DNA of 64,000 bases. Origin: Gammaproteobacteria bacterium (lineage in GTDB: Bacteria; Pseudomonadota; Gammaproteobacteria; JAABTG01). Position numbers and translations under genes: made by a program. The notes beneath the pieces were generated by a model. It made no database searches. It saw only the letters and a list, made by a program, of their open reading frames with translations, and was not told the origin of the DNA. Shown here one piece after another: positions 1 through 64,000 of the stretch (its first letter is position 1; every line of letters starts with the position of its first letter). The stretch is from NCBI GenBank assembly GCA_034522055.1, contig JAXHLS010000002.1, positions 1,984,001 to 2,048,000 of the forward strand, read 5' to 3'.

Positions 1-422
1 CCGGGGGTGGCGGCGGGCTCCTCGGGGGGCGTGAGGGCGGCCACCCGGCGCACCAGGCGGCGGTGCTCCAGGGCCTTGCGGATGGCGTGTTCCAGCTCCT
101 CGTTCTTGACCGGCTTGTGGATGAAGTCCCGCGCCCCCTTCTTGATGGACTCGATGGCCAGTTCCAGGTCGTGGGCACCGGTCATCATCACCACGGGCAC
201 GCCGGGGGCGCGGCGCAGCAGTTCATCCAGCAGTTCCACGCCACGGCCGTCGGGCAGCTGTTGGTCCAGCAGGATGACGTCGGGTTCGCCGGTCTCCAGC
301 AGCGCCAGCCCACTGGCACAGGACTCGGCGCGGGACGTGGCGTAGCCCAGGTCCTCGAAATGGAGTTCGAGCATCTGGGACAGGGCCGCGTCGTCGTCGA
401 TGATGAGGATGTGCTCGGGCAT
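1..422 (-). CDS. Response regulator, receiver domain (partial, runs off window)
   Basis: The gene starts at 422 on the minus strand and remains open to position 1, so only about 140 N-terminal residues are present. They form a complete CheY-like receiver: acidic pocket D9-D10-D11, phosphoacceptor D53 in ILLDQQLPDG, conserved T81 in MMTGAHD and K103 in IHKPV. The domain is followed by an Arg/Leu-rich helix and a Pro/Glu linker (LTPPEEPAA), which suggests an output domain beyond the window. The receiver resembles those of NtrC-type sigma-54 activators, but the output domain cannot be seen, so the class is inference. It is downstream of, and codirectional with, the GldAFG/DUF4340 cluster. Confidence 0.8.
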   Translation of the reverse strand, partial: MPEHILIIDDDAALSQMLELHFEDLGYATSRAESCASGLALLETGEPDVILLDQQLPDGRGVELLDELLRRAPGVPVVMMTGAHDLELAIESIKKGARDFIHKPVKNEELEHAIRKALEHRRLVRRVAALTPPEEPAATP

Positions 423-478
423 GGTCTCAGGGTCGATGGCGCGTCGTGAATCTGGAGGCTCGCCACGGCCCCGGGGCG

Positions 479-1381
479 CTACCGTGTGGCGGCAGGGGGC
501 GGCGGGTCTCGCGGAGTGGCGCTGGCATCTTCGGGTCGTCTTTCAGGTTCCAGGAGGCGCTCGGCGAGGTGTTCCGGGACCACGTAGGCGAGGCCCTTGG
601 CGGGGCGCAGGAACAGGGTATCGCCGTCCTTTTCCAAGACCCGGAAGGTGATGCTTTGCTTTCCGTCTCCCAACTCCACCACGACCTCTTCCCCCTCCGC
701 GGCAGTGGTCTCGTGCGGCCTGACGGCGACGGCCCGCGCCTCCTGCCACGCCCGCGCCAGGCGGGCCTCGGCATCCGCCACCAGGCCGGCATCGGCCGGC
801 TCCACCGTCCAGCCTTCATCCCCCCGCTCCACCCGCAGCCGCCCCAGGCGGATGGCGTGCGGCATGGCGTCGGGTGGCAACAGGCGGTAGCTCACGAAGC
901 CCGTGGGGGCGGTGTTCAACTGGGGAAAGTAGCGGTCCTGCACCAGGTGTACCCGGCCGTCCACGCGCACATAGCGGTAGCCATCGATGGCCTCGGTAGC
1001 GCCGAAGGCCACCGGGAAATCGTCGAATCGCACCACCGCCCGCGGCGGGGCCAGGCCGAAGGGGGCGAGGTCGTCTCCGGCGACGGCCACGGTACCCTGG
1101 CTGGGGGCCTCGAGCAGGTCCAGCAGGGTGCCGGCCTTGAAGGCGTTGGCAGGCAGGTCGTAGGGCGTGGCCAGCCACCAGCCCTCGCCGTGGCGCTCCA
1201 GGATTAGACCGGGACGCCCGCCGGGATAGTCGATGGCGATGCGCTCCACCGTGGTGCCGTCGACGGTGGTGATGGGGGCCCGCGGCGGGTCCCCTTCCTT
1301 GCCGGGCTCCAGCCATACCACCAGGGCGAGGGCCGCGACCATCGTCAGCAATGCCAGATTGAGCAGCAGCCGGCGGGCCAT
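479..1381 (-). CDS. DUF4340 domain-containing membrane-anchored protein
   Basis: A 300-residue protein with one N-terminal transmembrane helix (about residues 5-24, LLLNLALLTMVAALALVVWL) followed by an extracytoplasmic domain that contains repeated beta-rich segments (PITTVDGTTVERIAIDY; DLAPFGLAPPRAVVRFDD). This arrangement is typical of DUF4340 proteins, which regularly accompany GldG-type auxiliary ABC proteins. It starts two bases after the stop of the GldG-like gene and is the last gene of that four-gene unit. The family function is unknown; co-occurrence suggests it works with the ABC exporter at the cytoplasmic membrane. The proline- and arginine-rich C-terminus looks unstructured. Confidence 0.75.
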   Translation of the reverse strand: MARRLLLNLALLTMVAALALVVWLEPGKEGDPPRAPITTVDGTTVERIAIDYPGGRPGLILERHGEGWWLATPYDLPANAFKAGTLLDLLEAPSQGTVAVAGDDLAPFGLAPPRAVVRFDDFPVAFGATEAIDGYRYVRVDGRVHLVQDRYFPQLNTAPTGFVSYRLLPPDAMPHAIRLGRLRVERGDEGWTVEPADAGLVADAEARLARAWQEARAVAVRPHETTAAEGEEVVVELGDGKQSITFRVLEKDGDTLFLRPAKGLAYVVPEHLAERLLEPERRPEDASATPRDPPPPAATR

Positions 1382-1383
1382 GG

Positions 1384-2772
1384 TCAGCGCTTGCGGCGCC
1401 GCAGCCAGATGACGATGCCGGTGCCCAGCAGCAGGGCCGGCAGGACGAACAGGAAGCCGACGCCGATGACCACCACGGCGGTGGGGGAGAAGGCGAGCCG
1501 GGTATCCGGAGCCGTCTTGGCGGGGATGTTCATGAGGGTGTCGTCGGTGGCCAGCCAGTTGACGATGTTGAAACCGAGATCCAGGTTACCGCCGTTGCCG
1601 AGATAGGTATTGGAGAGGAAGTCACCGTCACCGACGACGACCACCCGCTGGCGTGCGGGGGCCACGGTGTCCGCCTCCGCCGCGGCGGGCCCGCCCTCGC
1701 CGCCGGGCCGCTCCCGCTCCAGGGCCAGGCCGATGTCGAAGGGGCCGGGTAGATCGCTGGCCTCGTCGAAGCCGATCTCGCCCTGCAATTCGCCGGTCTC
1801 GGACCAGGCCGCCCCGGCGCTGGTGAGGATGGGGTCCGGTTGCCAGTCCCGGGGCGCCTCGGCGGTGATGCCGGCGGCCTGGGGAAACACGGTGAGGAGA
1901 TCGAAGTCGCGGGTCACGGGGTGGAAGCCGTAGCTGGTCACCAGGGCCATGGCGGGGTGCTCGATGCCGAAGAGCTGGGAGGTGGGGTCCACGATGATCC
2001 CGGGTACGAACTCGATGCCCAGGGCCTCCGCCAGCCCTTCCAGGCCCTTTAGGCCGCCTGGATCGTGGAGCCACAGCAGGTTGCCGCCGCGCTCCAGGTA
2101 GTCCGTGATGAGGCCCACTTCGCCGGGCAGGAAGTCCACCCGCGGGCCGGCGATCACCAGGGCCGTGGTGTTGCGGGGCACCTCGTCCTGGTTGGCGAGG
2201 TTGAGGGTGCGCACGTTGAAGCCCCGCTGCTCCAGCTGGCGTCCCCAGCCCCCGAGGTCGTGGTTGGCCTGGCCCAGGGGCGCCCGCTCGCCGTGGCCGC
2301 TGGTGAACACCAGCCAGCGCTCGCCGGCGCGGGTGAGGCGCTGGAGGGCATTGGACAGGGCCTCTTCGGCATGGGCCTGGACGTGCTCGCGGCGCCCGTC
2401 ATAGGCCACCACCAGCTCGCCGTCCACGGCGATCCCCTGTTCACGCACCCGGTCCGGTACGGTGTCCGGGTTGACGAACTCCAGCTCCATGTCGGCCTTG
2501 TGGCGGCGGTAGCGTGCCACCAGGTCCCGGATCCCCGATCGCAGCACATCGTCCTCCCGGGCATAGGCGGTGATGGTCACGGGGCCATCGAGGCGCGCCA
2601 CGAGTTCGATGCTGGCGGCGGACAGGGAGTTGCGGCCGCTGGCGGTCCAGTCCGCCTGAATGTGATAGCGGGTGGACAGCCAGGCCAGCAGCCCCATGGC
2701 CACCAGGAACAGCGCCACGAACACGAGATTGTCCAGGCGGACGTTGCGGCGGGTCTTGCGGGTGACGCGCAC
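1384..2772 (-). CDS. GldG-like ABC auxiliary protein
   Basis: A 462-residue protein of the ABC_transp_aux/GldG family. It has a basic N-terminus, a transmembrane helix at about residues 15-32, a long extracytoplasmic domain with the family features SLSAASIELVARLDGPVTIT and LVIAGPRVDFLPGEV, and a C-terminal transmembrane helix (about 432-456) ending in a positively charged tail RRRKR. In gliding Bacteroidetes GldG acts with GldA and GldF; in Proteobacteria the homologous set has no established substrate. The gene lies directly between the permease gene (stop at 2776) and the DUF4340 gene, so co-transcription is expected. Confidence 0.8.
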   Translation of the reverse strand: MRVTRKTRRNVRLDNLVFVALFLVAMGLLAWLSTRYHIQADWTASGRNSLSAASIELVARLDGPVTITAYAREDDVLRSGIRDLVARYRRHKADMELEFVNPDTVPDRVREQGIAVDGELVVAYDGRREHVQAHAEEALSNALQRLTRAGERWLVFTSGHGERAPLGQANHDLGGWGRQLEQRGFNVRTLNLANQDEVPRNTTALVIAGPRVDFLPGEVGLITDYLERGGNLLWLHDPGGLKGLEGLAEALGIEFVPGIIVDPTSQLFGIEHPAMALVTSYGFHPVTRDFDLLTVFPQAAGITAEAPRDWQPDPILTSAGAAWSETGELQGEIGFDEASDLPGPFDIGLALERERPGGEGGPAAAEADTVAPARQRVVVVGDGDFLSNTYLGNGGNLDLGFNIVNWLATDDTLMNIPAKTAPDTRLAFSPTAVVVIGVGFLFVLPALLLGTGIVIWLRRRKR

Positions 2773-2775
2773 GGC

Positions 2776-3531
2776 CTACTCCTGCAGGCGCTCGGCATCC
2801 AGGCGCCGGATACCGAGCACCAGGAAGGTGATGGAGAACAGGACGTAGTAGACCACGTCCTGGCTGTCGAAGACGCCCTTCAGGAGGGCGTCGTAATGGG
2901 TGAGCAGGGACAGGTAGGTGAAGGCTTCCGTGGCGGCCTCGTTGCCGGTGCCGCCGGCCCAGTCCAGGATCCACAGCAGCAGCAGCAGGCCGAAGGTGCT
3001 CACCCCCGCCACCGTGGGCTGGTCCGTCAAGGTGGACAGGAACAGGCCGGCGGCGGCGAAGGCGGCCACCACCAGGGCGAGCCCGATGGCCCCGGAGGCC
3101 AGCAGGCCCCAATCGAGGTTACCGCCGGCCACCAGCGACAGGGGCATGAGCACCGTGAGGCCCAGCAGCACCACCAGGAATCCCATCACCCCCAGGTACT
3201 TGCCCAGCACGATCTGGGTCATGGAGGCCGGCGCTGAGAGCAGCAGGGTCAGGGTGCGGGCGCGGCGCTCCTCGCTCACCAGGCGCATGGTGAGCAGGGG
3301 CACCACCAGCAGCAGCACGATGGCGGCGGTGCGGAACAGGGGCGAGACGATGATGTCCGTGGCCCCGGGCGCCCCCTCCATGGCGGCGAGGCGCGGTTGC
3401 CACTGGATGAACAACTCCACCTGGATGAGGAACACGTAGGCGAGGATGAGCTGCACCACCGCCAGCACGGACCACGCCAGGGGAGACAGGAACAGACTGC
3501 GCAGCTCGCGCCCGGCGATGGTGAGGATCAT
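2776..3531 (-). CDS. ABC-2 type permease, GldF-like
   Basis: A 251-residue integral membrane protein with six hydrophobic segments, typical of ABC-2 permeases (start MILTIAGRELRSLF; conserved LTMRLVSEERRARTLTLLLSAP). The reading frame stays open much further upstream, but the ATG at 3531 is preferred because it overlaps the stop of the ATPase gene by four bases (ATGA), the protein then begins with the normal GldF/NosY-like N-terminus, and the upstream extension is low-complexity shadow sequence. It would form the membrane channel for the ATPase encoded at 3528-4487 and is translationally coupled to it. Confidence 0.85.
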   Translation of the reverse strand: MILTIAGRELRSLFLSPLAWSVLAVVQLILAYVFLIQVELFIQWQPRLAAMEGAPGATDIIVSPLFRTAAIVLLLVVPLLTMRLVSEERRARTLTLLLSAPASMTQIVLGKYLGVMGFLVVLLGLTVLMPLSLVAGGNLDWGLLASGAIGLALVVAAFAAAGLFLSTLTDQPTVAGVSTFGLLLLLWILDWAGGTGNEAATEAFTYLSLLTHYDALLKGVFDSQDVVYYVLFSITFLVLGIRRLDAERLQE

Positions 3532-4487
3532 GCCGCCACCTCCGGGGTCTGGTGGCCGCCGTCGTCGCCCGCCGTGAGCTGCACGAAGATCTCCTCCAGG
3601 GTGCGGCGCCGCGGCGACAGCTCCACCAGCCCCCATCCCCCCGCCACGGCGTCCTCCACCATCCGCGGGGCGGGATTGGCACCCGCCGCCAGGTGCAGCA
3701 GGAAAGCGCCGTCGTCCCGGGCCTCCACGCGTGCCACGCCGGGCAACTGCTCCAGCGCTGCGGCGGCGGGCGGGGCGGTGAAGCGTACCAGCAGCTCCGC
3801 CTCGCTGCGGGCCTCCAGTTGCTTGAGGTCCTCGTTCAGCACCAGCCGCCCGCGATGGATGATCTGCACGCGGTCGCATACCGCTTGCACCTCCGGCAGG
3901 ATGTGGGTGGAGAGGATGACGCTGTGCTCGCCGCCGAGCTCGCGAATGAGCTGGCGGATCTCCCGGATCTGGATGGGGTCGAGGCCCACGGTGGGCTCGT
4001 CGAGGATCACCACTGCCGGGTTGTGGATGATGGCCTGGGCGATGCCCACCCGTTGCTGGTAGCCCTTGGACAGGTTGCCGATGAGGCGGTGGCCCATGGC
4101 TTCCAGGCCACAGCGTTCGCGGGCCCGGGTGAGAGCCGCCGCTACCTCGCCCCGGGGCACCCGGTGGAGGCGGGCGCAATAGCGCAGGTATTCGTCGACC
4201 GTGAGTTCCCGGTACAGCGGGGGTTGTTCCGGCAGGTAGCCGATACGTCCCTTGGCCGCGATGGGGTGGTCGAGGATGTCCAGGCCGTCGATTTGCACCT
4301 GGCCGGCACTTGGCGCCAGGGCCCCGGCGATGATCTGCATGGCGGTGGATTTGCCGGCGCCGTTGGGGCCCAGCAGGCCCAGCACCTCGCCGCGGTGGAC
4401 CTCGAAGGATACCCCGGCCACCGCCAGGGTCTCCCCATAACGGCGCTCGAGTCCTTCGACCCTGACCAATACTTCGCTAGTATGCAT
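3528..4487 (-). CDS. ABC transporter ATP-binding protein, GldA-like
   Basis: A 319-residue ATPase with Walker A GPNGAGKST (residues 40-48), ABC signature LSKGYQQRVGIAQA, Walker B VVILDEPTVGLD and a switch histidine in LSTHILPEV. The roughly 90-residue C-terminal extension, containing VARVEARDDGAFLLHL, is usual in exporter ATPases of the GldA/CcmA group. An in-frame ATG at 4511 would add eight residues; 4487 is chosen because MHTSEVLVRVEGLERRYG matches normal family N-termini, though neither start has a strong ribosome binding site. It is the first gene of the four-gene exporter unit and is divergent from the hydantoinase gene 106 bp away. Confidence 0.88.
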   Translation of the reverse strand: MHTSEVLVRVEGLERRYGETLAVAGVSFEVHRGEVLGLLGPNGAGKSTAMQIIAGALAPSAGQVQIDGLDILDHPIAAKGRIGYLPEQPPLYRELTVDEYLRYCARLHRVPRGEVAAALTRARERCGLEAMGHRLIGNLSKGYQQRVGIAQAIIHNPAVVILDEPTVGLDPIQIREIRQLIRELGGEHSVILSTHILPEVQAVCDRVQIIHRGRLVLNEDLKQLEARSEAELLVRFTAPPAAAALEQLPGVARVEARDDGAFLLHLAAGANPAPRMVEDAVAGGWGLVELSPRRRTLEEIFVQLTAGDDGGHQTPEVAA

Positions 4488-4593
4488 GGGTTGTTCCAGC
4501 CGGTGTTCCATTTCGCCGCAAGGCACGGATGGACGCTGAATTTTGGGAAGGTTGTCCTCAATTGCAAGCCCCCCGGGGGCGGCGGTCTCCTCC

Positions 4594-6576
4594 ATGAGTC
4601 ACGAATCCAAAGGTAACATACTCCTGGGGGTGGACACCGGCGGCACCTTCACCGATCTGGTGGTGTATCGCGACGGCGCCCTCATCGCCCACAAGGTGTT
4701 GTCCACTCCCCATGAGCCCGAGCAGGCCATCCTCACCGGTGTCCGGGAGCTGGGACTGGAGGGGGTGGAGATGACCGTCATTCACGGTTCCACCGTGGCC
4801 ACCAATGCGGTGCTGGAGGGCAAGCTGGCGCGCACCGCCTTCGTCACCAACCGCGGTTTCGGCGATGTCCTGACCATTGGGCGCCAGGCCCGGGCCCGCC
4901 TCTACGATCTTCAGCCCCCCGCCGTCGCCCCGCCGGTGCCCCGGGAGTTGTGCCTGGAGACCGGCGGGCGCATGGGGCCCCACGGCCAGGTGGTGGAGGC
5001 GCTCACGGACGGGGACGTCGAGGCCCTGGTGGCGGCCCTGAAAGATCTGGCGCCCGAGGCGGTGGCCATCAGCTTGTTGTTCTCTTTCGTGGATGCCCGT
5101 TTCGAGCAGCACCTCGCCGCGGCCCTGCCGCCCGAATGGTTCGTGTCCACCTCGGCAACGGTGCTGCCGGAATATGGCGAGTACGAGCGGGGCATCGCCA
5201 CCTGGCTCAACGCCGCGGTGGGGCCGCGGGTGGCGGGCTACGTGGGCCGTCTCGGGGCGGGTCTGCCGCGGGCCCGGGTGGCGGTGATGCAGTCCTGCGG
5301 CGAGACGGTGTCCGCCCATCAGGCGGGGCAGCGCGCCGTGCACATGTTGCTGTCGGGGCCCGCCGGCGGCCTCGCGGGGGCCGGCCTGGTGGGCGGCCTG
5401 GCGGGCGAGCCCCGCAGCCTCTCCTTCGACATGGGCGGTACCTCCACCGACGTCGCCCTCATCGACGGCAGCCCGCGGCTCACCACGGAGGGACGGGTGG
5501 CGGGCTATCCCGTGGGGGTGCCCATGGTGGACATGCACACGATCGGCGCGGGCGGCGGCTCGGTGGCGTGGGTGGATGCCGGCGGCATGCTCCAGGTGGG
5601 GCCCGAGTCCGCCGGCGCGGCGCCCGGACCCGCCTGCTACGGGGCCGGTGGCACGCGTCCCACGGTCACCGATGCCAACCTGGTGCTGGGGCGGCTGGTG
5701 CCCGGGGCCTTTCTGGGGGGACGGATGGGTCTGGATCGGAAGGCGGCCCGGCGCGCCCTGACGGGGTTGGGGCAGGCCCTCGGCATGAGCGCCGAGGAGG
5801 CCGCGGCGGGCGTGGTGCGGGTGGCCAACGAGCACATGGCGCGGGCCCTGCGGGTGATCTCGGTGGAGCGCGGCATCGACCCCAGGGACATGGCCCTGGT
5901 GAGTTTCGGCGGCGCCGGTGGACTGCACGTGTGCGCCCTGTCCGAGGCCCTGGGCATGGAGCGGGCGCTGGTGCCGGTGCATGCCGGTGTGCTGTCGGCC
6001 CTGGGCATGCTGGCGGCGGCACCGGGCCGGCGCCTGTCCCGCACCTTCAGCGGTCCCGCCCTGGAGGTGGCCCCGGAGGCGGTGGAGCAAGTCTTCGGGG
6101 AACTGGAGGCGGAGGGCCGCGGACAATTGGAGCGGGAGGGGGTGGCCGCCGCCGAGCTGGTCGTGACGCGCAGCGTCGACCTGCGCTATGCCGGCCAGTC
6201 CTTCGCCCTCACCCTGCCCCTGGCGGGCACGCTGGCGGCTGCCGCGGGGTCTTTTCACGAGGCCCATGCCGCCCGCTACGGCCATACCCTGGAGCGCGCC
6301 GTGGAGCTGGTGAACCTGCGGGTGGCGGTGACCGGGCCGGCGCCCCGCCTGCGCCTGCCCCGGGGAGTGACCCCTGCCGGTGACGATACCGTCCCGAGAT
6401 CCCCGGCCGGTGACCGGACCATTCCGGCGCAGGTGGTGCGGGATGAGATGGAACCGGGCCAGGAACTGGCGGGGCCGGCCATCGTCAGCGAGGCGGTGGC
6501 CACCACTTACGTGGCTCCGGGATGGCGCTGCCGGCTGGATGACTACCGTAATCTGGTGCTGCGGCGGGAGGGTTGA
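4594..6576 (+). CDS. Hydantoinase/oxoprolinase subunit A (HyuA family)
   Basis: A 660-residue member of the HyuA/N-methylhydantoinase A family, which catalyses ATP-dependent hydrolysis of cyclic amides such as hydantoins or 5-oxoproline. Visible motifs are the N-terminal nucleotide-binding loop GVDTGGTFTDL (residues 12-22), the second phosphate-binding block FDMGGTSTDVALIDG, and MHTIGAGGGSVAWVD. The ATG at 4594 is chosen over an upstream in-frame start at 4543 because the family begins right before the GVDTGGTFTD block. The partner subunit HyuB normally follows as a separate or fused gene, but here the next gene is an unrelated one on the other strand. The substrate cannot be assigned. Confidence 0.85.
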   Translation: MSHESKGNILLGVDTGGTFTDLVVYRDGALIAHKVLSTPHEPEQAILTGVRELGLEGVEMTVIHGSTVATNAVLEGKLARTAFVTNRGFGDVLTIGRQARARLYDLQPPAVAPPVPRELCLETGGRMGPHGQVVEALTDGDVEALVAALKDLAPEAVAISLLFSFVDARFEQHLAAALPPEWFVSTSATVLPEYGEYERGIATWLNAAVGPRVAGYVGRLGAGLPRARVAVMQSCGETVSAHQAGQRAVHMLLSGPAGGLAGAGLVGGLAGEPRSLSFDMGGTSTDVALIDGSPRLTTEGRVAGYPVGVPMVDMHTIGAGGGSVAWVDAGGMLQVGPESAGAAPGPACYGAGGTRPTVTDANLVLGRLVPGAFLGGRMGLDRKAARRALTGLGQALGMSAEEAAAGVVRVANEHMARALRVISVERGIDPRDMALVSFGGAGGLHVCALSEALGMERALVPVHAGVLSALGMLAAAPGRRLSRTFSGPALEVAPEAVEQVFGELEAEGRGQLEREGVAAAELVVTRSVDLRYAGQSFALTLPLAGTLAAAAGSFHEAHAARYGHTLERAVELVNLRVAVTGPAPRLRLPRGVTPAGDDTVPRSPAGDRTIPAQVVRDEMEPGQELAGPAIVSEAVATTYVAPGWRCRLDDYRNLVLRREG

Positions 6577-6589
6577 GGGCGACCCGGGA

Positions 6590-7804
6590 TCAGGCGCCGG
6601 CCGGCAGCTCCTGCTCAGCGCGGGTGGCCCAGGCCACGGCCGACAGATAGGCCTCGCGGATGGCCCTGGCTTCCAGGCTGGCGAGGGCCACGTGGTCCCA
6701 GTCCTGGTTCTCGTAGGCGAGGGCGCAGGCGAGGGTGGCGCCGCCGGGGCCCTGGCGATGCAGCAGGGCGCTCACTATATCGTCGCCCAGGGGCAGTTCC
6801 TTCACCACCTCTTCCATGGGCATGTCCAGCAGGGTATCCAGCGCCGAGAACAGGCCAACGGTGAAATGACCCTCCGGGTTGGGCAATCCCGCCGCCTCGG
6901 CCAGGTTCTGGCACATGCGGGCGCGCACCAGGGCGATGCCCAGCAGATCCCCCGGCCTGTCATTGAAGCCGGACATGGCGATGAGGGAGGCCCAGCGCCT
7001 GATGTTCACCAAGCCCAACAGGGCGATGGCGGTGCGGGTGGAGTCCACCCGGCGGGGCAGGGAGAACAGGGCCGAGTTGATGTAGCGCAGCAGCTTGTAG
7101 TTCAAGGACACGTCGCGGCTGATGAGGTCTTCGATTCCCGTGATGTCCGATTTGGGGTCATTCAGGCGCGACAGCAGTCGCAATATGGTGGTGCGGTCGG
7201 CAGGTGTGCGGCGCCCCCTCATCACCATGGGGCGGGCGAGGAAGTAGCCCTGGAAGTAATCGAAGCCCATGGCCTTCAATTGCTCGTATTGCTCCGCTGT
7301 TTCCACCTTCTCCGCCAGCATGCGCAATCCATCGCGGCGCAGCAGGCCCAGGTGCTCCTCCAGCTCATTCATGGAGAGGGCCATGACGTCGAGCTTGACG
7401 ATATGGGCGATGTCCACCAGGGGCTGCCATGAGGGGTGATAGGAGAAGTCGTCGAGGGCGATGGTGTAGCCCTTGGCCGCCAGCCGCGTCACCGCATCCA
7501 CCAGGTCCCGGTCTACCTTCATGTCCTCGAGTATTTCGATGACCACGCGGTCGGGGGGGAGGATGATGGATCTGTCGTCCAGCAGCAGCTCGCGGCTGAA
7601 GTTGATGAAGGCGCGGGCACTGCCCACCAGGCCGTTCAGCCCGAACACCGTGAAGGTGTTCCAGATGACCTGCGAGGTAGCCTGACCCGCATCCAGGCCC
7701 TCGCCGGCCGTGTTCTCCCCGCTGGCACGGAACAGCAGCTCGTAGGCAAAGATATTCAACCCGGTATCGAAGATGGGTTGGCGCGCGACGAAGGCCTCGG
7801 TCAT
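6590..7804 (-). CDS. EAL-HDOD signalling protein (YuxH type)
   Basis: A 404-residue cytoplasmic protein. The first half (about 1-200) is a degenerate EAL domain, beginning VARQPIFDTGLNIFAYELLFR, where the signature Glu-Ala-Leu reads ELL; the catalytic region otherwise retains IEILEDM and ALDDFSY. The second half (about 205-400) is an HDOD domain (LISRDVSLNYKLLRYINSA, with GLVNIRRWASLIAMSG). Such proteins link c-di-GMP or other stress signals to downstream partners; loss of canonical EAL residues makes phosphodiesterase activity doubtful. It converges with the hydantoinase gene, with stop codons 13 bp apart, and appears to be a single-gene unit. Confidence 0.88.
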   Translation of the reverse strand: MTEAFVARQPIFDTGLNIFAYELLFRASGENTAGEGLDAGQATSQVIWNTFTVFGLNGLVGSARAFINFSRELLLDDRSIILPPDRVVIEILEDMKVDRDLVDAVTRLAAKGYTIALDDFSYHPSWQPLVDIAHIVKLDVMALSMNELEEHLGLLRRDGLRMLAEKVETAEQYEQLKAMGFDYFQGYFLARPMVMRGRRTPADRTTILRLLSRLNDPKSDITGIEDLISRDVSLNYKLLRYINSALFSLPRRVDSTRTAIALLGLVNIRRWASLIAMSGFNDRPGDLLGIALVRARMCQNLAEAAGLPNPEGHFTVGLFSALDTLLDMPMEEVVKELPLGDDIVSALLHRQGPGGATLACALAYENQDWDHVALASLEARAIREAYLSAVAWATRAEQELPAGA

Positions 7805-7933
7805 GGGGTGGGGTTACTCGGTAGCAGGCGGATAAGGTTTTCGTGGCGACAGTATTGTGGCGCGGCATGGCCCTGACAACCGCCGCCGGCCGGGTCACTC
7901 CATGCGCCATGGGAGGGCGTCGTAACGGCGGCT

Positions 7934-8377
7934 TCAGGCGTCATGGTCCGGCGTCCGGACCTTGCCGGTGGCCCGGAAGCGGGCATAGTCGGCGAGGATC
8001 TCGTCATGATCGAAGGCCAGGGGCGAGGGCAGTTCCTGGAGCCGGAAGGCGCGGGCCCTGAGGGCGTCATCCTGGCCCCGGGGGGTGCCCGTGGCGCGGG
8101 CCACGAAGACCACGCTCACGGTCTGACCCCGGGGGTCGCGGTCGGGCCGGGAATACACCCCGAGGAGGGCGTCGAGTTCCACCCGCAGCCCGGTCTCCTC
8201 GCGGGCCTCGCGCACCGCCGCCTGCTCTATGGTCTCGCCTTCGTCCATGAAGCCGCCGGGCAGTGCCCAGCCATGGGGCGGATTGCGCCGTTCGATGAGT
8301 ACGATGGAGCGCTCCGACGCGTCCCCCAGTTCGATGATGGTATCGGCAGCGATGGGCGGGGTGAGAGGGCGGGGCAT
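7934..8377 (-). CDS. NUDIX hydrolase
   Basis: A 147-residue protein with a complete Nudix box ([14 protein letters not shown] followed by [10 protein letters not shown], about residues 41-64), including the REXXEE metal-binding glutamates. Nudix enzymes cleave nucleoside diphosphates linked to another moiety. The adjacent motif [14 protein letters not shown] is typical of the ADP-ribose-pyrophosphatase/MutT-like general clade, but substrate specificity cannot be read from the sequence. It is divergent from the desaturase gene, with a 154-bp shared intergenic region. Confidence 0.88.
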
Positions 8378-8454
8378 CGATTGAACCCTTGGGCTTATAG
8401 GGATTGGCGGGGCTGCTACGTAGGCAAGGTTAAGAGGGGATGATAAACTTGTCG

Positions 8455-8466
8455 GAATTTAAATTC
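8455..8466. promoter_or_regulatory. 12-bp perfect palindrome upstream of the desaturase gene
   Basis: GAATTTAAATTC is a perfect dyad in an AT-rich patch of an otherwise GC-rich intergenic region, 66 bp before the desaturase start codon and 78 bp upstream of the divergent NUDIX start. Its position fits an operator or the core of a promoter for either gene. No regulator is assigned; unsaturated fatty acid synthesis genes are commonly controlled by TetR-type repressors such as DesT or FabR, but the match to their sites is not established. Confidence 0.35.
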
Positions 8467-8531
8467 GATTCGCAGTGTCCAATCACTGTCATAGCATCCT
8501 GCAAAGAACTAGCCCTTCCAAAGAGTAAATC

Positions 8532-9731
8532 ATGACCCTAATGGAATTCCTCATCTCCGGTGTGACCGGCCTGTCGGTCCCGGGCAAGATCCTGGTGACC
8601 CTGCTGTTCACCCACCTGACCATCGTCTCCGTCACGGTATACCTGCATCGCAACCAGGCCCACCGGGCCCTGGACCTGCATCCGCTGGTGGCCGTGGCCT
8701 TCCGCGCCTGGCTGTGGCTCACCACCGGCATGGTCACCCGCGAATGGGTGGCGGTGCACCGCCGTCACCACGCCCGTTGCGAGGGCCCGCAGGACCCCCA
8801 CAGCCCGGCCCAGGTAGGCATCGGCAAGGTGCTCAAGGAGGGCTCGGAACTCTACCGCGAGGCCGCGGCCGACGGCGCGACCCTGGAGCAGTTCGGCAAG
8901 GGTACGCCGGACGACTGGCTGGAGCGCCATGTGTTCTCGTGCCACAGCGTGCTGGGCGTGGCCCTGATGCTGATGGCCGACGTGGTGCTGTTCGGTGTCG
9001 CCGGGCTTGCCATGTGGGCGGTGCAGATGCTGTGGATCCCCGTCATGGCCGCCGGCGTCATCAACGGCATCGGCCACTGGTGGGGCTACCGCAACTACGA
9101 GGTCCAGGACCGCTCCACCAACATCCTGCCCTGGGGCGTGCTCATCGGCGGCGAGGAACTCCACAACAACCACCATGCCTACGCCAGCTCGGCGCGCTTC
9201 TCGTCCAAATGGTGGGAGCTGGACGCGGGCTGGGTCTACATCCGTGCCCTCCAGGCAGTGGGGCTGGCGAAGGTGCGGCGACTGGCGCCGCGGGTCTACC
9301 GCATTCCCGGCAAGTCCCGGGTCGACGTGGACACCGTCAGGGCCGTGGTGACGGCCCAGGTCCAGGTGGCCGCCGCCTATGCTAGGGGTGTGATGGTGCG
9401 GGTGTATCGTGAGGAGTTGGCGCGCTTTTCGGGGGGTGACCGCCGCCTGCTGGCCCAGGCCCGCAAGCTGCTGGTGCGCGAGCAGAGCCTGTTGAGCGCC
9501 GACGCCCGGATGCATCTCCAGCAGGCCTTGGCCCGCAGCCAAGCGCTGCAGACGGTCTATGAGTTCCGCGAGCGCCTGTTCGATATCTGGTCTCGGCGCA
9601 GTGCGCGCCAGGAGGAGCTGATGGAGTCCCTCCAGGAATGGTGCCGCCAGGCGGAAAGCACGGGCATCCAGGCCCTGGAGGATTTCTCGCGCCAGCTGCG
9701 CAGCTACTCCAGCGCCCCGGCCACGGCGTGA
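8532..9731 (+). CDS. Acyl-CoA/acyl-lipid delta-9 fatty acid desaturase
   Basis: A 399-residue integral membrane di-iron desaturase. The three histidine boxes are present: HRNQAH (39-44), HRRHH (76-80) and HNNHH (211-215), with an extra conserved His in GHWWGY (182). Hydrophobic segments surround the boxes as expected. The sequence around HRALDLHP and TTGMVTREWVAVHRRHH strongly resembles the Pseudomonas DesB-type acyl-CoA desaturase. Residues from about 285 onward form a charged helical tail found in this subfamily. The likely role is introducing a cis double bond into membrane acyl chains, adjusting fluidity. Its own promoter lies in the 8378-8531 gap. Confidence 0.88.
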   Translation: MTLMEFLISGVTGLSVPGKILVTLLFTHLTIVSVTVYLHRNQAHRALDLHPLVAVAFRAWLWLTTGMVTREWVAVHRRHHARCEGPQDPHSPAQVGIGKVLKEGSELYREAAADGATLEQFGKGTPDDWLERHVFSCHSVLGVALMLMADVVLFGVAGLAMWAVQMLWIPVMAAGVINGIGHWWGYRNYEVQDRSTNILPWGVLIGGEELHNNHHAYASSARFSSKWWELDAGWVYIRALQAVGLAKVRRLAPRVYRIPGKSRVDVDTVRAVVTAQVQVAAAYARGVMVRVYREELARFSGGDRRLLAQARKLLVREQSLLSADARMHLQQALARSQALQTVYEFRERLFDIWSRRSARQEELMESLQEWCRQAESTGIQALEDFSRQLRSYSSAPATA

Positions 9732-9768
9732 CGCCCGACCCCTACAGATACACCACCACTGCTTGTTC

Positions 9769-10044
9769 CTTTGGCACGGATGTAGGTCGGGATTCATCCC
9801 GACATTAGACCCAACCGCACACACCACGGGCCGGGCCGGAGCCACCCGCCGGCGTCGGCTGTCGGGCTGAAGCCCGACCTACAGCCCGCCCTACACAACA
9901 CCCCCCCTGCCCATTCCTTTGGCACGGATGTAGGTCGGGATTCATCCCGACATTAAACTCCTCCCTGACCTTCTCCCTTTTCGCGTCATTTCGCGTCTTT
10001 CGCGGTTACGCTTTTAGCCTGTAGGTCGGGATTCATCCCGACAA
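9769..10044. repeat. Cluster of short palindromic repeats (locus 1)
   Basis: The gap between the desaturase and DUF3299 genes (9732-10049) contains no gene. It holds four palindromes: GTCGGGATTCATCCCGAC at 9786-9803, 9934-9951 and 10025-10042, and GTCGGGCTGAAGCCCGAC at 9861-9878. Most are preceded by GTAG or followed by CTAC, and two copies follow CCTTTGGCACGGATGTAG. The same units recur near 51.7 and 61.1 kb. They are REP-like elements; a transposase of the TnpA-REP (Y1) type could mobilise them, but none is in this window. Confidence 0.85.
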
Positions 10045-10049
10045 TCAAA

Positions 10050-10592
10050 CTATTCATAGGGTTCCACGGCGGTGGCGTCCAGCCGGTAGCCCGCTTCGGC
10101 GAGTTCGCTGGAGTTCTGCTCCACCCGCAAAGTGCCCGTGACCCACACGGTGTCGAACAGCTTGCCGCGGTAGGGCCGGTCCTCGGCGGTGACCACGTAT
10201 ACGGTCTGGTTGGCGGGCGGCGGCGGCACGTGGATACAGGCCCCGTAGTAGGGCACCAGCAGGAACTCGGCGATGGCCTCGGGTTCCACCTCCAGGGGCA
10301 CCACGAAGCCCGGCAGCCGTACCCGCCGGCCGTCCAACTCGGGCACCACCGGGGCCTCGTCCCACAGGGCCTTCAACTTGTCCATGAGTTCCTGGGCCCG
10401 GGGGTCGTCGTCGCTCAGGCCCTCGGCATCGAATTCAGCCAGCAGCTTGTCCGGCCGCCAGTCCTCCGGGATCAGGGCATCCCAATCCAGTTCCTCCGCG
10501 CTCCCGGCGGCCCGCGGGGCCTCACCGGCTGCCGTGAATAAAAACAGCATGGTCCCCAGGATCAGGGCTCTAGTGGTCATGGGATAGCGCAT
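10050..10592 (-). CDS. DUF3299 protein, last gene of the zinc operon
   Basis: A 180-residue exported protein: a signal peptide (TTRALILGTMLFLFTAAGEA), then a DUF3299 domain with the diagnostic stretch LPGFVVPLEVEPEAIAEFLL followed by VPYYGACIHVPPPPANQ. The Cys-x-His pair and proline-rich motif are invariant in the family and could bind metal. It starts 11 bp after the FtsX-like permease stop, with an AGGA-type ribosome binding site. In Pseudomonas the same trio (ABC ATPase, FtsX permease, DUF3299) is linked to Zur-controlled zinc loci, so a role in zinc trafficking across the envelope is inferred. Confidence 0.8.
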   Translation of the reverse strand: MRYPMTTRALILGTMLFLFTAAGEAPRAAGSAEELDWDALIPEDWRPDKLLAEFDAEGLSDDDPRAQELMDKLKALWDEAPVVPELDGRRVRLPGFVVPLEVEPEAIAEFLLVPYYGACIHVPPPPANQTVYVVTAEDRPYRGKLFDTVWVTGTLRVEQNSSELAEAGYRLDATAVEPYE

Positions 10593-10603
10593 TTACGGGG
10601 TCC

Positions 10604-11863
10604 TCATACACGGATGGACAGGCCGTCGGCCAGGGACAGTCGATAGGCCCGGTAGGCGGGGATGGCGCCCACGCTGAAGCCGGCCACGGCCACGGCGCCC
10701 AGCAGGATCAACTCGTTGCCGGCGGGGGCGGCCACGGCGATATGGATGCCCAGCCGGTCCTCCATCACCGTGCGGGCGGCCAGCAGCAGCCCGTAGAGCA
10801 GGCCGAGGCCAAGGGCGATGCCGCCGCCCGTCAGGACACCGGCCTCGCCCATGATGAGGGTGAATACGTGGATCGGCCGCGCGCCCACGGAGCGCAGGAT
10901 GGCCATCTCCCGGCGCCGCTCGTTGAGGCTGGCCAGGAGCGCGGTGAGCATGCCGGCCAGACCCACCACCACCACGAAGGCCGCCACCACCAGCAGGGCA
11001 TTCTCCGCCACCGCCATCAGGTTCCACAGCTCGCTCAGGGCCACGCCGGGGAGGATAGCGGTCAGGGGCTCGTCGGGATAGTCGTTGACGAAGCGCTGGA
11101 CCTGGAAGGCGGCCATCCGCGAGGTCAGCCCCACCAGTACCGCGGTGATCTCGTCGGGGGTCAGGTCCATGGTGCGCAGCCGCTCGGCCGGGACCTGGAA
11201 GCCCGGCATGGGGGTCCCGCTCTGCCAGCCCACATGGATGGCCTCGATGGCCCGCAGGCTCACGTGCACCGTGTGGTCCACCGGGGTGCCCGTGGCCTTC
11301 AGGATCCCGGCCACCCGGAAAGGCCTGTCCTCGTGGCGGGTGAAGGCGACGTCCGCGGCGCCGTGGGCCACCACCAGCTCGTCCCCGAGGGCATAGCCCA
11401 GCTTGCGGGCCACCTGTGCCCCCAGCACCGCGTCGTAGAGATCGTCGAAGACGCCGCCCGTGGCGAAGGCGAGGGCGCGATCCCGGGCATAGCGATAGTG
11501 CTCGAAATAGGCCGCGGTGGTGCCCATCACCCGGTAACCGCGGTGAGAGTCGCCGAGGGAGATGGGGACGGTCCAGGCCACCCGGGGATGGTTCGCCAGC
11601 TCCCGGTAGCTGGCCCAGGAGATGTTGTTGGTGGGGTTGCCGATGCGGAACACCGAATAGAGCAGGAGCTGCACGCCGCCACTGCGGGCGCCGACGATGA
11701 GATCGGTGCCGGAGATGGTGTTGGCGAAGCTCGTCCGGGCCTCGTGGCGCAGCCGTTCCACCCCCACCAGCAGGGTCACCGACAGGGCGATGGAGAACAG
11801 GGTGAGGGCCGCCGTGGCACGACGGTTCACCAGGCTCTTCCAGGCCAGACCGAGCACGGCCAT
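10604..11863 (-). CDS. FtsX-family ABC permease of the zinc operon
   Basis: A 419-residue MacB/FtsX-type permease: an N-terminal transmembrane helix (about 15-37, following AVLGLAWKSLVNRRATAALTL), a large periplasmic domain, and three C-terminal transmembrane helices around LVVAAFVVVVGLAGMLTALL, IHVFTLIMGEAGVLTGGGIA and the last hydrophobic block. ERRREMAILRSVGARP is the hallmark cytoplasmic loop of the family. It begins three bases after the LolD-like ATPase gene. Such pairs usually perform mechanotransduction or release substrates from the membrane rather than import ions; its zinc link comes from operon context. Confidence 0.85.
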   Translation of the reverse strand: MAVLGLAWKSLVNRRATAALTLFSIALSVTLLVGVERLRHEARTSFANTISGTDLIVGARSGGVQLLLYSVFRIGNPTNNISWASYRELANHPRVAWTVPISLGDSHRGYRVMGTTAAYFEHYRYARDRALAFATGGVFDDLYDAVLGAQVARKLGYALGDELVVAHGAADVAFTRHEDRPFRVAGILKATGTPVDHTVHVSLRAIEAIHVGWQSGTPMPGFQVPAERLRTMDLTPDEITAVLVGLTSRMAAFQVQRFVNDYPDEPLTAILPGVALSELWNLMAVAENALLVVAAFVVVVGLAGMLTALLASLNERRREMAILRSVGARPIHVFTLIMGEAGVLTGGGIALGLGLLYGLLLAARTVMEDRLGIHIAVAAPAGNELILLGAVAVAGFSVGAIPAYRAYRLSLADGLSIRV

Positions 11864-11866
11864 GGC

Positions 11867-12634
11867 TCAGACCCTGGCGGCGATCGCTGTCGCCGCCGCC
11901 CGGTTGGCCTCGGTGAGGCGGATGGTGCGCTGAAACAGTTCTTCGAGGGCGGAATCGTGGCTCACGAACACCAGGGTGGCACCGTTCGCCCGGCATTCGT
12001 CGAACAGCAGACGCAGGAAGGACTCGCGACGGCCGGCGTCCAGGGACGAGGTGGGCTCGTCGGCGATGAGGAGTTCCGGGGAGCCCATGAGGGCGCGGGC
12101 CGCCGCCACCCGCTGTTGCTGGCCCACACTGAGGGCCGTCACCGGCCGCCGGTGGAAGGCCGCCTGGTCCATATCCAGGTGCTCGAGCAACCGCACGGCC
12201 TCGGCCTCCAGGCTGGGGGAGCGTTGCAGGGCCCGCTCCCGGCGGCGACTGGAAAAACGGCAGGGCAGGACCACGTTGTCTACCATGGAGAGGTAGGGGA
12301 TGAGGTTGAACATCTGGAAGATGTAGCCGATGTGGTGGGCGCGGAAGTGGTCCCGGGCGGCGGCACCCATGGTGTCGAGGCGCCGGTCCAGCACCCGCAC
12401 TTTGCCCTCGCCGGCCACGTTGATGCCCGCCAGCAGGCCGAGGAGGGTGCTCTTGCCACTGCCGCTGGGGCCCTCGATGAAGACCTGCTCACCCCGTTCC
12501 ACCCGCAACTCCTCCAGGGCCAGCACCACGGGCTCCCGGGGGTGCCAGCGGTAGGCCAGATCGCGGATGTCGATGGCCGGGGCGGCGTCCGCGGCGGGGG
12601 CATGGCCGCTCCCGTCGTTGGTGCCGTCACTCAT
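11867..12634 (-). CDS. LolD/MacB-type ABC ATPase of the zinc operon
   Basis: A 255-residue ATPase with Walker A GPSGSGKST, Q-loop region IFQMFNLIPYLSM, signature ALSVGQQQRVAAARAL, Walker B LLIADEPTSSLD and switch His in VFVSHDS. It overlaps the zur gene by eight bases and precedes the FtsX-like permease by three bases, so the two form a transporter of the type-VII ABC class. The N-terminal 20 residues (GTNDGSGHAPAADAAPA) are low complexity; an internal start is possible but no better one is evident. Confidence 0.85.
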   Translation of the reverse strand: MSDGTNDGSGHAPAADAAPAIDIRDLAYRWHPREPVVLALEELRVERGEQVFIEGPSGSGKSTLLGLLAGINVAGEGKVRVLDRRLDTMGAAARDHFRAHHIGYIFQMFNLIPYLSMVDNVVLPCRFSSRRRERALQRSPSLEAEAVRLLEHLDMDQAAFHRRPVTALSVGQQQRVAAARALMGSPELLIADEPTSSLDAGRRESFLRLLFDECRANGATLVFVSHDSALEELFQRTIRLTEANRAAATAIAARV

Positions 12635-13082
12635 GGGCCTTCGCCGTGCAGCGGGCGCAGCTGCCGATGAGTTCCACCACCCGGCGCTTGGGGGCGAAGC
12701 CCGAGGCGGTCTCGGCCGCGCGCAGGCTGCGGGCGATGGCGGGGTCCTCCAGTTCGCTCACATCGCCACAGTCGGCGCAGATGAGGAACTGGCTGGCGTG
12801 GGGGTGGTCCGGGTGGGAGCAGCCCACGAAGGCATGGATGCTTTCCAGCTTGTGTACCAGGCCCTGCTCGAGGAGAAAGTCGAGGGCGCGGTATACCGTG
12901 GGCGGAGCCGGATTGCTGATGCTGGAGCGCATGAGGTCGAGGATGTCGTAGGCGCTCATGGGGCGTTCGGCCGCGCACACCAGTTCCAGCACCGTGCGGC
13001 GCTGAGGTGTGAGGCGCACCCCGCGTTCCCGGCACAGGGCCTCGGCCTGTTCCATGATTCCCGCGAGTCGCTTGCTATCCAT
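12627..13082 (-). CDS. zur: Zinc uptake regulator Zur (Fur family)
   Basis: A 151-residue Fur-family repressor. It has an N-terminal winged helix (RLTPQRRTVLELVCAAERPMS, residues about 21-42), the regulatory metal-site region FVGCSHPDHPHASQF, and two structural-zinc Cys pairs, CADC and CARC, a layout that matches Zur better than Fur. It binds zinc and represses uptake genes when zinc is plentiful. The gene sits inside the operon it should control, overlapping znuB and the downstream ATPase gene by eight bases each, implying autoregulation through the palindrome at 15821-15838. Confidence 0.9.
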   Translation of the reverse strand: MDSKRLAGIMEQAEALCRERGVRLTPQRRTVLELVCAAERPMSAYDILDLMRSSISNPAPPTVYRALDFLLEQGLVHKLESIHAFVGCSHPDHPHASQFLICADCGDVSELEDPAIARSLRAAETASGFAPKRRVVELIGSCARCTAKAHE

Positions 13083-13947
13083 GCCGGGCCTCCCCTGCCG
13101 CCCCGGGGTTGAGGGCGCGGTGGGCGCGGTGCCGGGCGAGGCGGCGGCTGACCAGGGTGGAGGCCAGGTACAGGACCCCCGCCAGCAGGATGATGGTGGG
13201 CCCCACGGGGAGATCGGGAGCGTAGGAAAGGGCCAGTCCGCCCGTGGTGACTACCCCGCCCAGCAGGGTGGCCACTGCCATCATGGGGCCCAGGGAGTGG
13301 ACGTAGTGGCCAGCCACCGCCGCGGGCAGGGTGAGCAGGGCCAGCACCAGGATCAGGCCTACCACCTGGATCAGCAGCACCACCGTCACCGCCACCAGCA
13401 CCAGCAGCAGCAGGTAGAAGAAGGCCACGGGCACCCCCCGCAGGCGGGCGAACTCCTCGTCGAAGGCCACCGCCATGAACTGGCGGTGAAAGGCGACCAC
13501 CGCCGCCAGCAGTGCGGCGTCCAGGGCGGCCATGAACCACAGGCTCTCCCGGGGCACCAGCAGGATGTTGCCGAACAGATAACTCATGAGGTCGCTCTGA
13601 TAACCGGGTGTCTTGGCCATGAACAGGATACCCACGGCCATGCCTATCGCCCACAGGGCGCTGATGAGGGTATCCTCCTGAGCCCGCCAGTGCAGCCGGA
13701 TGCCGCCGATCAACAGGGCCGCCACCACGGCCGCCCCCAGGGCGCCCGCCAGGGGCGGCAGGCCGAAGTAGATGGCGGCACCGATGCCACCCAGCACCGA
13801 GTGGGCGATGCCGCCGGCGAGAAAGGCGATGCGTTTGACGACGACGTAAGTACCCATGATGCCGCAGCCGATGCTGGCCAGCAGGCCGGCGGCCAGGGCG
13901 GTCTGCAGGAAGGACTGGTGGCTCAGGGCGTGGAGAAATCCGTCCAT
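13075..13947 (-). CDS. znuB: Zinc ABC transporter permease ZnuB
   Basis: A 290-residue ABC-3 family permease with about eight hydrophobic helices. The N-terminal part (FLQTALAAGLLASIGCGIMG, then VVKRIAFLAGGIAHSVLGG) carries the conserved SISH/ALSH-like region seen as AHSVLGGIG, and LLTLPAAVAGHYVHSL is the usual coupling-helix area. It forms the inner-membrane channel for zinc with ZnuA and ZnuC. Start at 13947, four bases after the ZnuC stop. The C-terminal 25 residues are charged (RRLARHRAHRALN). Confidence 0.9.
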   Translation of the reverse strand: MDGFLHALSHQSFLQTALAAGLLASIGCGIMGTYVVVKRIAFLAGGIAHSVLGGIGAAIYFGLPPLAGALGAAVVAALLIGGIRLHWRAQEDTLISALWAIGMAVGILFMAKTPGYQSDLMSYLFGNILLVPRESLWFMAALDAALLAAVVAFHRQFMAVAFDEEFARLRGVPVAFFYLLLLVLVAVTVVLLIQVVGLILVLALLTLPAAVAGHYVHSLGPMMAVATLLGGVVTTGGLALSYAPDLPVGPTIILLAGVLYLASTLVSRRLARHRAHRALNPGAAGEARHG

Positions 13948-13951
13948 GGTG

Positions 13952-14686
13952 TCAGTGGTGGTGTTGCACCATGCGAACCTGATCGCCGTAGAGGTCCTGG
14001 ATGATTTCGCCGTCCACGGCCTCGGTCCTGTGGCACACCAGGGTGCGGTTGATGCAGGCCACCCGCCGCACGTAGCTGGAGATGAAGGCGATATCGTGGG
14101 ACACCACCAGGATGGTCATACGTTCATTCAGTCGCCCCAGGAGGTCGAAGATGTCGCTCTCCAGGCGCTGGTCGATGTTGGCGGTGGGCTCGTCCAGGAT
14201 CAGCACCCGGGGGGCGCTCACCAGGGCCCGGGCCAGCAGGGCGCGCTGGAGCTGTCCTCCCGACAGGCTGCCGATCTGGCGCCGGGCCAGGTCATCGGCC
14301 TCCACCTCCACCATGGCCTGCCACGCGGCCGCGCGATCGGCCGGGCGGTAACGGCCCAGCCAGCCGCCGCTGCCGAGACGCCCCATGAGCACCGTCTGCT
14401 CCACGGTGATGGGAAAGTCCCGGGAGAAGCCGGGATACTGGGCCACGTAGCCGAGATGCCGGCTGGCATCCCGGGGCGGGTGCCCCAGCACCCGGATGTC
14501 CCCGCGCTGGGGTTCCAGCAGGCCGAGTATGAGTTTCAGCAGGGTGCTCTTGCCTCCGGCGTTGGGGCCCACGATGCCGAGGAACTCGCCCTCGTCCACC
14601 GTCAGGTCGACCCCCTCCAGCACCGGCGCGGCGCCGTAGGAGAAGCCCACGTCCCGGAGTTCGATGATGGGCACCGCCACGGTCAC
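13952..14686 (-). CDS. znuC: Zinc ABC transporter ATPase ZnuC
   Basis: A 244-residue ATPase: Walker A GPNAGGKST, signature LSGGQLQRALLARAL, Walker B VLILDEPTANID, switch His in LVVSHDIAF, matching the metal-type (ZnuC/MntB) ATPases with the PNAGGKS variant. No in-frame ATG exists near the family start; the GTG at 14686 is chosen because it overlaps the znuA stop by four bases (GTGA) and gives VTVAVPIIELRDVGFSYG. The short C-terminus ends in MVQHHH, a His cluster that could bind zinc and is typical of several ZnuC homologues. Confidence 0.9.
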   Translation of the reverse strand: MTVAVPIIELRDVGFSYGAAPVLEGVDLTVDEGEFLGIVGPNAGGKSTLLKLILGLLEPQRGDIRVLGHPPRDASRHLGYVAQYPGFSRDFPITVEQTVLMGRLGSGGWLGRYRPADRAAAWQAMVEVEADDLARRQIGSLSGGQLQRALLARALVSAPRVLILDEPTANIDQRLESDIFDLLGRLNERMTILVVSHDIAFISSYVRRVACINRTLVCHRTEAVDGEIIQDLYGDQVRMVQHHH

Positions 14687-15555
14687 GGGGTCCCGTTGCC
14701 GGCGATGAGGCGGGCGGCCCGGCGCATGTTGGCGACATAGTCCGCGGCCAGGGGGTCCATGACCACCACCCGGCCGTCGATCTCCTCGGCCAGGCGCTTG
14801 GGCAGCCGCCTGTCCATCTGGGGCTGCACAAAGATCACCCGTACGCCGTGCTCTCTCGCCCGCTCGATGAGGGCGCCGAGGGTGCGGGCGCCGGGCTCCT
14901 TGCCCTCCTGCTCGATGGCCATCTGGGTGAGGCCGTAGCGGGCGGCGAAATGGCTCCACGCGGGATGATAGACCATGAATCGGCGATTGCCCGAGGCCGC
15001 GAAGAGGGCCCGGATGTCGGCATCCAGGGTCTCCAGCTCGGCGGCGAAGTCATGGTAGTTGGCGGTAAAAACCTCGGCGTTGGCGGGGTCGATACGACCC
15101 AGGGTGTCGCGGATGTGCGCCGCCATACGCTTTACCAGCAGGGGATCGGTCCATACGTGGGGATCGTGCCCCTCCGGGTCATGATGGTGGTCGCCATGGC
15201 TTTCGCTCTCCGCGGGTGCGTGGTGGTCCGCTCCCAGATCCAGTCCGGTGCGGGCGTCCATCACTTCCATGGCGGGATTGACGGCGCGGATGCGCGCCAT
15301 CCAGGTGTCTTCGAAGGGCACGCCGACGCGGATATACAACTGCGCCGCGGCCAGGGCGCCGATCTGACGCGGCGTGGGGTCGTAGGTGTGAGGGTTGTGT
15401 CCGGGACCCACCATGGCGGTCACCGTCACCGCCTCGGCACCGATTCGCTCGACGAAGGTTTTGAGGGGCACCACGCTGACGAAGACGCCCGGGGGCTCGC
15501 CGGCACCCAGGGCCGGAGGCGTCACCAGGAACAACATCAGGAACAGACGCCACAT
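14683..15555 (-). CDS. znuA: Periplasmic zinc-binding protein ZnuA
   Basis: A 290-residue cluster A-I solute-binding protein. It has an N-terminal signal peptide (LFLMLFLVTPPALGAGE), the first metal-ligand His region in GPGHNPHTYDPTPRQ, a flexible histidine/acid-rich loop (about residues 110-135, containing ESHGDHHHDPEGHDPH), a second ligand in VYHPAWSHFA, and a late acidic ligand region. The His-rich loop marks zinc rather than manganese specificity. It is the first gene of the zinc operon. The dispersed repeat at 15568-15766 ends 12 bp before the start codon, and the remaining 12 bp carry no purine-rich ribosome binding site, so translation initiation may be weakened or use another start. 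Confidence 0.92.
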   Translation of the reverse strand: MWRLFLMLFLVTPPALGAGEPPGVFVSVVPLKTFVERIGAEAVTVTAMVGPGHNPHTYDPTPRQIGALAAAQLYIRVGVPFEDTWMARIRAVNPAMEVMDARTGLDLGADHHAPAESESHGDHHHDPEGHDPHVWTDPLLVKRMAAHIRDTLGRIDPANAEVFTANYHDFAAELETLDADIRALFAASGNRRFMVYHPAWSHFAARYGLTQMAIEQEGKEPGARTLGALIERAREHGVRVIFVQPQMDRRLPKRLAEEIDGRVVVMDPLAADYVANMRRAARLIAGNGTP

Positions 15556-15567
15556 GGGGCTATACCG

Positions 15568-15766
15568 TTAATGTGAAAGTCGCGAAGCACGAACTCCCCC
15601 TCTCCCTCTGGGACAAATCCGTCGGGAACGGATTTGAACGCGCCTTGGCGCGGCCCGCAGGGCGAAGGGCAGGACGCCTGGAGTACAGGGCTGGGGTGAG
15701 GGAACGAACATGGCGATACGCGCTTCTCTTTCATCATTTCGGGTGGCGCGTATCGCCATGAGAGTT
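15568..15766 (-). repeat. 199-bp dispersed element, copy A (in znuA leader)
   Basis: This segment recurs in opposite orientation at 26448-26648 and 27610-27808 with only scattered differences. In the orientation of copies B and C it begins AACTCTCATGGCGATACGCG and ends CTTTCACGTTAA. Near the first end CATGGCGATACGCGC pairs with GCGCGTATCGCCATG across a roughly 22-bp loop, and a second inverted pair (AAATCCGT/ACGGATTT) lies further in. It encodes no credible protein. It looks like a non-autonomous MITE-like element, and here it separates znuA from its probable operator. No clear target-site duplication is visible. Confidence 0.85.
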
Positions 15767-15820
15767 TTCTTGGATAAGGAACAGTAGCGGCGCGGGCGGC
15801 GGTACCCCGCCGATGGCTTT

Positions 15821-15838
15821 GTTATGTTATAACACAAT
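15821..15838. promoter_or_regulatory. Zur-box-like operator upstream of znuA
   Basis: GTTATGTTATAACACAAT contains the dyad TGTTATAACA and matches the gammaproteobacterial Zur consensus (GTnATGTTATAACATnAC, from general knowledge) at most positions. It is AT-rich in a GC-rich context and is 266 bp from the znuA start, of which 199 bp is the inserted element. Without the insert it would lie about 70 bp upstream, a normal operator distance. The only gene it can serve is the minus-strand znu operon, because rpmG on the other side ends there. Confidence 0.75.
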
Positions 15839-15914
15839 GCAATGGATTGCGAGGCCGAGACCGGGCGGGGACTGTGCCGGCGCGCGTCGGCGCGTTGAAG
15901 GGGGGCGGCGTATG

Positions 15915-15938
15915 GTGGCGGGGCCGGGGCCCCGCCAC
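15915..15938 (-). terminator. Hairpin immediately after rpmG
   Basis: GTGGCGGGGC and GCCCCGCCAC form a perfect 10-bp stem with a CGGG loop, starting four bases after the rpmG stop codon on the minus strand. No T-run follows, so intrinsic termination is uncertain; it may act as a transcript-end stabiliser separating rpmBG from the zinc operon. Confidence 0.5.
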
Positions 15939-15942
15939 GGGA

Positions 15943-16098
15943 TTACTTGATCTTGGCTTCCTTGTACATGACGTGCTTGCGGACCACCGGGTCGAATTTC
16001 TTGAACTCGAGCTTGTCGGGGGTGGTGCGCTTGTTCTTGTTGGTGGTGTAGAAGTGGCCGGTACCGGCGCTGGACACGAGTTTGATCTTGTCTCTCAT
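15943..16098 (-). CDS. rpmG: 50S ribosomal protein L33
   Basis: A 51-residue L33 starting [19 protein letters not shown] and ending [11 protein letters not shown]. It lacks the CxxC zinc knuckles of the C+ type, so it is the ordinary zinc-free (C-) form usual in Gammaproteobacteria. A strong GGAGG ribosome binding site precedes the ATG. It follows rpmB by 10 bp, the conserved bacterial order, and the pair is presumably co-transcribed with radC upstream only by readthrough. Confidence 0.95.
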
Positions 16099-16108
16099 AG
16101 TGACCTCC

Positions 16109-16345
16109 TCAGACCTTGTCGCCGCGCTTGCGAATCTCGGCCAGCACGGGCTCGATGCCCAGCTTGTCGATCATGCGCAGGCCCTTGTGGCTGATCTTGA
16201 GCTTGACCCAGCGCTTCTCACTCTCCACCCAGAAGCGATGGGAATGCAGATTGGGAAGGAAACGACGGCGGGTCTTGTTGTGGGCATGGGACACGTTGTT
16301 GCCCGAGGCCGGCCGCTTGCCCGTAACCTGACATACTCTAGACAT
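16109..16345 (-). CDS. rpmB: 50S ribosomal protein L28
   Basis: A 78-residue L28: [20 protein letters not shown], then the central [18 protein letters not shown] block and C-terminal [20 protein letters not shown]. The reading frame is open upstream, but the start at 16345 gives the normal family N-terminus and length. Forms an operon with rpmG. Confidence 0.95.
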
Positions 16346-16486
16346 GACTGCTTTTCCGGTTGGTTTCCGGCAGGAGCGCGCGCGGGCCGGCCTGCCGCAA
16401 GGGATACGCCGCCCGGAGGCGGAAAGACCGCGATTTATAGCAGATGGCGGCCCGCGCCGCAACCTCGGTATGCGCGCCCGGCGGCC

Positions 16487-17161
16487 TCATAGCAGGCCCC
16501 GCTGGGCGAAGGAGACGGGCGGCCCGTCCCCCACCACGAAATGGTCCAGCAGGCGGATGTCCACCAGGTCCAGGGCGGCCTTGAGGCGCCGGGTAATGGC
16601 CTCGTCGGCGCGGCTCGGCTCGGCCACCCCCGAGGGATGGTTGTGGGCCAGGATCACCGCCGCCGCGTTGTGTTCCAGCACCCGTTTGACCACCTCGCGG
16701 GGATGGACGCTGGCGCCATCCAGGGTGCCCATGAAGAGTTCCTCGTAGGCGATCAGACGGTGGCGGTTGTCCAGGAACAGGCAGGCGAAGACCTCGCGCC
16801 CGCGGCCGCGCAGACGGCTCGCGAGATAACGGGCGGTGGCCTCGGGGCTGTCCATCACCGGGCCGCGGTCGAGGCGGCTCTCCAGGTAACGGCGCCCCAG
16901 TTCCAGGGCCGCCTGCAACAGGGCATAGCGGGCGGGGCCGATACCGGGCGCCGCCATTACGCGCCGGCCTTCGGCATCCAGCAGTCCCTGGAGTCCGCCC
17001 CAGGTGCCGAGGAGGCCGCGGGCCACGTCCACCGCCGAGCTGCCCCGTACTCCGGAGCCGAGGAAGATGGCGAGCAGTTCCGCGTCGGAGAGGGCGGCGC
17101 TGCCGCGTTTGAAGAGTTTCTCCCGAGGACGTTCGTCCTCGGGCCAGTCCGTAATGGCCAT
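16487..17161 (-). CDS. radC: JAB-domain protein RadC
   Basis: A 224-residue RadC: an N-terminal helix-hairpin-helix-like part ([20 protein letters not shown], then [12 protein letters not shown]) and a C-terminal JAMM/MPN domain with metal-binding motif HNHPSG followed by D in [10 protein letters not shown]. Its biochemical function is unsettled; the historical DNA-repair role is not well supported. Position next to rpmB-rpmG and opposite coaBC is the canonical gammaproteobacterial arrangement. Confidence 0.92.
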
Positions 17162-17281
17162 GTGACCTCCGTGTCCGGCAATGGTTGATGTCAGTGGCCC
17201 GGCGCCCGGGGCGGATAGCGCCGGGGCTTGATAGTGAATACCTACTCAAGGACGCCCGATGGCCTTAAACTGTAGCCCAGC

Positions 17282-18481
17282 ATGGCCATCCTGACCAACA
17301 GGCGCATTCTCCTCGGCATCGGCGGCAGCGTGGCGGCCTACAAGGGTGCCGAGGTGGTGAGGCTGTTGGCCGGCGCCGGCGCCGAGGTACGGGTGGTGCT
17401 GACGGCGGGTGGGGCGCGGTTCATCACTCCCCTGACCCTCCAGGCCCTGTCGGGCCGAAGCGTGCACGAGGACATGATGGATCCCCGGGCCGAGGCCGCC
17501 ATGGGGCACATCGAGCTGGCCCGTTGGGCGGACCTGGTGCTCATCGCCCCCGCCAGTGCCAACCTCATGGCGCGCCTCGCCGCCGGCATGGCCGACGATC
17601 TCCTCACCACCGCCTGCCTGGCCACGGCTGCTCCCCTCATGATGGCCCCGGCCATGAACCGGCACATGTGGGCGGCCCCGGCGACCCAGGCCAATCTTCA
17701 TACCCTCGGGCGGCGGGGTGTCAGCGTCCTCGGCCCGGCCACCGGCGATCAGGCCTGCGGTGACAGCGGGCCTGGACGCATGGTGGAGGCGGCAGAGATC
17801 GTGGCTGGGGTGGAACGACACTTCGGCGGCGAGCCCCTCACCGGCCTGCGGGTGATGGTGACCGCCGGTCCCACTCGCGAGGCCCTGGACCCCGTGCGTT
17901 ACCTCAGCAATCGCAGTTCGGGGCGCATGGGCTTCGCCGTGGCCGAGGCGGCGCGCCGGGCCGGCGCCGAGGTGGTGCTGGTGGCCGGGCCCGTGGCCCT
18001 GGCGACGCCGCCCGGGGTGGAGCGCGTGGATACGGTGTCCGCCGCCGACATGCTGGAGGCCGTGATGGCGAACCTGGCGGGTTGCGATATATTCATCGCG
18101 GCGGCGGCGGTGGCGGACTACCGGCCCGCCGAGCGCCGCGGCGACAAGATCAAGAAGGGCACCGCGGCGATGGACCTCGCCCTGGAACCCACACCGGACA
18201 TCCTCGCTACCGTGGCCATGGTGGAGGACGGCCCCTTCACCGTGGGCTTCGCCGCCGAGACCCGTGATCTGGAACGTCACGCGCGGGATAAACTGGAGCG
18301 CAAGGGCCCGGACCTCGTGGCCGCCAACCTGGTGGGTGATGAAGTCGGCTTCGACAGCGAGCACAACGCCCTGACGGTGTACTGGCGGGGCGGTTCACGG
18401 GACCTCGGCCGGGCCACCAAGCGGGAGTTGGCCGATGGCCTCATCACGTTGATTGTGGAGCGCATGATTGAGCAAGGTTGA
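17282..18481 (+). CDS. coaBC: Bifunctional phosphopantothenoylcysteine decarboxylase/synthetase CoaBC
   Basis: A 399-residue fusion enzyme of coenzyme A synthesis. The N-terminal FMN-dependent CoaC part (about 1-185) contains [13 protein letters not shown], the active-site region [20 protein letters not shown] and the substrate-flap Cys in GDQACGDSG. The C-terminal CoaB part (about 190-399) begins [19 protein letters not shown] and contains NRSSGRMG and AAAVADYRP, followed by KIKKG. It overlaps dut by 14 bp, and coaBC-dut is a standard operon. Divergent from radC with a 120-bp gap. Confidence 0.95.
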
Positions 18482-18923
18482 AGTCAGGATCCTGGACCCG
18501 CGCATCGGCGCGGAATTTCCCCTGCCGGACTACGCCACCCCTGGCGCCGCCGGCATGGACCTGCGAGCCTGCGTGGAAGAGACCCTGGAGGTGGCCCCCG
18601 GAGCCACTCATCTGATTCCCACGGGTATCGCCATTCACATGGCGGATTCCGGCCTCGCGGCGGTGTTGCTGCCGCGCTCGGGGCTGGGCCACAAGCACGG
18701 CATCGTGCTCGGCAACCTGGTGGGTCTCATCGATTCCGACTACCAGGGCCAGGTGTTCGTCTCCTGCTGGAATCGAGGCGCAGTTCCCTTCACCCTGGAA
18801 CCGGGGGAGCGTATCGCCCAGATGGTCTTCCTGCCGGTGGTCAAGGCCAGTCTCGAGGTGGTGGAGGAGTTCAGTCCCAGCGAGCGGGGCGCCGGCGGCT
18901 TCGGCTCCTCGGGCCGCCATTGA
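18468..18923 (+). CDS. dut: dUTP diphosphatase
   Basis: A 151-residue trimeric dUTPase with all five conserved motifs: [29 protein letters not shown] (catalytic Asp region), [12 protein letters not shown] and the C-terminal glycine-rich [13 protein letters not shown]. It hydrolyses dUTP to dUMP, preventing uracil incorporation into DNA and feeding thymidylate synthesis. The start overlaps the coaBC end. Confidence 0.96.
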
Positions 18924-18983
18924 CGAAGCCGGTGACACGGTCTGAGGCAGTGGACACGACCCTGGAGGGTGCGCGCGGAGATC

Positions 18984-23007
<4,024 letters not shown>

Positions 23008-23041
23008 GGGCCTTCGCCATGGCGGCCGGCAGGCGATAACG

Positions 23042-23755
23042 GTGTCCGCCACCGTCTCCCATCATCGCCTGACGGTGGCCGGCCGGCCCCTGGACTACGT
23101 CCTGGCCAGGGTGCCGCGGCGCCGCCACATCCAGGTCCGGGTGGCCGACGACGGCACGGTGTGGCTGCGCGTACCCTGGCACTGCCCGCGGCGCCTGGCA
23201 GAAGGCGTGCTGCTGGACCACGGCGACTGGGTGTGGCGCACCCGCGCCACCCTGGAGGCCCGGCGGCCGCCGCCCCTCACGGACCATCGGCCCCTGCCCT
23301 GGCTCGACGAGACCCTGCACCTGCGGCTGCTGGAGCGCGCCACCTGGCGGGTGATGCGCGAGGGGCCATGGCTCACCGTGCGCGGCCCCGACCTCGGCGA
23401 GGCCGAAGTGCGGCCCCGTCTCGAGCACTGGTATCGGCGGCGGGCGCGGGACCACCTGGGGATGCGCCTGGCCCACTATGCCGAGGAGATGGGGCTGGCC
23501 TGCCCCACCCTCACCCTGCGGGACCCGCGCACCCGCTGGGGCAGCTGCTCCAGCCGCGGCAGGGTAAACCTGAGCTGGCGCCTGGTGCTGCTGCCCACGC
23601 GGGTGGCTGACTACGTGGTAGTCCACGAGCTGGCCCACCTCAGGCAGATGAACCACTCGCCGGCCTTCTGGCGCGAGGTGGAGGCGGTGTTGCCCGACTA
23701 CGATGCCCGCCGCCGCGTCCTCAGGGAGCTGCCGCGGGAGCGGGTGCGGTTCTAG
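23042..23755 (+). CDS. YgjP-like M48-type metallopeptidase (DUF45)
   Basis: A 237-residue protein starting at GTG. The second half carries the zinc metalloprotease signature HELAHLRQMNHSPAFW (HExxH with a downstream H and E) preceded by the family motif RWGSCSSRGRVNLSWRLVLL. Members of this YgjP/DUF45 group are soluble, and their substrates are unknown. Starts 34 bp after slmA in the same direction, so probably co-transcribed. Confidence 0.85.
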   Translation: MSATVSHHRLTVAGRPLDYVLARVPRRRHIQVRVADDGTVWLRVPWHCPRRLAEGVLLDHGDWVWRTRATLEARRPPPLTDHRPLPWLDETLHLRLLERATWRVMREGPWLTVRGPDLGEAEVRPRLEHWYRRRARDHLGMRLAHYAEEMGLACPTLTLRDPRTRWGSCSSRGRVNLSWRLVLLPTRVADYVVVHELAHLRQMNHSPAFWREVEAVLPDYDARRRVLRELPRERVRF

Positions 23756-24035
23756 CCCGCTTGTGAGTGGTCGAATGATCCCTCACCGTGGCACAGAGGC
23801 TAAGGAGCACTTCGGGAGATTCCGGGGGGCTGCATCTCGCGCCTGCCAGGATGGCCCGGCCGAGAACCTCGGGAGGGATAGTAGAGGCGCTATCGCTACA
23901 TCTCTGTGGCGCAACATCTCTGTGGCCTCCGTGCCCCCGTGAGAGAATCGCTTTTCACCCACCCTCCTTAGGGCGATTCGGGGCTAAAGGCGATCTCGAG
24001 ATGACTTGGCGCGCTTGCCGCCTTGACGAGATCGA

Positions 24036-24707
24036 TCAGTTACCGGCCGGGGCCTCACCGGGGGTGAGGTGGGAGATATCCCCGGGTTGGATGGCGCCCG
24101 ACTTCAGTTTCTCGAAACGTTCCTTGTCCGCCGCGTACTGTTGCCGGAGTTCCGCCTTCTCGTGCTCGCGGTCGACCACGAACTCCTCGCTTTTCTCGAT
24201 CTGGCGCTCCACCTGAGCGATGTCCTCCTCGACCTTGTCCGAGACGCCGCCGCCGGCCCGCTCCTCGCGGGCCGCCTTGGCGTGTAGGAGTTCCAGGTTC
24301 TGCTCGAATTTCTCGATGTGGTTGCGGGTGAGATTGATGCGGGACTCCAGCACGGCGAGCTTGTCTTCCAGGGCGAGGTCGAGCTCCCGCGACGACGTAT
24401 AGGTGCGCAGCAGCACCCGGTCGCGGGCCGCCTGCTCCCGGGACAGGCGTTCCTGCGCTTCCTGGTGTTCCCGCTCCCGCCGTTCGGCGGCCATTTCCTC
24501 CGGCGTCTTGGCGGCCTCGACCTCCCGTGTCTTCATGCCGCGTTTGGAGAGTTCGTCATGGCCCTTCTGGGCATATTCCGGCGGCACCACGTTGCCGCAC
24601 TCGCGCACCCCCTCGCTGTTGGTCCAGCATTTGATGGCGGCGTAAGCCGCGCCTGGGATGGCCAGTACGGCCACCATGAGGAGGGTGGGCAAGCGCATCG
24701 TTGTCAT
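24036..24707 (-). CDS. DUF4124-type secreted coiled-coil protein
   Basis: A 223-residue protein with a signal peptide (LPTLLMVAVLAIPGAAYAA), a short DUF4124-like domain (KCWTNSEGVRECGNVVPPEY, followed by HDELSKRG) and then about 150 residues of highly charged heptad-like helix rich in Glu, Arg and Gln, predicted coiled coil. The first ATG in the open frame would put 17 odd residues before the signal peptide, so 24707 is used. It lies 103 bp downstream of pyrE on the same strand. Function unknown; periplasmic location inferred. Confidence 0.75.
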   Translation of the reverse strand: MTTMRLPTLLMVAVLAIPGAAYAAIKCWTNSEGVRECGNVVPPEYAQKGHDELSKRGMKTREVEAAKTPEEMAAERREREHQEAQERLSREQAARDRVLLRTYTSSRELDLALEDKLAVLESRINLTRNHIEKFEQNLELLHAKAAREERAGGGVSDKVEEDIAQVERQIEKSEEFVVDREHEKAELRQQYAADKERFEKLKSGAIQPGDISHLTPGEAPAGN

Positions 24708-24810
24708 GACGGTTCCATGGCGTTGGTTTGGAACCATTCTAGCGCCATGGGACCGCAAGGGTGCAATACCCCGACGTTTGTCAAAAAAGACTTCCCGACA
24801 TGCGGCGGCT

Positions 24811-25455
24811 TCAGCTCACGCCATAGCGTGCCCGGTAGTCCTCGACCTGGGACAGGGTGGCGCCCATGTCCTGTCGTTGGGCCAGGTACGCCACCACCTG
24901 ATCCAGGGTGACGATGCTGATCACCGGCATGTGCAGGTCATCCCGGATCTCCTGGATGGCGGAGCGCGGGCCCTGGCCCCGTTCCTGGCGGTCGAGGGAA
25001 ATCACCACTCCCGCCGCCTCGGCCCCGGCACTCTGTATGATGTCCACCGACTCCCGCACCGAGGTCCCGGCGGACACCACATCGTCCACGATGAGGGCGC
25101 GCCCCGCCAGGGGGGCCCCCACGGTGTCGCCGCCCTCGCCATGGTCCTTGGCCTCCTTGCGATTGAAGCAGAACGGCACTTCCCGTTCATGGTGCTCGGC
25201 CAGGGCGATGGCGGTGGCCGTGGCCAGGGGGATCCCCTTGTAGGCGGGGCCGTAGAGCATGTCGAACTCCACATCCCCATCCATGATGGCGCGGGCGTAG
25301 AAGGCACCCAGGCGGGCCAGATGACGGCCGGTGTTGAACAGTCCGGTATTGAAGAAATAGGGGCTGCGGCGGCCCGACTTCAGGGTGAAATCGCCGAACC
25401 GGAGGACCTCCACGTCGAGGGCGAAATCGATGAACTGCTGCTGGTAGTCTTTCAT
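24811..25455 (-). CDS. pyrE: Orotate phosphoribosyltransferase
   Basis: A 214-residue type I PRTase: [17 protein letters not shown] at the N-terminus and the PRPP-binding motif [16 protein letters not shown]. It converts orotate and PRPP into OMP in pyrimidine synthesis, complementing the pyrB/pyrC'/pyrK cluster at 37-41 kb. Divergent from xthA with 128 bp between start codons. Confidence 0.96.
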
Positions 25456-25583
25456 GGTGCTCCCGTTGTCGTAGGGTGGGCCGGTGGCTGTGGCACTCCG
25501 TCGCGCAGCGGGCGGTTTGCCTGGTGCCGGTGGATATTGTCTACTCTGGCGACTCGTGTCGCCAGCCGCCCGGAGAACCCGCT

Positions 25584-26360
25584 TTGCGCATAATCACCCT
25601 CAACGCCAACGGCCTGCGGTCCGCGCGGCGCAAGGGCCTCTACGAGTGGCTCGCCGCCGCTGCCGCGGACGTGATCTGCCTGCAGGAGACGCGCATCCAG
25701 GACGACCTGGTGGCGGCCGGCGATTTCCATCTCGAGGGCTATCATTGTGCCTTCCATAACGCCCAAAGGCCCGGTTACAGCGGCGTCGCCCTGTTTTCCC
25801 GGGCCGCCCCCGACGAAGTCCGCCACGGCATCGGCTGGCCCGACGTGGACGCCGAAGGCCGTTACCTGGAGGCCCGCTTTCCGGGGCTCTCGGTCGTCAG
25901 CCTCTATCTGCCCTCGGGCTCATCGGGGGACCAGCGCCAGGGGGTCAAGTTTGACCTCATGGCCCGCCTGGCCGGGCACCTGGCGTGGCTGCGACGCCAG
26001 GGCCGGGAGTGTGTCATCTGCGGCGACTGGAACATCGCCCATCGCCAGGCCGACATCAGGAACTGGCGGGGCAATCAGAAGAATTCGGGCTTCCTGCCCG
26101 AGGAGCGGGCGTGGCTGGACCGGGTGTTCGGACCCCTCGGCTGGGTGGACGCCTTCCGGCGGGTCAACCACGAGCCCCACCAGTACACCTGGTGGTCCAA
26201 CCGTGGCCGGGCCTGGGAGAAGAACGTCGGCTGGCGCATCGATTACCAAGTGGTGACCCCCGCCATGGCCGAACGGGTGACGGGGGCGTCCATCTACAAG
26301 GACCGGCGCTTTTCCGATCACGCGCCGCTGATCATCGACTATGTCGACGGGACGGACTGA
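25584..26360 (+). CDS. xthA: Exodeoxyribonuclease III (AP endonuclease)
   Basis: A 258-residue EEP-family nuclease: [13 protein letters not shown], metal-ligand Glu in [11 protein letters not shown], catalytic [12 protein letters not shown], and C-terminal [11 protein letters not shown] with the catalytic His. It cleaves DNA at abasic sites in base-excision repair. There is no ATG in the right place; a TTG at 25584 gives [18 protein letters not shown], the exact family N-terminus, and is preceded by GGAGA eight bases upstream. Confidence 0.92.
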
Positions 26361-26447
26361 TCCCGCGTTTGTGCGCCGCCGCCGGGGCCGATAACCTGCG
26401 CCGGGACGATCCAATCTCGAGAGAGAAGAACGCCCTGAGCGATACCG

Positions 26448-26648
26448 TTAACTCTCATGGCGATACGCGCCGCCCAAGATGATGAAAGAGGAGCGCGTAT
26501 CGCCATGTTCGTTCCCTCACCCCATCCCTGTACTCCGGGCATCCTGCCCTTCGCCCTGCGGGCCGCGCCAGGGCGCGTTCAAATCCGTTCCCGACGGATT
26601 TGTCCCAGAGGGAGAGGGGGCGTTCGTGCTTCGCGTCTTTCACGTTAA
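26448..26648 (+). repeat. 200-bp dispersed element, copy B
   Basis: Second copy of the element described at 15568-15766, in the opposite orientation. Both ends here carry TTAA (TTAACTCTC at the left, CACGTTAA at the right), and the flanking bases show TACC on both sides, a possible 4-bp target duplication. The 15-bp-stem hairpin and the AAATCCGT/ACGGATTT pair are conserved. It lies about 90 bp after xthA. Confidence 0.85.
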
Positions 26649-26652
26649 ATAC

Positions 26653-26755
26653 CGGCCTACACCGATTACCTGGAAGGCCGGCTCCACGACCAGGACTACA
26701 GTAAGACGGAACTGGCCATGGCCCTGTCGGGGCTGCCCTCGGTCGAGTCCTGCTG
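26653..26755 (+). pseudogene. Possible 3' remnant of an unidentified gene
   Basis: Directly after element copy B an open frame reads PAYTDYLEGRLHDQDY, then SKTELAMALSGLPSVESC and a stop at about 26753-26755. The composition is protein-like, but there is no start codon or ribosome binding site, and reading upstream enters the repeat. It may be the tail of a gene cut by insertion of the element. The family was not recognised, and a chance open frame remains possible. Confidence 0.3.
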
Positions 26756-26870
26756 AGGCCCGGAGTCAACCCTTGGTCTTGCGCCGGATGACGGCCGGGT
26801 CGGCCGATGGCGCGCCGATTATATCCACTGCGGATGTCGCGTGGAGCGGGTGGCCCGGTCGCGGCCGGCT

Positions 26871-26990
26871 ATGACCGAGATTCCCCTATGGCTGCTGTTG
26901 CTGGTGTTCGCCCTGCTGCTGTTCCACGACGCCTGGGACGGTGTCCCGGCGGCGCCCGCCGTGGCGGTTTCCCTTCAGCGCGCGACGTAG
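26871..26990 (+). CDS. Possible 39-residue membrane peptide
   Basis: A short open frame MTEIPLWLLLLVFALLLFHD with a single strongly hydrophobic helix (residues 5-19) and a tail containing AWDGVPAAPAVAVS. It overlaps the end of the convergent DUF4426 gene by 16 bases. No clear ribosome binding site is present. It could be a small membrane protein or chance; homology is not recognised. Confidence 0.25.
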   Translation: MTEIPLWLLLLVFALLLFHDAWDGVPAAPAVAVSLQRAT

Positions 26991-27427
26991 AACTGCCGCT
27001 GGAACTTCAGCTTGTAGGGCGTATCCGTGTCCTCCGGCACCGCGGTGATGTGGAAGGTCAGGGTGTCGCCGTGGTTCACTGTGATGGTCCCCAGGTTGTA
27101 GATGGCGCCGCCGTCATCCACCTGGCGCATGTCGATGGTGTACAACTGGTTGTTCAGGTTGGTGGCGGTGGCGCTGATGTCCGCCGATACTGGCTTGCCG
27201 GTGGTGCCCATGATCTTCTTCAAGACGGTTACGTTCAACAGCACGCGGTTGGGACTGCGGGTGATACCGTAACTCTGGGCCACCTGGGGCAGCAGGTTGT
27301 CGGTGTTGAGGGCGTTGTAGTGGATGACGTATTCACCCACGTCTACCGACTGCTCCGCCGCGGCGCCGAAGGATGCCAGGGCGAGCAGCAGCGCGCCGAG
27401 GGATTTGAGAACCGTGTTGTTGTGCAT
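26975..27427 (-). CDS. DUF4426 secreted protein
   Basis: A 150-residue protein with a signal peptide (LKSLGALLLALASFGAAAEQ) and a DUF4426 domain: VDVGEYVIHYNALNTDNLLP, QSYGITRSPNRVLLNV and the C-terminal PYKLKFQRQFYVAR. The ATG at 27427 has an AGGAAG ribosome binding site and gives the normal N-terminus, unlike the longer upstream frame. In Pseudomonas a DUF4426 gene lies next to metW/metX and yggT-proC-yggS-pilT; metWX are absent here, but the rest of that neighbourhood follows. Function unknown. Confidence 0.85.
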   Translation of the reverse strand: MHNNTVLKSLGALLLALASFGAAAEQSVDVGEYVIHYNALNTDNLLPQVAQSYGITRSPNRVLLNVTVLKKIMGTTGKPVSADISATATNLNNQLYTIDMRQVDDGGAIYNLGTITVNHGDTLTFHITAVPEDTDTPYKLKFQRQFYVAR

Positions 27428-27609
27428 TGGGGCTTCCTCATGAGTTGTCGTTGCGGCGCGTGGCGGCTTCGCCGCGGCCGGCGCCGTTGTCGCGTTGTCT
27501 ATACCGGATGACCGGCGGCACGGGCTTGTTATGGCAATGGGCGCAGGAAGTAGCTTAGCCGGGATCAGAGGCCTCACCAAGTCCCCGCTGTTGTCGGCGC
27601 TTTCAAGGG

Positions 27610-27808
27610 AACTCTCATGGCGATACGCGCCACCCAAAATGGTGAAAGAGGAGCGCGTATCGCCATGTTCGTTCCCTCACCCCATCCCTGTACTCCGGGC
27701 ATCCTGCCCTTCGCCCTGCGGGCCGCGCCAAGGCGCGTTCAAATCCGTTCCCGACGGATTTGTCCCAGAGGGAGAGGGGGAGTTCGTGCTTCGCGACTTT
27801 CACGTTAA
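27610..27808 (+). repeat. 199-bp dispersed element, copy C
   Basis: Third copy of the element, almost identical to copy B and same orientation, only 1 kb away. The hairpin arms are at 27616-27630 and 27653-27667 (15 bp, perfect). The left end reads GGGAACTCTC rather than TTAACTCTC, while the right end keeps CACGTTAA. It lies in the divergent gap between the DUF4426 gene and the conserved unknown gene at 27923, so it may influence either promoter. Confidence 0.85.
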
Positions 27809-27922
27809 GGCTTATGAGTCGGGCGTTCCTGTCGCTAATTCCCACGGAGGGGCTAGAATTTGATGGTTGGCATCCACCCGCCGGGGATAGTCGACGCCTC
27901 GGCGGGTCCAGGGGGTTGCAGC

Positions 27923-28750
27923 ATGGCATTACTCGATGAACTGAAACAACAGGCCAGGGACGCCGAGGCGCGGCGCGAGGAGGAACGGCGCAGCGCTGCG
28001 TCGGAGGCATCCATGTTCCGCAAACGGGCCCAGCCGGCCATGCTGCGAGCCTACCACTACCTGCGTGAGTTCGTGGACAATCTGGTCAAGGCCGACCCGG
28101 ATATCTTCTCCGACTACGAGGTGGAGGGGGCGGGTCGCCTCGAGCGCTTGCGCCAGCATGACTACATGCTGAAGGCCGACGATGTCCCCGATACCAACGA
28201 CCTGACCCTGTCCTACGTGTGTTCCCGGGACGAGACCGTCACCTTCAGGGTCTTCACCCGTGACGGGGTCAAGCGGGAGCGGGAGTATCTGTGGAAGCAC
28301 GGCATGCTTTTCAATTTCCGGGAAGACGTCGGGGCGGCGGGCAGCGCCTATTGCGGGAGCTTCGAGATGGAGGCCCACGTGCGGGTGTCAGTGCATTTCG
28401 AGATCGCCGCCCAGGAGCAACGGATCCGCATCACCACCAAGAACCTCAACCACATCGGCGCCGACGTGTACCAGGTCAAGGTGGAGGACTTCACCGAGAG
28501 TTTCCTCGAGGAGTTGGCCAAGTCGGTGCTTCACCAGCCCAACACCTTCGACGAGCTGATGGGCTTCAAGGTGGGGGACGATGTGCGGACCCAGCTGCGG
28601 GAACGCCTGCAACGGGAGGCCGAGGCCAAGGCGCGGGAACTGGGGGAACGCCCCGCCCGCAGGAAGCGCTCAAAGGCCATCGCGGCGGATGGAGACACCG
28701 CGGGGGCGGGGCCCAAGAAGAAGGGCTTCCTGCGCTCCCTGTTCGACTGA
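27923..28750 (+). CDS. Conserved protein of unknown function
   Basis: A 275-residue cytoplasmic protein that I cannot assign to a family. N-terminus MALLDELKQQARDAEARREE is a charged helix; the central domain (about 40-225) is mixed alpha/beta with CSRDETVTFRVFTRDGVKRE and HVRVSVHFEIAAQEQRIRIT; the C-terminus is basic and low complexity (RPARRKRSKAIAA), ending KKKGFLRSLFD. The ATG at 27923 follows AGGGGG. No transmembrane segment. It is convergent with the yggU-pilT-side minus genes. Confidence 0.7.
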   Translation: MALLDELKQQARDAEARREEERRSAASEASMFRKRAQPAMLRAYHYLREFVDNLVKADPDIFSDYEVEGAGRLERLRQHDYMLKADDVPDTNDLTLSYVCSRDETVTFRVFTRDGVKREREYLWKHGMLFNFREDVGAAGSAYCGSFEMEAHVRVSVHFEIAAQEQRIRITTKNLNHIGADVYQVKVEDFTESFLEELAKSVLHQPNTFDELMGFKVGDDVRTQLRERLQREAEAKARELGERPARRKRSKAIAADGDTAGAGPKKKGFLRSLFD

Positions 28751-28760
28751 GGCGCGCCCT

Positions 28761-29054
28761 TCAGTCTTCCGCCACGGCCCATGGCGGCAGGACGCCGGCG
28801 CCCCGGATGAGCACCTGTTTGCGGCGCCCCGCGATGCCGCGCACGATATCCACGTCGTGCCCCGATACCCCGAAGGCCCGCGCCAGGAAGCGCTGCAGGG
28901 CCTTGTTGGCGGCGCCCTCCACCGGCGGCGCCGCCACGCGGATCTTCAGGCGCCCGCCGTGCACGCCCGCCACCGCCGTGGATTGGGCACCGGGCTGGAC
29001 ATGGAGTTCCAGCACCAGGGCCTCACCGTCCCGGCGCAGCCACGGCGCGCTCAC
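28761..29054 (-). CDS. yggU: DUF167 protein (YggU)
   Basis: A 97-residue small protein with the DUF167 motif VQPGAQSTAVAGVHGGRLKI, then APPVEGAANKALQRFLA. Function unknown; YggU is conserved next to YggT. It overlaps the YggT gene by four bases (ATGA). Confidence 0.9.
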   Translation of the reverse strand: MSAPWLRRDGEALVLELHVQPGAQSTAVAGVHGGRLKIRVAAPPVEGAANKALQRFLARAFGVSGHDVDIVRGIAGRRKQVLIRGAGVLPPWAVAED

Positions 29055-29623
29055 ATCACGCCCGCGACGCCCAGGCCCTGGAGGGGGCCCACCACCAGGA
29101 TCTTGACGAGTTGCAGCCCGATGAGCACGAACAGGGGCGACAGGTCCAATCCCCCCATGGGGGGCAGCAGTTGCCGCACCGGCGCCATCACGGGTTCCGT
29201 CAGCCGGTGGATGATGGCGGTCACGTCGTTGTAGACCCCGGGGTTCACCCAGCTCATGACCACCTGCACGATGATCATGAAGATGTAGAGATTGATGGCC
29301 AGTTCGATGAGTCCGGCCAGGGCCAGGAACACCATCTGCACCGGGCCCGGGGAGACACCGCCGAAGGCCGAGAGCAGATACAGCTCCACCAGCTTGAGGA
29401 CCAGCATCAGGACGATGGCCGCCACGTCCACGCCGCCGTAACCCGGGATGTAGCGCCGCAACGGGTTGAGCAGCGGCGCCGTGGCCTTGACGGTGAACTG
29501 GGAGATGGGGTTGTAGAAATCCGCCCGTACCAGTTGGAGCAGGAAGCGCACCATCACCACCGTGATATAGAGATAGAACGCGGTGTGGATGAGAAAGTAG
29601 CCGGCGTTACCCACGGGGCCCAT
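29051..29623 (-). CDS. yggT: YggT family integral membrane protein
   Basis: A 190-residue protein with two YggT repeats, each of a transmembrane pair followed by conserved loops: NPISQFTVKATAPLLNPLRR (about residues 36-55) and MSWVNPGVYNDVTAIIHRLT followed by EPVMAPVRQLLP. Located one base downstream of proC. Members are implicated in osmotic tolerance and, in plastids and cyanobacteria, in membrane organisation; its role here is unknown. Confidence 0.9.
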   Translation of the reverse strand: MGPVGNAGYFLIHTAFYLYITVVMVRFLLQLVRADFYNPISQFTVKATAPLLNPLRRYIPGYGGVDVAAIVLMLVLKLVELYLLSAFGGVSPGPVQMVFLALAGLIELAINLYIFMIIVQVVMSWVNPGVYNDVTAIIHRLTEPVMAPVRQLLPPMGGLDLSPLFVLIGLQLVKILVVGPLQGLGVAGVM

Positions 29624-29624
29624 G

Positions 29625-30446
29625 TCAGTCGGCCCCCTGCTCGTCGGCCAGGGTAACCGCCCGGGCGCGGGCGCGCTCCAGGGCCTCGCCCACCAGCCGC
29701 CGCAAGCCTCCTTCCTCGAAATGGCGGATGGCGGCCTCCGTGGTACCCCCCGGTGAAGTCACTCGCGCCCGCAGCTCCGCCGGGGTTTCGTCGCTCTCCA
29801 TGGCCATCTTGGCGGCCCCGAAGGCGGTCTCCATCACCAGCAGCCGGGCCGTGGCCGGCGGCAGGCCCATGTCCACACCGGCCTCGGCCATGGCCTCCAT
29901 GAGCATGAGGAAATAGGCGGGTCCGCTGCCGGAGACGGCAGTCACCGCGTCCATCTGGGACTCTTCAGTCACCCATTGGGTGAGGCCCACGGCGCGTAGG
30001 ATGGATTCCCCCTGATCCTGCTGGGCGCTGGTGACGTGGCGATTGGCGAACAGGCCGCTGGCGCCGCAGCCCAGCAGGGCCGGGGTGTTGGGCATGGCGC
30101 GGATGATGGCGGCGTCGAAGCCGAGCCAGCGGGCGATGGAATCCACCCGGATGCCGGCGGCGATGGAGATGAAGAGGGGCGCGCGTTCGGCCAAGCCTGG
30201 GCCGATCTGCCGGCACACGGCGCCTAGAACCTGGGGCTTCACCGCCAGCACCATCGCGTCGGCGGCGACGGCGGTGTTGTCCGCCACGGCATGGACGCCG
30301 AAGCGTTCATTCAGGGCCTGGCGGCGCCCCGCCTCGGGTTCGGCGACGGTGATGTCGGCGGCCGGCCGGCCGCTGGCGATGAGGCCGCCGATGAGGCTGG
30401 TGGCCATGTTGCCGCCACCGATGAAACAAATGGTTGTATCAGACAT
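29625..30446 (-). CDS. proC: Pyrroline-5-carboxylate reductase
   Basis: A 273-residue NAD(P)-dependent enzyme: Rossmann motif FIGGGNMATSLIGGL, MPNTPALLGCGASG and the C-terminal dimerisation signature VTSPGGTTEAAIRHFEEGG. It catalyses the last step of proline synthesis. Lies between yggS and yggT, the usual order. Confidence 0.95.
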   Translation of the reverse strand: MSDTTICFIGGGNMATSLIGGLIASGRPAADITVAEPEAGRRQALNERFGVHAVADNTAVAADAMVLAVKPQVLGAVCRQIGPGLAERAPLFISIAAGIRVDSIARWLGFDAAIIRAMPNTPALLGCGASGLFANRHVTSAQQDQGESILRAVGLTQWVTEESQMDAVTAVSGSGPAYFLMLMEAMAEAGVDMGLPPATARLLVMETAFGAAKMAMESDETPAELRARVTSPGGTTEAAIRHFEEGGLRRLVGEALERARARAVTLADEQGAD

Positions 30447-30534
30447 GGATCAGGGTCGTTCGTGGGTGTCCAGGGAAAGGCATCGCGTGGACAAGGGTAC
30501 CATGCATGGATGGCGTTGGAAGCCATCTCGCGGC

Positions 30535-31227
30535 TCATGGAAAGGTGGCCCGGGGGCCGAAGATGCCGGTGCCCACCCGCACCAGGGTGCTGCCCTCGGC
30601 GATGGCCGCCTCCAGGTCCGCGGTCATGCCCATGGACAGGGTGTCCAGGGCCAGGCCCGCGGCATTGAGTTCCCGCAGCAGGCCGGCGAGCAGGCGGAAG
30701 GGTTCGCGTTGGCGGGCGGGATCCGCGGTGGCGGCGGGCACGCACATCAGGCCGCGCAGGCGCAGCCCCGGCAGGGGGGCCAGGGTGCGGGCGAGAGCCA
30801 GGGTGTCGGCGGGGGCGACGCCGGCCTTGGCGGCTTCGCCGCTGACATTCACTTCGATGCAGACATTGAGGGGGCCGAGGCCGGGCGGGCGCTGAGTGGC
30901 CAGCCGGCGACCGATACGCTCGCGGTCCACGGTGTGGATCCAGGCGCAGCGCTCGGCCACCGCCCGGCTCTTGTTGCTCTGCAGGGGGCCGATGAAATGC
31001 CATTCCAGATCCAGGTCCCGCAACCCATCCATCTTGGCCACGGCCTCCTGGACATAGTTCTCGCCGAAGGCCCGCTGGCCGGCGCCATGGGCAGCGCGGA
31101 TGATCTCGGGGGGATGGGTCTTGGAGACCGCGAGCAAGGCCACATCCGCCGCCACCCGCCCGTGGGCCGCCGCCGCGGCGGCGATGCGGGCCCTCACGTT
31201 ACGGAGGTTGGCGGCGACGGATATCAT
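30535..31227 (-). CDS. yggS: PLP homeostasis protein YggS (PLPBP family)
   Basis: A 230-residue fold-type III PLP protein. The PLP-lysine lies in LLAVSKTHPPE, and phosphate-binding features are AFGENYVQEAVAKM and LSMGMTADLEAAI, then VRVGTGIFG at the C-terminus. It buffers pyridoxal phosphate rather than catalysing a reaction. Start 31227 is preferred to 31239 because GGTGAT lies just upstream. Divergent from pilT. Confidence 0.92.
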   Translation of the reverse strand: MISVAANLRNVRARIAAAAAAHGRVAADVALLAVSKTHPPEIIRAAHGAGQRAFGENYVQEAVAKMDGLRDLDLEWHFIGPLQSNKSRAVAERCAWIHTVDRERIGRRLATQRPPGLGPLNVCIEVNVSGEAAKAGVAPADTLALARTLAPLPGLRLRGLMCVPAATADPARQREPFRLLAGLLRELNAAGLALDTLSMGMTADLEAAIAEGSTLVRVGTGIFGPRATFP

Positions 31228-31351
31228 GGCTATCACCATTGTGGGCTAAAAGGCCCGACAAATCTTCCGCTATACCGGGTTGGGCTATACTTTCGAACCA
31301 ACGTCCGGGGCATCCGTTCCGGCTCGGTAGATCACATCTGGGGAGTATTTG

Positions 31352-32386
31352 ATGGATATCGGCGAACTGTTGGCATTCTCGGTCAAGAACGGGGCCTCCG
31401 ACATGCATCTGTCGGCGGGTCTGCCGCCAATGATCCGGGTGGACGGGGACGTCCGTCGCATCAACGTGCCGCCGCTGGATCACACCACGGTCCACGACCT
31501 GGTGTACGACATCATGAACGACAAGCAGCGCAAGGATTACGAGGAGTTCCTGGAGACGGATTTCTCCTTCGAGATCCCGGGGCTTGCCCGTTTTCGTGTC
31601 AATGCCTTCAACCATAATCGCGGTTCCGGCGCCGTGTTTCGTACCATCCCCTCCAAGATCCTGACCCTGGAGGACCTCAACGCCCCGGAGATCTTCAAGA
31701 GCATCTCCGACCACCCCCGCGGCGTGGTGCTGGTCACAGGTCCCACGGGCTCGGGCAAATCCACCACTCTGGCCGCGATGGTGGATTACAAGAACAACAC
31801 CGAGTACGGTCATATCCTCACCATCGAGGACCCCATCGAGTTCGTACACGAGAGCAAGAAATGCCTGGTGAACCAGCGCGAGGTGCATCGTGACACCTTG
31901 GGCTTCAACGAGGCCCTGCGCTCCGCCCTGCGCGAGGACCCGGACGTCATCCTGGTGGGCGAGATGCGGGACCTGGAGACCATCCGGCTGGCCTTGTCGG
32001 CGGCGGAGACCGGCCACCTGGTGTTCGGCACCCTGCATACCAGCTCGGCGGCCAAGACCATCGACCGCATCGTCGACGTGTTCCCGGCGGCGGAGAAGGA
32101 CATGATCCGGGCCATGCTGTCTGAGTCGTTGCGGGCCGTGATCTCCCAGAGCCTGCTCAAGAAGGTGGGCGGCGGCCGGGTGGCGGCCCACGAGATCATG
32201 ATGGGCACCCCCGCCATCCGTAACCTCATCCGCGAGAACAAGATCGCCCAGATGTACTCCGCCATCCAGACCGGCCAGCAGTTCGGCATGCAGACCCTGG
32301 ACCAGAACCTCCAGGAACTGTTGCGCAAGGGCCTGGTGACCCGGGACGAGGCGCGCAAGAAGGCGTCCAGCAAGGACAGCATCTAG
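31352..32386 (+). CDS. pilT: Type IV pilus retraction ATPase PilT
   Basis: A 344-residue hexameric ATPase: Walker A GPTGSGKSTT, Asp box GHILTIEDPIEFVH, Walker B DVILVGEMRDLETI, His box AAETGHLVFGTLHTSSAAKT, and the retraction-specific AIRNLIRENKIAQM, which corresponds to the AIRNLIRE motif needed for PilT function. It powers twitching motility by pilus depolymerisation. A TTG precedes the ATG; ATG at 31352 follows GGGGAG. The gene order yggS opposite pilT-pilU is as in Pseudomonas. Confidence 0.95.
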   Translation: MDIGELLAFSVKNGASDMHLSAGLPPMIRVDGDVRRINVPPLDHTTVHDLVYDIMNDKQRKDYEEFLETDFSFEIPGLARFRVNAFNHNRGSGAVFRTIPSKILTLEDLNAPEIFKSISDHPRGVVLVTGPTGSGKSTTLAAMVDYKNNTEYGHILTIEDPIEFVHESKKCLVNQREVHRDTLGFNEALRSALREDPDVILVGEMRDLETIRLALSAAETGHLVFGTLHTSSAAKTIDRIVDVFPAAEKDMIRAMLSESLRAVISQSLLKKVGGGRVAAHEIMMGTPAIRNLIRENKIAQMYSAIQTGQQFGMQTLDQNLQELLRKGLVTRDEARKKASSKDSI

Positions 32387-32559
32387 TGTCCCACGCCTGT
32401 CATCCGCTCCCCGGCGGGTCGCGGAGCACCCGGCAGGGATGTGCCCTGACTGCTGCCGTTACCTTGCCCGGGGCGAATTTCAGATCATTTTCGCGGTATC
32501 GAGGCCCCGTGGTTCGGGTGTCCGCGACGAACAAGGCCCACCCCAGGAGGATGTGACGC

Positions 32560-33723
32560 GTGGAACGGGAACAGGCAATCAAATTCATGCTGGACCTGCT
32601 GAAGCTCATGGTCCAGAAGAAGGGGTCGGACCTCTTCATCACCGCGGACTTTCCGCCGGCCATCAAGATCCACGGCAAGATCACGCCGGTCTCCAAGAAG
32701 GCCCTGACCCAGGAGAATACCCAGGCGATGGCCCATGCCATCATGAACGACAAGCAGATGAAGGAGTTCGATGCCACCAATGAGTGCAACTTCGCCATCA
32801 ACCCGCCGGGTATCGGACGCTTCCGTGTCAACGCCCTGATCCAACAGGGTTGCGCCGCCCTGGTGCTGCGCACCATCGAGACCGAACCCCCCACCCTGGA
32901 GAGACTCAACCTGCCCAAGGTGATGAGCGACATCGCCATGACCAGACGCGGCCTGGTGATCATGGTGGGCGGTACCGGCTCCGGCAAGTCCACGAGTCTC
33001 GCGGCCATGATCAATCACCGCAACGAGAACTCCTACGGCCACATCATCACCCTCGAGGACCCTATCGAGTACGTCCATCCCCACAAGAACTGCATCATGA
33101 CCCAGCGCGAGGTCGGCATCGACACCGAGGACTGGGGAGTGGCCCTCAAGAACACCCTGCGACAGGCGCCGGACGTCATCCTGCTGGGAGAGATCCGCGA
33201 CCGCGAGACCATGGAGTACGGCATCCAGTTCGCGGAGACCGGCCACCTGGCCATGGCCACCCTCCACGCCAACAGTTCCAACCAGGCCCTGGATCGCATC
33301 ATCAACTTCTTCCCCGAGGAGCGCCGGCCCCAGTTGCTCATGGACTTGTCCCTCAACCTCAAGGCGGTGGTGTCCCAGCGCCTCATGCGCACGGTGGACG
33401 GCAAGGGCCGGGTGGCGGCCATCGAGGTGCTGCTCAATTCGCCCCTTATCGCCGATCTGATCCTCAAGGGAGAGGTCTACGGCATCAAGGAGATCATGGC
33501 CAAGTCCAACGAACTCGGCATGAAGACCTTCGATCAGGCCCTGTTCGACCTCTACGAGGCGGATAAGATCTCCCTCGATGAGGCCCTGCGCAGTGCCGAC
33601 TCCGCCAACGAACTCCGGCTGCGCGTCAAGCTCGAGGGCAAGGCCGCCAAACAGGGCGGGGGCATGGGTTCCCTGGACAATCTCACCCTGGCCGAAGACG
33701 CCGACGAGCACAGCGTGCGCTGA
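32560..33723 (+). CDS. pilU: PilU-type retraction ATPase
   Basis: A 387-residue PilT paralogue from a GTG start preceded by AGGAGG. Motifs: Walker A GGTGSGKSTS, Asp box GHIITLEDPIEYVH, Walker B DVILLGEIRDRETM, His box FAETGHLAMATLHANSSNQA. The AIRNLIRE motif of PilT is replaced by LIADLILKGEVYGI, and the C-terminus is longer, both typical of PilU. PilU helps PilT generate force. It follows pilT by 173 bp and is the closest in length to known PilU. Confidence 0.9.
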   Translation: MEREQAIKFMLDLLKLMVQKKGSDLFITADFPPAIKIHGKITPVSKKALTQENTQAMAHAIMNDKQMKEFDATNECNFAINPPGIGRFRVNALIQQGCAALVLRTIETEPPTLERLNLPKVMSDIAMTRRGLVIMVGGTGSGKSTSLAAMINHRNENSYGHIITLEDPIEYVHPHKNCIMTQREVGIDTEDWGVALKNTLRQAPDVILLGEIRDRETMEYGIQFAETGHLAMATLHANSSNQALDRIINFFPEERRPQLLMDLSLNLKAVVSQRLMRTVDGKGRVAAIEVLLNSPLIADLILKGEVYGIKEIMAKSNELGMKTFDQALFDLYEADKISLDEALRSADSANELRLRVKLEGKAAKQGGGMGSLDNLTLAEDADEHSVR

Positions 33724-33818
33724 GGGCGTTCCGGCGTCACCCGGGCATGGGCGCCCGGAGGAAGCGGCCAGGATGGTCGATGATCGTCATTGCATGACAA
33801 CACAGCAGGAGACACCCG

Positions 33819-34877
33819 GTGGATATCGTCCCTTATCTGAAGCTCATGGTGGAGAAGAACGCCTCGGATCTGTTCTTCACGGTGGGTGCGCCGGTGAAGA
33901 TAAAGATCGAGGGCCTGCAGAAGCCGGTGGGCAAGAGCATCCTCACCAGCGAACTCTCCCGCGGCGCCGCCTACGGCATCATGAGCGATGATCAGATCAA
34001 GGAGTTCGAGCAGAACCTGGAATGCGACTTCGCCATCACCATGCCTGGCGGCGATGCGCGTTTCCGCGTCAACGTGTTCCGCCAGCGCGGCGAGGTGGCC
34101 ATGGTGCTGCGCCTCATTCCCTCGGACATCCCCACCCTGGAACAATTGAAGCTGCCCCTGATCCTGAATGAGCTGATCATGCACAAGCGCGGCCTCATCC
34201 TCATGGTGGGGGCCACCGGTTCGGGCAAGTCCACCACCCTCGCCGCCATGATCGATCACCGCAACTGCAGCGCCGCGGGCCATATCCTCACCATCGAGGA
34301 CCCGGTGGAATTCGCGCACCCCAACCGCGAGTCCATCGTCAACCAGCGTGAGATCGGCGTCGACACCTACTCCTATCGAGCGGCCCTGCGGAGTTCGTTG
34401 CGGGAGGCCCCCGACGTCATCCTCATCGGCGAGATCCGTGACCGCGAGACCATGGAGGCAGGGTTGGAACTCAGCAACACCGGCCACCTGGCCATATCCA
34501 CCCTGCACGCCAACAACGCCAACCAGGCCCTGGAGCGGGTCATCAACCTGTTTCCCCAGGACCAGCACAAGCAGCTGTTCATGGACCTGTCCCTGAATCT
34601 GCGGGCCATCATCTCCCAGCGCCTGGTGATGGGGGTGGATCAGAAACGCTGCGCGGCCATCGAGATCATGATGATGACCCCTCACATCGCCGAACTCATC
34701 CTCAAGGGGGATATCGACGAGGTGAAGGAGGCCATGGCCACCAGCGGCGCCAAGGGCATGCAGACCTTCGACGACGCCCTGTTCAGGCTCTACAGGGACG
34801 GCCGCATCACCCTCGAGGAGGCCCTCACCAACGCCGATTCCAAGACCAACCTCGAGGCCAAGATCAACTTCGGCTGA
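33819..34877 (+). CDS. Third PilT/PilU-family ATPase
   Basis: A 352-residue paralogue from a GTG start after AGGAG. Walker A GATGSGKSTT, Asp box GHILTIEDPVEFAH, Walker B DVILIGEIRDRETM, His box LSNTGHLAISTLHANNANQA. HIAELILKGDIDEV replaces the PilT AIRNLIRE region, so it is PilU-like. It is 95 bp downstream of pilU. The catalytic motifs appear intact. Whether it is a second PilU or a distinct regulator of retraction cannot be told from sequence. Confidence 0.9.
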   Translation: MDIVPYLKLMVEKNASDLFFTVGAPVKIKIEGLQKPVGKSILTSELSRGAAYGIMSDDQIKEFEQNLECDFAITMPGGDARFRVNVFRQRGEVAMVLRLIPSDIPTLEQLKLPLILNELIMHKRGLILMVGATGSGKSTTLAAMIDHRNCSAAGHILTIEDPVEFAHPNRESIVNQREIGVDTYSYRAALRSSLREAPDVILIGEIRDRETMEAGLELSNTGHLAISTLHANNANQALERVINLFPQDQHKQLFMDLSLNLRAIISQRLVMGVDQKRCAAIEIMMMTPHIAELILKGDIDEVKEAMATSGAKGMQTFDDALFRLYRDGRITLEEALTNADSKTNLEAKINFG

Positions 34878-34915
34878 AAGGGCCCGGGACATGGGGCGCG
34901 CCACCGGAGCCGCCG

Positions 34916-35242
34916 TCAGGCCCCGCGTATCAGCAGATAAAGAGAGGCCGCCAGGAGGGCAAGCAATGCCGCCACCAGGAGTTTCGGCACGGTGGCCGGT
35001 CGGTCCGCTTCTTGCCCTGCCCCGGATGATTCCCCGGCCGCCGTGTATTCCCCCACCAGTTGGCGGGCGCGGCCGAGGTCGGCCGCTTCCACCTGGACGT
35101 TGGCGAAGCCCATGGGCGCCAGCTCTCCCACGCCACCCTGGAGATAGTAACCGCCCACGTGGGCCTCGATGCCGTGGGCCTGGAGCATGCCGGAGACGAT
35201 CTCCGCCTCGGCGATGTCCTGGGCCCGGTAGACGATCTCCAC
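34916..35242 (-). CDS. DUF2007 putative signal-transducing protein
   Basis: A 108-residue protein. The N-terminal DUF2007 domain (about 1-70) has the typical beginning MEIVYRAQDIAEAEIVSGML, then LQAHGIEAHVGGYYLQGG and VQVEAADLGRARQLVGEY. A short acidic linker leads to a C-terminal transmembrane helix (LLVAALLALLAASLYLLI). Function unknown; the fold resembles GlnB-like domains. It follows the DUF6164 gene on the same strand. Confidence 0.85.
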   Translation of the reverse strand: MEIVYRAQDIAEAEIVSGMLQAHGIEAHVGGYYLQGGVGELAPMGFANVQVEAADLGRARQLVGEYTAAGESSGAGQEADRPATVPKLLVAALLALLAASLYLLIRGA

Positions 35243-35260
35243 GACGGCAAGCCCGCCCCC

Positions 35261-35626
35261 TCAGCCACCGAGGCCGAGAAAGGGCTTGATGGACACGTAG
35301 AGTACCAGCCCGATGATGGCGCCATAGAACACCAGGCGCAGGGGCCGGTCCCGGGCCTCGTCCAGCAGGGTGCGATGGCGTCCTGTGGCCGCCAGGCGCT
35401 CGTATTCCTCCCGGGCTTGGGCCGCCCGGCGGGCCTGGTAGTCCGCCACCAGGGCCCGCGCCTCGGCGAGCCGCTCATGATCCCGCAGCCACAGGGCGGG
35501 CAGGGATATGCCCCAGTTGCCCGGGGGCGTCTCGTAGAAGTCGAAGCCATGGTCCCGGAGCAGGGCGCGCAACTCCTCCGCCTCGTCCTCGAGCACGCCC
35601 CGCAGATTGACCAGTTGAACCGCCAT
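35261..35626 (-). CDS. DUF6164-type membrane protein
   Basis: A 121-residue protein: N-terminal MAVQLVNLRGVLEDEAEELR, then LLRDHGFDFYETPPGNWGIS, a charged helix and a C-terminal transmembrane segment (RLVFYGAIIGLVLYVSIKPF). The pattern matches the small family DUF6164 of Gammaproteobacteria, function unknown. It lies 18 bp upstream of the DUF2007 gene, and both share the idea of a small soluble domain plus a C-terminal membrane anchor. Confidence 0.75.
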   Translation of the reverse strand: MAVQLVNLRGVLEDEAEELRALLRDHGFDFYETPPGNWGISLPALWLRDHERLAEARALVADYQARRAAQAREEYERLAATGRHRTLLDEARDRPLRLVFYGAIIGLVLYVSIKPFLGLGG

Positions 35627-35835
35627 GGCGCCAGTTTAACCACTGGGGCCCATTCCTCATACCGGGGCCTTCCGTATGGCGCCCTCCGGGTAAGGTCTTG
35701 CCGGATTTGTGAGCGGCTTCGCCACGCATTCCCGGATTATTAATCAGAACCCGTGATATGCCTCGGCCTTCCGCGGCCGTAAGGCCATTCCGTGGGTCAG
35801 AATATAATAAGTCACGACTTTTGGAGCAGCCGCCA

Positions 35836-36876
35836 ATGGGCGTTCCGCTTTACAACTTGCTCTTGCTGCTGGCGTTCATCGTCATGGCGGTGGCGATCGT
35901 CGTCATGGGGACGAGGCTGCGGCGCGTGACAGGTGCACTCGCTGAGTCCAAACGACGGGAGGGTGCGTTGAGTTCCCAGGTGGAGGCGTTGCAGCGCCTC
36001 CGGGAGAGGCTGCAGGAGGCGCAGGAGTTGGCGGGGCTGCGCACTTGGGACTGGGAGATGACGGGGTCGCCGGAGACGTGGGCCGCTCGAACCTTCCGCC
36101 TGTTCAGCTTCATCCAAGGAGCGGAGGCGGAGGACGAACAGCTGTCCGTGCGCACCGTGCATCCCGAGGATAGAGAGGACGTTCAGGCTGCCATCGTCCA
36201 CGCCATCGAGCATACCGGCGTCCTGCGGGTTTCCTTCCGCACCGTGGGAGGCGCTGGAGAAGTGAAACATCTGGAGGCGCGGGCGCGGATCCGTCGCGCT
36301 GCAGAGGGGCCGGCACGGATCCTAGGCACCGTCCTGGATGTCACCGAACTCAAGCACGCCGAAGCGGCCTTGCGTCGCACTGCCGCCACTGATGGCCTGA
36401 CCGGGGCCTATACCCGTGGCCATTTTTTCGAACTCGCCGAGCGTGAGTTCGAGCGGTGGCGTCGCTACGGCCATGACGTCGCCGTCATGATGTTGGATGT
36501 GGACGAGTTCAAACCCCTAAACGATGCCTTCGGCCACGCATTTGGTGACGAGGTGCTGCGGGCTTTGGTGAGGACCGCACGCCAGGCCCTGCGTCGCAGC
36601 GATATCCTCGGACGTTACGGCGGCGATGAATTCGTCGTGATGCTGCCCAATTCCTCCATCGAGGAGGCTGCCGAGACCGCCACGCGCCTCGGCGCAGCGG
36701 TGGCGGCTCTGGTGCTGCCAGTATCCGGCGGTGCCGGTGAGGCGCATCTGACGGTGAGTATCGGCGTGACCGGGATAAGCGCTGTCGATGCCGATGTGGA
36801 GGCGGCACTTAAGCGCGCCGACAAGGCCCTGTATGATGCCAAGGCGGCGGGTCGGAACCGGGTCGCCAGACGTTGA
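35836..36876 (+). CDS. Membrane-anchored PAS-GGDEF diguanylate cyclase
   Basis: A 346-residue protein: one N-terminal transmembrane helix (about 7-25), coiled coil (about 35-68), PAS-like domain (about 66-175, LRTWDWEMTGSPETWAAR, ending LDVTELKHAEAAL), and GGDEF domain (about 183-346) with DGLTGAYTRGHFFE, catalytic GGDEF at 262-266 and an inhibitory I-site RRSD at 253-256 exactly five residues upstream. It should make c-di-GMP with product inhibition. The start at 35836 is chosen because the hydrophobic segment begins there; an upstream frame adds 26 unlikely residues. It may act with the nearby pilus ATPases, an inference from location. Confidence 0.88.
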   Translation: MGVPLYNLLLLLAFIVMAVAIVVMGTRLRRVTGALAESKRREGALSSQVEALQRLRERLQEAQELAGLRTWDWEMTGSPETWAARTFRLFSFIQGAEAEDEQLSVRTVHPEDREDVQAAIVHAIEHTGVLRVSFRTVGGAGEVKHLEARARIRRAAEGPARILGTVLDVTELKHAEAALRRTAATDGLTGAYTRGHFFELAEREFERWRRYGHDVAVMMLDVDEFKPLNDAFGHAFGDEVLRALVRTARQALRRSDILGRYGGDEFVVMLPNSSIEEAAETATRLGAAVAALVLPVSGGAGEAHLTVSIGVTGISAVDADVEAALKRADKALYDAKAAGRNRVARR

Positions 36877-36991
36877 TCGGGGCGAGTGGCATCGCCCTGG
36901 GACGTGTTCTCTCCAAGGCGAATTGAGGGGACATGGGTACATCGGCGGTTATATCATCTCCGCCTTCATCGCCAGCCATGAGTGCATCGTC

Positions 36992-37369
36992 GTGATCAAT
37001 CGCGCCGCCATCATCCTCAGATACAAGCAGCCGGCCATCGCCTGGCTCAACGCCGTCGAAGCACCGCCGGATGGCAGCGAACTGACGGCGGCGGACACCG
37101 ATCACGAGTCCACGCTCTATCTCATAGCGCCGGAAGATGCGGAGACCTGGGATACGGTGGAGGAATGGGTCGCCATCAACTATCAGACCCTGTTCGAGGC
37201 GGAACTCGAGGCGTGGTATGCCGATCCGGCGTTATGGCCGCATGACCGCGGTTATCCGGTGTTCCGGGACTGGTTCGATATCGAGTGTCATACCGTGCTG
37301 GTGGATACCGTGGGCACGCCCATTCTCGATGAGGACGATGAGGAGGCGCCTCCCTACCTGGATGCCTGA
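36992..37369 (+). CDS. Conserved acidic small protein of unknown function
   Basis: About 125 residues from a GTG start: VINRAAIILRYKQPAIAWLN, EEWVAINYQTLFEAELEAWY and DWFDIECHTVLVDTVGTPIL, then an acidic tail DEDDEEAPP. The upstream open frame is not protein-like, and this start gives a compact domain that I recall as conserved in sulfur-oxidising Gammaproteobacteria, without a known role. It lies 115 bp after the diguanylate cyclase gene and converges with pyrK. The start is uncertain because no strong ribosome binding site is seen. Confidence 0.65.
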   Translation: MINRAAIILRYKQPAIAWLNAVEAPPDGSELTAADTDHESTLYLIAPEDAETWDTVEEWVAINYQTLFEAELEAWYADPALWPHDRGYPVFRDWFDIECHTVLVDTVGTPILDEDDEEAPPYLDA

Positions 37370-37405
37370 CAGACCCTCCCGGGTGGAGTGGTGCGGCGCG
37401 TGTTT

Positions 37406-38299
37406 TCAGGCCTTGCCGTCGAGAAACAACTCGGGAAACACGGCCCTGGCCTCGAACACGGGGCCGTCCACGCACACCCGCTTCATGGCCGGGCCCTGAT
37501 CCGTCAATACCTCCACGGTGCAGCCGGCGCAGCCGCCCACGGCACAGGCCATGAATTCCTCCAGGGACAGCTGACAGGGCAGATGGTACGCGGCCGCCAT
37601 ACGGGCCACGGCCTCCAACATGGGGTGGGGGCCGCAGGCGAAGATCTCCACCTCGCGGCGTGCGGCGTCGTCCAGGGTGTCCAGCCACAGGAGCGCCAGA
37701 TCCGTGACGTAGCCCTGGTGGCAGCCCGCGTAGCCCTGGAGGCTGGTGAGGCGGCTGGGGACCCCCCAGTCCTCCAGCAGGGGCATGCCTGCATCCACGC
37801 CATCGGGCATACCGGCCACCTCCAGCCTGGAATGCCAGGGGCGGAAGGGGAAGGGCACCTCCGAGCCCATGATGACCAGGGGCCGGTAGCGTGGATCCGT
37901 ACGCAACTCGTCGGCCAGGAACACCATGGGCGGGATCCCCACGCCCCCGCCCACGAGCAGCGGGCGGGGGCGCTCGGGCGAGGCCATGAAGGGCCGGCCG
38001 ATGGGGCCCAGCACGCTCACTACCTCCCCCAGCCGCCGCCGGGACAGCTCGCCGGTGCCGTCCCCAACCACCTTGTAGAGGAATTCCAGCCAGCCATCGC
38101 GGGCGTCCACCCGCATGATGGACAGGGGCCGGCGCATGGGCAGCCGCGGCCCGCAGGTGATATGGGCGAAGCTGCCGGCGCGGGCCCGGGCGGCGATGCG
38201 CGGCGCGTCGATCCTGAGAATATACTGGTCCCCCTCGTAGGCCTCGTGGGCCACGACCCCGGCGTCCTCCACGAGCAGGCTGTCGCGATGGCTGCTCAT
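37406..38299 (-). CDS. pyrK: PyrK-like dihydroorotate dehydrogenase electron transfer subunit
   Basis: A 297-residue ferredoxin-reductase-type protein. It has an FAD-binding beta-barrel (RRPLSIMRVDARDGWLEFLY, KVVGDGTGELS), an NAD-binding region (LLVGGGVGIPPMVFLADEL), and a C-terminal [2Fe-2S] Cys cluster in FMACAVGGCAGC and a later Cys in MKRVCVDGP. In PyrDB-type systems PyrK passes electrons from dihydroorotate to NAD. No pyrD is adjacent here. The ATG at 38299 has GGAGG and overlaps the pyrC' stop by four bases, placing it last in the pyrimidine operon. Confidence 0.85.
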   Translation of the reverse strand: MSSHRDSLLVEDAGVVAHEAYEGDQYILRIDAPRIAARARAGSFAHITCGPRLPMRRPLSIMRVDARDGWLEFLYKVVGDGTGELSRRRLGEVVSVLGPIGRPFMASPERPRPLLVGGGVGIPPMVFLADELRTDPRYRPLVIMGSEVPFPFRPWHSRLEVAGMPDGVDAGMPLLEDWGVPSRLTSLQGYAGCHQGYVTDLALLWLDTLDDAARREVEIFACGPHPMLEAVARMAAAYHLPCQLSLEEFMACAVGGCAGCTVEVLTDQGPAMKRVCVDGPVFEARAVFPELFLDGKA

Positions 38300-39579
38300 G
38301 GTTCCTCCAGGCGGTAGACCAGCCGCCCCGCCACGAAGGTGTGGGTCACTTCGCCCTTGAACTCCCAGCCCATGAAGGGGGTGTTGTGGCCCTCGCTCCA
38401 CAGGCGATCCCGGGTCAGCCGCCAGTGGCGCTCGGGGTCGAAGACGCAGATGTCCGCGGGGCGGCCGGGGCTCAGGGTGCCGGCCTCGAGGCCGAACACC
38501 CGGGCCGGCTCGTAGGTGATGCGCGCCAGGGCCTGCTGGAGGGTGAGCAGGCCCTCGTCCACCAGCCGCAGCGTGAGGGCCAGCAGCGTCTCCAGGCCGC
38601 TGATGCCGGGCGCGGCCTCGGTGAAGGGAGCCTGCTTGGCGTCGGGCTCATGGGGCTGATGGGCCGCGCAGAGGGTGGCGATGGTGCCCTCGTGTACCCC
38701 CTGGCGCAGGGCGTCCCGATCCCGCTGAGTGCGCAGGGGCGGGCGTACCTTGCACGCCGAATTGAAATCGGTCAGGTCCATCTCCGTCAGGAACAGGTTG
38801 GGCAGCGCCACGTCGGCGGTCACCGGCAGGCCGCGGCCGCGGGCCTGGGCCACCATCTCCACGCCGCGGGCGGTGGACAGGCCACAGATGTGGGCGCGCA
38901 CGCCGCTGGCCTCCACCAGCAGCAGGTCCCGCGCCAGGGTGATGGTCTCGGCGGTTTCCGCCAGCCCCGGCAGCCCGAGGCGGGTGCCCACCGCGCCCTC
39001 GTGGGCGGCATGGTCCCGGGCCAGCCACGGGTCCTCGGGGAACAGCAATACCGTGAGGCCGAAGGTGGCGGCATACTCCATCGCGCGGCGTACCACCTCG
39101 GTGTTCTCCATCACCCGGTAGGCATTGGAGACGCCGATGCAGCCGGCGTCCCGCAACGCCCCCATCTCCGACAGCCGGCTGCCCTCGAGGCGCTGGGTCA
39201 GGGCCCCCTGCACCTCTACCCGGGCGCAGCCCACGGCAGCCGCCCGCTGGTGGATGAGTTCCACCACCGCCGGGGTGTCCACTACCGGGTCGGTGTCCGG
39301 CGTACAGCATAGGGTGGTGATGCCGCCGTGCACCGCGGCCCGGCTTTCGCTGGCGATGGTGGCCTTGTGTTCCTGGCCCGGCTCCCGCAGCGAGGCCCGC
39401 AGTTCGATGAGGCCGGGACACACCACGTTGCCGTCGACATGGAACTCGCGCTCGGCCTCGAAGTTCGCGGGCGTCGGGCCGAGGCCGACGATGAGTCCGT
39501 CCTCCACGTGGATATCCAGCTGCTCGTCGATGCCGTTGGCGGGGTCGACCACCCAGCCGCCGCGGATGCTGATACCCAT
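38296..39579 (-). CDS. pyrC': Dihydroorotase homologue, catalytically inactive (PyrC')
   Basis: A 427-residue amidohydrolase-fold protein. The metal-binding HxH of active enzymes, normally in a DxHxHLREPG motif, reads ELRASLREPG, so both histidines are lost, yet the rest of the dihydroorotase scaffold is preserved (GITTLCCTPDTDPVVDTPAV; CKVRPPLRTQRDRDALRQG). In Pseudomonas such PyrC' proteins are non-catalytic partners needed to assemble the PyrB dodecamer. The start overlaps the pyrB stop by one base. Real dihydroorotase activity must come from another gene. Confidence 0.9.
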   Translation of the reverse strand: MGISIRGGWVVDPANGIDEQLDIHVEDGLIVGLGPTPANFEAEREFHVDGNVVCPGLIELRASLREPGQEHKATIASESRAAVHGGITTLCCTPDTDPVVDTPAVVELIHQRAAAVGCARVEVQGALTQRLEGSRLSEMGALRDAGCIGVSNAYRVMENTEVVRRAMEYAATFGLTVLLFPEDPWLARDHAAHEGAVGTRLGLPGLAETAETITLARDLLLVEASGVRAHICGLSTARGVEMVAQARGRGLPVTADVALPNLFLTEMDLTDFNSACKVRPPLRTQRDRDALRQGVHEGTIATLCAAHQPHEPDAKQAPFTEAAPGISGLETLLALTLRLVDEGLLTLQQALARITYEPARVFGLEAGTLSPGRPADICVFDPERHWRLTRDRLWSEGHNTPFMGWEFKGEVTHTFVAGRLVYRLEEP

Positions 39580-40550
39580 CAGGCCTCGCCTCCTTCCACC
39601 GCTGGCGGATTGCCGAGACACATGGACATCACGGCCATGCGGATGGCGATGCCGTAGGTCACCTGTTGGAGGATCACCGAGTGGGGGCCATCCGCCACGT
39701 CGCTGTCGATCTCCACGCCGCGGTTCATGGGCCCCGGGTGCATGACGATGACGTTGTCGTCCGCTACCGCCAGGCGCTCTTCGGTGAGGCCGTAGTAGCG
39801 GAAGTATTCGTGCTGGCTGGGCAGCAGGCCGCTGTCCATGCGCTCGTTCTGGAGCCGCAGCATGATGATCACGTCCACGTCCTTGAGGCCGCGGCCGAGG
39901 CGGGTATAGACATGGACCCCCATGTTCTCGATGAAGGGGGGAATGAGGGTACGCGGGGCCACCACCCGGATCTCCGGCACGCCGAGGATCGACAGGGCGT
40001 GGATCTGGGAACGCGCCACCCGCGAGTGCATGAGATCCCCCACGATGGCCACCTTGAGATGCTCGAAGTGCTGCTTGTGGCGGCGGATGGTGAACATGTC
40101 CAGCATGGCCTGGGTGGGATGGGCATGGCGGCCGTCGCCGGCGTTGATGACCGAGACATGGGGGGCGACGTGGGAGGCGATGTAGTGGGCGGCGCCGCTG
40201 GCGTCATGGCGCACCACGAACATCTCGCACTGCATGGCCTCGAGGTTGCGCAGGGTGTCCATGAGGCTCTCGCCCTTCCGGGTGGCCGAGGCGGACACGC
40301 TGAGGTTGAGCAGATCGGCCGACAGCCGCTTGGCCGCCAGCTCGAAGGTGGAGCGGGTGCGGGTGCTGGGCTCGAAGAACAGGTTGGCGATGGTCTTGCC
40401 GCGCAACAGGGGCACCTTCTTCACCACCCGCTCCCCCACCCCCACGAAGGACTCGGCGGTGTCGAGGATGCGGGTCAACATGGGGCGGTCCAGCCCCTCG
40501 ATGGTGAGAAAATGGCGGAGCCTGCCTTCGTCGGTGAGCTGCAGGTTCAT
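39579..40550 (-). CDS. pyrB: Aspartate carbamoyltransferase catalytic subunit
   Basis: A 323-residue transcarbamoylase. The carbamoyl-phosphate loop [29 protein letters not shown] and C-terminal [14 protein letters not shown] are conserved. It commits carbamoyl phosphate and aspartate to pyrimidines. The open frame extends upstream, but [20 protein letters not shown] is the family N-terminus and its ATG overlaps the pyrR stop by four bases. It probably forms a complex with the PyrC' product. Confidence 0.95.
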
Positions 40551-41053
40551 CGGGCCTGCTTGAACTCCAGGCCCAGGGGCTCCGGGCCGGTGAGCTTGAT
40601 GTGGTCCTGGGGGCGCAGGGACAGGCGGGTGCCGGCCACGTCGGCGCGGATGGGCAGCTCGCGACCGCTGCGCTCCACCAGTACCGCCAGGGTGACGCTG
40701 GCCGGCCGGCCGTAATCGAAGATCTCGTTCAAGGCGGCGCGGATGGTACGGCCCGTGTGGAGCACGTCGTCCACCAGCAGCACGTGGCGGCCGTCCACGT
40801 CGAAGGGCAGCATGGAAGGCTGGACCTCGGGATGGAGGCCGATGCGGGTGAAGTCGTCGCGGTAGAAGTTGATGTTGAGCTCGCCCATGGGATCGGCGAC
40901 GCCGAGCCTGGAACGGAGCCCCTCGGCGACCCACACGCCGCCGGTGCGGATCCCCACCACCAAGGGGGCCTCGCGCGCCTGGGCGGCCAGAAAGTCCCGG
41001 AGTTCGGCGCACATGGCCTCGAGCAGGGCCTCGACTTGGGGTATTTCCTTCAT
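40547..41053 (-). CDS. pyrR: Bifunctional PyrR: pyrimidine operon regulator/uracil phosphoribosyltransferase
   Basis: A 168-residue PRTase with PRPP loop [19 protein letters not shown] and the PyrR signature [12 protein letters not shown]. In Bacillus PyrR is an RNA-binding attenuator; in Gammaproteobacteria its role is less clear and it may serve mainly as a regulator or weak UPRTase. It begins the pyrR-pyrB-pyrC'-pyrK block and lies three bases after ruvX. Confidence 0.92.
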
Positions 41054-41056
41054 GGT

Positions 41057-41485
41057 TCAGGCGTTGGCGTTGAGCCAGGTCTCCAGAATGATGGCCGCGG
41101 CATGCGGGTCCAGGTGGGTGACGGGGCGTCCGTCGTCTTCGAGGCGGCGCGCCGCCTCACGGGTGCTCAGGCGCTCATCCATCAGGTGCACGGGCACACC
41201 GAAGCGGCCGTTCAACTGGCGGCTGAAGCGGCGTGCCCGTGCCGTGATGGCCTGCTCGCTGCCGTCCATGTTCAGGGGCAGCCCCACTACGGCGGCCTCC
41301 GGTTGCCATCGTGCCATCAAGGCGGCGATGGCCTCCCAGTCGGGGCGATCATGCTGCACCCGGATGGTGTCCAGGGGGTGCGCCGTGGCGGTGATGCGCT
41401 GGCCCACGGCGGTGCCGATGCGGCGGGTGCCGAAATCGAAGCCCAGCAGCACCCCGCGGGGCCGTTCATGCGTGGCCGGCGTCAC
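41057..41485 (-). CDS. ruvX: Holliday junction resolvase-like RuvX (YqgF)
   Basis: A 142-residue RNase H-fold protein: [29 protein letters not shown] and [13 protein letters not shown] contain the catalytic acidic residues. There is no ATG in frame near the start; the GTG at 41485 gives [20 protein letters not shown] and overlaps algH by 20 bases. A second GTG at 41452 would leave VLLGFDFG. In E. coli YqgF processes pre-16S rRNA. Confidence 0.88.
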
Positions 41486-42026
41486 TCGACAACATGTTCT
41501 GGTCGATGCCGAGCAGGGCCAGGGCCTCTTCCCAGCGCTTCTCGAAGGGGGTGTGGAACAGGATGCGGTCGTCTGTCGGCCCCGATATCCAGGCGTTCTC
41601 GGACAGCTCGCGTTCCAGCTGGCCGGCGGCCCAACCCGCATAGCCCAGGGCCACCACCGATTCCTCCGGGCCCTCGCCGTGGGCGATGGCGGAGAGCACG
41701 TCGCGGGACGCGGTGACGCCGATGTCGCCGCCCACCGGCAGCATGGCATCCCAGTCGCCCCGGGGGCGGTGGATGACGAAGCCGCGCTCCCGCTGCACCG
41801 GTCCGCCTTCCAGCACGTGCAGGTGCTGGACCCGGTCCGATTCCGCCGTGATGTCCATCTGGGCCAGCACCTCGCCCAACTCCAGCTCCAGGGGGCGGTT
41901 GATGACGATGCCCATGGCGCCGTCTTCGTTATGGGCGCACAGCAGGGTCACCGTCTGATGGAAGTTGGGATCCGCCAGGCTCGGCATGGAGATGAGAAAA
42001 TGGTTGGTAAGGTTCAACCGGGTCAT
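41466..42026 (-). CDS. algH: YqgE/AlgH family protein (UPF0301)
   Basis: A 186-residue protein starting MTRLNLTNHFLISMPSLADP, then TVTLLCAHNEDGAMGIVINR and VLEGGPVQRERGFVIHRP. AlgH is linked to alginate regulation in Pseudomonas, though the molecular function is not established. The start lies 55 bp after tonB, and the stop overlaps ruvX. Confidence 0.92.
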   Translation of the reverse strand: MTRLNLTNHFLISMPSLADPNFHQTVTLLCAHNEDGAMGIVINRPLELELGEVLAQMDITAESDRVQHLHVLEGGPVQRERGFVIHRPRGDWDAMLPVGGDIGVTASRDVLSAIAHGEGPEESVVALGYAGWAAGQLERELSENAWISGPTDDRILFHTPFEKRWEEALALLGIDQNMLSSDAGHA

Positions 42027-42081
42027 GGCCCCATAGTATCGAATCTGGCCATGCCGGTTACAAGCGCCGTGACGGGTCGGA

Positions 42082-43035
42082 TCAGCGCGCGAACAGTTGG
42101 TTGCTGCCGAGGAATTGCCAGGTGCGCTCGATGTGGAGGATGTCCGTTTCCTCCCTGATGCCGTCGGGAAAGCGCGCGAAGGGCGCGGCGAGGCGCACGA
42201 TGCGCATGGCGGCGTCGTCCAGCACCTTCTCGCCGGAGGAACGCCGCAGTTGGATCTTGTTGATGCTGCCGTCGGGCTTGAGGGACACGTCCAGCAGCAG
42301 GCTGCCGGACAGACGCCGGCGCCGGGCCTCGTCGGGATAGTTGAGGTTGCCCACCCGTTCCACCTTGGCCCGCCAGGCCTCCATGTAGGCGGCGTATTTG
42401 TATTCCCGGGTGCGGGCGTTGATGTACTTGCGCCGGGGCCGCTCGGCATAGCGCTTCATGCGCACGTCCAGCTCCGCCGACAGGGTGGCCATCTCCAGGC
42501 TGCGATTGATGAGTTGGGCGGCCGATATCCTGGGCTCGGCCTCGGGTTCGGGGGCCGGCTCCGGTTCGGGCCGTGGTTCGGGCTCCGGCGGCTTCGGGGG
42601 CTTCGTCTCCACCGGCTCCACCTTGACCGCGGCCTTCTCCTGGGTGAGCACCCGCTTCTCGGGTGGCGGCTCGGGAGCGGGCGGGGGCGGCGGCGCGGGG
42701 GCGGGGGCAGCCGCGGTGACTTTGGGTTCCGCCGCCACCATGGGGGCCGGCGTCGGCGTGGTGGGCCGTGCCTTCTCGGGGCTCTCCCCGCCCCCTTCCT
42801 GGCTCGCCTGGGCGAGGAAGTCCGCCTGTTCCGGGGGCTTCTCGGTTTCCTTCGGCACGAGGATGATGTCGAGGGTGTTGCGGCTCTCCCGTGGTGGTTG
42901 CTCGGGGATGAAGGTGACGCCGAAGACCACCAGGGCGTGCACCGCCAGGGCCAGCATGATGGAGACGCCGAGGCGCTCCGACGGCGCCATGGCGGCGGGG
43001 GATAGGGATTGGAGGCGGGCCAACAGGGTGCGCAT
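42082..43035 (-). CDS. tonB: TonB energy transducer
   Basis: A 317-residue protein: N-terminal transmembrane anchor (SERLGVSIMLALAVHALVVF, about 20-40), a long proline/glutamate-rich spacer (EPEPRPEPEPAPEPEAEPR) that spans the periplasm, and a C-terminal TonB domain (about 225-317) with YPDEARRRRLSGSLLLDVSL and ILHIERTWQFL. It energises outer-membrane transport from the proton motive force; ExbB/ExbD are not adjacent. It follows gshB and apbE as in the Pseudomonas tonB3-gshB region. The 43035 start is used; 43077 would add 14 residues. Confidence 0.88.
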   Translation of the reverse strand: MRTLLARLQSLSPAAMAPSERLGVSIMLALAVHALVVFGVTFIPEQPPRESRNTLDIILVPKETEKPPEQADFLAQASQEGGGESPEKARPTTPTPAPMVAAEPKVTAAAPAPAPPPPPAPEPPPEKRVLTQEKAAVKVEPVETKPPKPPEPEPRPEPEPAPEPEAEPRISAAQLINRSLEMATLSAELDVRMKRYAERPRRKYINARTREYKYAAYMEAWRAKVERVGNLNYPDEARRRRLSGSLLLDVSLKPDGSINKIQLRRSSGEKVLDDAAMRIVRLAAPFARFPDGIREETDILHIERTWQFLGSNQLFAR

Positions 43036-43054
43036 GTCGGAAGACGAGTCTACC

Positions 43055-44203
43055 TCAATCCGCGGGCCCGGCGGCACGGGGGACGGGCCGGGGGTTGGGC
43101 CGGGGGTTGGGCAGGGGCAGCACGCGCACGGCCGGGGGCTCGCTGGTGAGTCGCAGGCGCTGCTCCATGGCTGGGGTCATTTCTATCTCCAGATCGGCGG
43201 TGATCACCAGGGCTTCGGTGACGCCGAGGCGCGCCGCCACCGCCGGCCAGGCGCCGGCGCCGGTTACCATCAGGGCGGTGGCGGCGGCATCGGCGGTGGT
43301 GGCGTCACCGTGTACCACCGTGGCGGAGGCGGCCCCGCGGCTGGGCCAGCCGGTGCGTGGATCGATGATGTGGTGGTAACGGGTGCCCTGCCATTCGAAG
43401 TGGCGTTCGTAGTCCCCTGACGTGAATACGCTCTCGTCCCCCGCCACCTCGAGCCGTGCCAGGGCCCCCGGGCCGCGGGGGTGGCGCACGCCGATCTGCC
43501 AGGGGCGCTCCCCCTTGCTGCCGATGGCCCGCAGGTCGCCGCCGGCGTTGATGACGGCGTCGTCGATGCCGAGTTCGCGCAGGCGCTCCATGGCACGGTC
43601 CACGCCGTAGCCTTTGGCGAAGGCCCCGAAGTCCAGGCGCACGGCGGTGTTGGTACAGCGCACCGTGGTGTCGTCCAGGTGGATATCGGTCATGGCCGGC
43701 GCCGCCGCCACCAGTTCGGCGATGGCCGCGACGGGGGGCGCCCGGGGCTCCGGCAGGTCGGCGTGGAAGCCCCACAGGGCCACCAGCCGGCCGATGGCGG
43801 GGTTGAACAGGCCGCTGCTGCGCTCCGACAGGGTGGTGCCGAGGCGTACCAGATCCACGACCCCCGGGTCACCTTCAAAGGGTTCGCCCGTGGCGCAGCG
43901 CTCGTTGAAGGTGCCGAGGGTGCCCGGGCGCCAGGCGTGCCAGGCCTCGTTCATGTAGTCGAACTCCCCGGCGAGGGCCTCGAAGGCCTGCTCCGCCAGG
44001 TCTGCCTCCACCCCCCACAGGGACACCTCGACGAGGGTGCCGAAGGTGTAGAGCTGGCGCTGATGCAGCTGGGGCGGGGCCTCGCAGCCCGCCGCCAGCA
44101 CCAGGACCAGGGGGAAGGCAAGGGCCGCCACGACGCAACGGCCGAGGATGTGGCGGCGTCCCGGGGGCCGGTTGCCCGGGCGCGGGCGGGCTGCCCCCGT
44201 CAC
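43055..44203 (-). CDS. apbE: FAD:protein FMN transferase ApbE (lipoprotein)
   Basis: A 382-residue flavin transferase. An N-terminal signal with lipobox-like LVLAAGC directs it to the membrane. Catalytic features: FGAFAKGYGVDRAM, NAGGDLRAIG, YHHIIDPRTGWPS and the metal-binding ATTADAAATALMV. It covalently attaches FMN to Thr/Ser in proteins such as NqrB/C or RnfG. Stop overlaps the tonB open frame upstream of its chosen start; start overlaps gshB by four bases. No nqr/rnf genes are visible in this window. Confidence 0.9.
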   Translation of the reverse strand: MTGAARPRPGNRPPGRRHILGRCVVAALAFPLVLVLAAGCEAPPQLHQRQLYTFGTLVEVSLWGVEADLAEQAFEALAGEFDYMNEAWHAWRPGTLGTFNERCATGEPFEGDPGVVDLVRLGTTLSERSSGLFNPAIGRLVALWGFHADLPEPRAPPVAAIAELVAAAPAMTDIHLDDTTVRCTNTAVRLDFGAFAKGYGVDRAMERLRELGIDDAVINAGGDLRAIGSKGERPWQIGVRHPRGPGALARLEVAGDESVFTSGDYERHFEWQGTRYHHIIDPRTGWPSRGAASATVVHGDATTADAAATALMVTGAGAWPAVAARLGVTEALVITADLEIEMTPAMEQRLRLTSEPPAVRVLPLPNPRPNPRPVPRAAGPAD

Positions 44204-45162
44204 GCGTCCCGGCGAGCGGTGAGGCGCTGGTGGATGGCGTCCATGAGGGTGCCGGCGATGTCCAGGCCGTAGATGGCGTCCAGCTCGCGGATGCAGGTGG
44301 GGCTCGTGACGTTGACCTCCGTGAGCCAGTCGCCAATGACGTCGAGGCCGACGAAGACGAGCCCCTTGTCCCGCAGGCAGGGGGCCACCCGGGCGCAGAT
44401 CTCGCGGTCACGCTCGGACAGGGGCACGCCCATGCCTCGCCCGCCGGCCGCCAGGTTGCCCCTGGTCTCGCCGCGGGCCGGGATGCGCGCCAGGGCATAG
44501 GGCACGGCCTCGCCGTCCACCAGCAGGATGCGCTTGTCGCCGTCGCGGATCTCGGGGATGAAGCGCTGTACCATGGTGTAACGCTGGCCGCGGTCGGTCA
44601 TGAGTTCCAGCACCACGCTGGTGTTGGGGTCGCCCTCCCGCAGCCGGAACACCGATTCGCCGCCCATGGCGTCCAGGGGTTTCAGGATCACGTCGCCGTG
44701 CTCCATGAGGAAGTCGCGGATGCGCTCGTTGTCACGGTCCACCAGGGTGGGGGTGCAGTACTCTGGGAACCAGGCGGTGTAGAGCTTCTCGTTGACGTCC
44801 CGCAGGGCCTGGGGGCGGTTCACCACCAGGGTGCCGTCGCGCTCTGCCGCCTCGAGGATATAGGTGGCGTAGATATACTCCCGGCGCACCGGCGGGTCCT
44901 TGCGCATCAGCACCACGTCCAGCTCGTACAGGGGGGCCAGGACCCGCGCCCCCAGCTCGTACCAGCCGCCGGGGTTGTCCGTGACGGTGACGGGGCGACG
45001 GCTGGCCCAGGCCACGCCGTCGCGCATCAGCAGGTCGTCGGGCTCCATGTACCACAGGCGCCAGCCGCGGGCCTGGGCCGCCAGCATCATGGCGAAGCTG
45101 GAATCCTTCTTGATGTTGATGGCCGCGATGGGGTCCATCACCACCCCTATGTCCACGGTCAT
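44200..45162 (-). CDS. gshB: Glutathione synthetase
   Basis: A 320-residue ATP-grasp ligase: IGVVMDPIAAINIKKDSSFA, MRKDPPVRREYIYATYI, KPLDAMGGESVFRLREGD and the C-terminal GLDVIGDWLTEVNVTSPTCI. It joins gamma-glutamylcysteine and glycine. It overlaps the thioredoxin-like gene by four bases, suggesting coordinated thiol metabolism in this operon. Confidence 0.95.
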   Translation of the reverse strand: MTVDIGVVMDPIAAINIKKDSSFAMMLAAQARGWRLWYMEPDDLLMRDGVAWASRRPVTVTDNPGGWYELGARVLAPLYELDVVLMRKDPPVRREYIYATYILEAAERDGTLVVNRPQALRDVNEKLYTAWFPEYCTPTLVDRDNERIRDFLMEHGDVILKPLDAMGGESVFRLREGDPNTSVVLELMTDRGQRYTMVQRFIPEIRDGDKRILLVDGEAVPYALARIPARGETRGNLAAGGRGMGVPLSERDREICARVAPCLRDKGLVFVGLDVIGDWLTEVNVTSPTCIRELDAIYGLDIAGTLMDAIHQRLTARRDA

Positions 45163-45647
45163 GGTGCGGGGTCCGGGGTGGCGAGGCGGGCCTCGGCGGT
45201 CTCGACGGCCCGCTCCAGGTAGGCCCCGTAGAAATCCACCGTGCCCAGACCCACCATGCGCCGGGCGAGTTCGCGGCCCTCGCCGTCGAGGAACAGCAGG
45301 GTGGGCACCAGGGACACGGCGTAACGTTGCGCGATGACGTCCGCCCCTCGTCGCGCGCCGTCGAAGTCGCGCACCGCGGGGCCGTCGATGGCGAGTTCCC
45401 GCAACAGCGCACGCCCGGCATAGTCGCCGCCGATGATCATGGGCACCAGGAATTCGTCGCGCACGCGGTCGCAGTAGCCGCAGTAGGAGGCGCTCATGAG
45501 GAGCACGATGGGGATGTCTCGGGCAGCGGCGCGGGCGCCGGCGTCGGCCAGGTCCCGCGTCAGCAGGGTCTCCCGGGGGTCGGCTGAGGCAGGCCCCGAG
45601 ACGAACAGGGCGAGCAGGGCGGCAAGGAAAATCGAAGTCTTGATCAT
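45159..45647 (-). CDS. Periplasmic thioredoxin-fold protein
   Basis: A 162-residue secreted protein: signal peptide ([20 protein letters not shown]), then a thioredoxin-like domain with active-site CGYC in [20 protein letters not shown] and cis-Pro region [13 protein letters not shown]. It resembles SoxW/DsbE-like thiol oxidoreductases; in a sulfur oxidiser it could reduce periplasmic Sox or cytochrome disulfides, but no sox genes are present here. The start at 45647 gives the signal peptide; the longer frame from 45719 does not. Confidence 0.8.
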
Positions 45648-45808
45648 CACGTCAAGGGGCCATGGAAAGGCTCCAGTATCCCATGCCCCCGGGGTGGTTG
45701 GCATCCCGTTCATTTGCATCGCCCGCGGGGCGACATTACTGTTTGCCCTCCCGCGGCGGCGATCCCGCCCGTCACCCCACCGTGGATCCCGAAAAGGTCG
45801 ACCATCCC

Positions 45809-46753
45809 ATGAACGTCATTCGAATCGCGACCCGCAAGAGCCCGTTGGCCCTGTGGCAGGCGGAGCACGTGGCCCAGCGACTGGTGGCGGCCCATCCCGG
45901 CCTGGCGGTGGAGTTGGTGACCATGACCACCCGCGGCGACCGCATCCTGGATGCCCCCCTCGCCAAGGTGGGGGGCAAGGGGCTGTTCGTGAAGGAACTG
46001 GAGCAGGGCATGCTGGAGTGCACGGCGGACATCGCCGTGCACTCCATGAAAGACGTGCCGGTGGAGTTTCCTGACGGTCTCCACCTGCCGGTGGTACTGG
46101 CCCGGGAGGACCCCCACGACGCCTTCGTGTCCAACCGCCTCGATCGTTTCGAGGACCTGCCGGAGGGCGCCGTGCTCGGCACCTCCAGCCTGCGCCGCCA
46201 GGTGCAGTTGCGGGCCCTGCGGCCGGACCTCCGGGTACGGGATCTGCGGGGCAACGTGAATACCCGCCTGGCCAAGCTCGATGGTGGCGACTACGACGCC
46301 ATCGTGCTGGCGAGTGCGGGTCTCATGCGGCTGGGGATGGGGGGACGCATCGCCAGCCGCCTGACCACGGAGCAGTGTCTGCCCGCCATCGGCCAGGGCA
46401 TCATCGGCATCGAATGCCGTAGCGGCGATGGCTCCGTGGAGGCCCTCATCGCCCCCCTGGCGGATCGCGACAGCACCCTGCGCATCACCGCCGAGCGGGC
46501 CCTCAACCGGCGCCTCGCGGGGGGCTGCCAGGTGCCGGTGGCGGGCCACGCGGAACTCGTGGGGGAGACCCTGCGGTTGCGGGGGTTGGTGGGGCGGCTG
46601 GATGGCAGCGAGGTGCTGCGGGACGAGGTGAGCGGTGCCCCGGAGGATGGCGAGCGGTTGGGCATCGAGCTCGCCGAGGCCCTCATCGCCGCCGGTGCCG
46701 ATGTCATCCTGCGGGAGGTCCTGGGGGAGGCCGGTGGCCACCCGGCCGCTTGA
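45809..46753 (+). CDS. hemC: Hydroxymethylbilane synthase
   Basis: A 314-residue porphobilinogen deaminase: [63 protein letters not shown] and the dipyrromethane-binding Cys in [10 protein letters not shown]. It makes the linear tetrapyrrole precursor of heme and siroheme. Start at 45809 ([12 protein letters not shown]) chosen by family match. Overlaps hemD by 20 bp. Confidence 0.95.
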
Positions 46754-47534
46754 GGGCCTGGGGGTGGTGGTGACCCGTCCGCGCCACCAGGCCGCCGGGC
46801 TGGTGGCCGAGTTGGAGCGCCGGGGTGCCCGGGTCATGGAGTATCCCCTGCTGGAGGTGGCACCACCCACGGACGAGGCCCCCGCCCGAGCCCTGGTGGA
46901 CCGTCTCGACGACTACGGCCTGGCCATCTTCATCAGCGCCAACGCGGCCCAGTGGGGGCTGGAGTTGGTGCGCCGCCGGGGGCGCAGCCTCGCCGGGTTG
47001 GAGGTGGCGGCGGTTGGTGGCGCCACCGCCCGCGCCCTGGCGGCCCAGGGCGTGCGCCCCGCCGTGGTGCCGCACCAGCGCTTCACCAGCGAGGGTCTGC
47101 TGGAGCTGCTGCCCGCCGAACGGGTGGCGGGGCGGCGCATCATCATCTTTCGCGGCGAGGGGGGGCGGGCCCTGTTGGCGGACGAATTGAGGGCACGGGG
47201 CGCGCGGGTTGACTATGCTGAGGTCTATCGCCGGGTGATGCCGCAAGACACCGACGGCGGGCGGCTGACGGCGGCCTGTGGGGCCGGGGAGGTGGACGTG
47301 CTGTTGCTCACCAGCCGCGAGGCCATGGAGAATCTGGTGGCCATCGCCGGCCCGGGGCTCGATGCCTGTACCGGGGGCGTGCGTCTGCTGGTGGTGAACG
47401 AGGACATGGTGGCGCGGGCCCGCGAATTCGGCTTCCGTCTGAGGCCCCTGGTGGCGGCGCGGCCCGACGACGCCAGCCTCGTGGCGGCCCTCGAGGGCTG
47501 GCAGGCCGCCGGGCGTGCGGAGGCTTCGCCTTGA
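46734..47534 (+). CDS. hemD: Uroporphyrinogen-III synthase
   Basis: A 266-residue HemD, identified by [57 protein letters not shown] and [13 protein letters not shown]. It closes hydroxymethylbilane into uroporphyrinogen III. GTG at 46734 ([16 protein letters not shown]) is chosen over upstream out-of-character residues; a GGAGG precedes it closely. Downstream, hemX/hemY, which follow in many Gammaproteobacteria, are absent and a PTS cluster follows instead. Confidence 0.88.
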
Positions 47535-47589
47535 AGAGATACCGGCCGTCGCCGCTTTTCCCGGCATCCACGAACACTGGGGCAGCCAT

Positions 47590-47982
47590 TTGAGCGTTGG
47601 TGTATTGCTGATCACCCATGATTGCATCGGCTCCAGCCTGGTGGCCGCGGTCACCCGCATGCTGAGCGAGCTGCCCCTGGCCCTGGACAGCCTCGACGTG
47701 CCCTGCGACAGCGACCCGGACGAGATGGCGGCCCTGTTGTGCCGGCGGCTCGAGGCCATGGATCAGGGCGATGGCGTCCTGTTGTTGACGGACATCTTCG
47801 GCGGCACCCCCAGCAACATCGCCTGCAATGCAGCGTCGGGGATCCCGGTCCGCATGGTGGCGGGGGTCAATCTGCCCATGCTGGTGCGGGTGCTCAACTA
47901 CCCGCAGCTGCCACTGGGCGAACTCGCCGAGAAGGCCCTGAGCGGGGGCAGGGAAGGCGTGTTCGCAGGGAACGAGGCCTGA
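47590..47982 (+). CDS. PTS EIIA component, mannose/sorbose type
   Basis: A 130-residue EIIA-Man fold protein. A TTG at 47590 gives LSVGVLLITHDCIGSSLVAA, which places the phosphorylatable histidine at position 10 (THD), exactly as in the family; DGVLLLTDIFGGTPSNIAC is the second signature. No EIIB/EIIC gene is nearby, so it probably acts as the terminal regulatory phosphoacceptor of the HPr/EI relay rather than in sugar uptake. It overlaps the upstream frame around hemD but not hemD itself. Confidence 0.85.
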   Translation: MSVGVLLITHDCIGSSLVAAVTRMLSELPLALDSLDVPCDSDPDEMAALLCRRLEAMDQGDGVLLLTDIFGGTPSNIACNAASGIPVRMVAGVNLPMLVRVLNYPQLPLGELAEKALSGGREGVFAGNEA

Positions 47983-47983
47983 T

Positions 47984-48259
47984 ATGGCGCAGCTGGAACG
48001 GGAGGTCACCATTGTCAACAAGCTGGGGCTCCACGCCCGGGCCGCCGCCAAGTTCGTCACCCTGGCTGGCTCGTTCGATTCCACGGTGCACCTGTGGCGG
48101 GACGGCCGCGAGGTGAACGCCAAGAGCATCATGGGGGTGATGATGCTGGCGGCGGCCAGGGGCACGGTGTTGCGCCTGGTGGTGGAGGGTCCCGATGCCG
48201 AGGAAGCCGCCGCGGCCCTCGGTGGTCTGGTGGAGAACCGCTTCGGAGAGGAGGAATGA
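47984..48259 (+). CDS. ptsH: Phosphocarrier protein HPr
   Basis: A 91-residue HPr: catalytic His17 in NKLGLHARAAAKFV and Ser48 in NAKSIMGVMMLAA, the site used by HPr kinase where that is present. It starts one base after the EIIA stop and overlaps ptsI by four bases. No hprK is present in the window. Confidence 0.94.
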   Translation: MAQLEREVTIVNKLGLHARAAAKFVTLAGSFDSTVHLWRDGREVNAKSIMGVMMLAAARGTVLRLVVEGPDAEEAAAALGGLVENRFGEEE

Positions 48260-50001
48260 GCGTCCTGCTGCGCGGCATCTGCGCCGCCAAGGGCGTGGCC
48301 ATGGGGCACCTCTACGTGGCCGATCGTTCCCAGCTCGAGGTGACGGAGTACGCGCTGGCGCCGCAACAGGTGGAGGCCGAGGTGGCCCGCCTGTTCGCGG
48401 GTGTGGAATCCGCGCGGCGCCAGCTCCAGGAGGTCAAGCGGCGCATCCCCACGGACACCTCGGCGGATATCGCCTCCTTCATCGATACCCACCTGCTGAT
48501 GCTGCAGGACTCTGCCCTCACCACCGTGCCGGCCCAGATCATCCGCGAGCGGGCGTGCAACGCCGAGTGGGCCCTCAAGGTGCAGCGCGACGACCTGGTG
48601 CGCGTCTTCGAGGCCATGGATGACGGTTATCTGCGTACCCGCAAGGACGATGTGGAGCATGTGGTGGCGCGCATTCAGCATGCGTTGCTGGGAAAGAGCG
48701 CCGGTGACCCCGTGGCGGAAGAGGATGCCCTGGCCGGCCATGTGGTATTGGCCCGCGACCTGTCGCCGGCCGAACTGGTGTTGCTCAACCACCAGGGCGT
48801 GGTGGGCATCATCACCGAATTCGGTGGGCCCACCTCCCACAGCGCCATCCTCGCCCGCAGCCTGCGCCTGCCGTCGGTGGTGGGCCTGCACCAGGCTCAT
48901 ACCTATCTGAAGGACGGCGACACGGTGATCGTGGATGGTCGCGAAGGCGTCGTCGTCGTTGACGCCGATGCCCGCATCACCAATTACTACCAGGGACTCA
49001 AGGAGAGCATCTACACCCACCACAAGCAGCGGGAACGGCTGCGGGACAAGCCCGTGGTCACCCGCGATGGCCACGCCATCCGGCTCCACGCCAACATCGA
49101 GTTGCCGGAGGACGTGGTGGCGGTGCGCCAGGTGAACGCCGCGGGGGTCGGCCTCTACCGTACCGAATTCCTGTTCATGAACCGCGCCACGCCGCCGGAC
49201 GAGGAGGAGCAGGTGGAGGCCTACGCCTCCGTGGTCCTGGCCCTCGACGGGGCACCGGTCACCATCCGCACCCTGGACGTGGGCGCGGACAAGTCCTGTG
49301 ACAGCGTGCGCGGGGGCAGCGAATCCGTGTGTATCAATCCGGCCCTCGGCCTGCGCGCGGTACGCCTGTGCCTGCGCGAGACCGGGGTCTTCCTCACCCA
49401 GCTGCGGGCCATCCTGCGGGCCGCGGCCCTGGGGGAGGTGCGTCTCATGGTGCCCATGGTGTCCACGGTGGCCGAGGTGCGCCAGGTGCGCCAGCTGGTG
49501 GAGATGGCCCACCAGTCCCTGGTACAGGACGGTCTCGAGCATGCCGCCGCCGTACCCCTCGGGGTCATGGTGGAGGTGCCGGGCACCGCTTTGGCGGCGG
49601 ATCTCTTCGCGCCCCACCTGGATTTTCTCTCCATCGGCACCAATGACCTCATCCAGTACACTCTGGCCATCGATCGCCTGGATGACGAGGTGAACTACCT
49701 TTATGACCCCTTGCACCCCGCCGTGCTACGACTCGTCGATATCATCCTGCAGGCGGGCGCGGCAGCGGGGATCCCGGTCAGCATGTGCGGCGAGATGGCG
49801 GGCAACTCCAGCTATACCCGGCTGCTGTTGGGGCTGGGCTTGCGGGAGTTCAGCGTACCCCCCAACGCCCTGCTGGAGATCAAGCAGGCCATCAACGAGA
49901 GCGATGTCCAGGATGCGGCCGCCATCGCCCGGGCATTTCTCGGCGTCAGTGACGGGGACGCCCGGCGCCAGCTCCTCGGCCGGCTCGGCATCGACGCCTG
50001 A
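48256..50001 (+). CDS. ptsI: PTS enzyme I
   Basis: A 581-residue enzyme I: phosphohistidine region GGPTSHSAILARSL (about residue 190), phosphoenolpyruvate-binding VGLYRTEFLFMNR, and C-terminal FLSIGTNDLIQYTLAIDR and SMCGEMAGN with the catalytic Cys. It takes phosphate from PEP to HPr. The start at 48256 (ATGA overlap with ptsH) gives MSVLLRGICAAKGVAMGHLY. No GAF domain, so it is PtsI- rather than PtsP-like. Confidence 0.94.
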   Translation: MSVLLRGICAAKGVAMGHLYVADRSQLEVTEYALAPQQVEAEVARLFAGVESARRQLQEVKRRIPTDTSADIASFIDTHLLMLQDSALTTVPAQIIRERACNAEWALKVQRDDLVRVFEAMDDGYLRTRKDDVEHVVARIQHALLGKSAGDPVAEEDALAGHVVLARDLSPAELVLLNHQGVVGIITEFGGPTSHSAILARSLRLPSVVGLHQAHTYLKDGDTVIVDGREGVVVVDADARITNYYQGLKESIYTHHKQRERLRDKPVVTRDGHAIRLHANIELPEDVVAVRQVNAAGVGLYRTEFLFMNRATPPDEEEQVEAYASVVLALDGAPVTIRTLDVGADKSCDSVRGGSESVCINPALGLRAVRLCLRETGVFLTQLRAILRAAALGEVRLMVPMVSTVAEVRQVRQLVEMAHQSLVQDGLEHAAAVPLGVMVEVPGTALAADLFAPHLDFLSIGTNDLIQYTLAIDRLDDEVNYLYDPLHPAVLRLVDIILQAGAAAGIPVSMCGEMAGNSSYTRLLLGLGLREFSVPPNALLEIKQAINESDVQDAAAIARAFLGVSDGDARRQLLGRLGIDA

Positions 50002-50067
50002 TCCACACCCCAGGCGCGGGGACGATATACTGGCCACCGCGCCATCGTGTCTGCCAATGGACCCCCC

Positions 50068-51429
50068 ATGACCCCCGACAACGAGATTCCCCCGGACCAG
50101 CAGCTGCTCCATGAACTGAGCGCGGCCCTCGGCAGCGAGGACCAGGAGCAGGCCGCCCAACTGCTGGCGGAGCAGCATCCCTCTGACGTCGCCGAGTTGC
50201 TGGAGTCCATCCCCTCCAGCCAGCGCGGCGAGGTATGGGAGCTGCTGGAGCCCGAGCATCGCGACAGTGTGTTCACCTACACGGAGGACACGGTCCGTTC
50301 CGAGCGCCTGCGCCAGATGGCGCCCGATGAGTTGGCGAGCGTCGCGGAAGGCCTGGAAGTGGACGATGTGGCGGACATCCTCCAGGACCTGCCGGAGTCC
50401 ATGGTGGAGGAGGTGCTGGCCTCCATGGACGAGCAGAACCGGCGCCGCCTGGAGCAGGTGCTGTCCTACGATGAGGACAGCGCCGGCGGCCTCATGAACG
50501 TGGACGTGCTCACGGTGCGCGCCGACGTGAGCCTGGAGGTGGTGGCCCGCTATCTGCGCCGCAAGGGCGAGGTGCCGGAGCATACCGACAGCCTCATGGT
50601 GGTGGACCGCGACAACGTCTATCTGGGGCGCCTGCCCCTGAGTGCCATCATCATCAACGACCCCGCCACCCCGGTGGCCCAGGTCATGAACACCGAGGCC
50701 GAGGGGATCCCCGTGGAGACCTCCGAGCGGGACGTGGCCAAGCTTTTCGAGCACCGCGATTTCGTCTCGGCCGCGGTGGTGGACGACGACGGCGTGCTTC
50801 TCGGCCGCATCACCGTGGACGATGTGCTGGACGTGATCCGGGACGAGGGGGAGCACCAGCTCATGGGCATGGCGGGCTTAAGCGAGGAGGAGGACATGTT
50901 CGCCCCCGTGATGTCCACCACCCGGCGCCGCGCCCTGTGGCTGGGGGTGAACCTGGCCACCGCCTTTCTCGCCGCCTGGGTCATCGGCCTGTTCGAGGCC
51001 ACCATCCAGGAGGTGGTGGCACTGGCGGTGCTCATGCCCATCGTGGCCAGCATGGGCGGCATCGCCGGCAGTCAGACCCTGACGGTGGTGATCCGCGGCA
51101 TGGCTCTCGGGCAGCTGGGCTCCCGCAACACCCGCTACCTGTTCACCAAGGAGGTGGCCGTGGGCGCCCTCAACGGCCTGGTGTGGGCCGTGGTGGTGGG
51201 GCTGGTGGCGGGCTGGTGGTTCGGCAACCTGGGGCTCGCCATCATCATCGCCGTGGCCATGGTGGTGAACCTGGTGGTGGCGGCCCTGTTCGGCGCCGCC
51301 ATCCCCCTGCTATTGAAGCGCTTCGACATCGACCCCGCCCTGGCGGGCGGCGTGGTGCTCACCACCGTCACCGACGTGGTGGGTTTCATGACCTTCCTTG
51401 GCTTGGGGACGGTGTTCCTGCTGGGGTGA
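50068..51429 (+). CDS. mgtE: Magnesium transporter MgtE
   Basis: A 453-residue MgtE: an N-terminal superhelical N domain (ELLESIPSSQRGEVWELLEP; EGLEVDDVADILQDLPE), two CBS domains (MNVDVLTVRADVSLEVVARY; PVETSERDVAKLFEHRD), the plug-helix region and five transmembrane helices with the pore signature ASMGGIAGSQTLTV. It lets Mg2+ enter under cytoplasmic Mg2+ gating. A GTG at 50047 would add seven residues. 66 bp after ptsI. Confidence 0.94.
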   Translation: MTPDNEIPPDQQLLHELSAALGSEDQEQAAQLLAEQHPSDVAELLESIPSSQRGEVWELLEPEHRDSVFTYTEDTVRSERLRQMAPDELASVAEGLEVDDVADILQDLPESMVEEVLASMDEQNRRRLEQVLSYDEDSAGGLMNVDVLTVRADVSLEVVARYLRRKGEVPEHTDSLMVVDRDNVYLGRLPLSAIIINDPATPVAQVMNTEAEGIPVETSERDVAKLFEHRDFVSAAVVDDDGVLLGRITVDDVLDVIRDEGEHQLMGMAGLSEEEDMFAPVMSTTRRRALWLGVNLATAFLAAWVIGLFEATIQEVVALAVLMPIVASMGGIAGSQTLTVVIRGMALGQLGSRNTRYLFTKEVAVGALNGLVWAVVVGLVAGWWFGNLGLAIIIAVAMVVNLVVAALFGAAIPLLLKRFDIDPALAGGVVLTTVTDVVGFMTFLGLGTVFLLG

Positions 51430-51439
51430 GTCGAATGGG

Positions 51440-51495
51440 TGAATGGTGAATGGTGAATGGTGAATAGTGAATAGTGAATAGTGAATGGTGAATCG
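51440..51495. repeat. Heptanucleotide tandem repeat TGAATGG/TGAATAG
   Basis: Eight head-to-tail seven-base units TGAAT(G/A)G, the last diverged to TGAATCG, begin just after the mgtE stop. No coding meaning; such heptamer arrays expand by slippage and are useful strain markers. Confidence 0.9.
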
Positions 51496-51506
51496 TGGTC
51501 GGTGTT

Positions 51507-51555
51507 GGGAAACGGGAAACGGGAAACGGGAAACGGGAAACGGGAAACGGGAAAC
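51507..51555. repeat. Heptanucleotide tandem repeat GGGAAAC
   Basis: Seven perfect units of GGGAAAC, 11 bp downstream of the TGAATGG array. Two unrelated heptamer arrays side by side in the same intergenic gap is unusual. No gene overlaps them. Confidence 0.9.
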
Positions 51556-51639
51556 GGAGAAACGAGTGCGTAGGTTGGGGGGAGGAACGAACCCCAACAT
51601 GACCATGAATCCGATGAGTATCCGTTGGGGTTCGCAAGC

Positions 51640-51925
51640 TCGTAGGTCGGTTGCTCTCGGCAACCGACATCTGCGCCCGTAAAGCGCCGAGTTTCCGTCG
51701 GCTGCCAGGAACAGCCGACCTACAGGTACACCCCCTTTTTTTCCGGCGGCACGAAGGTCGGGATTCATCCCGACAATCAAACCCGCCGTGCATACCTCGG
51801 GCCGGGCCGGAGCCACCCGCCAGCGTTCGGTGTCGGGCTGAAGCCCGACCTACATCCGTGCCAAAGGAATGGGCGGTGGGGGTGTTGTGTAGGTCAGGTT
51901 GTAGGTCGGGCTTCAGCCCGACATG
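51640..51925. repeat. Cluster of short palindromic repeats (locus 2)
   Basis: The mgtE-tal gap (51430-51942) has no gene. Besides the heptamer arrays it contains hairpins at 51646-51668 (GTCGGTTGC arms), 51697-51719 (GTCGGCTG arms), 51757-51774 (GTCGGGATTCATCCCGAC), 51832-51849 (GTCGGGCTGAAGCCCGAC) and 51905-51922 (GTCGGGCTTCAGCCCGAC). The spacer GGGCCGGGCCGGAGCCACCC also occurs at the 9.8-kb locus, so a larger composite unit was duplicated. Confidence 0.85.
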
Positions 51926-51942
51926 CGGGGCTTTGACCCCCA

Positions 51943-52911
51943 TCAATCGCAGTCGGTGCAGGCCTTGAGGGCGAAGCGTTCCAGCTTGGCGGCGTCGGCG
52001 GCGAAGTTGCGGATCCCCTCGGCCAGTTTCTCGGTGGCCATGGGGTCCTCGTTCATCTCCCAGCGGAAGGCCTTCTCGTCCAGCTCGATACGGTCGTCGC
52101 CCAGTTCCGCGGCCCGCGCAGGCTCGAGCCGGCGGGGCACGTCGCCCTCCATGGCGTCCAGCTCCGCCATCAGGTTGGGGGCGATGGTGAGGAGGTCGCA
52201 GCCTGCCAGCTCCAGGATCTCGCCACTGTTGCGGAAGCTTGCGCCCATCACCGTGGTGTCGTAGCCGTGGCGCTTGTAATAGTTGTAGATGCGGGTCACG
52301 GACTTCACGCCCGGGTCGTCCTGGGGGGCATAGCCCTCCACTCCCTCGTTCTTCTTGTACCAGTCCATGATGCGGCCCACGAAGGGGGAGATGAGGGTGA
52401 CGCCGGCATCGGCGCAGGCTACCGCCTGGGAAAAGCCGAACATCAGGGTGAGGTTGCAGTGGATGCCCTCGCGCTCGAGGAATTCGGCGGCACGGATCCC
52501 CTCCCAGGTGGAGGCGATCTTGATGAGGATGCGGTCTTTGGCGACGCCGGCGGCGTCGTAGAGGCCCAGCAGTTGCATGGCGCGGCCGATGGTGCCCTGG
52601 GTGTCGAAGGACAGGCGCGCGTCCACCTCGGTGGAAACGCGCCCGGGCACGAGCTTCAGGATCTCGCAACCGAAGTTGACCGCCAGCTTGTCCATCATCA
52701 GCCGGATCTGCTCGGCGTCGTTCTTGCCGCGGCTCTTGCCGTAGTCCACGGCGTCGTCCACCAGGTGCCGGTAACCTTCCATCTGGCCCGCCTTCAGCAG
52801 CAGGGACGGGTTGGTAGTGGCGTCGACGGGCTTGTGGGCGGCGATGGCGTCGATGTCGCCGGTGTCGGCCACCACCTGGGTCATGCCGCGTAATGTCTCG
52901 AGCTTACTCAT
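51943..52911 (-). CDS. tal: Transaldolase
   Basis: A 322-residue TalB-type transaldolase: [15 protein letters not shown], Schiff-base Lys region [34 protein letters not shown] and [11 protein letters not shown]. It moves dihydroxyacetone units between sugar phosphates in the non-oxidative pentose phosphate pathway. It is the intact end of the tal-glk-zwf-gnd block whose glk and gnd members are degraded. Ends in Cys-rich ACTDCD. Confidence 0.95.
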
Positions 52912-52939
52912 AACACCTCCTGATTGATCGGGTAGTCCT

Positions 52940-53169
52940 TCATGGTCGCAGCGCCGGGCGATGGGATTCGTTACTCCCTGTGGCTACGGCGTGACGGGCG
53001 GCGCCGAGCAGGGCCGCCCCGGGGTTCATTACCACCTTTACCGGGACCCGCGCAAGCAGCCCCGCCATTCTGCCCTTGTTGAGAAAACCCGTCATGAAGC
53101 CCGGGCCCTGCAGGTGAACAGCCCCAGCTCCGTCTTGGTGCCGCCGATGTCGCCGCCGATGACCCTCAT
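52940..53169 (-). pseudogene. glk: Glucokinase pseudogene (large internal deletion)
   Basis: On the minus strand the start overlaps the zwf stop (ATGA) and reads [18 protein letters not shown], the N-terminal phosphate-binding loop of glucokinase; the frame then hits a stop after about 25 residues. In another frame the sequence continues GFMTGFLNKGRMAGLLARVP, then VKVVMNPGAALLGAARHA, which matches the C-terminal end of glucokinase. Only about 75 of a normal 320-odd residues are represented, so roughly three quarters of the gene is deleted and the join is out of frame. It cannot encode a functional enzyme. Confidence 0.85.
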
Positions 53170-54698
53170 TCCAGGTTCTGCCAGGCGCGACCGTCCCGGG
53201 CCAGTAACGTTTCGGCGTCGGCAGGCCCCCAGCTCCCCGCCGCGTAGTTGGGGAAGTCGCGGGGTCGCAGGGCACTCCACACGTCGAGGATGGGGGCCAC
53301 CACGCCCCAGCCGGCCTCGATGCTGTCGGCGCGCTGGAACAGGGTGGCGTCGCCACGGATGGCATCGTAGAGCAGGGTCTCGTAGCCGGTGGCCGGGGGC
53401 AGGCCGAAGCGCTCCTTGTAGCAGAACTCCAGTTCGGCATTGCTGATGTGCACCACCGGCCCCGGCCGCTTGGCGCCGAAGCGCATGAGGATGGCCTCCC
53501 GGGGCTGGATGCGCAGCACCAGCTGGTTGGGTACTAGGTGATCCACCGGAGTCTTGCTGAACATCATGAAGGGCACCCGCTTGAACTGGATCAGGATCTC
53601 CGTCTGGCGCGATGCCATGCGCTTGCCGGTGCGCAGGTAGAAGGGCACGTCGGCCCAGCGCCAGTTGTCCAGCTGGAGCTTCATGGCGGCGTAGGTCTCG
53701 ATGGGGGAGTCCGCCCTCACGCCGGGTTCCTCGCGATAACCGGCCGCCTGCTCGCCCCCCGGCATGGTGCCGGGGCCGTACTGGCCGCGCACCGCCTGGG
53801 TGAGCACGTCTTCCGGGGACAGGGGCTGAATCGCCTTGAGGACATCGCCCTTGTTGTTGCGCACCGCCTCGGCGTCGAAGGACGAAGGGGGCTCCATGGC
53901 GATGAAGGAGAGCAGCTGCATCATGTGGTTGGGGACCATGTCCCGCAGCGCGCCGGCCTCCTCGTAATAGCCGGCGCGGTGGCCCACCGCGAGGTCCTCG
54001 GCCACCGTGATCTGGACGTGGTCCACGTAGCTGCGGTTCCATACCGGCTCGAAGATGGCGTTGGCAAAGCGGAATACCAGCAGGTTCTGTACCGTCTCCT
54101 TGCCCAGGTAATGGTCGATACGGTAGATCTGGGTCTCGTTGAGGGTCTCCAACAGCGCGCGGTTGAGGGCGCGGGCCGATTCCAGATCGTGGCCGAAGGG
54201 TTTCTCGATCACCACCCGGTGACGGGCCTCTTCGGTGCGGCTGACCACCCCGGCGGCGCCCAGGCGAGCCACGATGTCACCGAACAGGCTGGGGGGTGTC
54301 GCCAGATAATGGAGGTGGTTGCCGCCGGTCTGCCAGTGCTCGTCCATGGCGGTGATGTGGTCGCCGAGGCGCCCGTAGTAGTCGTCATCGTGGAAATCGC
54401 CACCGACGTAGCTGACGCGCTCCAGCAGCCAGCGCCACACGCCGTCGTCGAAATCCTCCCCCACGTGTTCGCGCACCGTCTCGTCGAGATGGGCGCGGAA
54501 GGCGTCGTCCGAGAGGTCATTGGAGGCCGTGCCGATGACCGCGAAGGCATCCTGGAGCAGGCCGTCGCGGGCGAGGTTGTAGAGGGCCGGCATCAGCTTG
54601 CGCCGAGTCAGGTCTCCGGATGCGCCGTAGATGATTACGGCGCCCGGCTGCACCGGCTCGGGGGCGGCCATGAATCCGTCGCTATGGCTGTCGCTCAT
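53166..54698 (-). CDS. zwf: Glucose-6-phosphate 1-dehydrogenase
   Basis: A 510-residue G6PD: NADP-binding [20 protein letters not shown], active-site [20 protein letters not shown] and [20 protein letters not shown]. It is full length with all key motifs and produces 6-phosphogluconolactone with NADPH. It lies between the degraded gnd-like remnant (upstream) and glk remnant (downstream), whose start overlaps its stop. An in-frame ATG at 54671 ([10 protein letters not shown]) is an alternative start. Confidence 0.95.
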
Positions 54699-54710
54699 CA
54701 GTTTTGTTCC

Positions 54711-54848
54711 TCAGTCCAGATCGCGGGTGCCCTGTTCGATGTGGTCGCCGAACTGCTCGCGCATGGCGGACAACATCTTGTTGGCCTTGTTGGCGAAGTT
54801 GGTTTCCTGGCGCGAACGGAAGCCGGAGTAACGGAATTCGCCACCCCC
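54711..54848 (-). pseudogene. gnd: C-terminal remnant of 6-phosphogluconate dehydrogenase
   Basis: On the minus strand, a frame ending 13 bases before zwf reads YSGFRSRQETNFANKANKML, then SAMREQFGDHIEQGTRDLD. This resembles the last helix of the short, GntZ/YqeC-type decarboxylating 6-phosphogluconate dehydrogenases, which end with FRSRx4FxxKxLSAMRxxFGGH. Only about 40 residues remain of roughly 300, and upstream sequence (GGGEF and before) is unrelated and lacks a start with a ribosome binding site. Order gnd-zwf-glk-tal is known in sulfur-oxidising bacteria. Assignment is by motif, not search. Confidence 0.6.
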
Positions 54849-55110
54849 CGCCGGGCTTGTTGTCCGGCCTGTTGGTTGCGCGAGGGGCGGCAGGATCGTG
54901 TGCACCCATGGGACCTCTACCGGCCGGCGATGATTTCACGAGTGGCCACGATATCACGGTCACCGACGCGAGAAACGGCACCGGTGTCGGCTCTGGATGG
55001 AGGCCCCGATCGGTCCATCATCAAATGTCAAAGTCGTCCCTCGCGTTCGGGGGTTAGGATCTCCAACCTCAGTCAACCACATACAGGCATCAAGCCTTAA
55101 GGAGTGGAAC

Positions 55111-56046
55111 ATGTCCGACAATCCCATCATCGCCATCAACATGAGCAAGGTGACCAACAGCCCCGAGTCCTACGAGACCATGAGCAAGGTGGGCCCCAAG
55201 GTGTGTATCACCACCGCCAAGCACCCCGGTTTCATGGGTTTCGAACAGCTGTTGCAGACGGGGATCCATCCCATGGGCGGGCGCTACGGCGGCGGCGCCC
55301 TGGATATGCGGGAGACCCTGAATCCCATCGGCATGTATCAGTACACGGTGTGGAAGGACGTCAAATCCCACGAGGAGATGCACTACGAGCAGTTCGACAC
55401 CATCTATGAACTCTGCGGCGCCTGCCTGGATATGGTGGTGGAGGGGCCCTGGGAACCCCTGTACGAGATCCGGGCCTCGGACCTGCCGCCGGTGCTGGCC
55501 ATGACCGATGTGCCCCATACCCTCGGTGCCAGCTTCGCCCAGCAACAGCCCGTGCCCAAGGTGGCCCTGGCCTCCCAGCGGGCGGTGGTGGTGGGGGACC
55601 ACTGGGTCATGGACGGCCACGAGCAGGCCTTCGAGGAAGGCGCAGTGGAGACCCTGAAGTGGCTGAAGGAGAACGCCCCCGGCATGATCGGCTGGATGGT
55701 GCTCAAGCAGATGGGGGTGTCGGCCATCGGTTCCTTCCAGCTCGACCCGGAAGGCGCTACCAAGGCCACCCTGGGGGCCAATCCGCCGGCCTACAATACC
55801 AACTACGGCGATCAGCCCGGGGATACGCCCCCCATCCCCGCCCAGACGCCGGCCCAGTACTTCGTCCACATGGAGTGGGAGACGCCGGAGCACGCCCACC
55901 AGGGGCTGGGCAAGGCCCTGGTGAACTACGAGTTGCTGCAGATCCATAACCAGGGCGTCCTCGCCCATGTGGACCGCGGGCCCTACTACATGATCTTCGC
56001 CCCCATGATGGAGGAGGGCACCTGGCGCAAGCACCTGGTGCGGTAA
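55111..56046 (+). CDS. sor: Sulfur oxygenase reductase
   Basis: A 311-residue SOR, an enzyme that disproportionates elemental sulfur with O2 to sulfite, thiosulfate and sulfide without cofactors. By comparison with the Acidianus enzyme, recalled from knowledge, the active site is complete: catalytic Cys32 in GPKVCITTAKHPGF, iron ligands His87 and His91 in SHEEMH and Glu115 in GPWEPLYEI, and the accessory CxxC at 102-105 (CGAC). The protein has the family beginning MSDNPIIAINMSK and ends MEEGTWRKHLVR. AAGGAG precedes the ATG by six bases. Bacterial SORs are known from Thioalkalivibrio paradoxus, Halothiobacillus-like and Acidithiobacillus relatives. It is a cytoplasmic 24-mer in known cases. 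No operon partner; next genes are a remnant and a PhnD-like transporter. Confidence 0.95.
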   Translation: MSDNPIIAINMSKVTNSPESYETMSKVGPKVCITTAKHPGFMGFEQLLQTGIHPMGGRYGGGALDMRETLNPIGMYQYTVWKDVKSHEEMHYEQFDTIYELCGACLDMVVEGPWEPLYEIRASDLPPVLAMTDVPHTLGASFAQQQPVPKVALASQRAVVVGDHWVMDGHEQAFEEGAVETLKWLKENAPGMIGWMVLKQMGVSAIGSFQLDPEGATKATLGANPPAYNTNYGDQPGDTPPIPAQTPAQYFVHMEWETPEHAHQGLGKALVNYELLQIHNQGVLAHVDRGPYYMIFAPMMEEGTWRKHLVR

Positions 56047-56085
56047 TGGCCATCAAGCGCTGCCGTATGGCAGGGCTTATGGGCC

Positions 56086-56307
56086 GTGTCCGCCGCGACG
56101 CGGAATCTCCATGCCAGGCCGTCGGCCATCGGCCGCTTCGCAGCCGCAGCCGCAGCCGGGCCGCGGCGGTTGGTGCTCTCCCATCTGATGGCGCGCAGCC
56201 TGCGTGACCTGGAGGGCCAGCTCGAGCGGGTGCGTGAGCATTATGACGGGCCCCTCACGGTGGCCGAGGACCTGCAGTCCATACCCCTCGACATCGCCTG
56301 GGATTGA
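56086..56307 (+). pseudogene. C-terminal remnant of an MBL-fold metallohydrolase
   Basis: A 73-residue open frame. Its second half GPRRLVLSHLMARSLRDLEG, then QLERVREHYDGPLTVAEDLQ resembles the C-terminal part of metallo-beta-lactamase-fold hydrolases of the RNase Z/arylsulfatase-like group, where a conserved LVLSH provides the last metal-ligand histidine. The first 30 residues (MSAATRNLHARPSAIGRFAA) are basic and may include the AAEIGRIAxxAG-like helix; the whole N-terminal two-thirds of the fold, including HxHxDH, is missing. Probably a truncated gene; a small independent protein is possible. Confidence 0.5.
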
Positions 56308-56416
56308 TGGGCGGGTGAACCTCACGGTTGCTGGGTGTTTCTGCCTCGAAAGGGCACGCCATACTGATTTAAAAAGCGCGTTCGGGCGCCACTTTTCTAA
56401 CGATGAGGGGATCAGG

Positions 56417-57286
56417 ATGATGCACAGATATGGTTCGGGGATCTTCGGTGCGGCGCTGTTGTGGTTGGCGGCAGGTGCCGTGGCGGCGGCGGACACCTTT
56501 GTCTTCACGGCCATTCCGGACCAGGACGAGTCGCGGCTGCGGGAGCGCTTCGAGCAAGTGGCGGAGTATCTCGAGGAACGGCTGGACGTGGAGGTGCGCT
56601 ACGTACCGGTGAAGTCCTATGCCGCCGCGGTCACCGCCTTTCGCAACGACCAGGTGCAGCTCGCCTGGTTCGGCGGTCTGTCGGGGGTCCGTGCCCGCCA
56701 GAGCGTCCCCGGCTCCGAGGCCATCGCCCAGGGGGTGGAGGACCAGGCCTTCGTCACCTATTTCATCGCCAACACCGCCACGGGCCTTGCCTACGGTCAG
56801 GACTTTCCAAAGGACATCTCGGGCCTGACCTTCACCTTCGGCTCCAAGGGCTCCACCTCCGGACGGCTGATGCCCGAATACTACATTCGGGAGGCCTTCG
56901 GCGCGGCGCCCCAGGAGGTCTTCGCGCGGGTGGGCTTCAGTGGCGACCACTCCCGCACTATCGCCCTGGTGCAGTCCGGCGCCTTCCAGGTCGGCGCCCT
57001 GAACTTCAAGGTGTGGGAGAAGGAAAGCGCGCTGGGGCGTATCGACCCCGCCAAGGTGAGCGTGATCTGGCAGACGCCCGCCTACCCGGACTACCAGTGG
57101 AGCATCCGCGGCGACGTGGACGAGCGCTTCGGTGCCGGCTTCGCCGAGGGCGTGCGCGAGGCCCTGCTGGCAATCCGTGAGCCCGGGCTGTTGGAATCCT
57201 TTCCCCGCAGCGGCTTCATTCCGGCCGGGAACGCCGATTACGAGCCCATCGAGAGGACCGCGAAGGACATCGGTCTGATCGATTGA
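56417..57286 (+). CDS. PhnD-like ABC substrate-binding protein (putative selenate/oxyanion)
   Basis: A 289-residue periplasmic binding protein: signal peptide (FGAALLWLAAGAVAAADT) and the PhnD-type signature RFEQVAEYLEERLDVEVRYV, AVTAFRNDQVQLAWFGGLSG and TFGSKGSTSGRLMPEYYIRE. The SGRLMPEYY region and FGGLSGVRAR are found in the subgroup annotated as putative selenate transporters near selenium genes rather than classic phosphonate-binding proteins; no sel or phn enzyme genes are here, so the substrate is uncertain (oxyanion of S, Se or P). A tandem ATG gives 56420 as an alternative start. First gene of a three-gene operon. Confidence 0.82.
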   Translation: MMHRYGSGIFGAALLWLAAGAVAAADTFVFTAIPDQDESRLRERFEQVAEYLEERLDVEVRYVPVKSYAAAVTAFRNDQVQLAWFGGLSGVRARQSVPGSEAIAQGVEDQAFVTYFIANTATGLAYGQDFPKDISGLTFTFGSKGSTSGRLMPEYYIREAFGAAPQEVFARVGFSGDHSRTIALVQSGAFQVGALNFKVWEKESALGRIDPAKVSVIWQTPAYPDYQWSIRGDVDERFGAGFAEGVREALLAIREPGLLESFPRSGFIPAGNADYEPIERTAKDIGLID

Positions 57287-57942
57287 GCCCGCGCTTCGAG
57301 CTGCGCGGGGCCAGCGTCCATTACCAGGGCAGCCCCGCCCTCCAGGACATCACCCTCTCCATCGAGCCGGGTGAGCGGATCGCCCTGGTGGGGCGCAGCG
57401 GCGCCGGCAAGTCCACCCTGCTGCGCCTGCTCTATGAAACGGCCCGGGCCGACACGGCCCTGGTGGCCCAGGACCTCGCCCTGGTGCGCACCCTGTCCGT
57501 ATTTCACAACGTCTACATGGCGCGGCTGCGCCACCACGGCGCCTTCTACAACCTGGTGAACCTGCTACGCCCCATGGCCGGGGAGGTGGCGTCGGTGCGT
57601 CCCGTGCTGCGGCGCCTCGACCTCGAGGACAAGCTCTTCGAGCCGGCGGGGCAGTTGTCGGGTGGCCAGCAGCAGCGCACGGCCGTCGCCCGCGCCCTTC
57701 ACCAGGGCAGTCCCGTGGTGATGGCGGACGAGCCGGTTTCCGCGGTGGACGAGCACCAGTCGAGACGGGTCCTGGACGCCATCGTCGAGGCCAGCCAGAC
57801 CGTGGTGCTGGCCATGCATGACATCACCCTGGCCCTGGCCTATGCCGAGCGCATCATCGGCCTGGAGGCCGGCCGCATCACCCTGGACCAGCCCACGGCG
57901 GGCATGAGGCCCTCGGACCTCGATGGCCTCTACGGCTCCTGA
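57283..57942 (+). CDS. PhnC-like ABC transporter ATPase
   Basis: A 219-residue ATPase: Walker A GRSGAGKST, signature QLSGGQQQRTAVARAL, Walker B VVMADEPVSAVD and switch His in LAMHDITLALAYAER. The region TLSVFHNVYMARLRHHGAFY is typical of the PhnC type. The start is a TTG that overlaps the upstream stop (TTGA). It overlaps the permease gene by 20 bp. Confidence 0.88.
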   Translation: MSPRFELRGASVHYQGSPALQDITLSIEPGERIALVGRSGAGKSTLLRLLYETARADTALVAQDLALVRTLSVFHNVYMARLRHHGAFYNLVNLLRPMAGEVASVRPVLRRLDLEDKLFEPAGQLSGGQQQRTAVARALHQGSPVVMADEPVSAVDEHQSRRVLDAIVEASQTVVLAMHDITLALAYAERIIGLEAGRITLDQPTAGMRPSDLDGLYGS

Positions 57943-59446
57943 GGAGGGCGCGCCGCTCCGCTCGCCGCCGTCGCCGGTGCGCCGCGCCAGCGTGGTGTTC
58001 CTGGTCATCGGCCTCGCCTGCCTGGCGGTGGCCGACATCGAGGTCTCGACCCTCGACCCCTGGACCGAGCTGGGGCGCCTGGCCTGGGGTTTCGTCACCC
58101 CCGATTTCACCGCCACCGAGTACCTGTTCGAGGCCCTGCTCTACACCGTCGCCTTCGCCCTGCTCGGCGTGGTCCTGGGCAACTTTCTGGGCTTCCTGCT
58201 GGCCCTGGTGTTCGACTGGCGCGTGGTGCGGGTGGGGTGTGCCTTCGTGCGTGCCGTGCACGAGCTGTTCTGGGCCCTGATCTTCCTGCAGGTCTTCGGC
58301 CTCACGCCGTGGACCGGGGTGCTGGCCATCGCCATCCCCTACGCCGGCATCATCGCCAAGGTCTACGCCGAGATCCTGGAGGAGGCGGACCCGGCGCCCG
58401 CGCGCCAGCTGCCCACGGGCACCGGCAGGGTGTCCACCTTCCTCTACGCCCGCATGCCCGACGTGTTGGTGCATTTTCGCACCTACAGCCTGTACCGCCT
58501 GGAATGCGGCCTGCGCTCAAGTGCCGTGCTCGGCTTCGTCGGCCTGCCCACCCTGGGTTTCCATCTGGAGTCGGCCTTCTCCCAGGGGCATTACTCCGAG
58601 GTGGCGGCCCTGCTGATGCTGTTCTGGCTCATCATCGCCACCATCCGGCAATGGCTGCGGCGGCGCCTGCTGCCGATCTACCTGGTGGCGGCGGTGTGGG
58701 TGCTGCCCGAGGGCATGCCCATCTCCATGGCCGGCCTGTGGCGCTTCCTCTCCCACGACATCGTGCCCCATCCCCTGCGCATCGCGGAGCAGTTGGACGC
58801 CCAGGTGCTGGGAGAGACCTGGCACTGGTTTGCCAATCTGGTCATGAGCCAGGCCCTGCCGGGGATCGTCAACACCGTGGTCCTCACCATGGTGGCCCTG
58901 GTGGCTACCGGGCTCTTGACCCTGGCCCTCTTTCCCCTGGTGTCGACGCGTTTCGGCGGGCCCTGGCGGCGGCGCGGTGGCCACCTGCTGCTGGTGGTCA
59001 TGCGCTCCACCCCCGAGTATGTGCTGGCCTACATCGGCCTGCAGCTGTGGGGGCCTTCCATGTTGCCGGCCATCATCGCCCTGTCCCTGCACAACGGCGC
59101 CATCATCGGCCATCTCATGGGCCGCTTCTCCAGCGCCCTGCCCGCCTTGCCGGGCCGGTTGCGGGTCTTCGACCGTTACTTCTACGAGGTGCTGCCCCAG
59201 GTCTACCGGCAGTTCCTCGCCTTCCTGTTCTACCGCTGGGAAGTGATCATGCGCGAGACCGCCATCCTCGGCATGCTCGGCATCTACACCCTGGGCTTCT
59301 ACGTGGACAGCGCCTTCGCCGATCTGCGTTTCGACCGGGCCCTGGTGCTGATCCTCATCACCGCTCTGCTCAACATCGCCGTGGACGTCATCTCCCGCCG
59401 GGTGCGGGCACGGCTGCGGCTGCGGACATCTTTCGACGCCGCCTGA
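57923..59446 (+). CDS. PhnE-like ABC permease with two fused permease domains
   Basis: A 507-residue membrane protein with about twelve hydrophobic segments. Two copies of the BPD_transp_1 domain are seen: the first around IPYAGIIAKVYAEILEEADP and RLECGLRSSAVLGFVGLPTL, the second around ALSLHNGAIIGHLMGRFSSA and RWEVIMRETAILGMLGIYTL. Each has the EAA-like loop with conserved R-x-x-A-I/V-L-G. PhnE is usually a single-domain protein acting as a dimer; fused permeases occur in the selenate-type subgroup. C-terminus is basic. Confidence 0.87.
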   Translation: MASTAPEEGAPLRSPPSPVRRASVVFLVIGLACLAVADIEVSTLDPWTELGRLAWGFVTPDFTATEYLFEALLYTVAFALLGVVLGNFLGFLLALVFDWRVVRVGCAFVRAVHELFWALIFLQVFGLTPWTGVLAIAIPYAGIIAKVYAEILEEADPAPARQLPTGTGRVSTFLYARMPDVLVHFRTYSLYRLECGLRSSAVLGFVGLPTLGFHLESAFSQGHYSEVAALLMLFWLIIATIRQWLRRRLLPIYLVAAVWVLPEGMPISMAGLWRFLSHDIVPHPLRIAEQLDAQVLGETWHWFANLVMSQALPGIVNTVVLTMVALVATGLLTLALFPLVSTRFGGPWRRRGGHLLLVVMRSTPEYVLAYIGLQLWGPSMLPAIIALSLHNGAIIGHLMGRFSSALPALPGRLRVFDRYFYEVLPQVYRQFLAFLFYRWEVIMRETAILGMLGIYTLGFYVDSAFADLRFDRALVLILITALLNIAVDVISRRVRARLRLRTSFDAA

Positions 59447-59662
59447 TCCCATGGCGCTGATAAAGGCGAGATAGAGATGGAATATTCCGGCGCCGGCGCC
59501 GTCTGTTGAGGCTACGGTCCGCTCTGTTCTTCATGGCCTGTGACGCCCCTTGGGGGCGGTGGGCACGGGCTCATTTCCCCGCCGGCGTATTCGTGACCCG
59601 GGTGGAGAGGATCGGGCTGCTAATTCATTCACTCAACATTCATTCAACAGGGAGCCTCAGCC

Positions 59663-60016
59663 ATGAGCAAGCTCCTTCATACCATCGCCTTCGCGTCCAT
59701 CATCTCTCTAACGGCGGGGGCCCCGCTGGTGGCGGGTGCCCAGGATACTGCCGCCATCGACAGTGCCCTGGCGCAATGCAAGACGGCCTATGCCCGGGCC
59801 CGGGACCTCAAGATGTCTCAACAGGAGTCGGCCGAGGCCTATGAGCAGTACCGGACGGCCCTGCTGGATATCCTCGAGGAGCTGAACAAGACCCATAACG
59901 CGGCACCGGAAGAGACCATGTCCCGTGAGCAGCTTTCCCACAGCGTGCGGGTGATGGGCGAGGTGTTGCAGATGCTGGTGAATCCGCCGCCGACCCGGAG
60001 CGGCTATCTGTTCTGA
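59663..60016 (+). CDS. Small secreted protein of unknown function
   Basis: A 117-residue protein with a signal peptide (LLHTIAFASIISLTAGAPLV) followed by a helical domain (DSALAQCKTAYARARDLKMS, EAYEQYRTALLDILEELNKT). A single Cys is present in the mature region. Preceded by AGGGAGCC. No family recognised; the periplasmic location is inferred. It stands alone, 216 bp after the ABC operon. Confidence 0.65.
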   Translation: MSKLLHTIAFASIISLTAGAPLVAGAQDTAAIDSALAQCKTAYARARDLKMSQQESAEAYEQYRTALLDILEELNKTHNAAPEETMSREQLSHSVRVMGEVLQMLVNPPPTRSGYLF

Positions 60017-60246
60017 AGGCGAACCATCCCCGACTGACTTTCTCCACGGCCTGCCAAAACATATCGCGTAATTGCGGTACTTCCGGCCGTGGCGCATAGC
60101 GTCGGCGTGTTCCCGCCGCCCGTGGCATGAATCAAGCGGAGGACAGGGATATGAGGCGTTCCTTAACAGCGCCCTTTGCTCTTCCCAGCGCGGCAGGCCG
60201 CGTAAATTTGGGTAAACTGTCCTCTGATTCAATCCGAGGATAAACC

Positions 60247-60786
60247 ATGACGATGGAACAAAAGTGTGACTGGTGGCTAGCGTTGTTGCTGATGGCCACG
60301 GTCGTCTTCTGGGCGCCCCAAGGGGGAGCCGATGTCACGGTGCGTGGCCCGGAGGGCCGGCTGATCCTGTTACAAGACGACGGCACCTGGCGGTATCTGG
60401 AGGGCGAGGATGACACCCCTTCCGAGCATGTCCGGTTAATGGTGGAGCGGGTGCGCTCGGGCACCGACAGCTGCGTCATCGGGTTGCGCCTGTTCAACAA
60501 TCTCAACGCGCCGCTGCGCAGCCTGGTGCCGGAGTTCTCCGCCTACAAGGATGGTCAGGTCAAGATCGAAACGGTGTTCCAGTCCTTCTCCCGCATCAAA
60601 CCGACCCAGGACCAGTATCAGGAGATCCGTTTTACCGGTATCACCTGTGAAGAGATCGGGTATGTCCTCGTCCACGGCGCGGACCGCTGCAGCATGGGCG
60701 ACCTGAGCAAGTTCTCCTATAACAAGGGGGAATGCCTGGAGCGTATCGTCGTTCAGCCGAGTGACCTTATCCGTATCACCAAGTGA
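60247..60786 (+). CDS. Secreted protein with DUF3157-like N-terminal region
   Basis: A 179-residue protein with an N-terminal hydrophobic signal (WWLALLLMATVVFWAPQGGA). The following VTVRGPEGRLILLQDDGTWR resembles the SH3-like module in DUF3157-type proteins; the C-terminal part has several Cys (TDSCVIGLRLFNNLNAPLRS; TGITCEEIGYVLVHGADRCS) that may form disulfides. The ATG is six bases after an ATAA stop and preceded by GAGG. Function unknown. Confidence 0.65.
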   Translation: MTMEQKCDWWLALLLMATVVFWAPQGGADVTVRGPEGRLILLQDDGTWRYLEGEDDTPSEHVRLMVERVRSGTDSCVIGLRLFNNLNAPLRSLVPEFSAYKDGQVKIETVFQSFSRIKPTQDQYQEIRFTGITCEEIGYVLVHGADRCSMGDLSKFSYNKGECLERIVVQPSDLIRITK

Positions 60787-60821
60787 ACTGGCGGGCAACG
60801 GGGATGGCCTGGGCCGGCGGC

Positions 60822-60929
60822 TATTTCACCACCAGCGTCCCCCTGAGCCGGCGCGGGTCCGAGGATGTGGGGCCGATGTCGAGCATCACCACGTCATCGT
60901 CGTAGCGACCCTTGGTGAACAAGAATTTC
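60822..60929 (-). pseudogene. Possible 3' remnant of an unidentified gene
   Basis: On the minus strand the frame RKFLFTKGRYDDDVVMLDIG, then PTSSDPRRLRGTLVVK ends in a stop. It is protein-like (acidic turn, alternating hydrophobics) but has no start, and upstream it merges into CGTCTTGGCGCGAGGAAA, which is low-information intergenic sequence. Probably a cut-off C-terminus; the family is not recognised. Confidence 0.35.
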
Positions 60930-60981
60930 CTCGCGCCAAGACGCCAGGAACGCCAAGGGATTGGGCCAAAGATTAGAGGGC

Positions 60982-61047
60982 ATGACGGAAGCCGCGATTG
61001 GCAGGCAGATCGTCGACACGGCGGTGCAAATTCATCAACTCGCTGGG
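60982..61047 (+). pseudogene. 5' remnant of a GxxExxY-family gene
   Basis: An ATG with an AGAGGG ribosome binding site starts MTEAAIGRQIVDTAVQIHQL, matching the N-terminal helix of GxxExxY proteins, which are about 125 residues. The match ends after about 20 residues, where sequence shared with the 51.6-kb repeat (GGGGTTCGCAAGCTC) begins. The frame stays open through repeat sequence but is meaningless. The gene was cut off by repeat-associated rearrangement. Confidence 0.55.
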
Positions 61048-61048
61048 G

Positions 61049-61287
61049 TTCGCAAGCTCACCCCAACCTTGTATACCCAACCACCGCCTGCTCCTTTGGC
61101 GCGGATGTCGGGATTCATCCCGACATCCGATCCCGCCCCATGCACCCCGCGCCGGGTAGGAAACCCCACCGGCGGACTGTCGGGCTGAAGCCCGACCTAC
61201 AGCCCGACCCACAGATGCACCATGACTGGCTGTTCCGGCAGCACGGATGTAGGTCGGGATTCATCCCGACATCCGGCCTTCTGATTC
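61049..61287. repeat. Cluster of short palindromic repeats (locus 3)
   Basis: Contains GTCGGGATTCATCCCGAC at 61107-61124 and 61253-61270 and GTCGGGCTGAAGCCCGAC at 61179-61196, in the same order as locus 1, and CCTTTGGCGCGGATGTCGGG in common with it. It separates the GxxExxY remnant from the group II intron. Between 60787 and 61812 no intact gene exists: only remnants, these repeats and the intron's 5' half. Confidence 0.85.
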
Positions 61288-61812
61288 TGCTGCCGAGTTG
61301 AAAAGTGAGCTGTCCGTATGCCGTAACAGGCTGATTAACTAGCGGGTTAGAGTCCCGCCAAAGGAGTTGCTCGTACACCTTTGTAGTGTCGCGGAGCGGC
61401 GTCCGGGTAACCGGGGGTCGTAAGTTACGTAGATGCAAAACCGCAGGCCGCAGCGCAAGCGAACCGAGATGTAGCCTCGTGAACAAAGTGAAGATGCCGA
61501 CCCGGTGGACAGTCGGGGAAGGCCGCTGTTGGTGGGAGGAGACGACGAGAGCGTCCCGCTGAGTCTTCCGGGGTAGTACGGGTGGCATGTGGTGGAAGTT
61601 GATTGGTCCCAGTGCGGGAGGCCCGCGGCGGTGGCAGGTGAGAACTGCCGACGGTGGCGTATAAGGCCAGTCCGAAGTCGTCATCGACCGTCGTGGGAGT
61701 CGGAGGGGTTCATAGTACCGATTGAGGGTCTGGGACAACATAACCCGACCTGAGGGAAGGGACCCTACTTTGTGCACGCAACCGAAACGCAGAGGGTCAG
61801 GAGATTGCGGCG

Positions 61813-63147
61813 ATGTCGCTAACAACTCCGGAAAAGATCAGGACGCTGCAGAGGAAGCTCTACGTCAAGGCCAAGCAAGAGCCGGCGTTTCGCTTCTACG
61901 CCTTGTATGACGAGGTCTATCGGGCAGACACTCTCGGTCACGCCTATGATCGTGTCAGGTCCAATCGGGGCGCGCCAGGAATCGATGGTGTGACCTGTGA
62001 GGCCATCGAGGCGGGGGTCGGAAGAGACGCCTACTTGGCGGAATTGCAACGGGAACTGGAGCAGAAGACGTACGGCGCGGACGGCGTGCGTCGGGTCTGG
62101 ATACCCAAGCCGGATGGCAGTGAGCGCCCATTGGGGATCCCCACAATCCGGGATCGGATCGTACAGATGGCGCTCAAGCTGGTGGTGGAGCCGATCTTCG
62201 AGGCTGATTTCTGCGAGCACTCCTATGGATTTCGCCCGCAGCGCTCGGCCCATGATGCGGTGAAGGCCGTCACCGACGGTCTGTTTCAGGGAAAGACCCA
62301 AATCATCGATGCGGATCTATCGAAGTATTTCGATACGATCCCGCACGCCAAGCTCATGGCCGTGGTTGCCGAGCGCCTTGCCGATGGGGGCGTCCTCGCC
62401 CTCATTCAGCAATGGCTCAAGGCCCCGGTCATCGAAGAGGATGGGCGAGGCAAGCAACGCCCGAGTGGCGGTAAAGGGAATCGGAAAGGGACGCCGCAAG
62501 GCGGGGTTGTTTCCCCGCTGCTGGCCAATCTTTATCTACATCTGCTGGACCGGATTTGGGAACGGCACGACTTGGAACGGCGGTTAGGGGCGCGCCTCGT
62601 GCGTTACGCTGACGATGCCGTGATTCTGTGTCGTGGGGACACCGCGCCGGCCATGGCGGTGCTTGAGACGGTGCTGACACGCCTGGAGTTGACGCTCAAC
62701 CGGGAGAAAACCCACGTGGTCGATGCCCGCCGACAGGCGTTCGACTTTCTTGGCTTCAGCATCAAATGGGCACGCAGCCGACGAACCGGCAACGGCTACC
62801 CTCACGTTGAGCCGAGCCGCCGCGCCGAACGAAGGATCAAGGCGCGCATCAAGGAACTCACCGCGCGGCGCCGCACCCCGGTGCCGATGCCGCGTATGAT
62901 CACGGAAGTCAACCAAGTGCTACGCGGCTGGTCGGGCTACTTCCACCACGGCAACTGCACCAAGGCTTTCGGACGCGTCCGGTGGTTCACTGAGGAACGC
63001 GTGCGTACCCAACTGCGGCGGCGTCACAAAGTGCGCACTCGCACGCGCGGTTACGAACGCTTTCCCTACGCCCACCTCCACGACGCCCTTGGATTACTCA
63101 AGCTATCCCACAAAGCAGGCTGGCGCTCAGCGCATGCCTTGGCGTGA
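61813..63147 (+). CDS. ltrA: Group II intron reverse transcriptase/maturase
   Basis: A 444-residue intron-encoded protein. Reverse transcriptase blocks: GAPGIDGVTCEAI, PLGIPTIRDRIVQMALKLVV, SYGFRPQRSAHDAVKAV, DADLSKYFDTIPH, GTPQGGVVSPLLANLYLH and active-site RYADDAVILCRG (YADD at 265-268). The maturase X/GIIM part follows (FDFLGFSIKWARSR; VNQVLRGWSGYFHHGN). There is no HNH endonuclease domain at the C-terminus, so mobility would rely on nicked or single-stranded targets. The ORF is full length and intact. Confidence 0.94.
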   Translation: MSLTTPEKIRTLQRKLYVKAKQEPAFRFYALYDEVYRADTLGHAYDRVRSNRGAPGIDGVTCEAIEAGVGRDAYLAELQRELEQKTYGADGVRRVWIPKPDGSERPLGIPTIRDRIVQMALKLVVEPIFEADFCEHSYGFRPQRSAHDAVKAVTDGLFQGKTQIIDADLSKYFDTIPHAKLMAVVAERLADGGVLALIQQWLKAPVIEEDGRGKQRPSGGKGNRKGTPQGGVVSPLLANLYLHLLDRIWERHDLERRLGARLVRYADDAVILCRGDTAPAMAVLETVLTRLELTLNREKTHVVDARRQAFDFLGFSIKWARSRRTGNGYPHVEPSRRAERRIKARIKELTARRRTPVPMPRMITEVNQVLRGWSGYFHHGNCTKAFGRVRWFTEERVRTQLRRRHKVRTRTRGYERFPYAHLHDALGLLKLSHKAGWRSAHALA

Positions 63148-63159
63148 AGCACATCGGAA

Positions 63160-63191
63160 AGCCGTGTACGGGAGAACCGTATGCACGGTTT
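63160..63191 (+). ncRNA. Group II intron domain V
   Basis: AGCCGTGTACGG and CCGTATGCACGGTT form the expected long hairpin with a GAGA-type loop and bulge, and it begins with the AGC catalytic triad at 63160-63162. It lies 12 bases after the maturase stop. Its intactness suggests that the intron can still splice. Confidence 0.85.
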
Positions 63192-63338
63192 GATGAGGGA
63201 GGGCTGGCCTTGGTGGCTACGGCCCGGCTATTTAGGCACCGCCAAACGAAAGGGGCGGGAACCGCTAAGCCGGACCTACGGGCGTTAGGGCCTGCTCTCT
63301 ACTCTACCCCTTCCTGTCCCCTTCCTGTCCCGGTACGT

Positions 63339-63668
63339 CTAGTCCCGGGGCGGATTCTCTTGCCCGGGACGCGGTGCCAGGGAGGGCAGTTCCAGGTGCA
63401 GGGCGGCCTTGGCGAGGAGGTGGGCGCTCACCGGGGCGGTGATGAACAGGAACAGGGTCACCAGGACCTCGTGGAGGCTGGGCTCGCCCTGGAGGCGGCT
63501 GAAGTAGATCGTCGAGGCGATGAGGATGGAGCCGACGCCCAGGGTGGTGGCCTTGGTGGGGCCGTGGAGCCGGGTGTAGAAGTCCTTGAGGCGGGCGAGG
63601 CCGAGGGAGCCGATGAAGGTGAAGGCGCCGCCGGCGACGATGAGAAAGGCGAGGAAGAATTCCAGCAT
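63339..63668 (-). CDS. mnhG: Na+/H+ antiporter subunit G (MnhG/MrpG)
   Basis: A 109-residue membrane protein with three transmembrane helices: LEFFLAFLIVAGGAFTFIGS, then LGLARLKDFYTRLHGPTKAT (the hallmark of the family) and LVTLFLFITAPVSAHLLAKA. It is part of the multi-subunit Mrp/Mnh cation-proton antiporter. The start at 63668 follows the mnhF stop by five bases; the frame extending upstream belongs to shadow sequence. Confidence 0.92.
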   Translation of the reverse strand: MLEFFLAFLIVAGGAFTFIGSLGLARLKDFYTRLHGPTKATTLGVGSILIASTIYFSRLQGEPSLHEVLVTLFLFITAPVSAHLLAKAALHLELPSLAPRPGQENPPRD

Positions 63669-63673
63669 GTTGG

Positions 63674-63943
63674 CTACTCGATGATGTCCCCGCGCAGCAG
63701 GAACTTGCACAGGGCCACGGTGCCTACGAAGCCCATGAGGGCGATGAGCAGGGCGGCCTCGAAATAGATGTTGCTGCCCAGGTGGATGCCCAGCAGCACC
63801 AGCAGGGCGATGGTGTTCACGTACAGGGTATCGAGCGCGAGGATGCGGTCCGGCGCGCTGGGGCCCCGCAGCAGGCGCCACAGATTGAGGGCCACGGCCA
63901 GGCCCACCAGGGTGAAGGCGATGACGAGGGCGGTCTCGATCAT
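63674..63943 (-). CDS. mnhF: Na+/H+ antiporter subunit F (MnhF/MrpF)
   Basis: An 89-residue, three-helix subunit: LVIAFTLVGLAVALNLWRLL, GPSAPDRILALDTLYVNTIA and ALLIALMGFVGTVALCKFLL, with the family motif GPxxxDRxLALD. The start overlaps the mnhE stop by four bases (ATGA). Supports pH and Na+ homeostasis, in line with a halo- or alkaliphilic lifestyle. Confidence 0.92.
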   Translation of the reverse strand: MIETALVIAFTLVGLAVALNLWRLLRGPSAPDRILALDTLYVNTIALLVLLGIHLGSNIYFEAALLIALMGFVGTVALCKFLLRGDIIE

Positions 63944-64000
63944 GGCTCGAAGATCTCCTTGAGGGGGGCCTCATAGCGGGACTTGATATGGCGGGCCAGG
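63940..64000 (-). CDS. mnhE: Na+/H+ antiporter subunit E (MnhE), 3' end only
   Basis: Only the last 19 codons are in the window: LARHIKSRYEAPLKEIFEP then stop. The RYE-P-LKEIFEP tail and the four-base overlap with mnhF identify it as the end of mnhE by operon context; the rest lies to the right of the window. Confidence 0.75.
   Translation of the reverse strand, partial: LARHIKSRYEAPLKEIFEP

Follow-up and report, generated by a model that had tools for sequence, protein, structure and literature searches.

A pseudogenised 3' end of a short-chain gnd upstream of zwf, very probably left in a redundant gnd-zwf-glk-tal cluster eroded by deletion

The minus-strand frame directly upstream of zwf in the window (the whole 64,000-nucleotide stretch of DNA analysed) very probably holds the pseudogenised 3' end of a short-chain 6-phosphogluconate dehydrogenase (6PGDH) gene, gnd, in a redundant second gnd-zwf-glk-tal cluster which has been eroded by deletion. 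The organism is not without a 6PGDH gene, and this corrects a possible misreading of its metabolism. The locus would also illustrate how a redundant operon decays, with different deletions seen in two members of the same genus. The features of the window and of the second gene set, located on contig C6 of the same genome, are as follows.

51943-52911, minus strand: tal (transaldolase, TIGR00874), intact, from family match
52987-53117, minus strand: C-terminal piece of glk, following a 781-bp deletion (against the sister genome) that shifts the frame, from alignment
53118-53169, minus strand: N-terminal piece of glk, with the zwf stop and the glk start codon overlapping (ATGA), from sequence and alignment with the sister genome
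53166-54698, minus strand: zwf (glucose-6-phosphate dehydrogenase, G6PD), apparently intact, second copy, of the clade of gnd-zwf(-glk) operons, from profiles, tree and alignment
54711-54830, minus strand: short-chain gnd remnant, C-terminal approximately 35 codons and tail, from profile and alignment
54777-54794, minus strand: 9-bp tandem duplication within the gnd remnant, adding Ala-Asn-Lys, from sequence and alignment
54831-54905, minus strand: non-gnd stretch in frame with the gnd remnant, past the break point, with GTG start at 54905
55111-56046, plus strand: sulfur oxygenase reductase (SOR) gene, sor, divergent from the block, from Pfam match
C6:911450-912142, own genome: pgl
C6:912189-913637, own genome: second zwf
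C6:913704-914573, own genome: long-chain gnd, full-length

Identity and damage of the gnd remnant

The minus-strand frame from 54905 to 54711 comprises 64 codons and its stop lies 12 bases 5' of the zwf start codon (54698). In profile searches, residues 26-58 of this frame matched the C-terminal end of both short-chain 6PGDH profiles over about 33 residues. NF007161 was aligned at profile positions 270-299 of 302 (E = 9e-5) and TIGR00872 at positions 267-296 of 299 (E = 0.001), while trimming to 54711-54848 gave E-values of 3.6e-5 and 4.6e-4, respectively. A PDB sequence search at E <= 10 returned four chains, all 6-phosphogluconate dehydrogenases, with individually weak E-values of 0.023-0.43. 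The Pfam search of the remnant gave no 6PGD match, and only a sub-threshold Arm-DNA-bind_2 hit was observed (E = 0.036 to 0.1). A custom profile was also built from 58 short gnd proteins, all near-full-length matches; the distinct proteins are fewer than 58 because one gene of a same-family Gammaproteobacteria MAG (G002) is counted repeatedly, as L009, L087 and L162. When this profile was run on the six-frame segments of the window with at least 15 residues (n = 1471), the remnant frame ranked first with 24.1 bits (E = 1.4e-6), about 18 bits ahead of the runner-up (6.4 bits, E = 0.33), and was the sole significant gnd match across the six frames. The match is short, at about 33 residues, and taken one by one the models give modest E-values, from 1e-3 to 1e-6. 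Since the remnant tops all 1471 segments with the runner-up far below, the resemblance to gnd is real, and as judged from its sequence the fragment at 54711-54830 is a true short-chain gnd tail.

The original prediction had likened this frame to the final helix of short-form 6PGDH and proposed a peptide search against 6PGDH C-termini. The likeness was confirmed by the matches to both profiles and by the first rank in the scan, and the match of the peptide ends at the profile C-terminus. The predicted span of 54711-54848 stands for 54711-54830 only: in the alignment, homology to gnd begins at about 54830, and the frame upstream of YSGF, including 54831-54848, is unlike gnd.

Compared with the 338-aa protein of the same-family MAG (L009), the remnant is without about residues 1-305. 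The entire coenzyme-binding domain is gone, as is the greater part of the helical domain, and the C-terminal helix is left. In short-chain 6PGDH this helix is swapped between subunits, as described in a review (PMC8900737). With approximately 300 residues absent, the remnant scores 18-23 bits, below the curated cut-offs of TIGR00872 and NF007161 (297 or 271 bits). It also carries damage of its own. The Ala-Asn-Lys insert corresponds to a gap in 58/58 short gnd relatives, and the remnant reads FGDH where the relatives read FGGH, the second glycine being kept in 58/58 (the repeated G002 gene is included in both counts). Going by what is left of it, the remnant cannot be an active dehydrogenase; it is a leftover, not a working 6PGDH.

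The frame might instead have been kept as a short translated leader for ribosome coupling to zwf, which starts 12 bases further on. It has a GTG at 54905 with AGAGG about 8 nt upstream and stays open up to its stop before zwf, and the gnd of G002 likewise ends just 5' of zwf. Open frames of similar length are frequent in the G+C-rich window, however, and the loss of the invariant glycine and the 9-bp duplication also argue against this possibility. The sister genome has no copy of the frame for a comparison of conservation, and a scan of 54600-55200 for sigma-70-like promoters found none. A retained leader is therefore unlikely, and pseudogenised debris of gnd is the preferred reading of the frame.

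The flanks of zwf and the second pentose-phosphate set

The window zwf encodes 510 aa with both Pfam domains and matches TIGR00871 at 602 bits against a cut-off of 400.6. Of the 83 positions that are near-invariant across 80 operon-type zwf proteins it retains 80, with three changed, and of 58 such positions among 106 zwf proteins it retains 57. It looks intact and may still be active. On its other side, 781 bp are absent from the middle of glk relative to the intact glk of the sister genome, and the two ends now lie in different frames. These data, together with the TIGR00874 match of tal, agree with what had been predicted, namely intact zwf and tal genes and a glk deletion on the other zwf flank. 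No other PF02685 glucokinase was found in a search of the own genome, and the single ROK-family kinase (C6:1102934-1103833) scored 136 bits against the ROK glucokinase cut-off of 260; glucose phosphorylation through classical glk thus appears to be lost in this genome. Glucose 6-phosphate derived from glycogen or gluconeogenesis requires no glk.

A complete pgl, zwf and long-chain gnd set is present on C6. The long-chain NADP gnd product there has 482 aa and scores 757 bits against the TIGR00873 cut-off of 426.7. The two zwf genes of the genome fall in different clades. In a quick tree with many open forks, covering 107 proteins (106 and the window copy; nine entries were skipped by name as duplicates, split zwf matches or loci retrieved a second time with more sequence), the window zwf fell within an 81-row clade (support 99) which includes Acidobacteriota, Chromatiaceae, Cyanobacteriota and others. 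Its placement inside this clade was not resolved, and Acidobacteria MAGs come next to it at 64-65%. The C6 zwf grouped with the zwf of the sister genome (support 100), and both belong to a different clade made up of same-class rows. The window cluster was probably acquired laterally.

The original prediction had pointed to a cell with G6PD and no 6PGDH, and to loss of the oxidative branch, with the proviso that gnd might lie elsewhere. The proviso applies: C6 carries an intact long-chain gnd, and with pgl and the second zwf also intact there is no loss of the oxidative branch from the cell. The proposed search for gnd, pgl and edd elsewhere thus yielded a complete gnd and pgl, while for edd (TIGR01196) nothing in the own genome exceeded the cut-off (best 236 bits against 708). 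The best edd candidate is ilvD instead, at 770 bits against 618, and an Entner-Doudoroff route was rejected on these grounds. 6-Phosphogluconate from the orphan zwf would presumably be handled by the long-chain NADP enzyme.

It is distinctly unlikely that the orphan zwf, without its NAD-type 6PGDH partner and divergent from sor, has been kept for a role of its own, co-expressed with sulfur oxidation behind a leader coupled through the gnd tail, with bulk pentose-phosphate flux carried by the C6 set. If true, a separate zwf role would be a small, testable point on carbon-metabolism redundancy in a probable sulfur oxidiser. A genuine loss of the oxidative pentose phosphate branch, with zwf leading into an Entner-Doudoroff pathway or a dead end, would account for the truncation of both gnd and glk at this locus; the intact C6 genes and the absence of edd above cut-off, its best match being ilvD, make it very improbable. 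The cluster can be regarded as redundant because the complete pgl, zwf and long-chain gnd set lies elsewhere in the cell, and this redundancy may be the reason why the loss was tolerated. Ordinary loss of a redundant cluster is favored since the complete second set has been retained.

The sister genome and the sor neighbour

The sister comparison covers one genus member (G001), a draft of approximately 290 contigs, and from it the order and number of deletions are not firmly polarised. Window positions 43884-51427 and 51901-52924 are about 90% identical to its flanks. On its contig C196 (L159), tal, an intact glk and sor are adjacent, with neither zwf nor gnd between glk and sor. The single zwf detected in the sister genome is of the C6 type and lies beside a long gnd and pgl. 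An intact short gnd is absent from both genomes, and the short-gnd profile found no match in the noncoding glk-sor gap of the sister. Local alignment of the window gap with this glk-sor gap scored 104.5 (100 mononucleotide shuffles gave at most 79), which suggests that the two gaps share sequence, with no break point placed exactly.

As the window kept zwf while the sister kept glk, the two genomes have lost different parts of one block. The ancestral block would have been gnd-zwf-glk-tal, a second pentose-phosphate cluster divergent to sor, whose genes, being redundant, could be lost by deletion. In the window lineage most of gnd and glk would have been lost with zwf and tal kept, and in the sister lineage gnd and zwf would have been lost with glk and tal kept. 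The loss of zwf and gnd here in the sister, with glk retained, points to a redundant block eroding differently in each lineage.

The window sor matches PF07682 at 471 bits (cut-off 25) and NF047630 at 288 bits, under the stricter cut-off of 400. It shows 93.5% DNA and 98% protein identity to its orthologue in the sister genome, which has a second sor copy, 62% identical, on another contig. Relatives of sor were found in 11 of the 369 genomes of the class searched, and outside the genus none of the genes zwf, gnd, glk, tal and pgl was found beside sor within the flanks examined, about 1.5 kb for most. The block faces sor in both genomes. The idea that gnd was truncated by an insertion of sor in the window lineage alone was rejected, because sor adjoins the block in the sister genome too. 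Past sor, positions 38-984 of L159 hold the 3' end of a frame which, read by eye, resembles a metallo-beta-lactamase. A short stretch of the window, 56086-56307, can be aligned to this frame (83.6% over 189 bp at 56099-56287), and a further truncated gene just beyond the window sor is possible.

Repeats were also observed in the window. Dispersed intergenic repeats with the palindrome-like core GTCGGGATTCATCCCGACA occur in both orientations at 9750-10079, 51748-51923 and 61098-61277. Three copies of about 200 bp, 94-97% identical and one of them inverted relative to the other two, lie at 15568-15772, 26450-26648 and 27604-27808. The 444-aa frame at 61813-63147 presumably encodes a group II intron reverse transcriptase/maturase, which it resembles.

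Comparison with known gene clusters

The zwf loci compared were the best 80 of 581 confirmed. The upstream count took in the 69 loci with 1100 or more bases 5' of zwf (11 of 80 were left out for insufficient DNA), and in 47 of them a short gnd lies on the zwf strand no more than 1000 bases upstream. The downstream count took in the 72 with 1100 or more bases 3' of zwf (8 of 80 left out likewise), and in 22 of them glk follows within 300 bases. Both neighbors are present at 18 loci of the best 80. On these counts gnd-zwf-glk is a recurrent cluster, and the window carries the debris of such a cluster on both sides of zwf. The shortness of the match, the weak PDB E-values and the missing Pfam 6PGD hit would favor chance likeness in a G+C-rich frame. 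This explanation is practically negligible, given the first rank and wide lead in the six-frame scan and the fact that strand, end of the frame and spacing from zwf are all correct for the very place where gnd stands in 47 of the 69 loci counted upstream.

The closest likeness is to the short gnd found directly 5' of zwf on the same strand in the MAG MO_133.B26 (L009, the G002 locus, with intact short gnd, zwf and pgl consecutive and gnd stopping just upstream of zwf), in Thiocapsa roseopersicina (L052) and in Thiohalocapsa (L014). The window remnant shares with these three the C-terminal FxSR..xF(A)xKxLSAMRxxFGxH; in contrast to them, it has the last approximately 35 residues only, FGDH for FGGH and the 9-bp duplication. 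The gene order short gnd, zwf, glk is also found in Acidobacteriota, Methylomirabilota and Tectomicrobia (L010, L012, L013, L015). There gnd and glk are intact, whereas both are truncated in the window, and the window cluster differs further in having tal next in line and a divergent sor; no full-length tal was found near those clusters in the stretches examined. The arrangement of the window is not reported in the literature among the matches listed. In its partial deletions, its sister-specific losses and its intact paralogous set, the locus resembles ordinary pseudogenes left by the reductive loss of redundant operons and shows no difference in kind from them. It is a degraded redundant operon of an ordinary kind.

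Follow-up and report, generated by a model that had tools for sequence, protein, structure and literature searches.

Characterised bacterial sulfur oxygenase reductases (SORs) are known from Halothiobacillus, Aquifex, Sulfobacillus, and Thioalkalivibrio (PMC7398979). The SOR of Thioalkalivibrio ALMg11 has been published (PMC6382920), and the same source, where it cites Ruhl 2017, describes the enzyme of T. paradoxus (TpSOR, PDB 6qpa) as atypically low in reductase activity. In the Sulfurisphaera SOR, mutants of the iron ligands and of Cys31 were inactive, and C101A and C104A resulted in a ~10-fold loss (PMC7398979).

Here, we analyzed a sor gene in a 64,000-nucleotide stretch of gammaproteobacterial DNA (hereafter, the window) and compared it with the same locus in a genome of the same genus, L028 (JAABTG010000041.1, "Thiotrichales bacterium S21.Bin127"). 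The window SOR shares family, length, and active-site set with TpSOR at 75% identity, and is closer to the ALMg11 SOR (86.5%), which falls in the same four-member clade. However, the Thioalkalivibrio SORs belong to another genus and another locus, and the activity of the window enzyme is predicted from homology. The Acidianus ambivalens SOR (PDB 6qne/2cb2) shares the fold family and the six key residues, but it is only about 43% identical and lies in a separate clade.

Identity and active site of the SOR

The reading frame was found to be clean, as the initial annotation had claimed, with 311 codons running without interruption from the ATG at 55111 to the stop codon at 56044–56046 (Table 1). 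The Pfam profile PF07682 (SOR) matched the protein with 471 bits (E 1.5e-141, cut-off 25) over profile positions 2–300 of 300. The top PDB match was 6qpa_A (568 bits, residues 2–309, ~75% identity), compared to about 250 bits for archaeal SOR structures, and the homology search thus placed the protein inside the SOR family. Alignment showed the iron ligands H87, H91, and E115 (H86, H90, and E114 in archaeal numbering) and the pocket cysteines C32, C102, and C105 (C31, C101, and C104, C31 being the essential persulfide cysteine), so that the residues needed for SOR activity were all there, as had been stated. This CHHECC set aligned in all full-length SORs compared, including the archaeal ones; the residues are therefore family markers and indicate nothing specific to this gene.

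A genome search showed sor to be single-copy, and neither a Tat nor a Sec signal was visible at the N-terminus of its product. The strong ribosome binding site noted before was also observed, with a six-base spacer to the ATG; its counterpart in L028 is GAGGAG. No sigma-70-like promoter was found upstream of sor. Judged by its sequence, the window gene is a SOR, a known enzyme that had been correctly identified, and of an already-known kind.

Table 1. Features of the sor region (window coordinates)
Feature	Position	Strand	Basis
Adjacent heptamer arrays, GAATGGT x9 and GGGAAAC x8, just downstream of mgtE	51433..51564		
tal, transaldolase, intact, order shared with L028	51943..52911	-	Pfam and synteny
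glk remnant, internally deleted glucokinase; the first 20 and the last 46 residues remain, each in its own frame	52979..53169	-	
zwf, glucose-6-phosphate dehydrogenase, 510 aa, intact	53166..54698	-	Pfam
gnd (6-phosphogluconate dehydrogenase), probable C-terminal remnant, 45 aa	54714..54848	-	
Ribosome binding site AAGGAG	55099..55104	+	Sequence
sor, sulfur oxygenase reductase, 311 aa, intact	55111..56046	+	Pfam and PDB matches, alignment
MBL-fold hydrolase (exported), C-terminal remnant, ~64 of 313 aa	56089..56286	+	Comparison with intact gene of L028
ABC transporter, intact: phosphonate-type binding protein, ATPase, two-part permease	56417..59446	+	Pfam
Group II intron reverse transcriptase/maturase, intact	61813..63147		

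Phylogeny and distribution

In a maximum-likelihood tree of 65 SORs, with archaea represented by two sequences, the window SOR grouped with those of L028, L029 (a Thioalkalivibrio MAG), and L030 (Thioalkalivibrio ALMg11) at a support of 97/96. This clade was nested in a large, mainly gamma- and betaproteobacterial clade, which also includes Acidithiobacillus, Halothiobacillus, Thiohalobacter, and TpSOR and is well separated from the archaeal and Bacillota SORs. The placement, which the initial annotation had left to a phylogeny, is therefore with ALMg11 and apart from the archaea.

A SOR match was found in 12 of the 369 sampled genomes of the class, 11 of them above the family cut-off, and a scan of species genomes yielded 62 SOR loci, nearly all bacterial. 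SOR had been described as rare in Bacteria, with few proteobacterial forms described; it is indeed uncommon, but the 62 loci and the several characterised bacterial enzymes do not agree with the remainder of that statement.

Two further SOR types were observed. The congeneric genome has a second SOR (L065 = L008/L017, G001:C277) that is strongly diverged, with 61% identity to the window SOR, a very long branch, an altered C-terminus, and intact active-site residues. Within the class, a second, distant SOR-family group (L006, L007, L013, and L014) shows ~33% identity to the window SOR and has kept the active-site residues; the tested member was closest to PDB 9rdn.

The same locus in the congeneric genome

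Positions 1–8778 of L028 matched window positions 43951–53117, followed in L028 by SOR and then the MBL-fold gene. The two loci thus have a common gene order from ptsI to tal, glk, SOR, and MBL, and the two SOR proteins are 98% identical. However, L028 has intact copies of glk and of the MBL-fold gene, whereas both are remnants in the window, and zwf does not lie between glk and SOR in L028, whereas zwf and the gnd-like fragment occupy this position in the window. Upstream of sor, similarity to L028 ended at the start codon, indicating that the promoter side was rearranged in one of the lineages.

Between the window and L028, dS was 0.30 for SOR, compared to 0.33 for tal, 0.25 for mgtE, and 0.37 for ptsI, while dN was 0.0098 for SOR and 0.033–0.046 for the other three. 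The dN/dS of SOR (~0.03) was the lowest among these four genes. Of 56 changed codons, six resulted in amino-acid differences, none of which was in the active site. SOR is more strongly constrained than the neighbouring genes compared and is under strong purifying selection. Its dS to L029 and ALMg11 was about 1.3, which is saturated.

The comparison of GC content and codon use that the initial annotation had suggested showed sor to match its neighbours: its GC3 was 0.907, most neighbours ranged from 0.87 to 0.93, and its codon use was native. The GC3 of the group II intron reverse transcriptase was 0.727, lower than that of sor. The common gene order with L028, together with a dS like that of the neighbours, indicates that sor already stood here when the genus's two sequenced species diverged.

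Decay of the neighbouring genes

Truncated genes flank sor, as had been claimed, with the remnants of glk and the MBL-fold gene and the probable gnd tail (Table 1). The only matches of the gnd-like fragment were weak ones to the C-termini of gnd (E 0.006–0.02), and Pfam did not recognise it. A family search of the window's genome found 6PGDH-like proteins elsewhere, none above the cut-off of that gnd subfamily, and no further copy of glk or of the MBL-fold gene was found elsewhere in this genome. The claim that sor is also flanked by repeats held up only in a loose sense: the tandem arrays nearest to sor are the heptamers about 3.5 kb away, but no repeat pair bracketing sor was found.

The sugar-oxidation cluster of the window is eroding, with glk broken, a probable gnd tail, and zwf intact. 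In the congeneric genome, zwf is found at another position, with only 46% identity to the window zwf; the zwf of G002 is 60% identical. The ABC transporter downstream of the MBL remnant is not part of the SOR system. A functional pair of SOR and the MBL-fold protein was considered and rejected, as L028 alone has the complete MBL-fold gene next to SOR, and the window and L029 have C-terminal remnants of it in this position; since it is beside SOR at no other locus, we claim no general partner.

Flavoprotein neighbours of SOR genes

Among the SOR loci examined, about 20 (including L033, L034, L050, and L058) have a conserved Pyr_redox_2 flavoprotein, mostly directly beside SOR and 62–73% identical to the Thiomonas one. 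These loci often contain a second conserved ORF of ~300 aa, of which one representative was scanned and gave no Pfam match. This ORF may be DUF1641-like, which is a guess; none of the papers searched mentioned SOR together with DUF1641. The Pyr_redox_2 neighbour was absent from the window, L028, L029, and L030 loci, and no close copy was found elsewhere in the window's genome, where the best match was 29%. A speculative reading, which we consider unlikely, is that the window, L028, L029, and ALMg11 enzymes make up a haloalkaliphile-associated lineage of stand-alone SORs, which would have lost the usual flavoprotein neighbour and would act mainly as cytoplasmic oxygenases parallel to Sox and reverse Dsr.

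SORs with Tat-type signals

One SOR clade carries canonical Tat-type N-terminal signals, for example, ERRKFLKMTAMAAGG and MNRRNFMKTAAMAAG, together with the full CHHECC active site. Its members are L004/L018 (G003), L005/L019 = L084 (G004), L076, L077, L078, L080, and L089, and both G003 and G004 belong to the window's own family. Tat motifs seen in L071, L074, L082, and L086 were rejected, as they are most likely in-frame Shine-Dalgarno sequences (AGGAGG) and not signals. As predicted from these N-termini, the signals imply that SORs of this clade would be exported. To our knowledge, characterised SORs are cytoplasmic, and the papers searched gave no obvious report of Tat-signal SORs.

Discussion

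We propose that the window sor encodes a functional cytoplasmic SOR of the proteobacterial type, which was kept while its neighbours decayed. Together with the presence of sor at the locus before the species split, this reading has a probability of about 90%, in view of the family, active-site residues, synteny, divergence, and gene context observed here. Points against it are the upstream region, which was rearranged in one lineage and yielded no sigma-70-like promoter, and the missing Pyr_redox_2 neighbour.

The initial annotation had instead taken the surroundings of sor as a sign of recent acquisition or relocation into a decaying locus. The truncated genes beside sor and the breakpoints relative to L028 close to both of its ends are consistent with such an event, as is the distribution within the family, where G003 and G004 have a different SOR type and G002 has none. 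However, the site is occupied in the close relative, in the same gene order and with a dS of SOR equal to that of its neighbours, and synonymous divergence from the nearest relatives beyond it is already saturated. GC3 and codon use are native, flanking direct repeats are absent, and no SOR was found in the plasmid records or viral contigs searched. We therefore consider a recent horizontal arrival or relocation very improbable. These plasmid and viral searches and the lack of flanking repeats also led us to reject cargo of a mobile element. An earlier entry of SOR into the genus could have occurred; as the SORs of G003 and G004 are different and G002 lacks one, the gene would have entered the genus sometime after them or apart from them.

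The decayed neighbours, the rearranged upstream region, and the lack of a consensus promoter might also be taken to mean that sor is on its way out, with a frame still open but unexpressed and due to follow the adjacent genes. A dN/dS below those of tal, mgtE, and ptsI argues against this, as does the good ribosome binding site that sor has in either species, so that we give such a fate hardly any weight. A gene retained by strong purifying selection, with glk, the MBL-fold gene, and probably gnd decaying nearby, would be the better description.

For assembly, chemistry, and physiological role, we infer from homologous enzymes what the window SOR would do. It would be a cytoplasmic enzyme of the Thioalkalivibrio/Halothiobacillus/Acidithiobacillus type and would assemble as a hollow 24-subunit shell, given that 6qpa is listed with 24 chains. 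Zero-valent sulfur or polysulfide would be held as a persulfide on Cys32, and a mononuclear iron on His87, His91, and Glu115 would react with O2 to give sulfite and some sulfide, after which thiosulfate would arise chemically. SoxB and DsrA were both found in the window's genome, the latter next to a second dsr-like hit, suggesting that SOR gives this sulfur oxidiser one more way to handle zero-valent sulfur. Through it, cytoplasmic sulfur would probably be cleared with O2 and without energy conservation.

The window SOR may also act chiefly as an oxygenase on sulfur and show little reductase activity, like the T. paradoxus enzyme. The low reductase activity that PMC6382920 reports, in its citation of earlier work, for a protein ~75% identical to the window SOR points in this direction, and so does the nearest kinship with Thioalkalivibrio. 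However, TpSOR lies with a Halothiobacillus MAG SOR in another sub-branch than the window, L029, and ALMg11 SORs. We know of no sequence feature that makes reductase activity low in SORs, and we regard a chiefly oxygenase function as possible, with the odds somewhat against it.

With the window sor, a lineage of sulfur oxidisers that carries Sox and Dsr gains a well-supported SOR, and the gene decay around it indicates that such surroundings need not signal recent arrival. Of wider importance than the window gene would be the SOR group with predicted Tat-type signals, as it implies that SOR chemistry may take place outside the cytoplasm.
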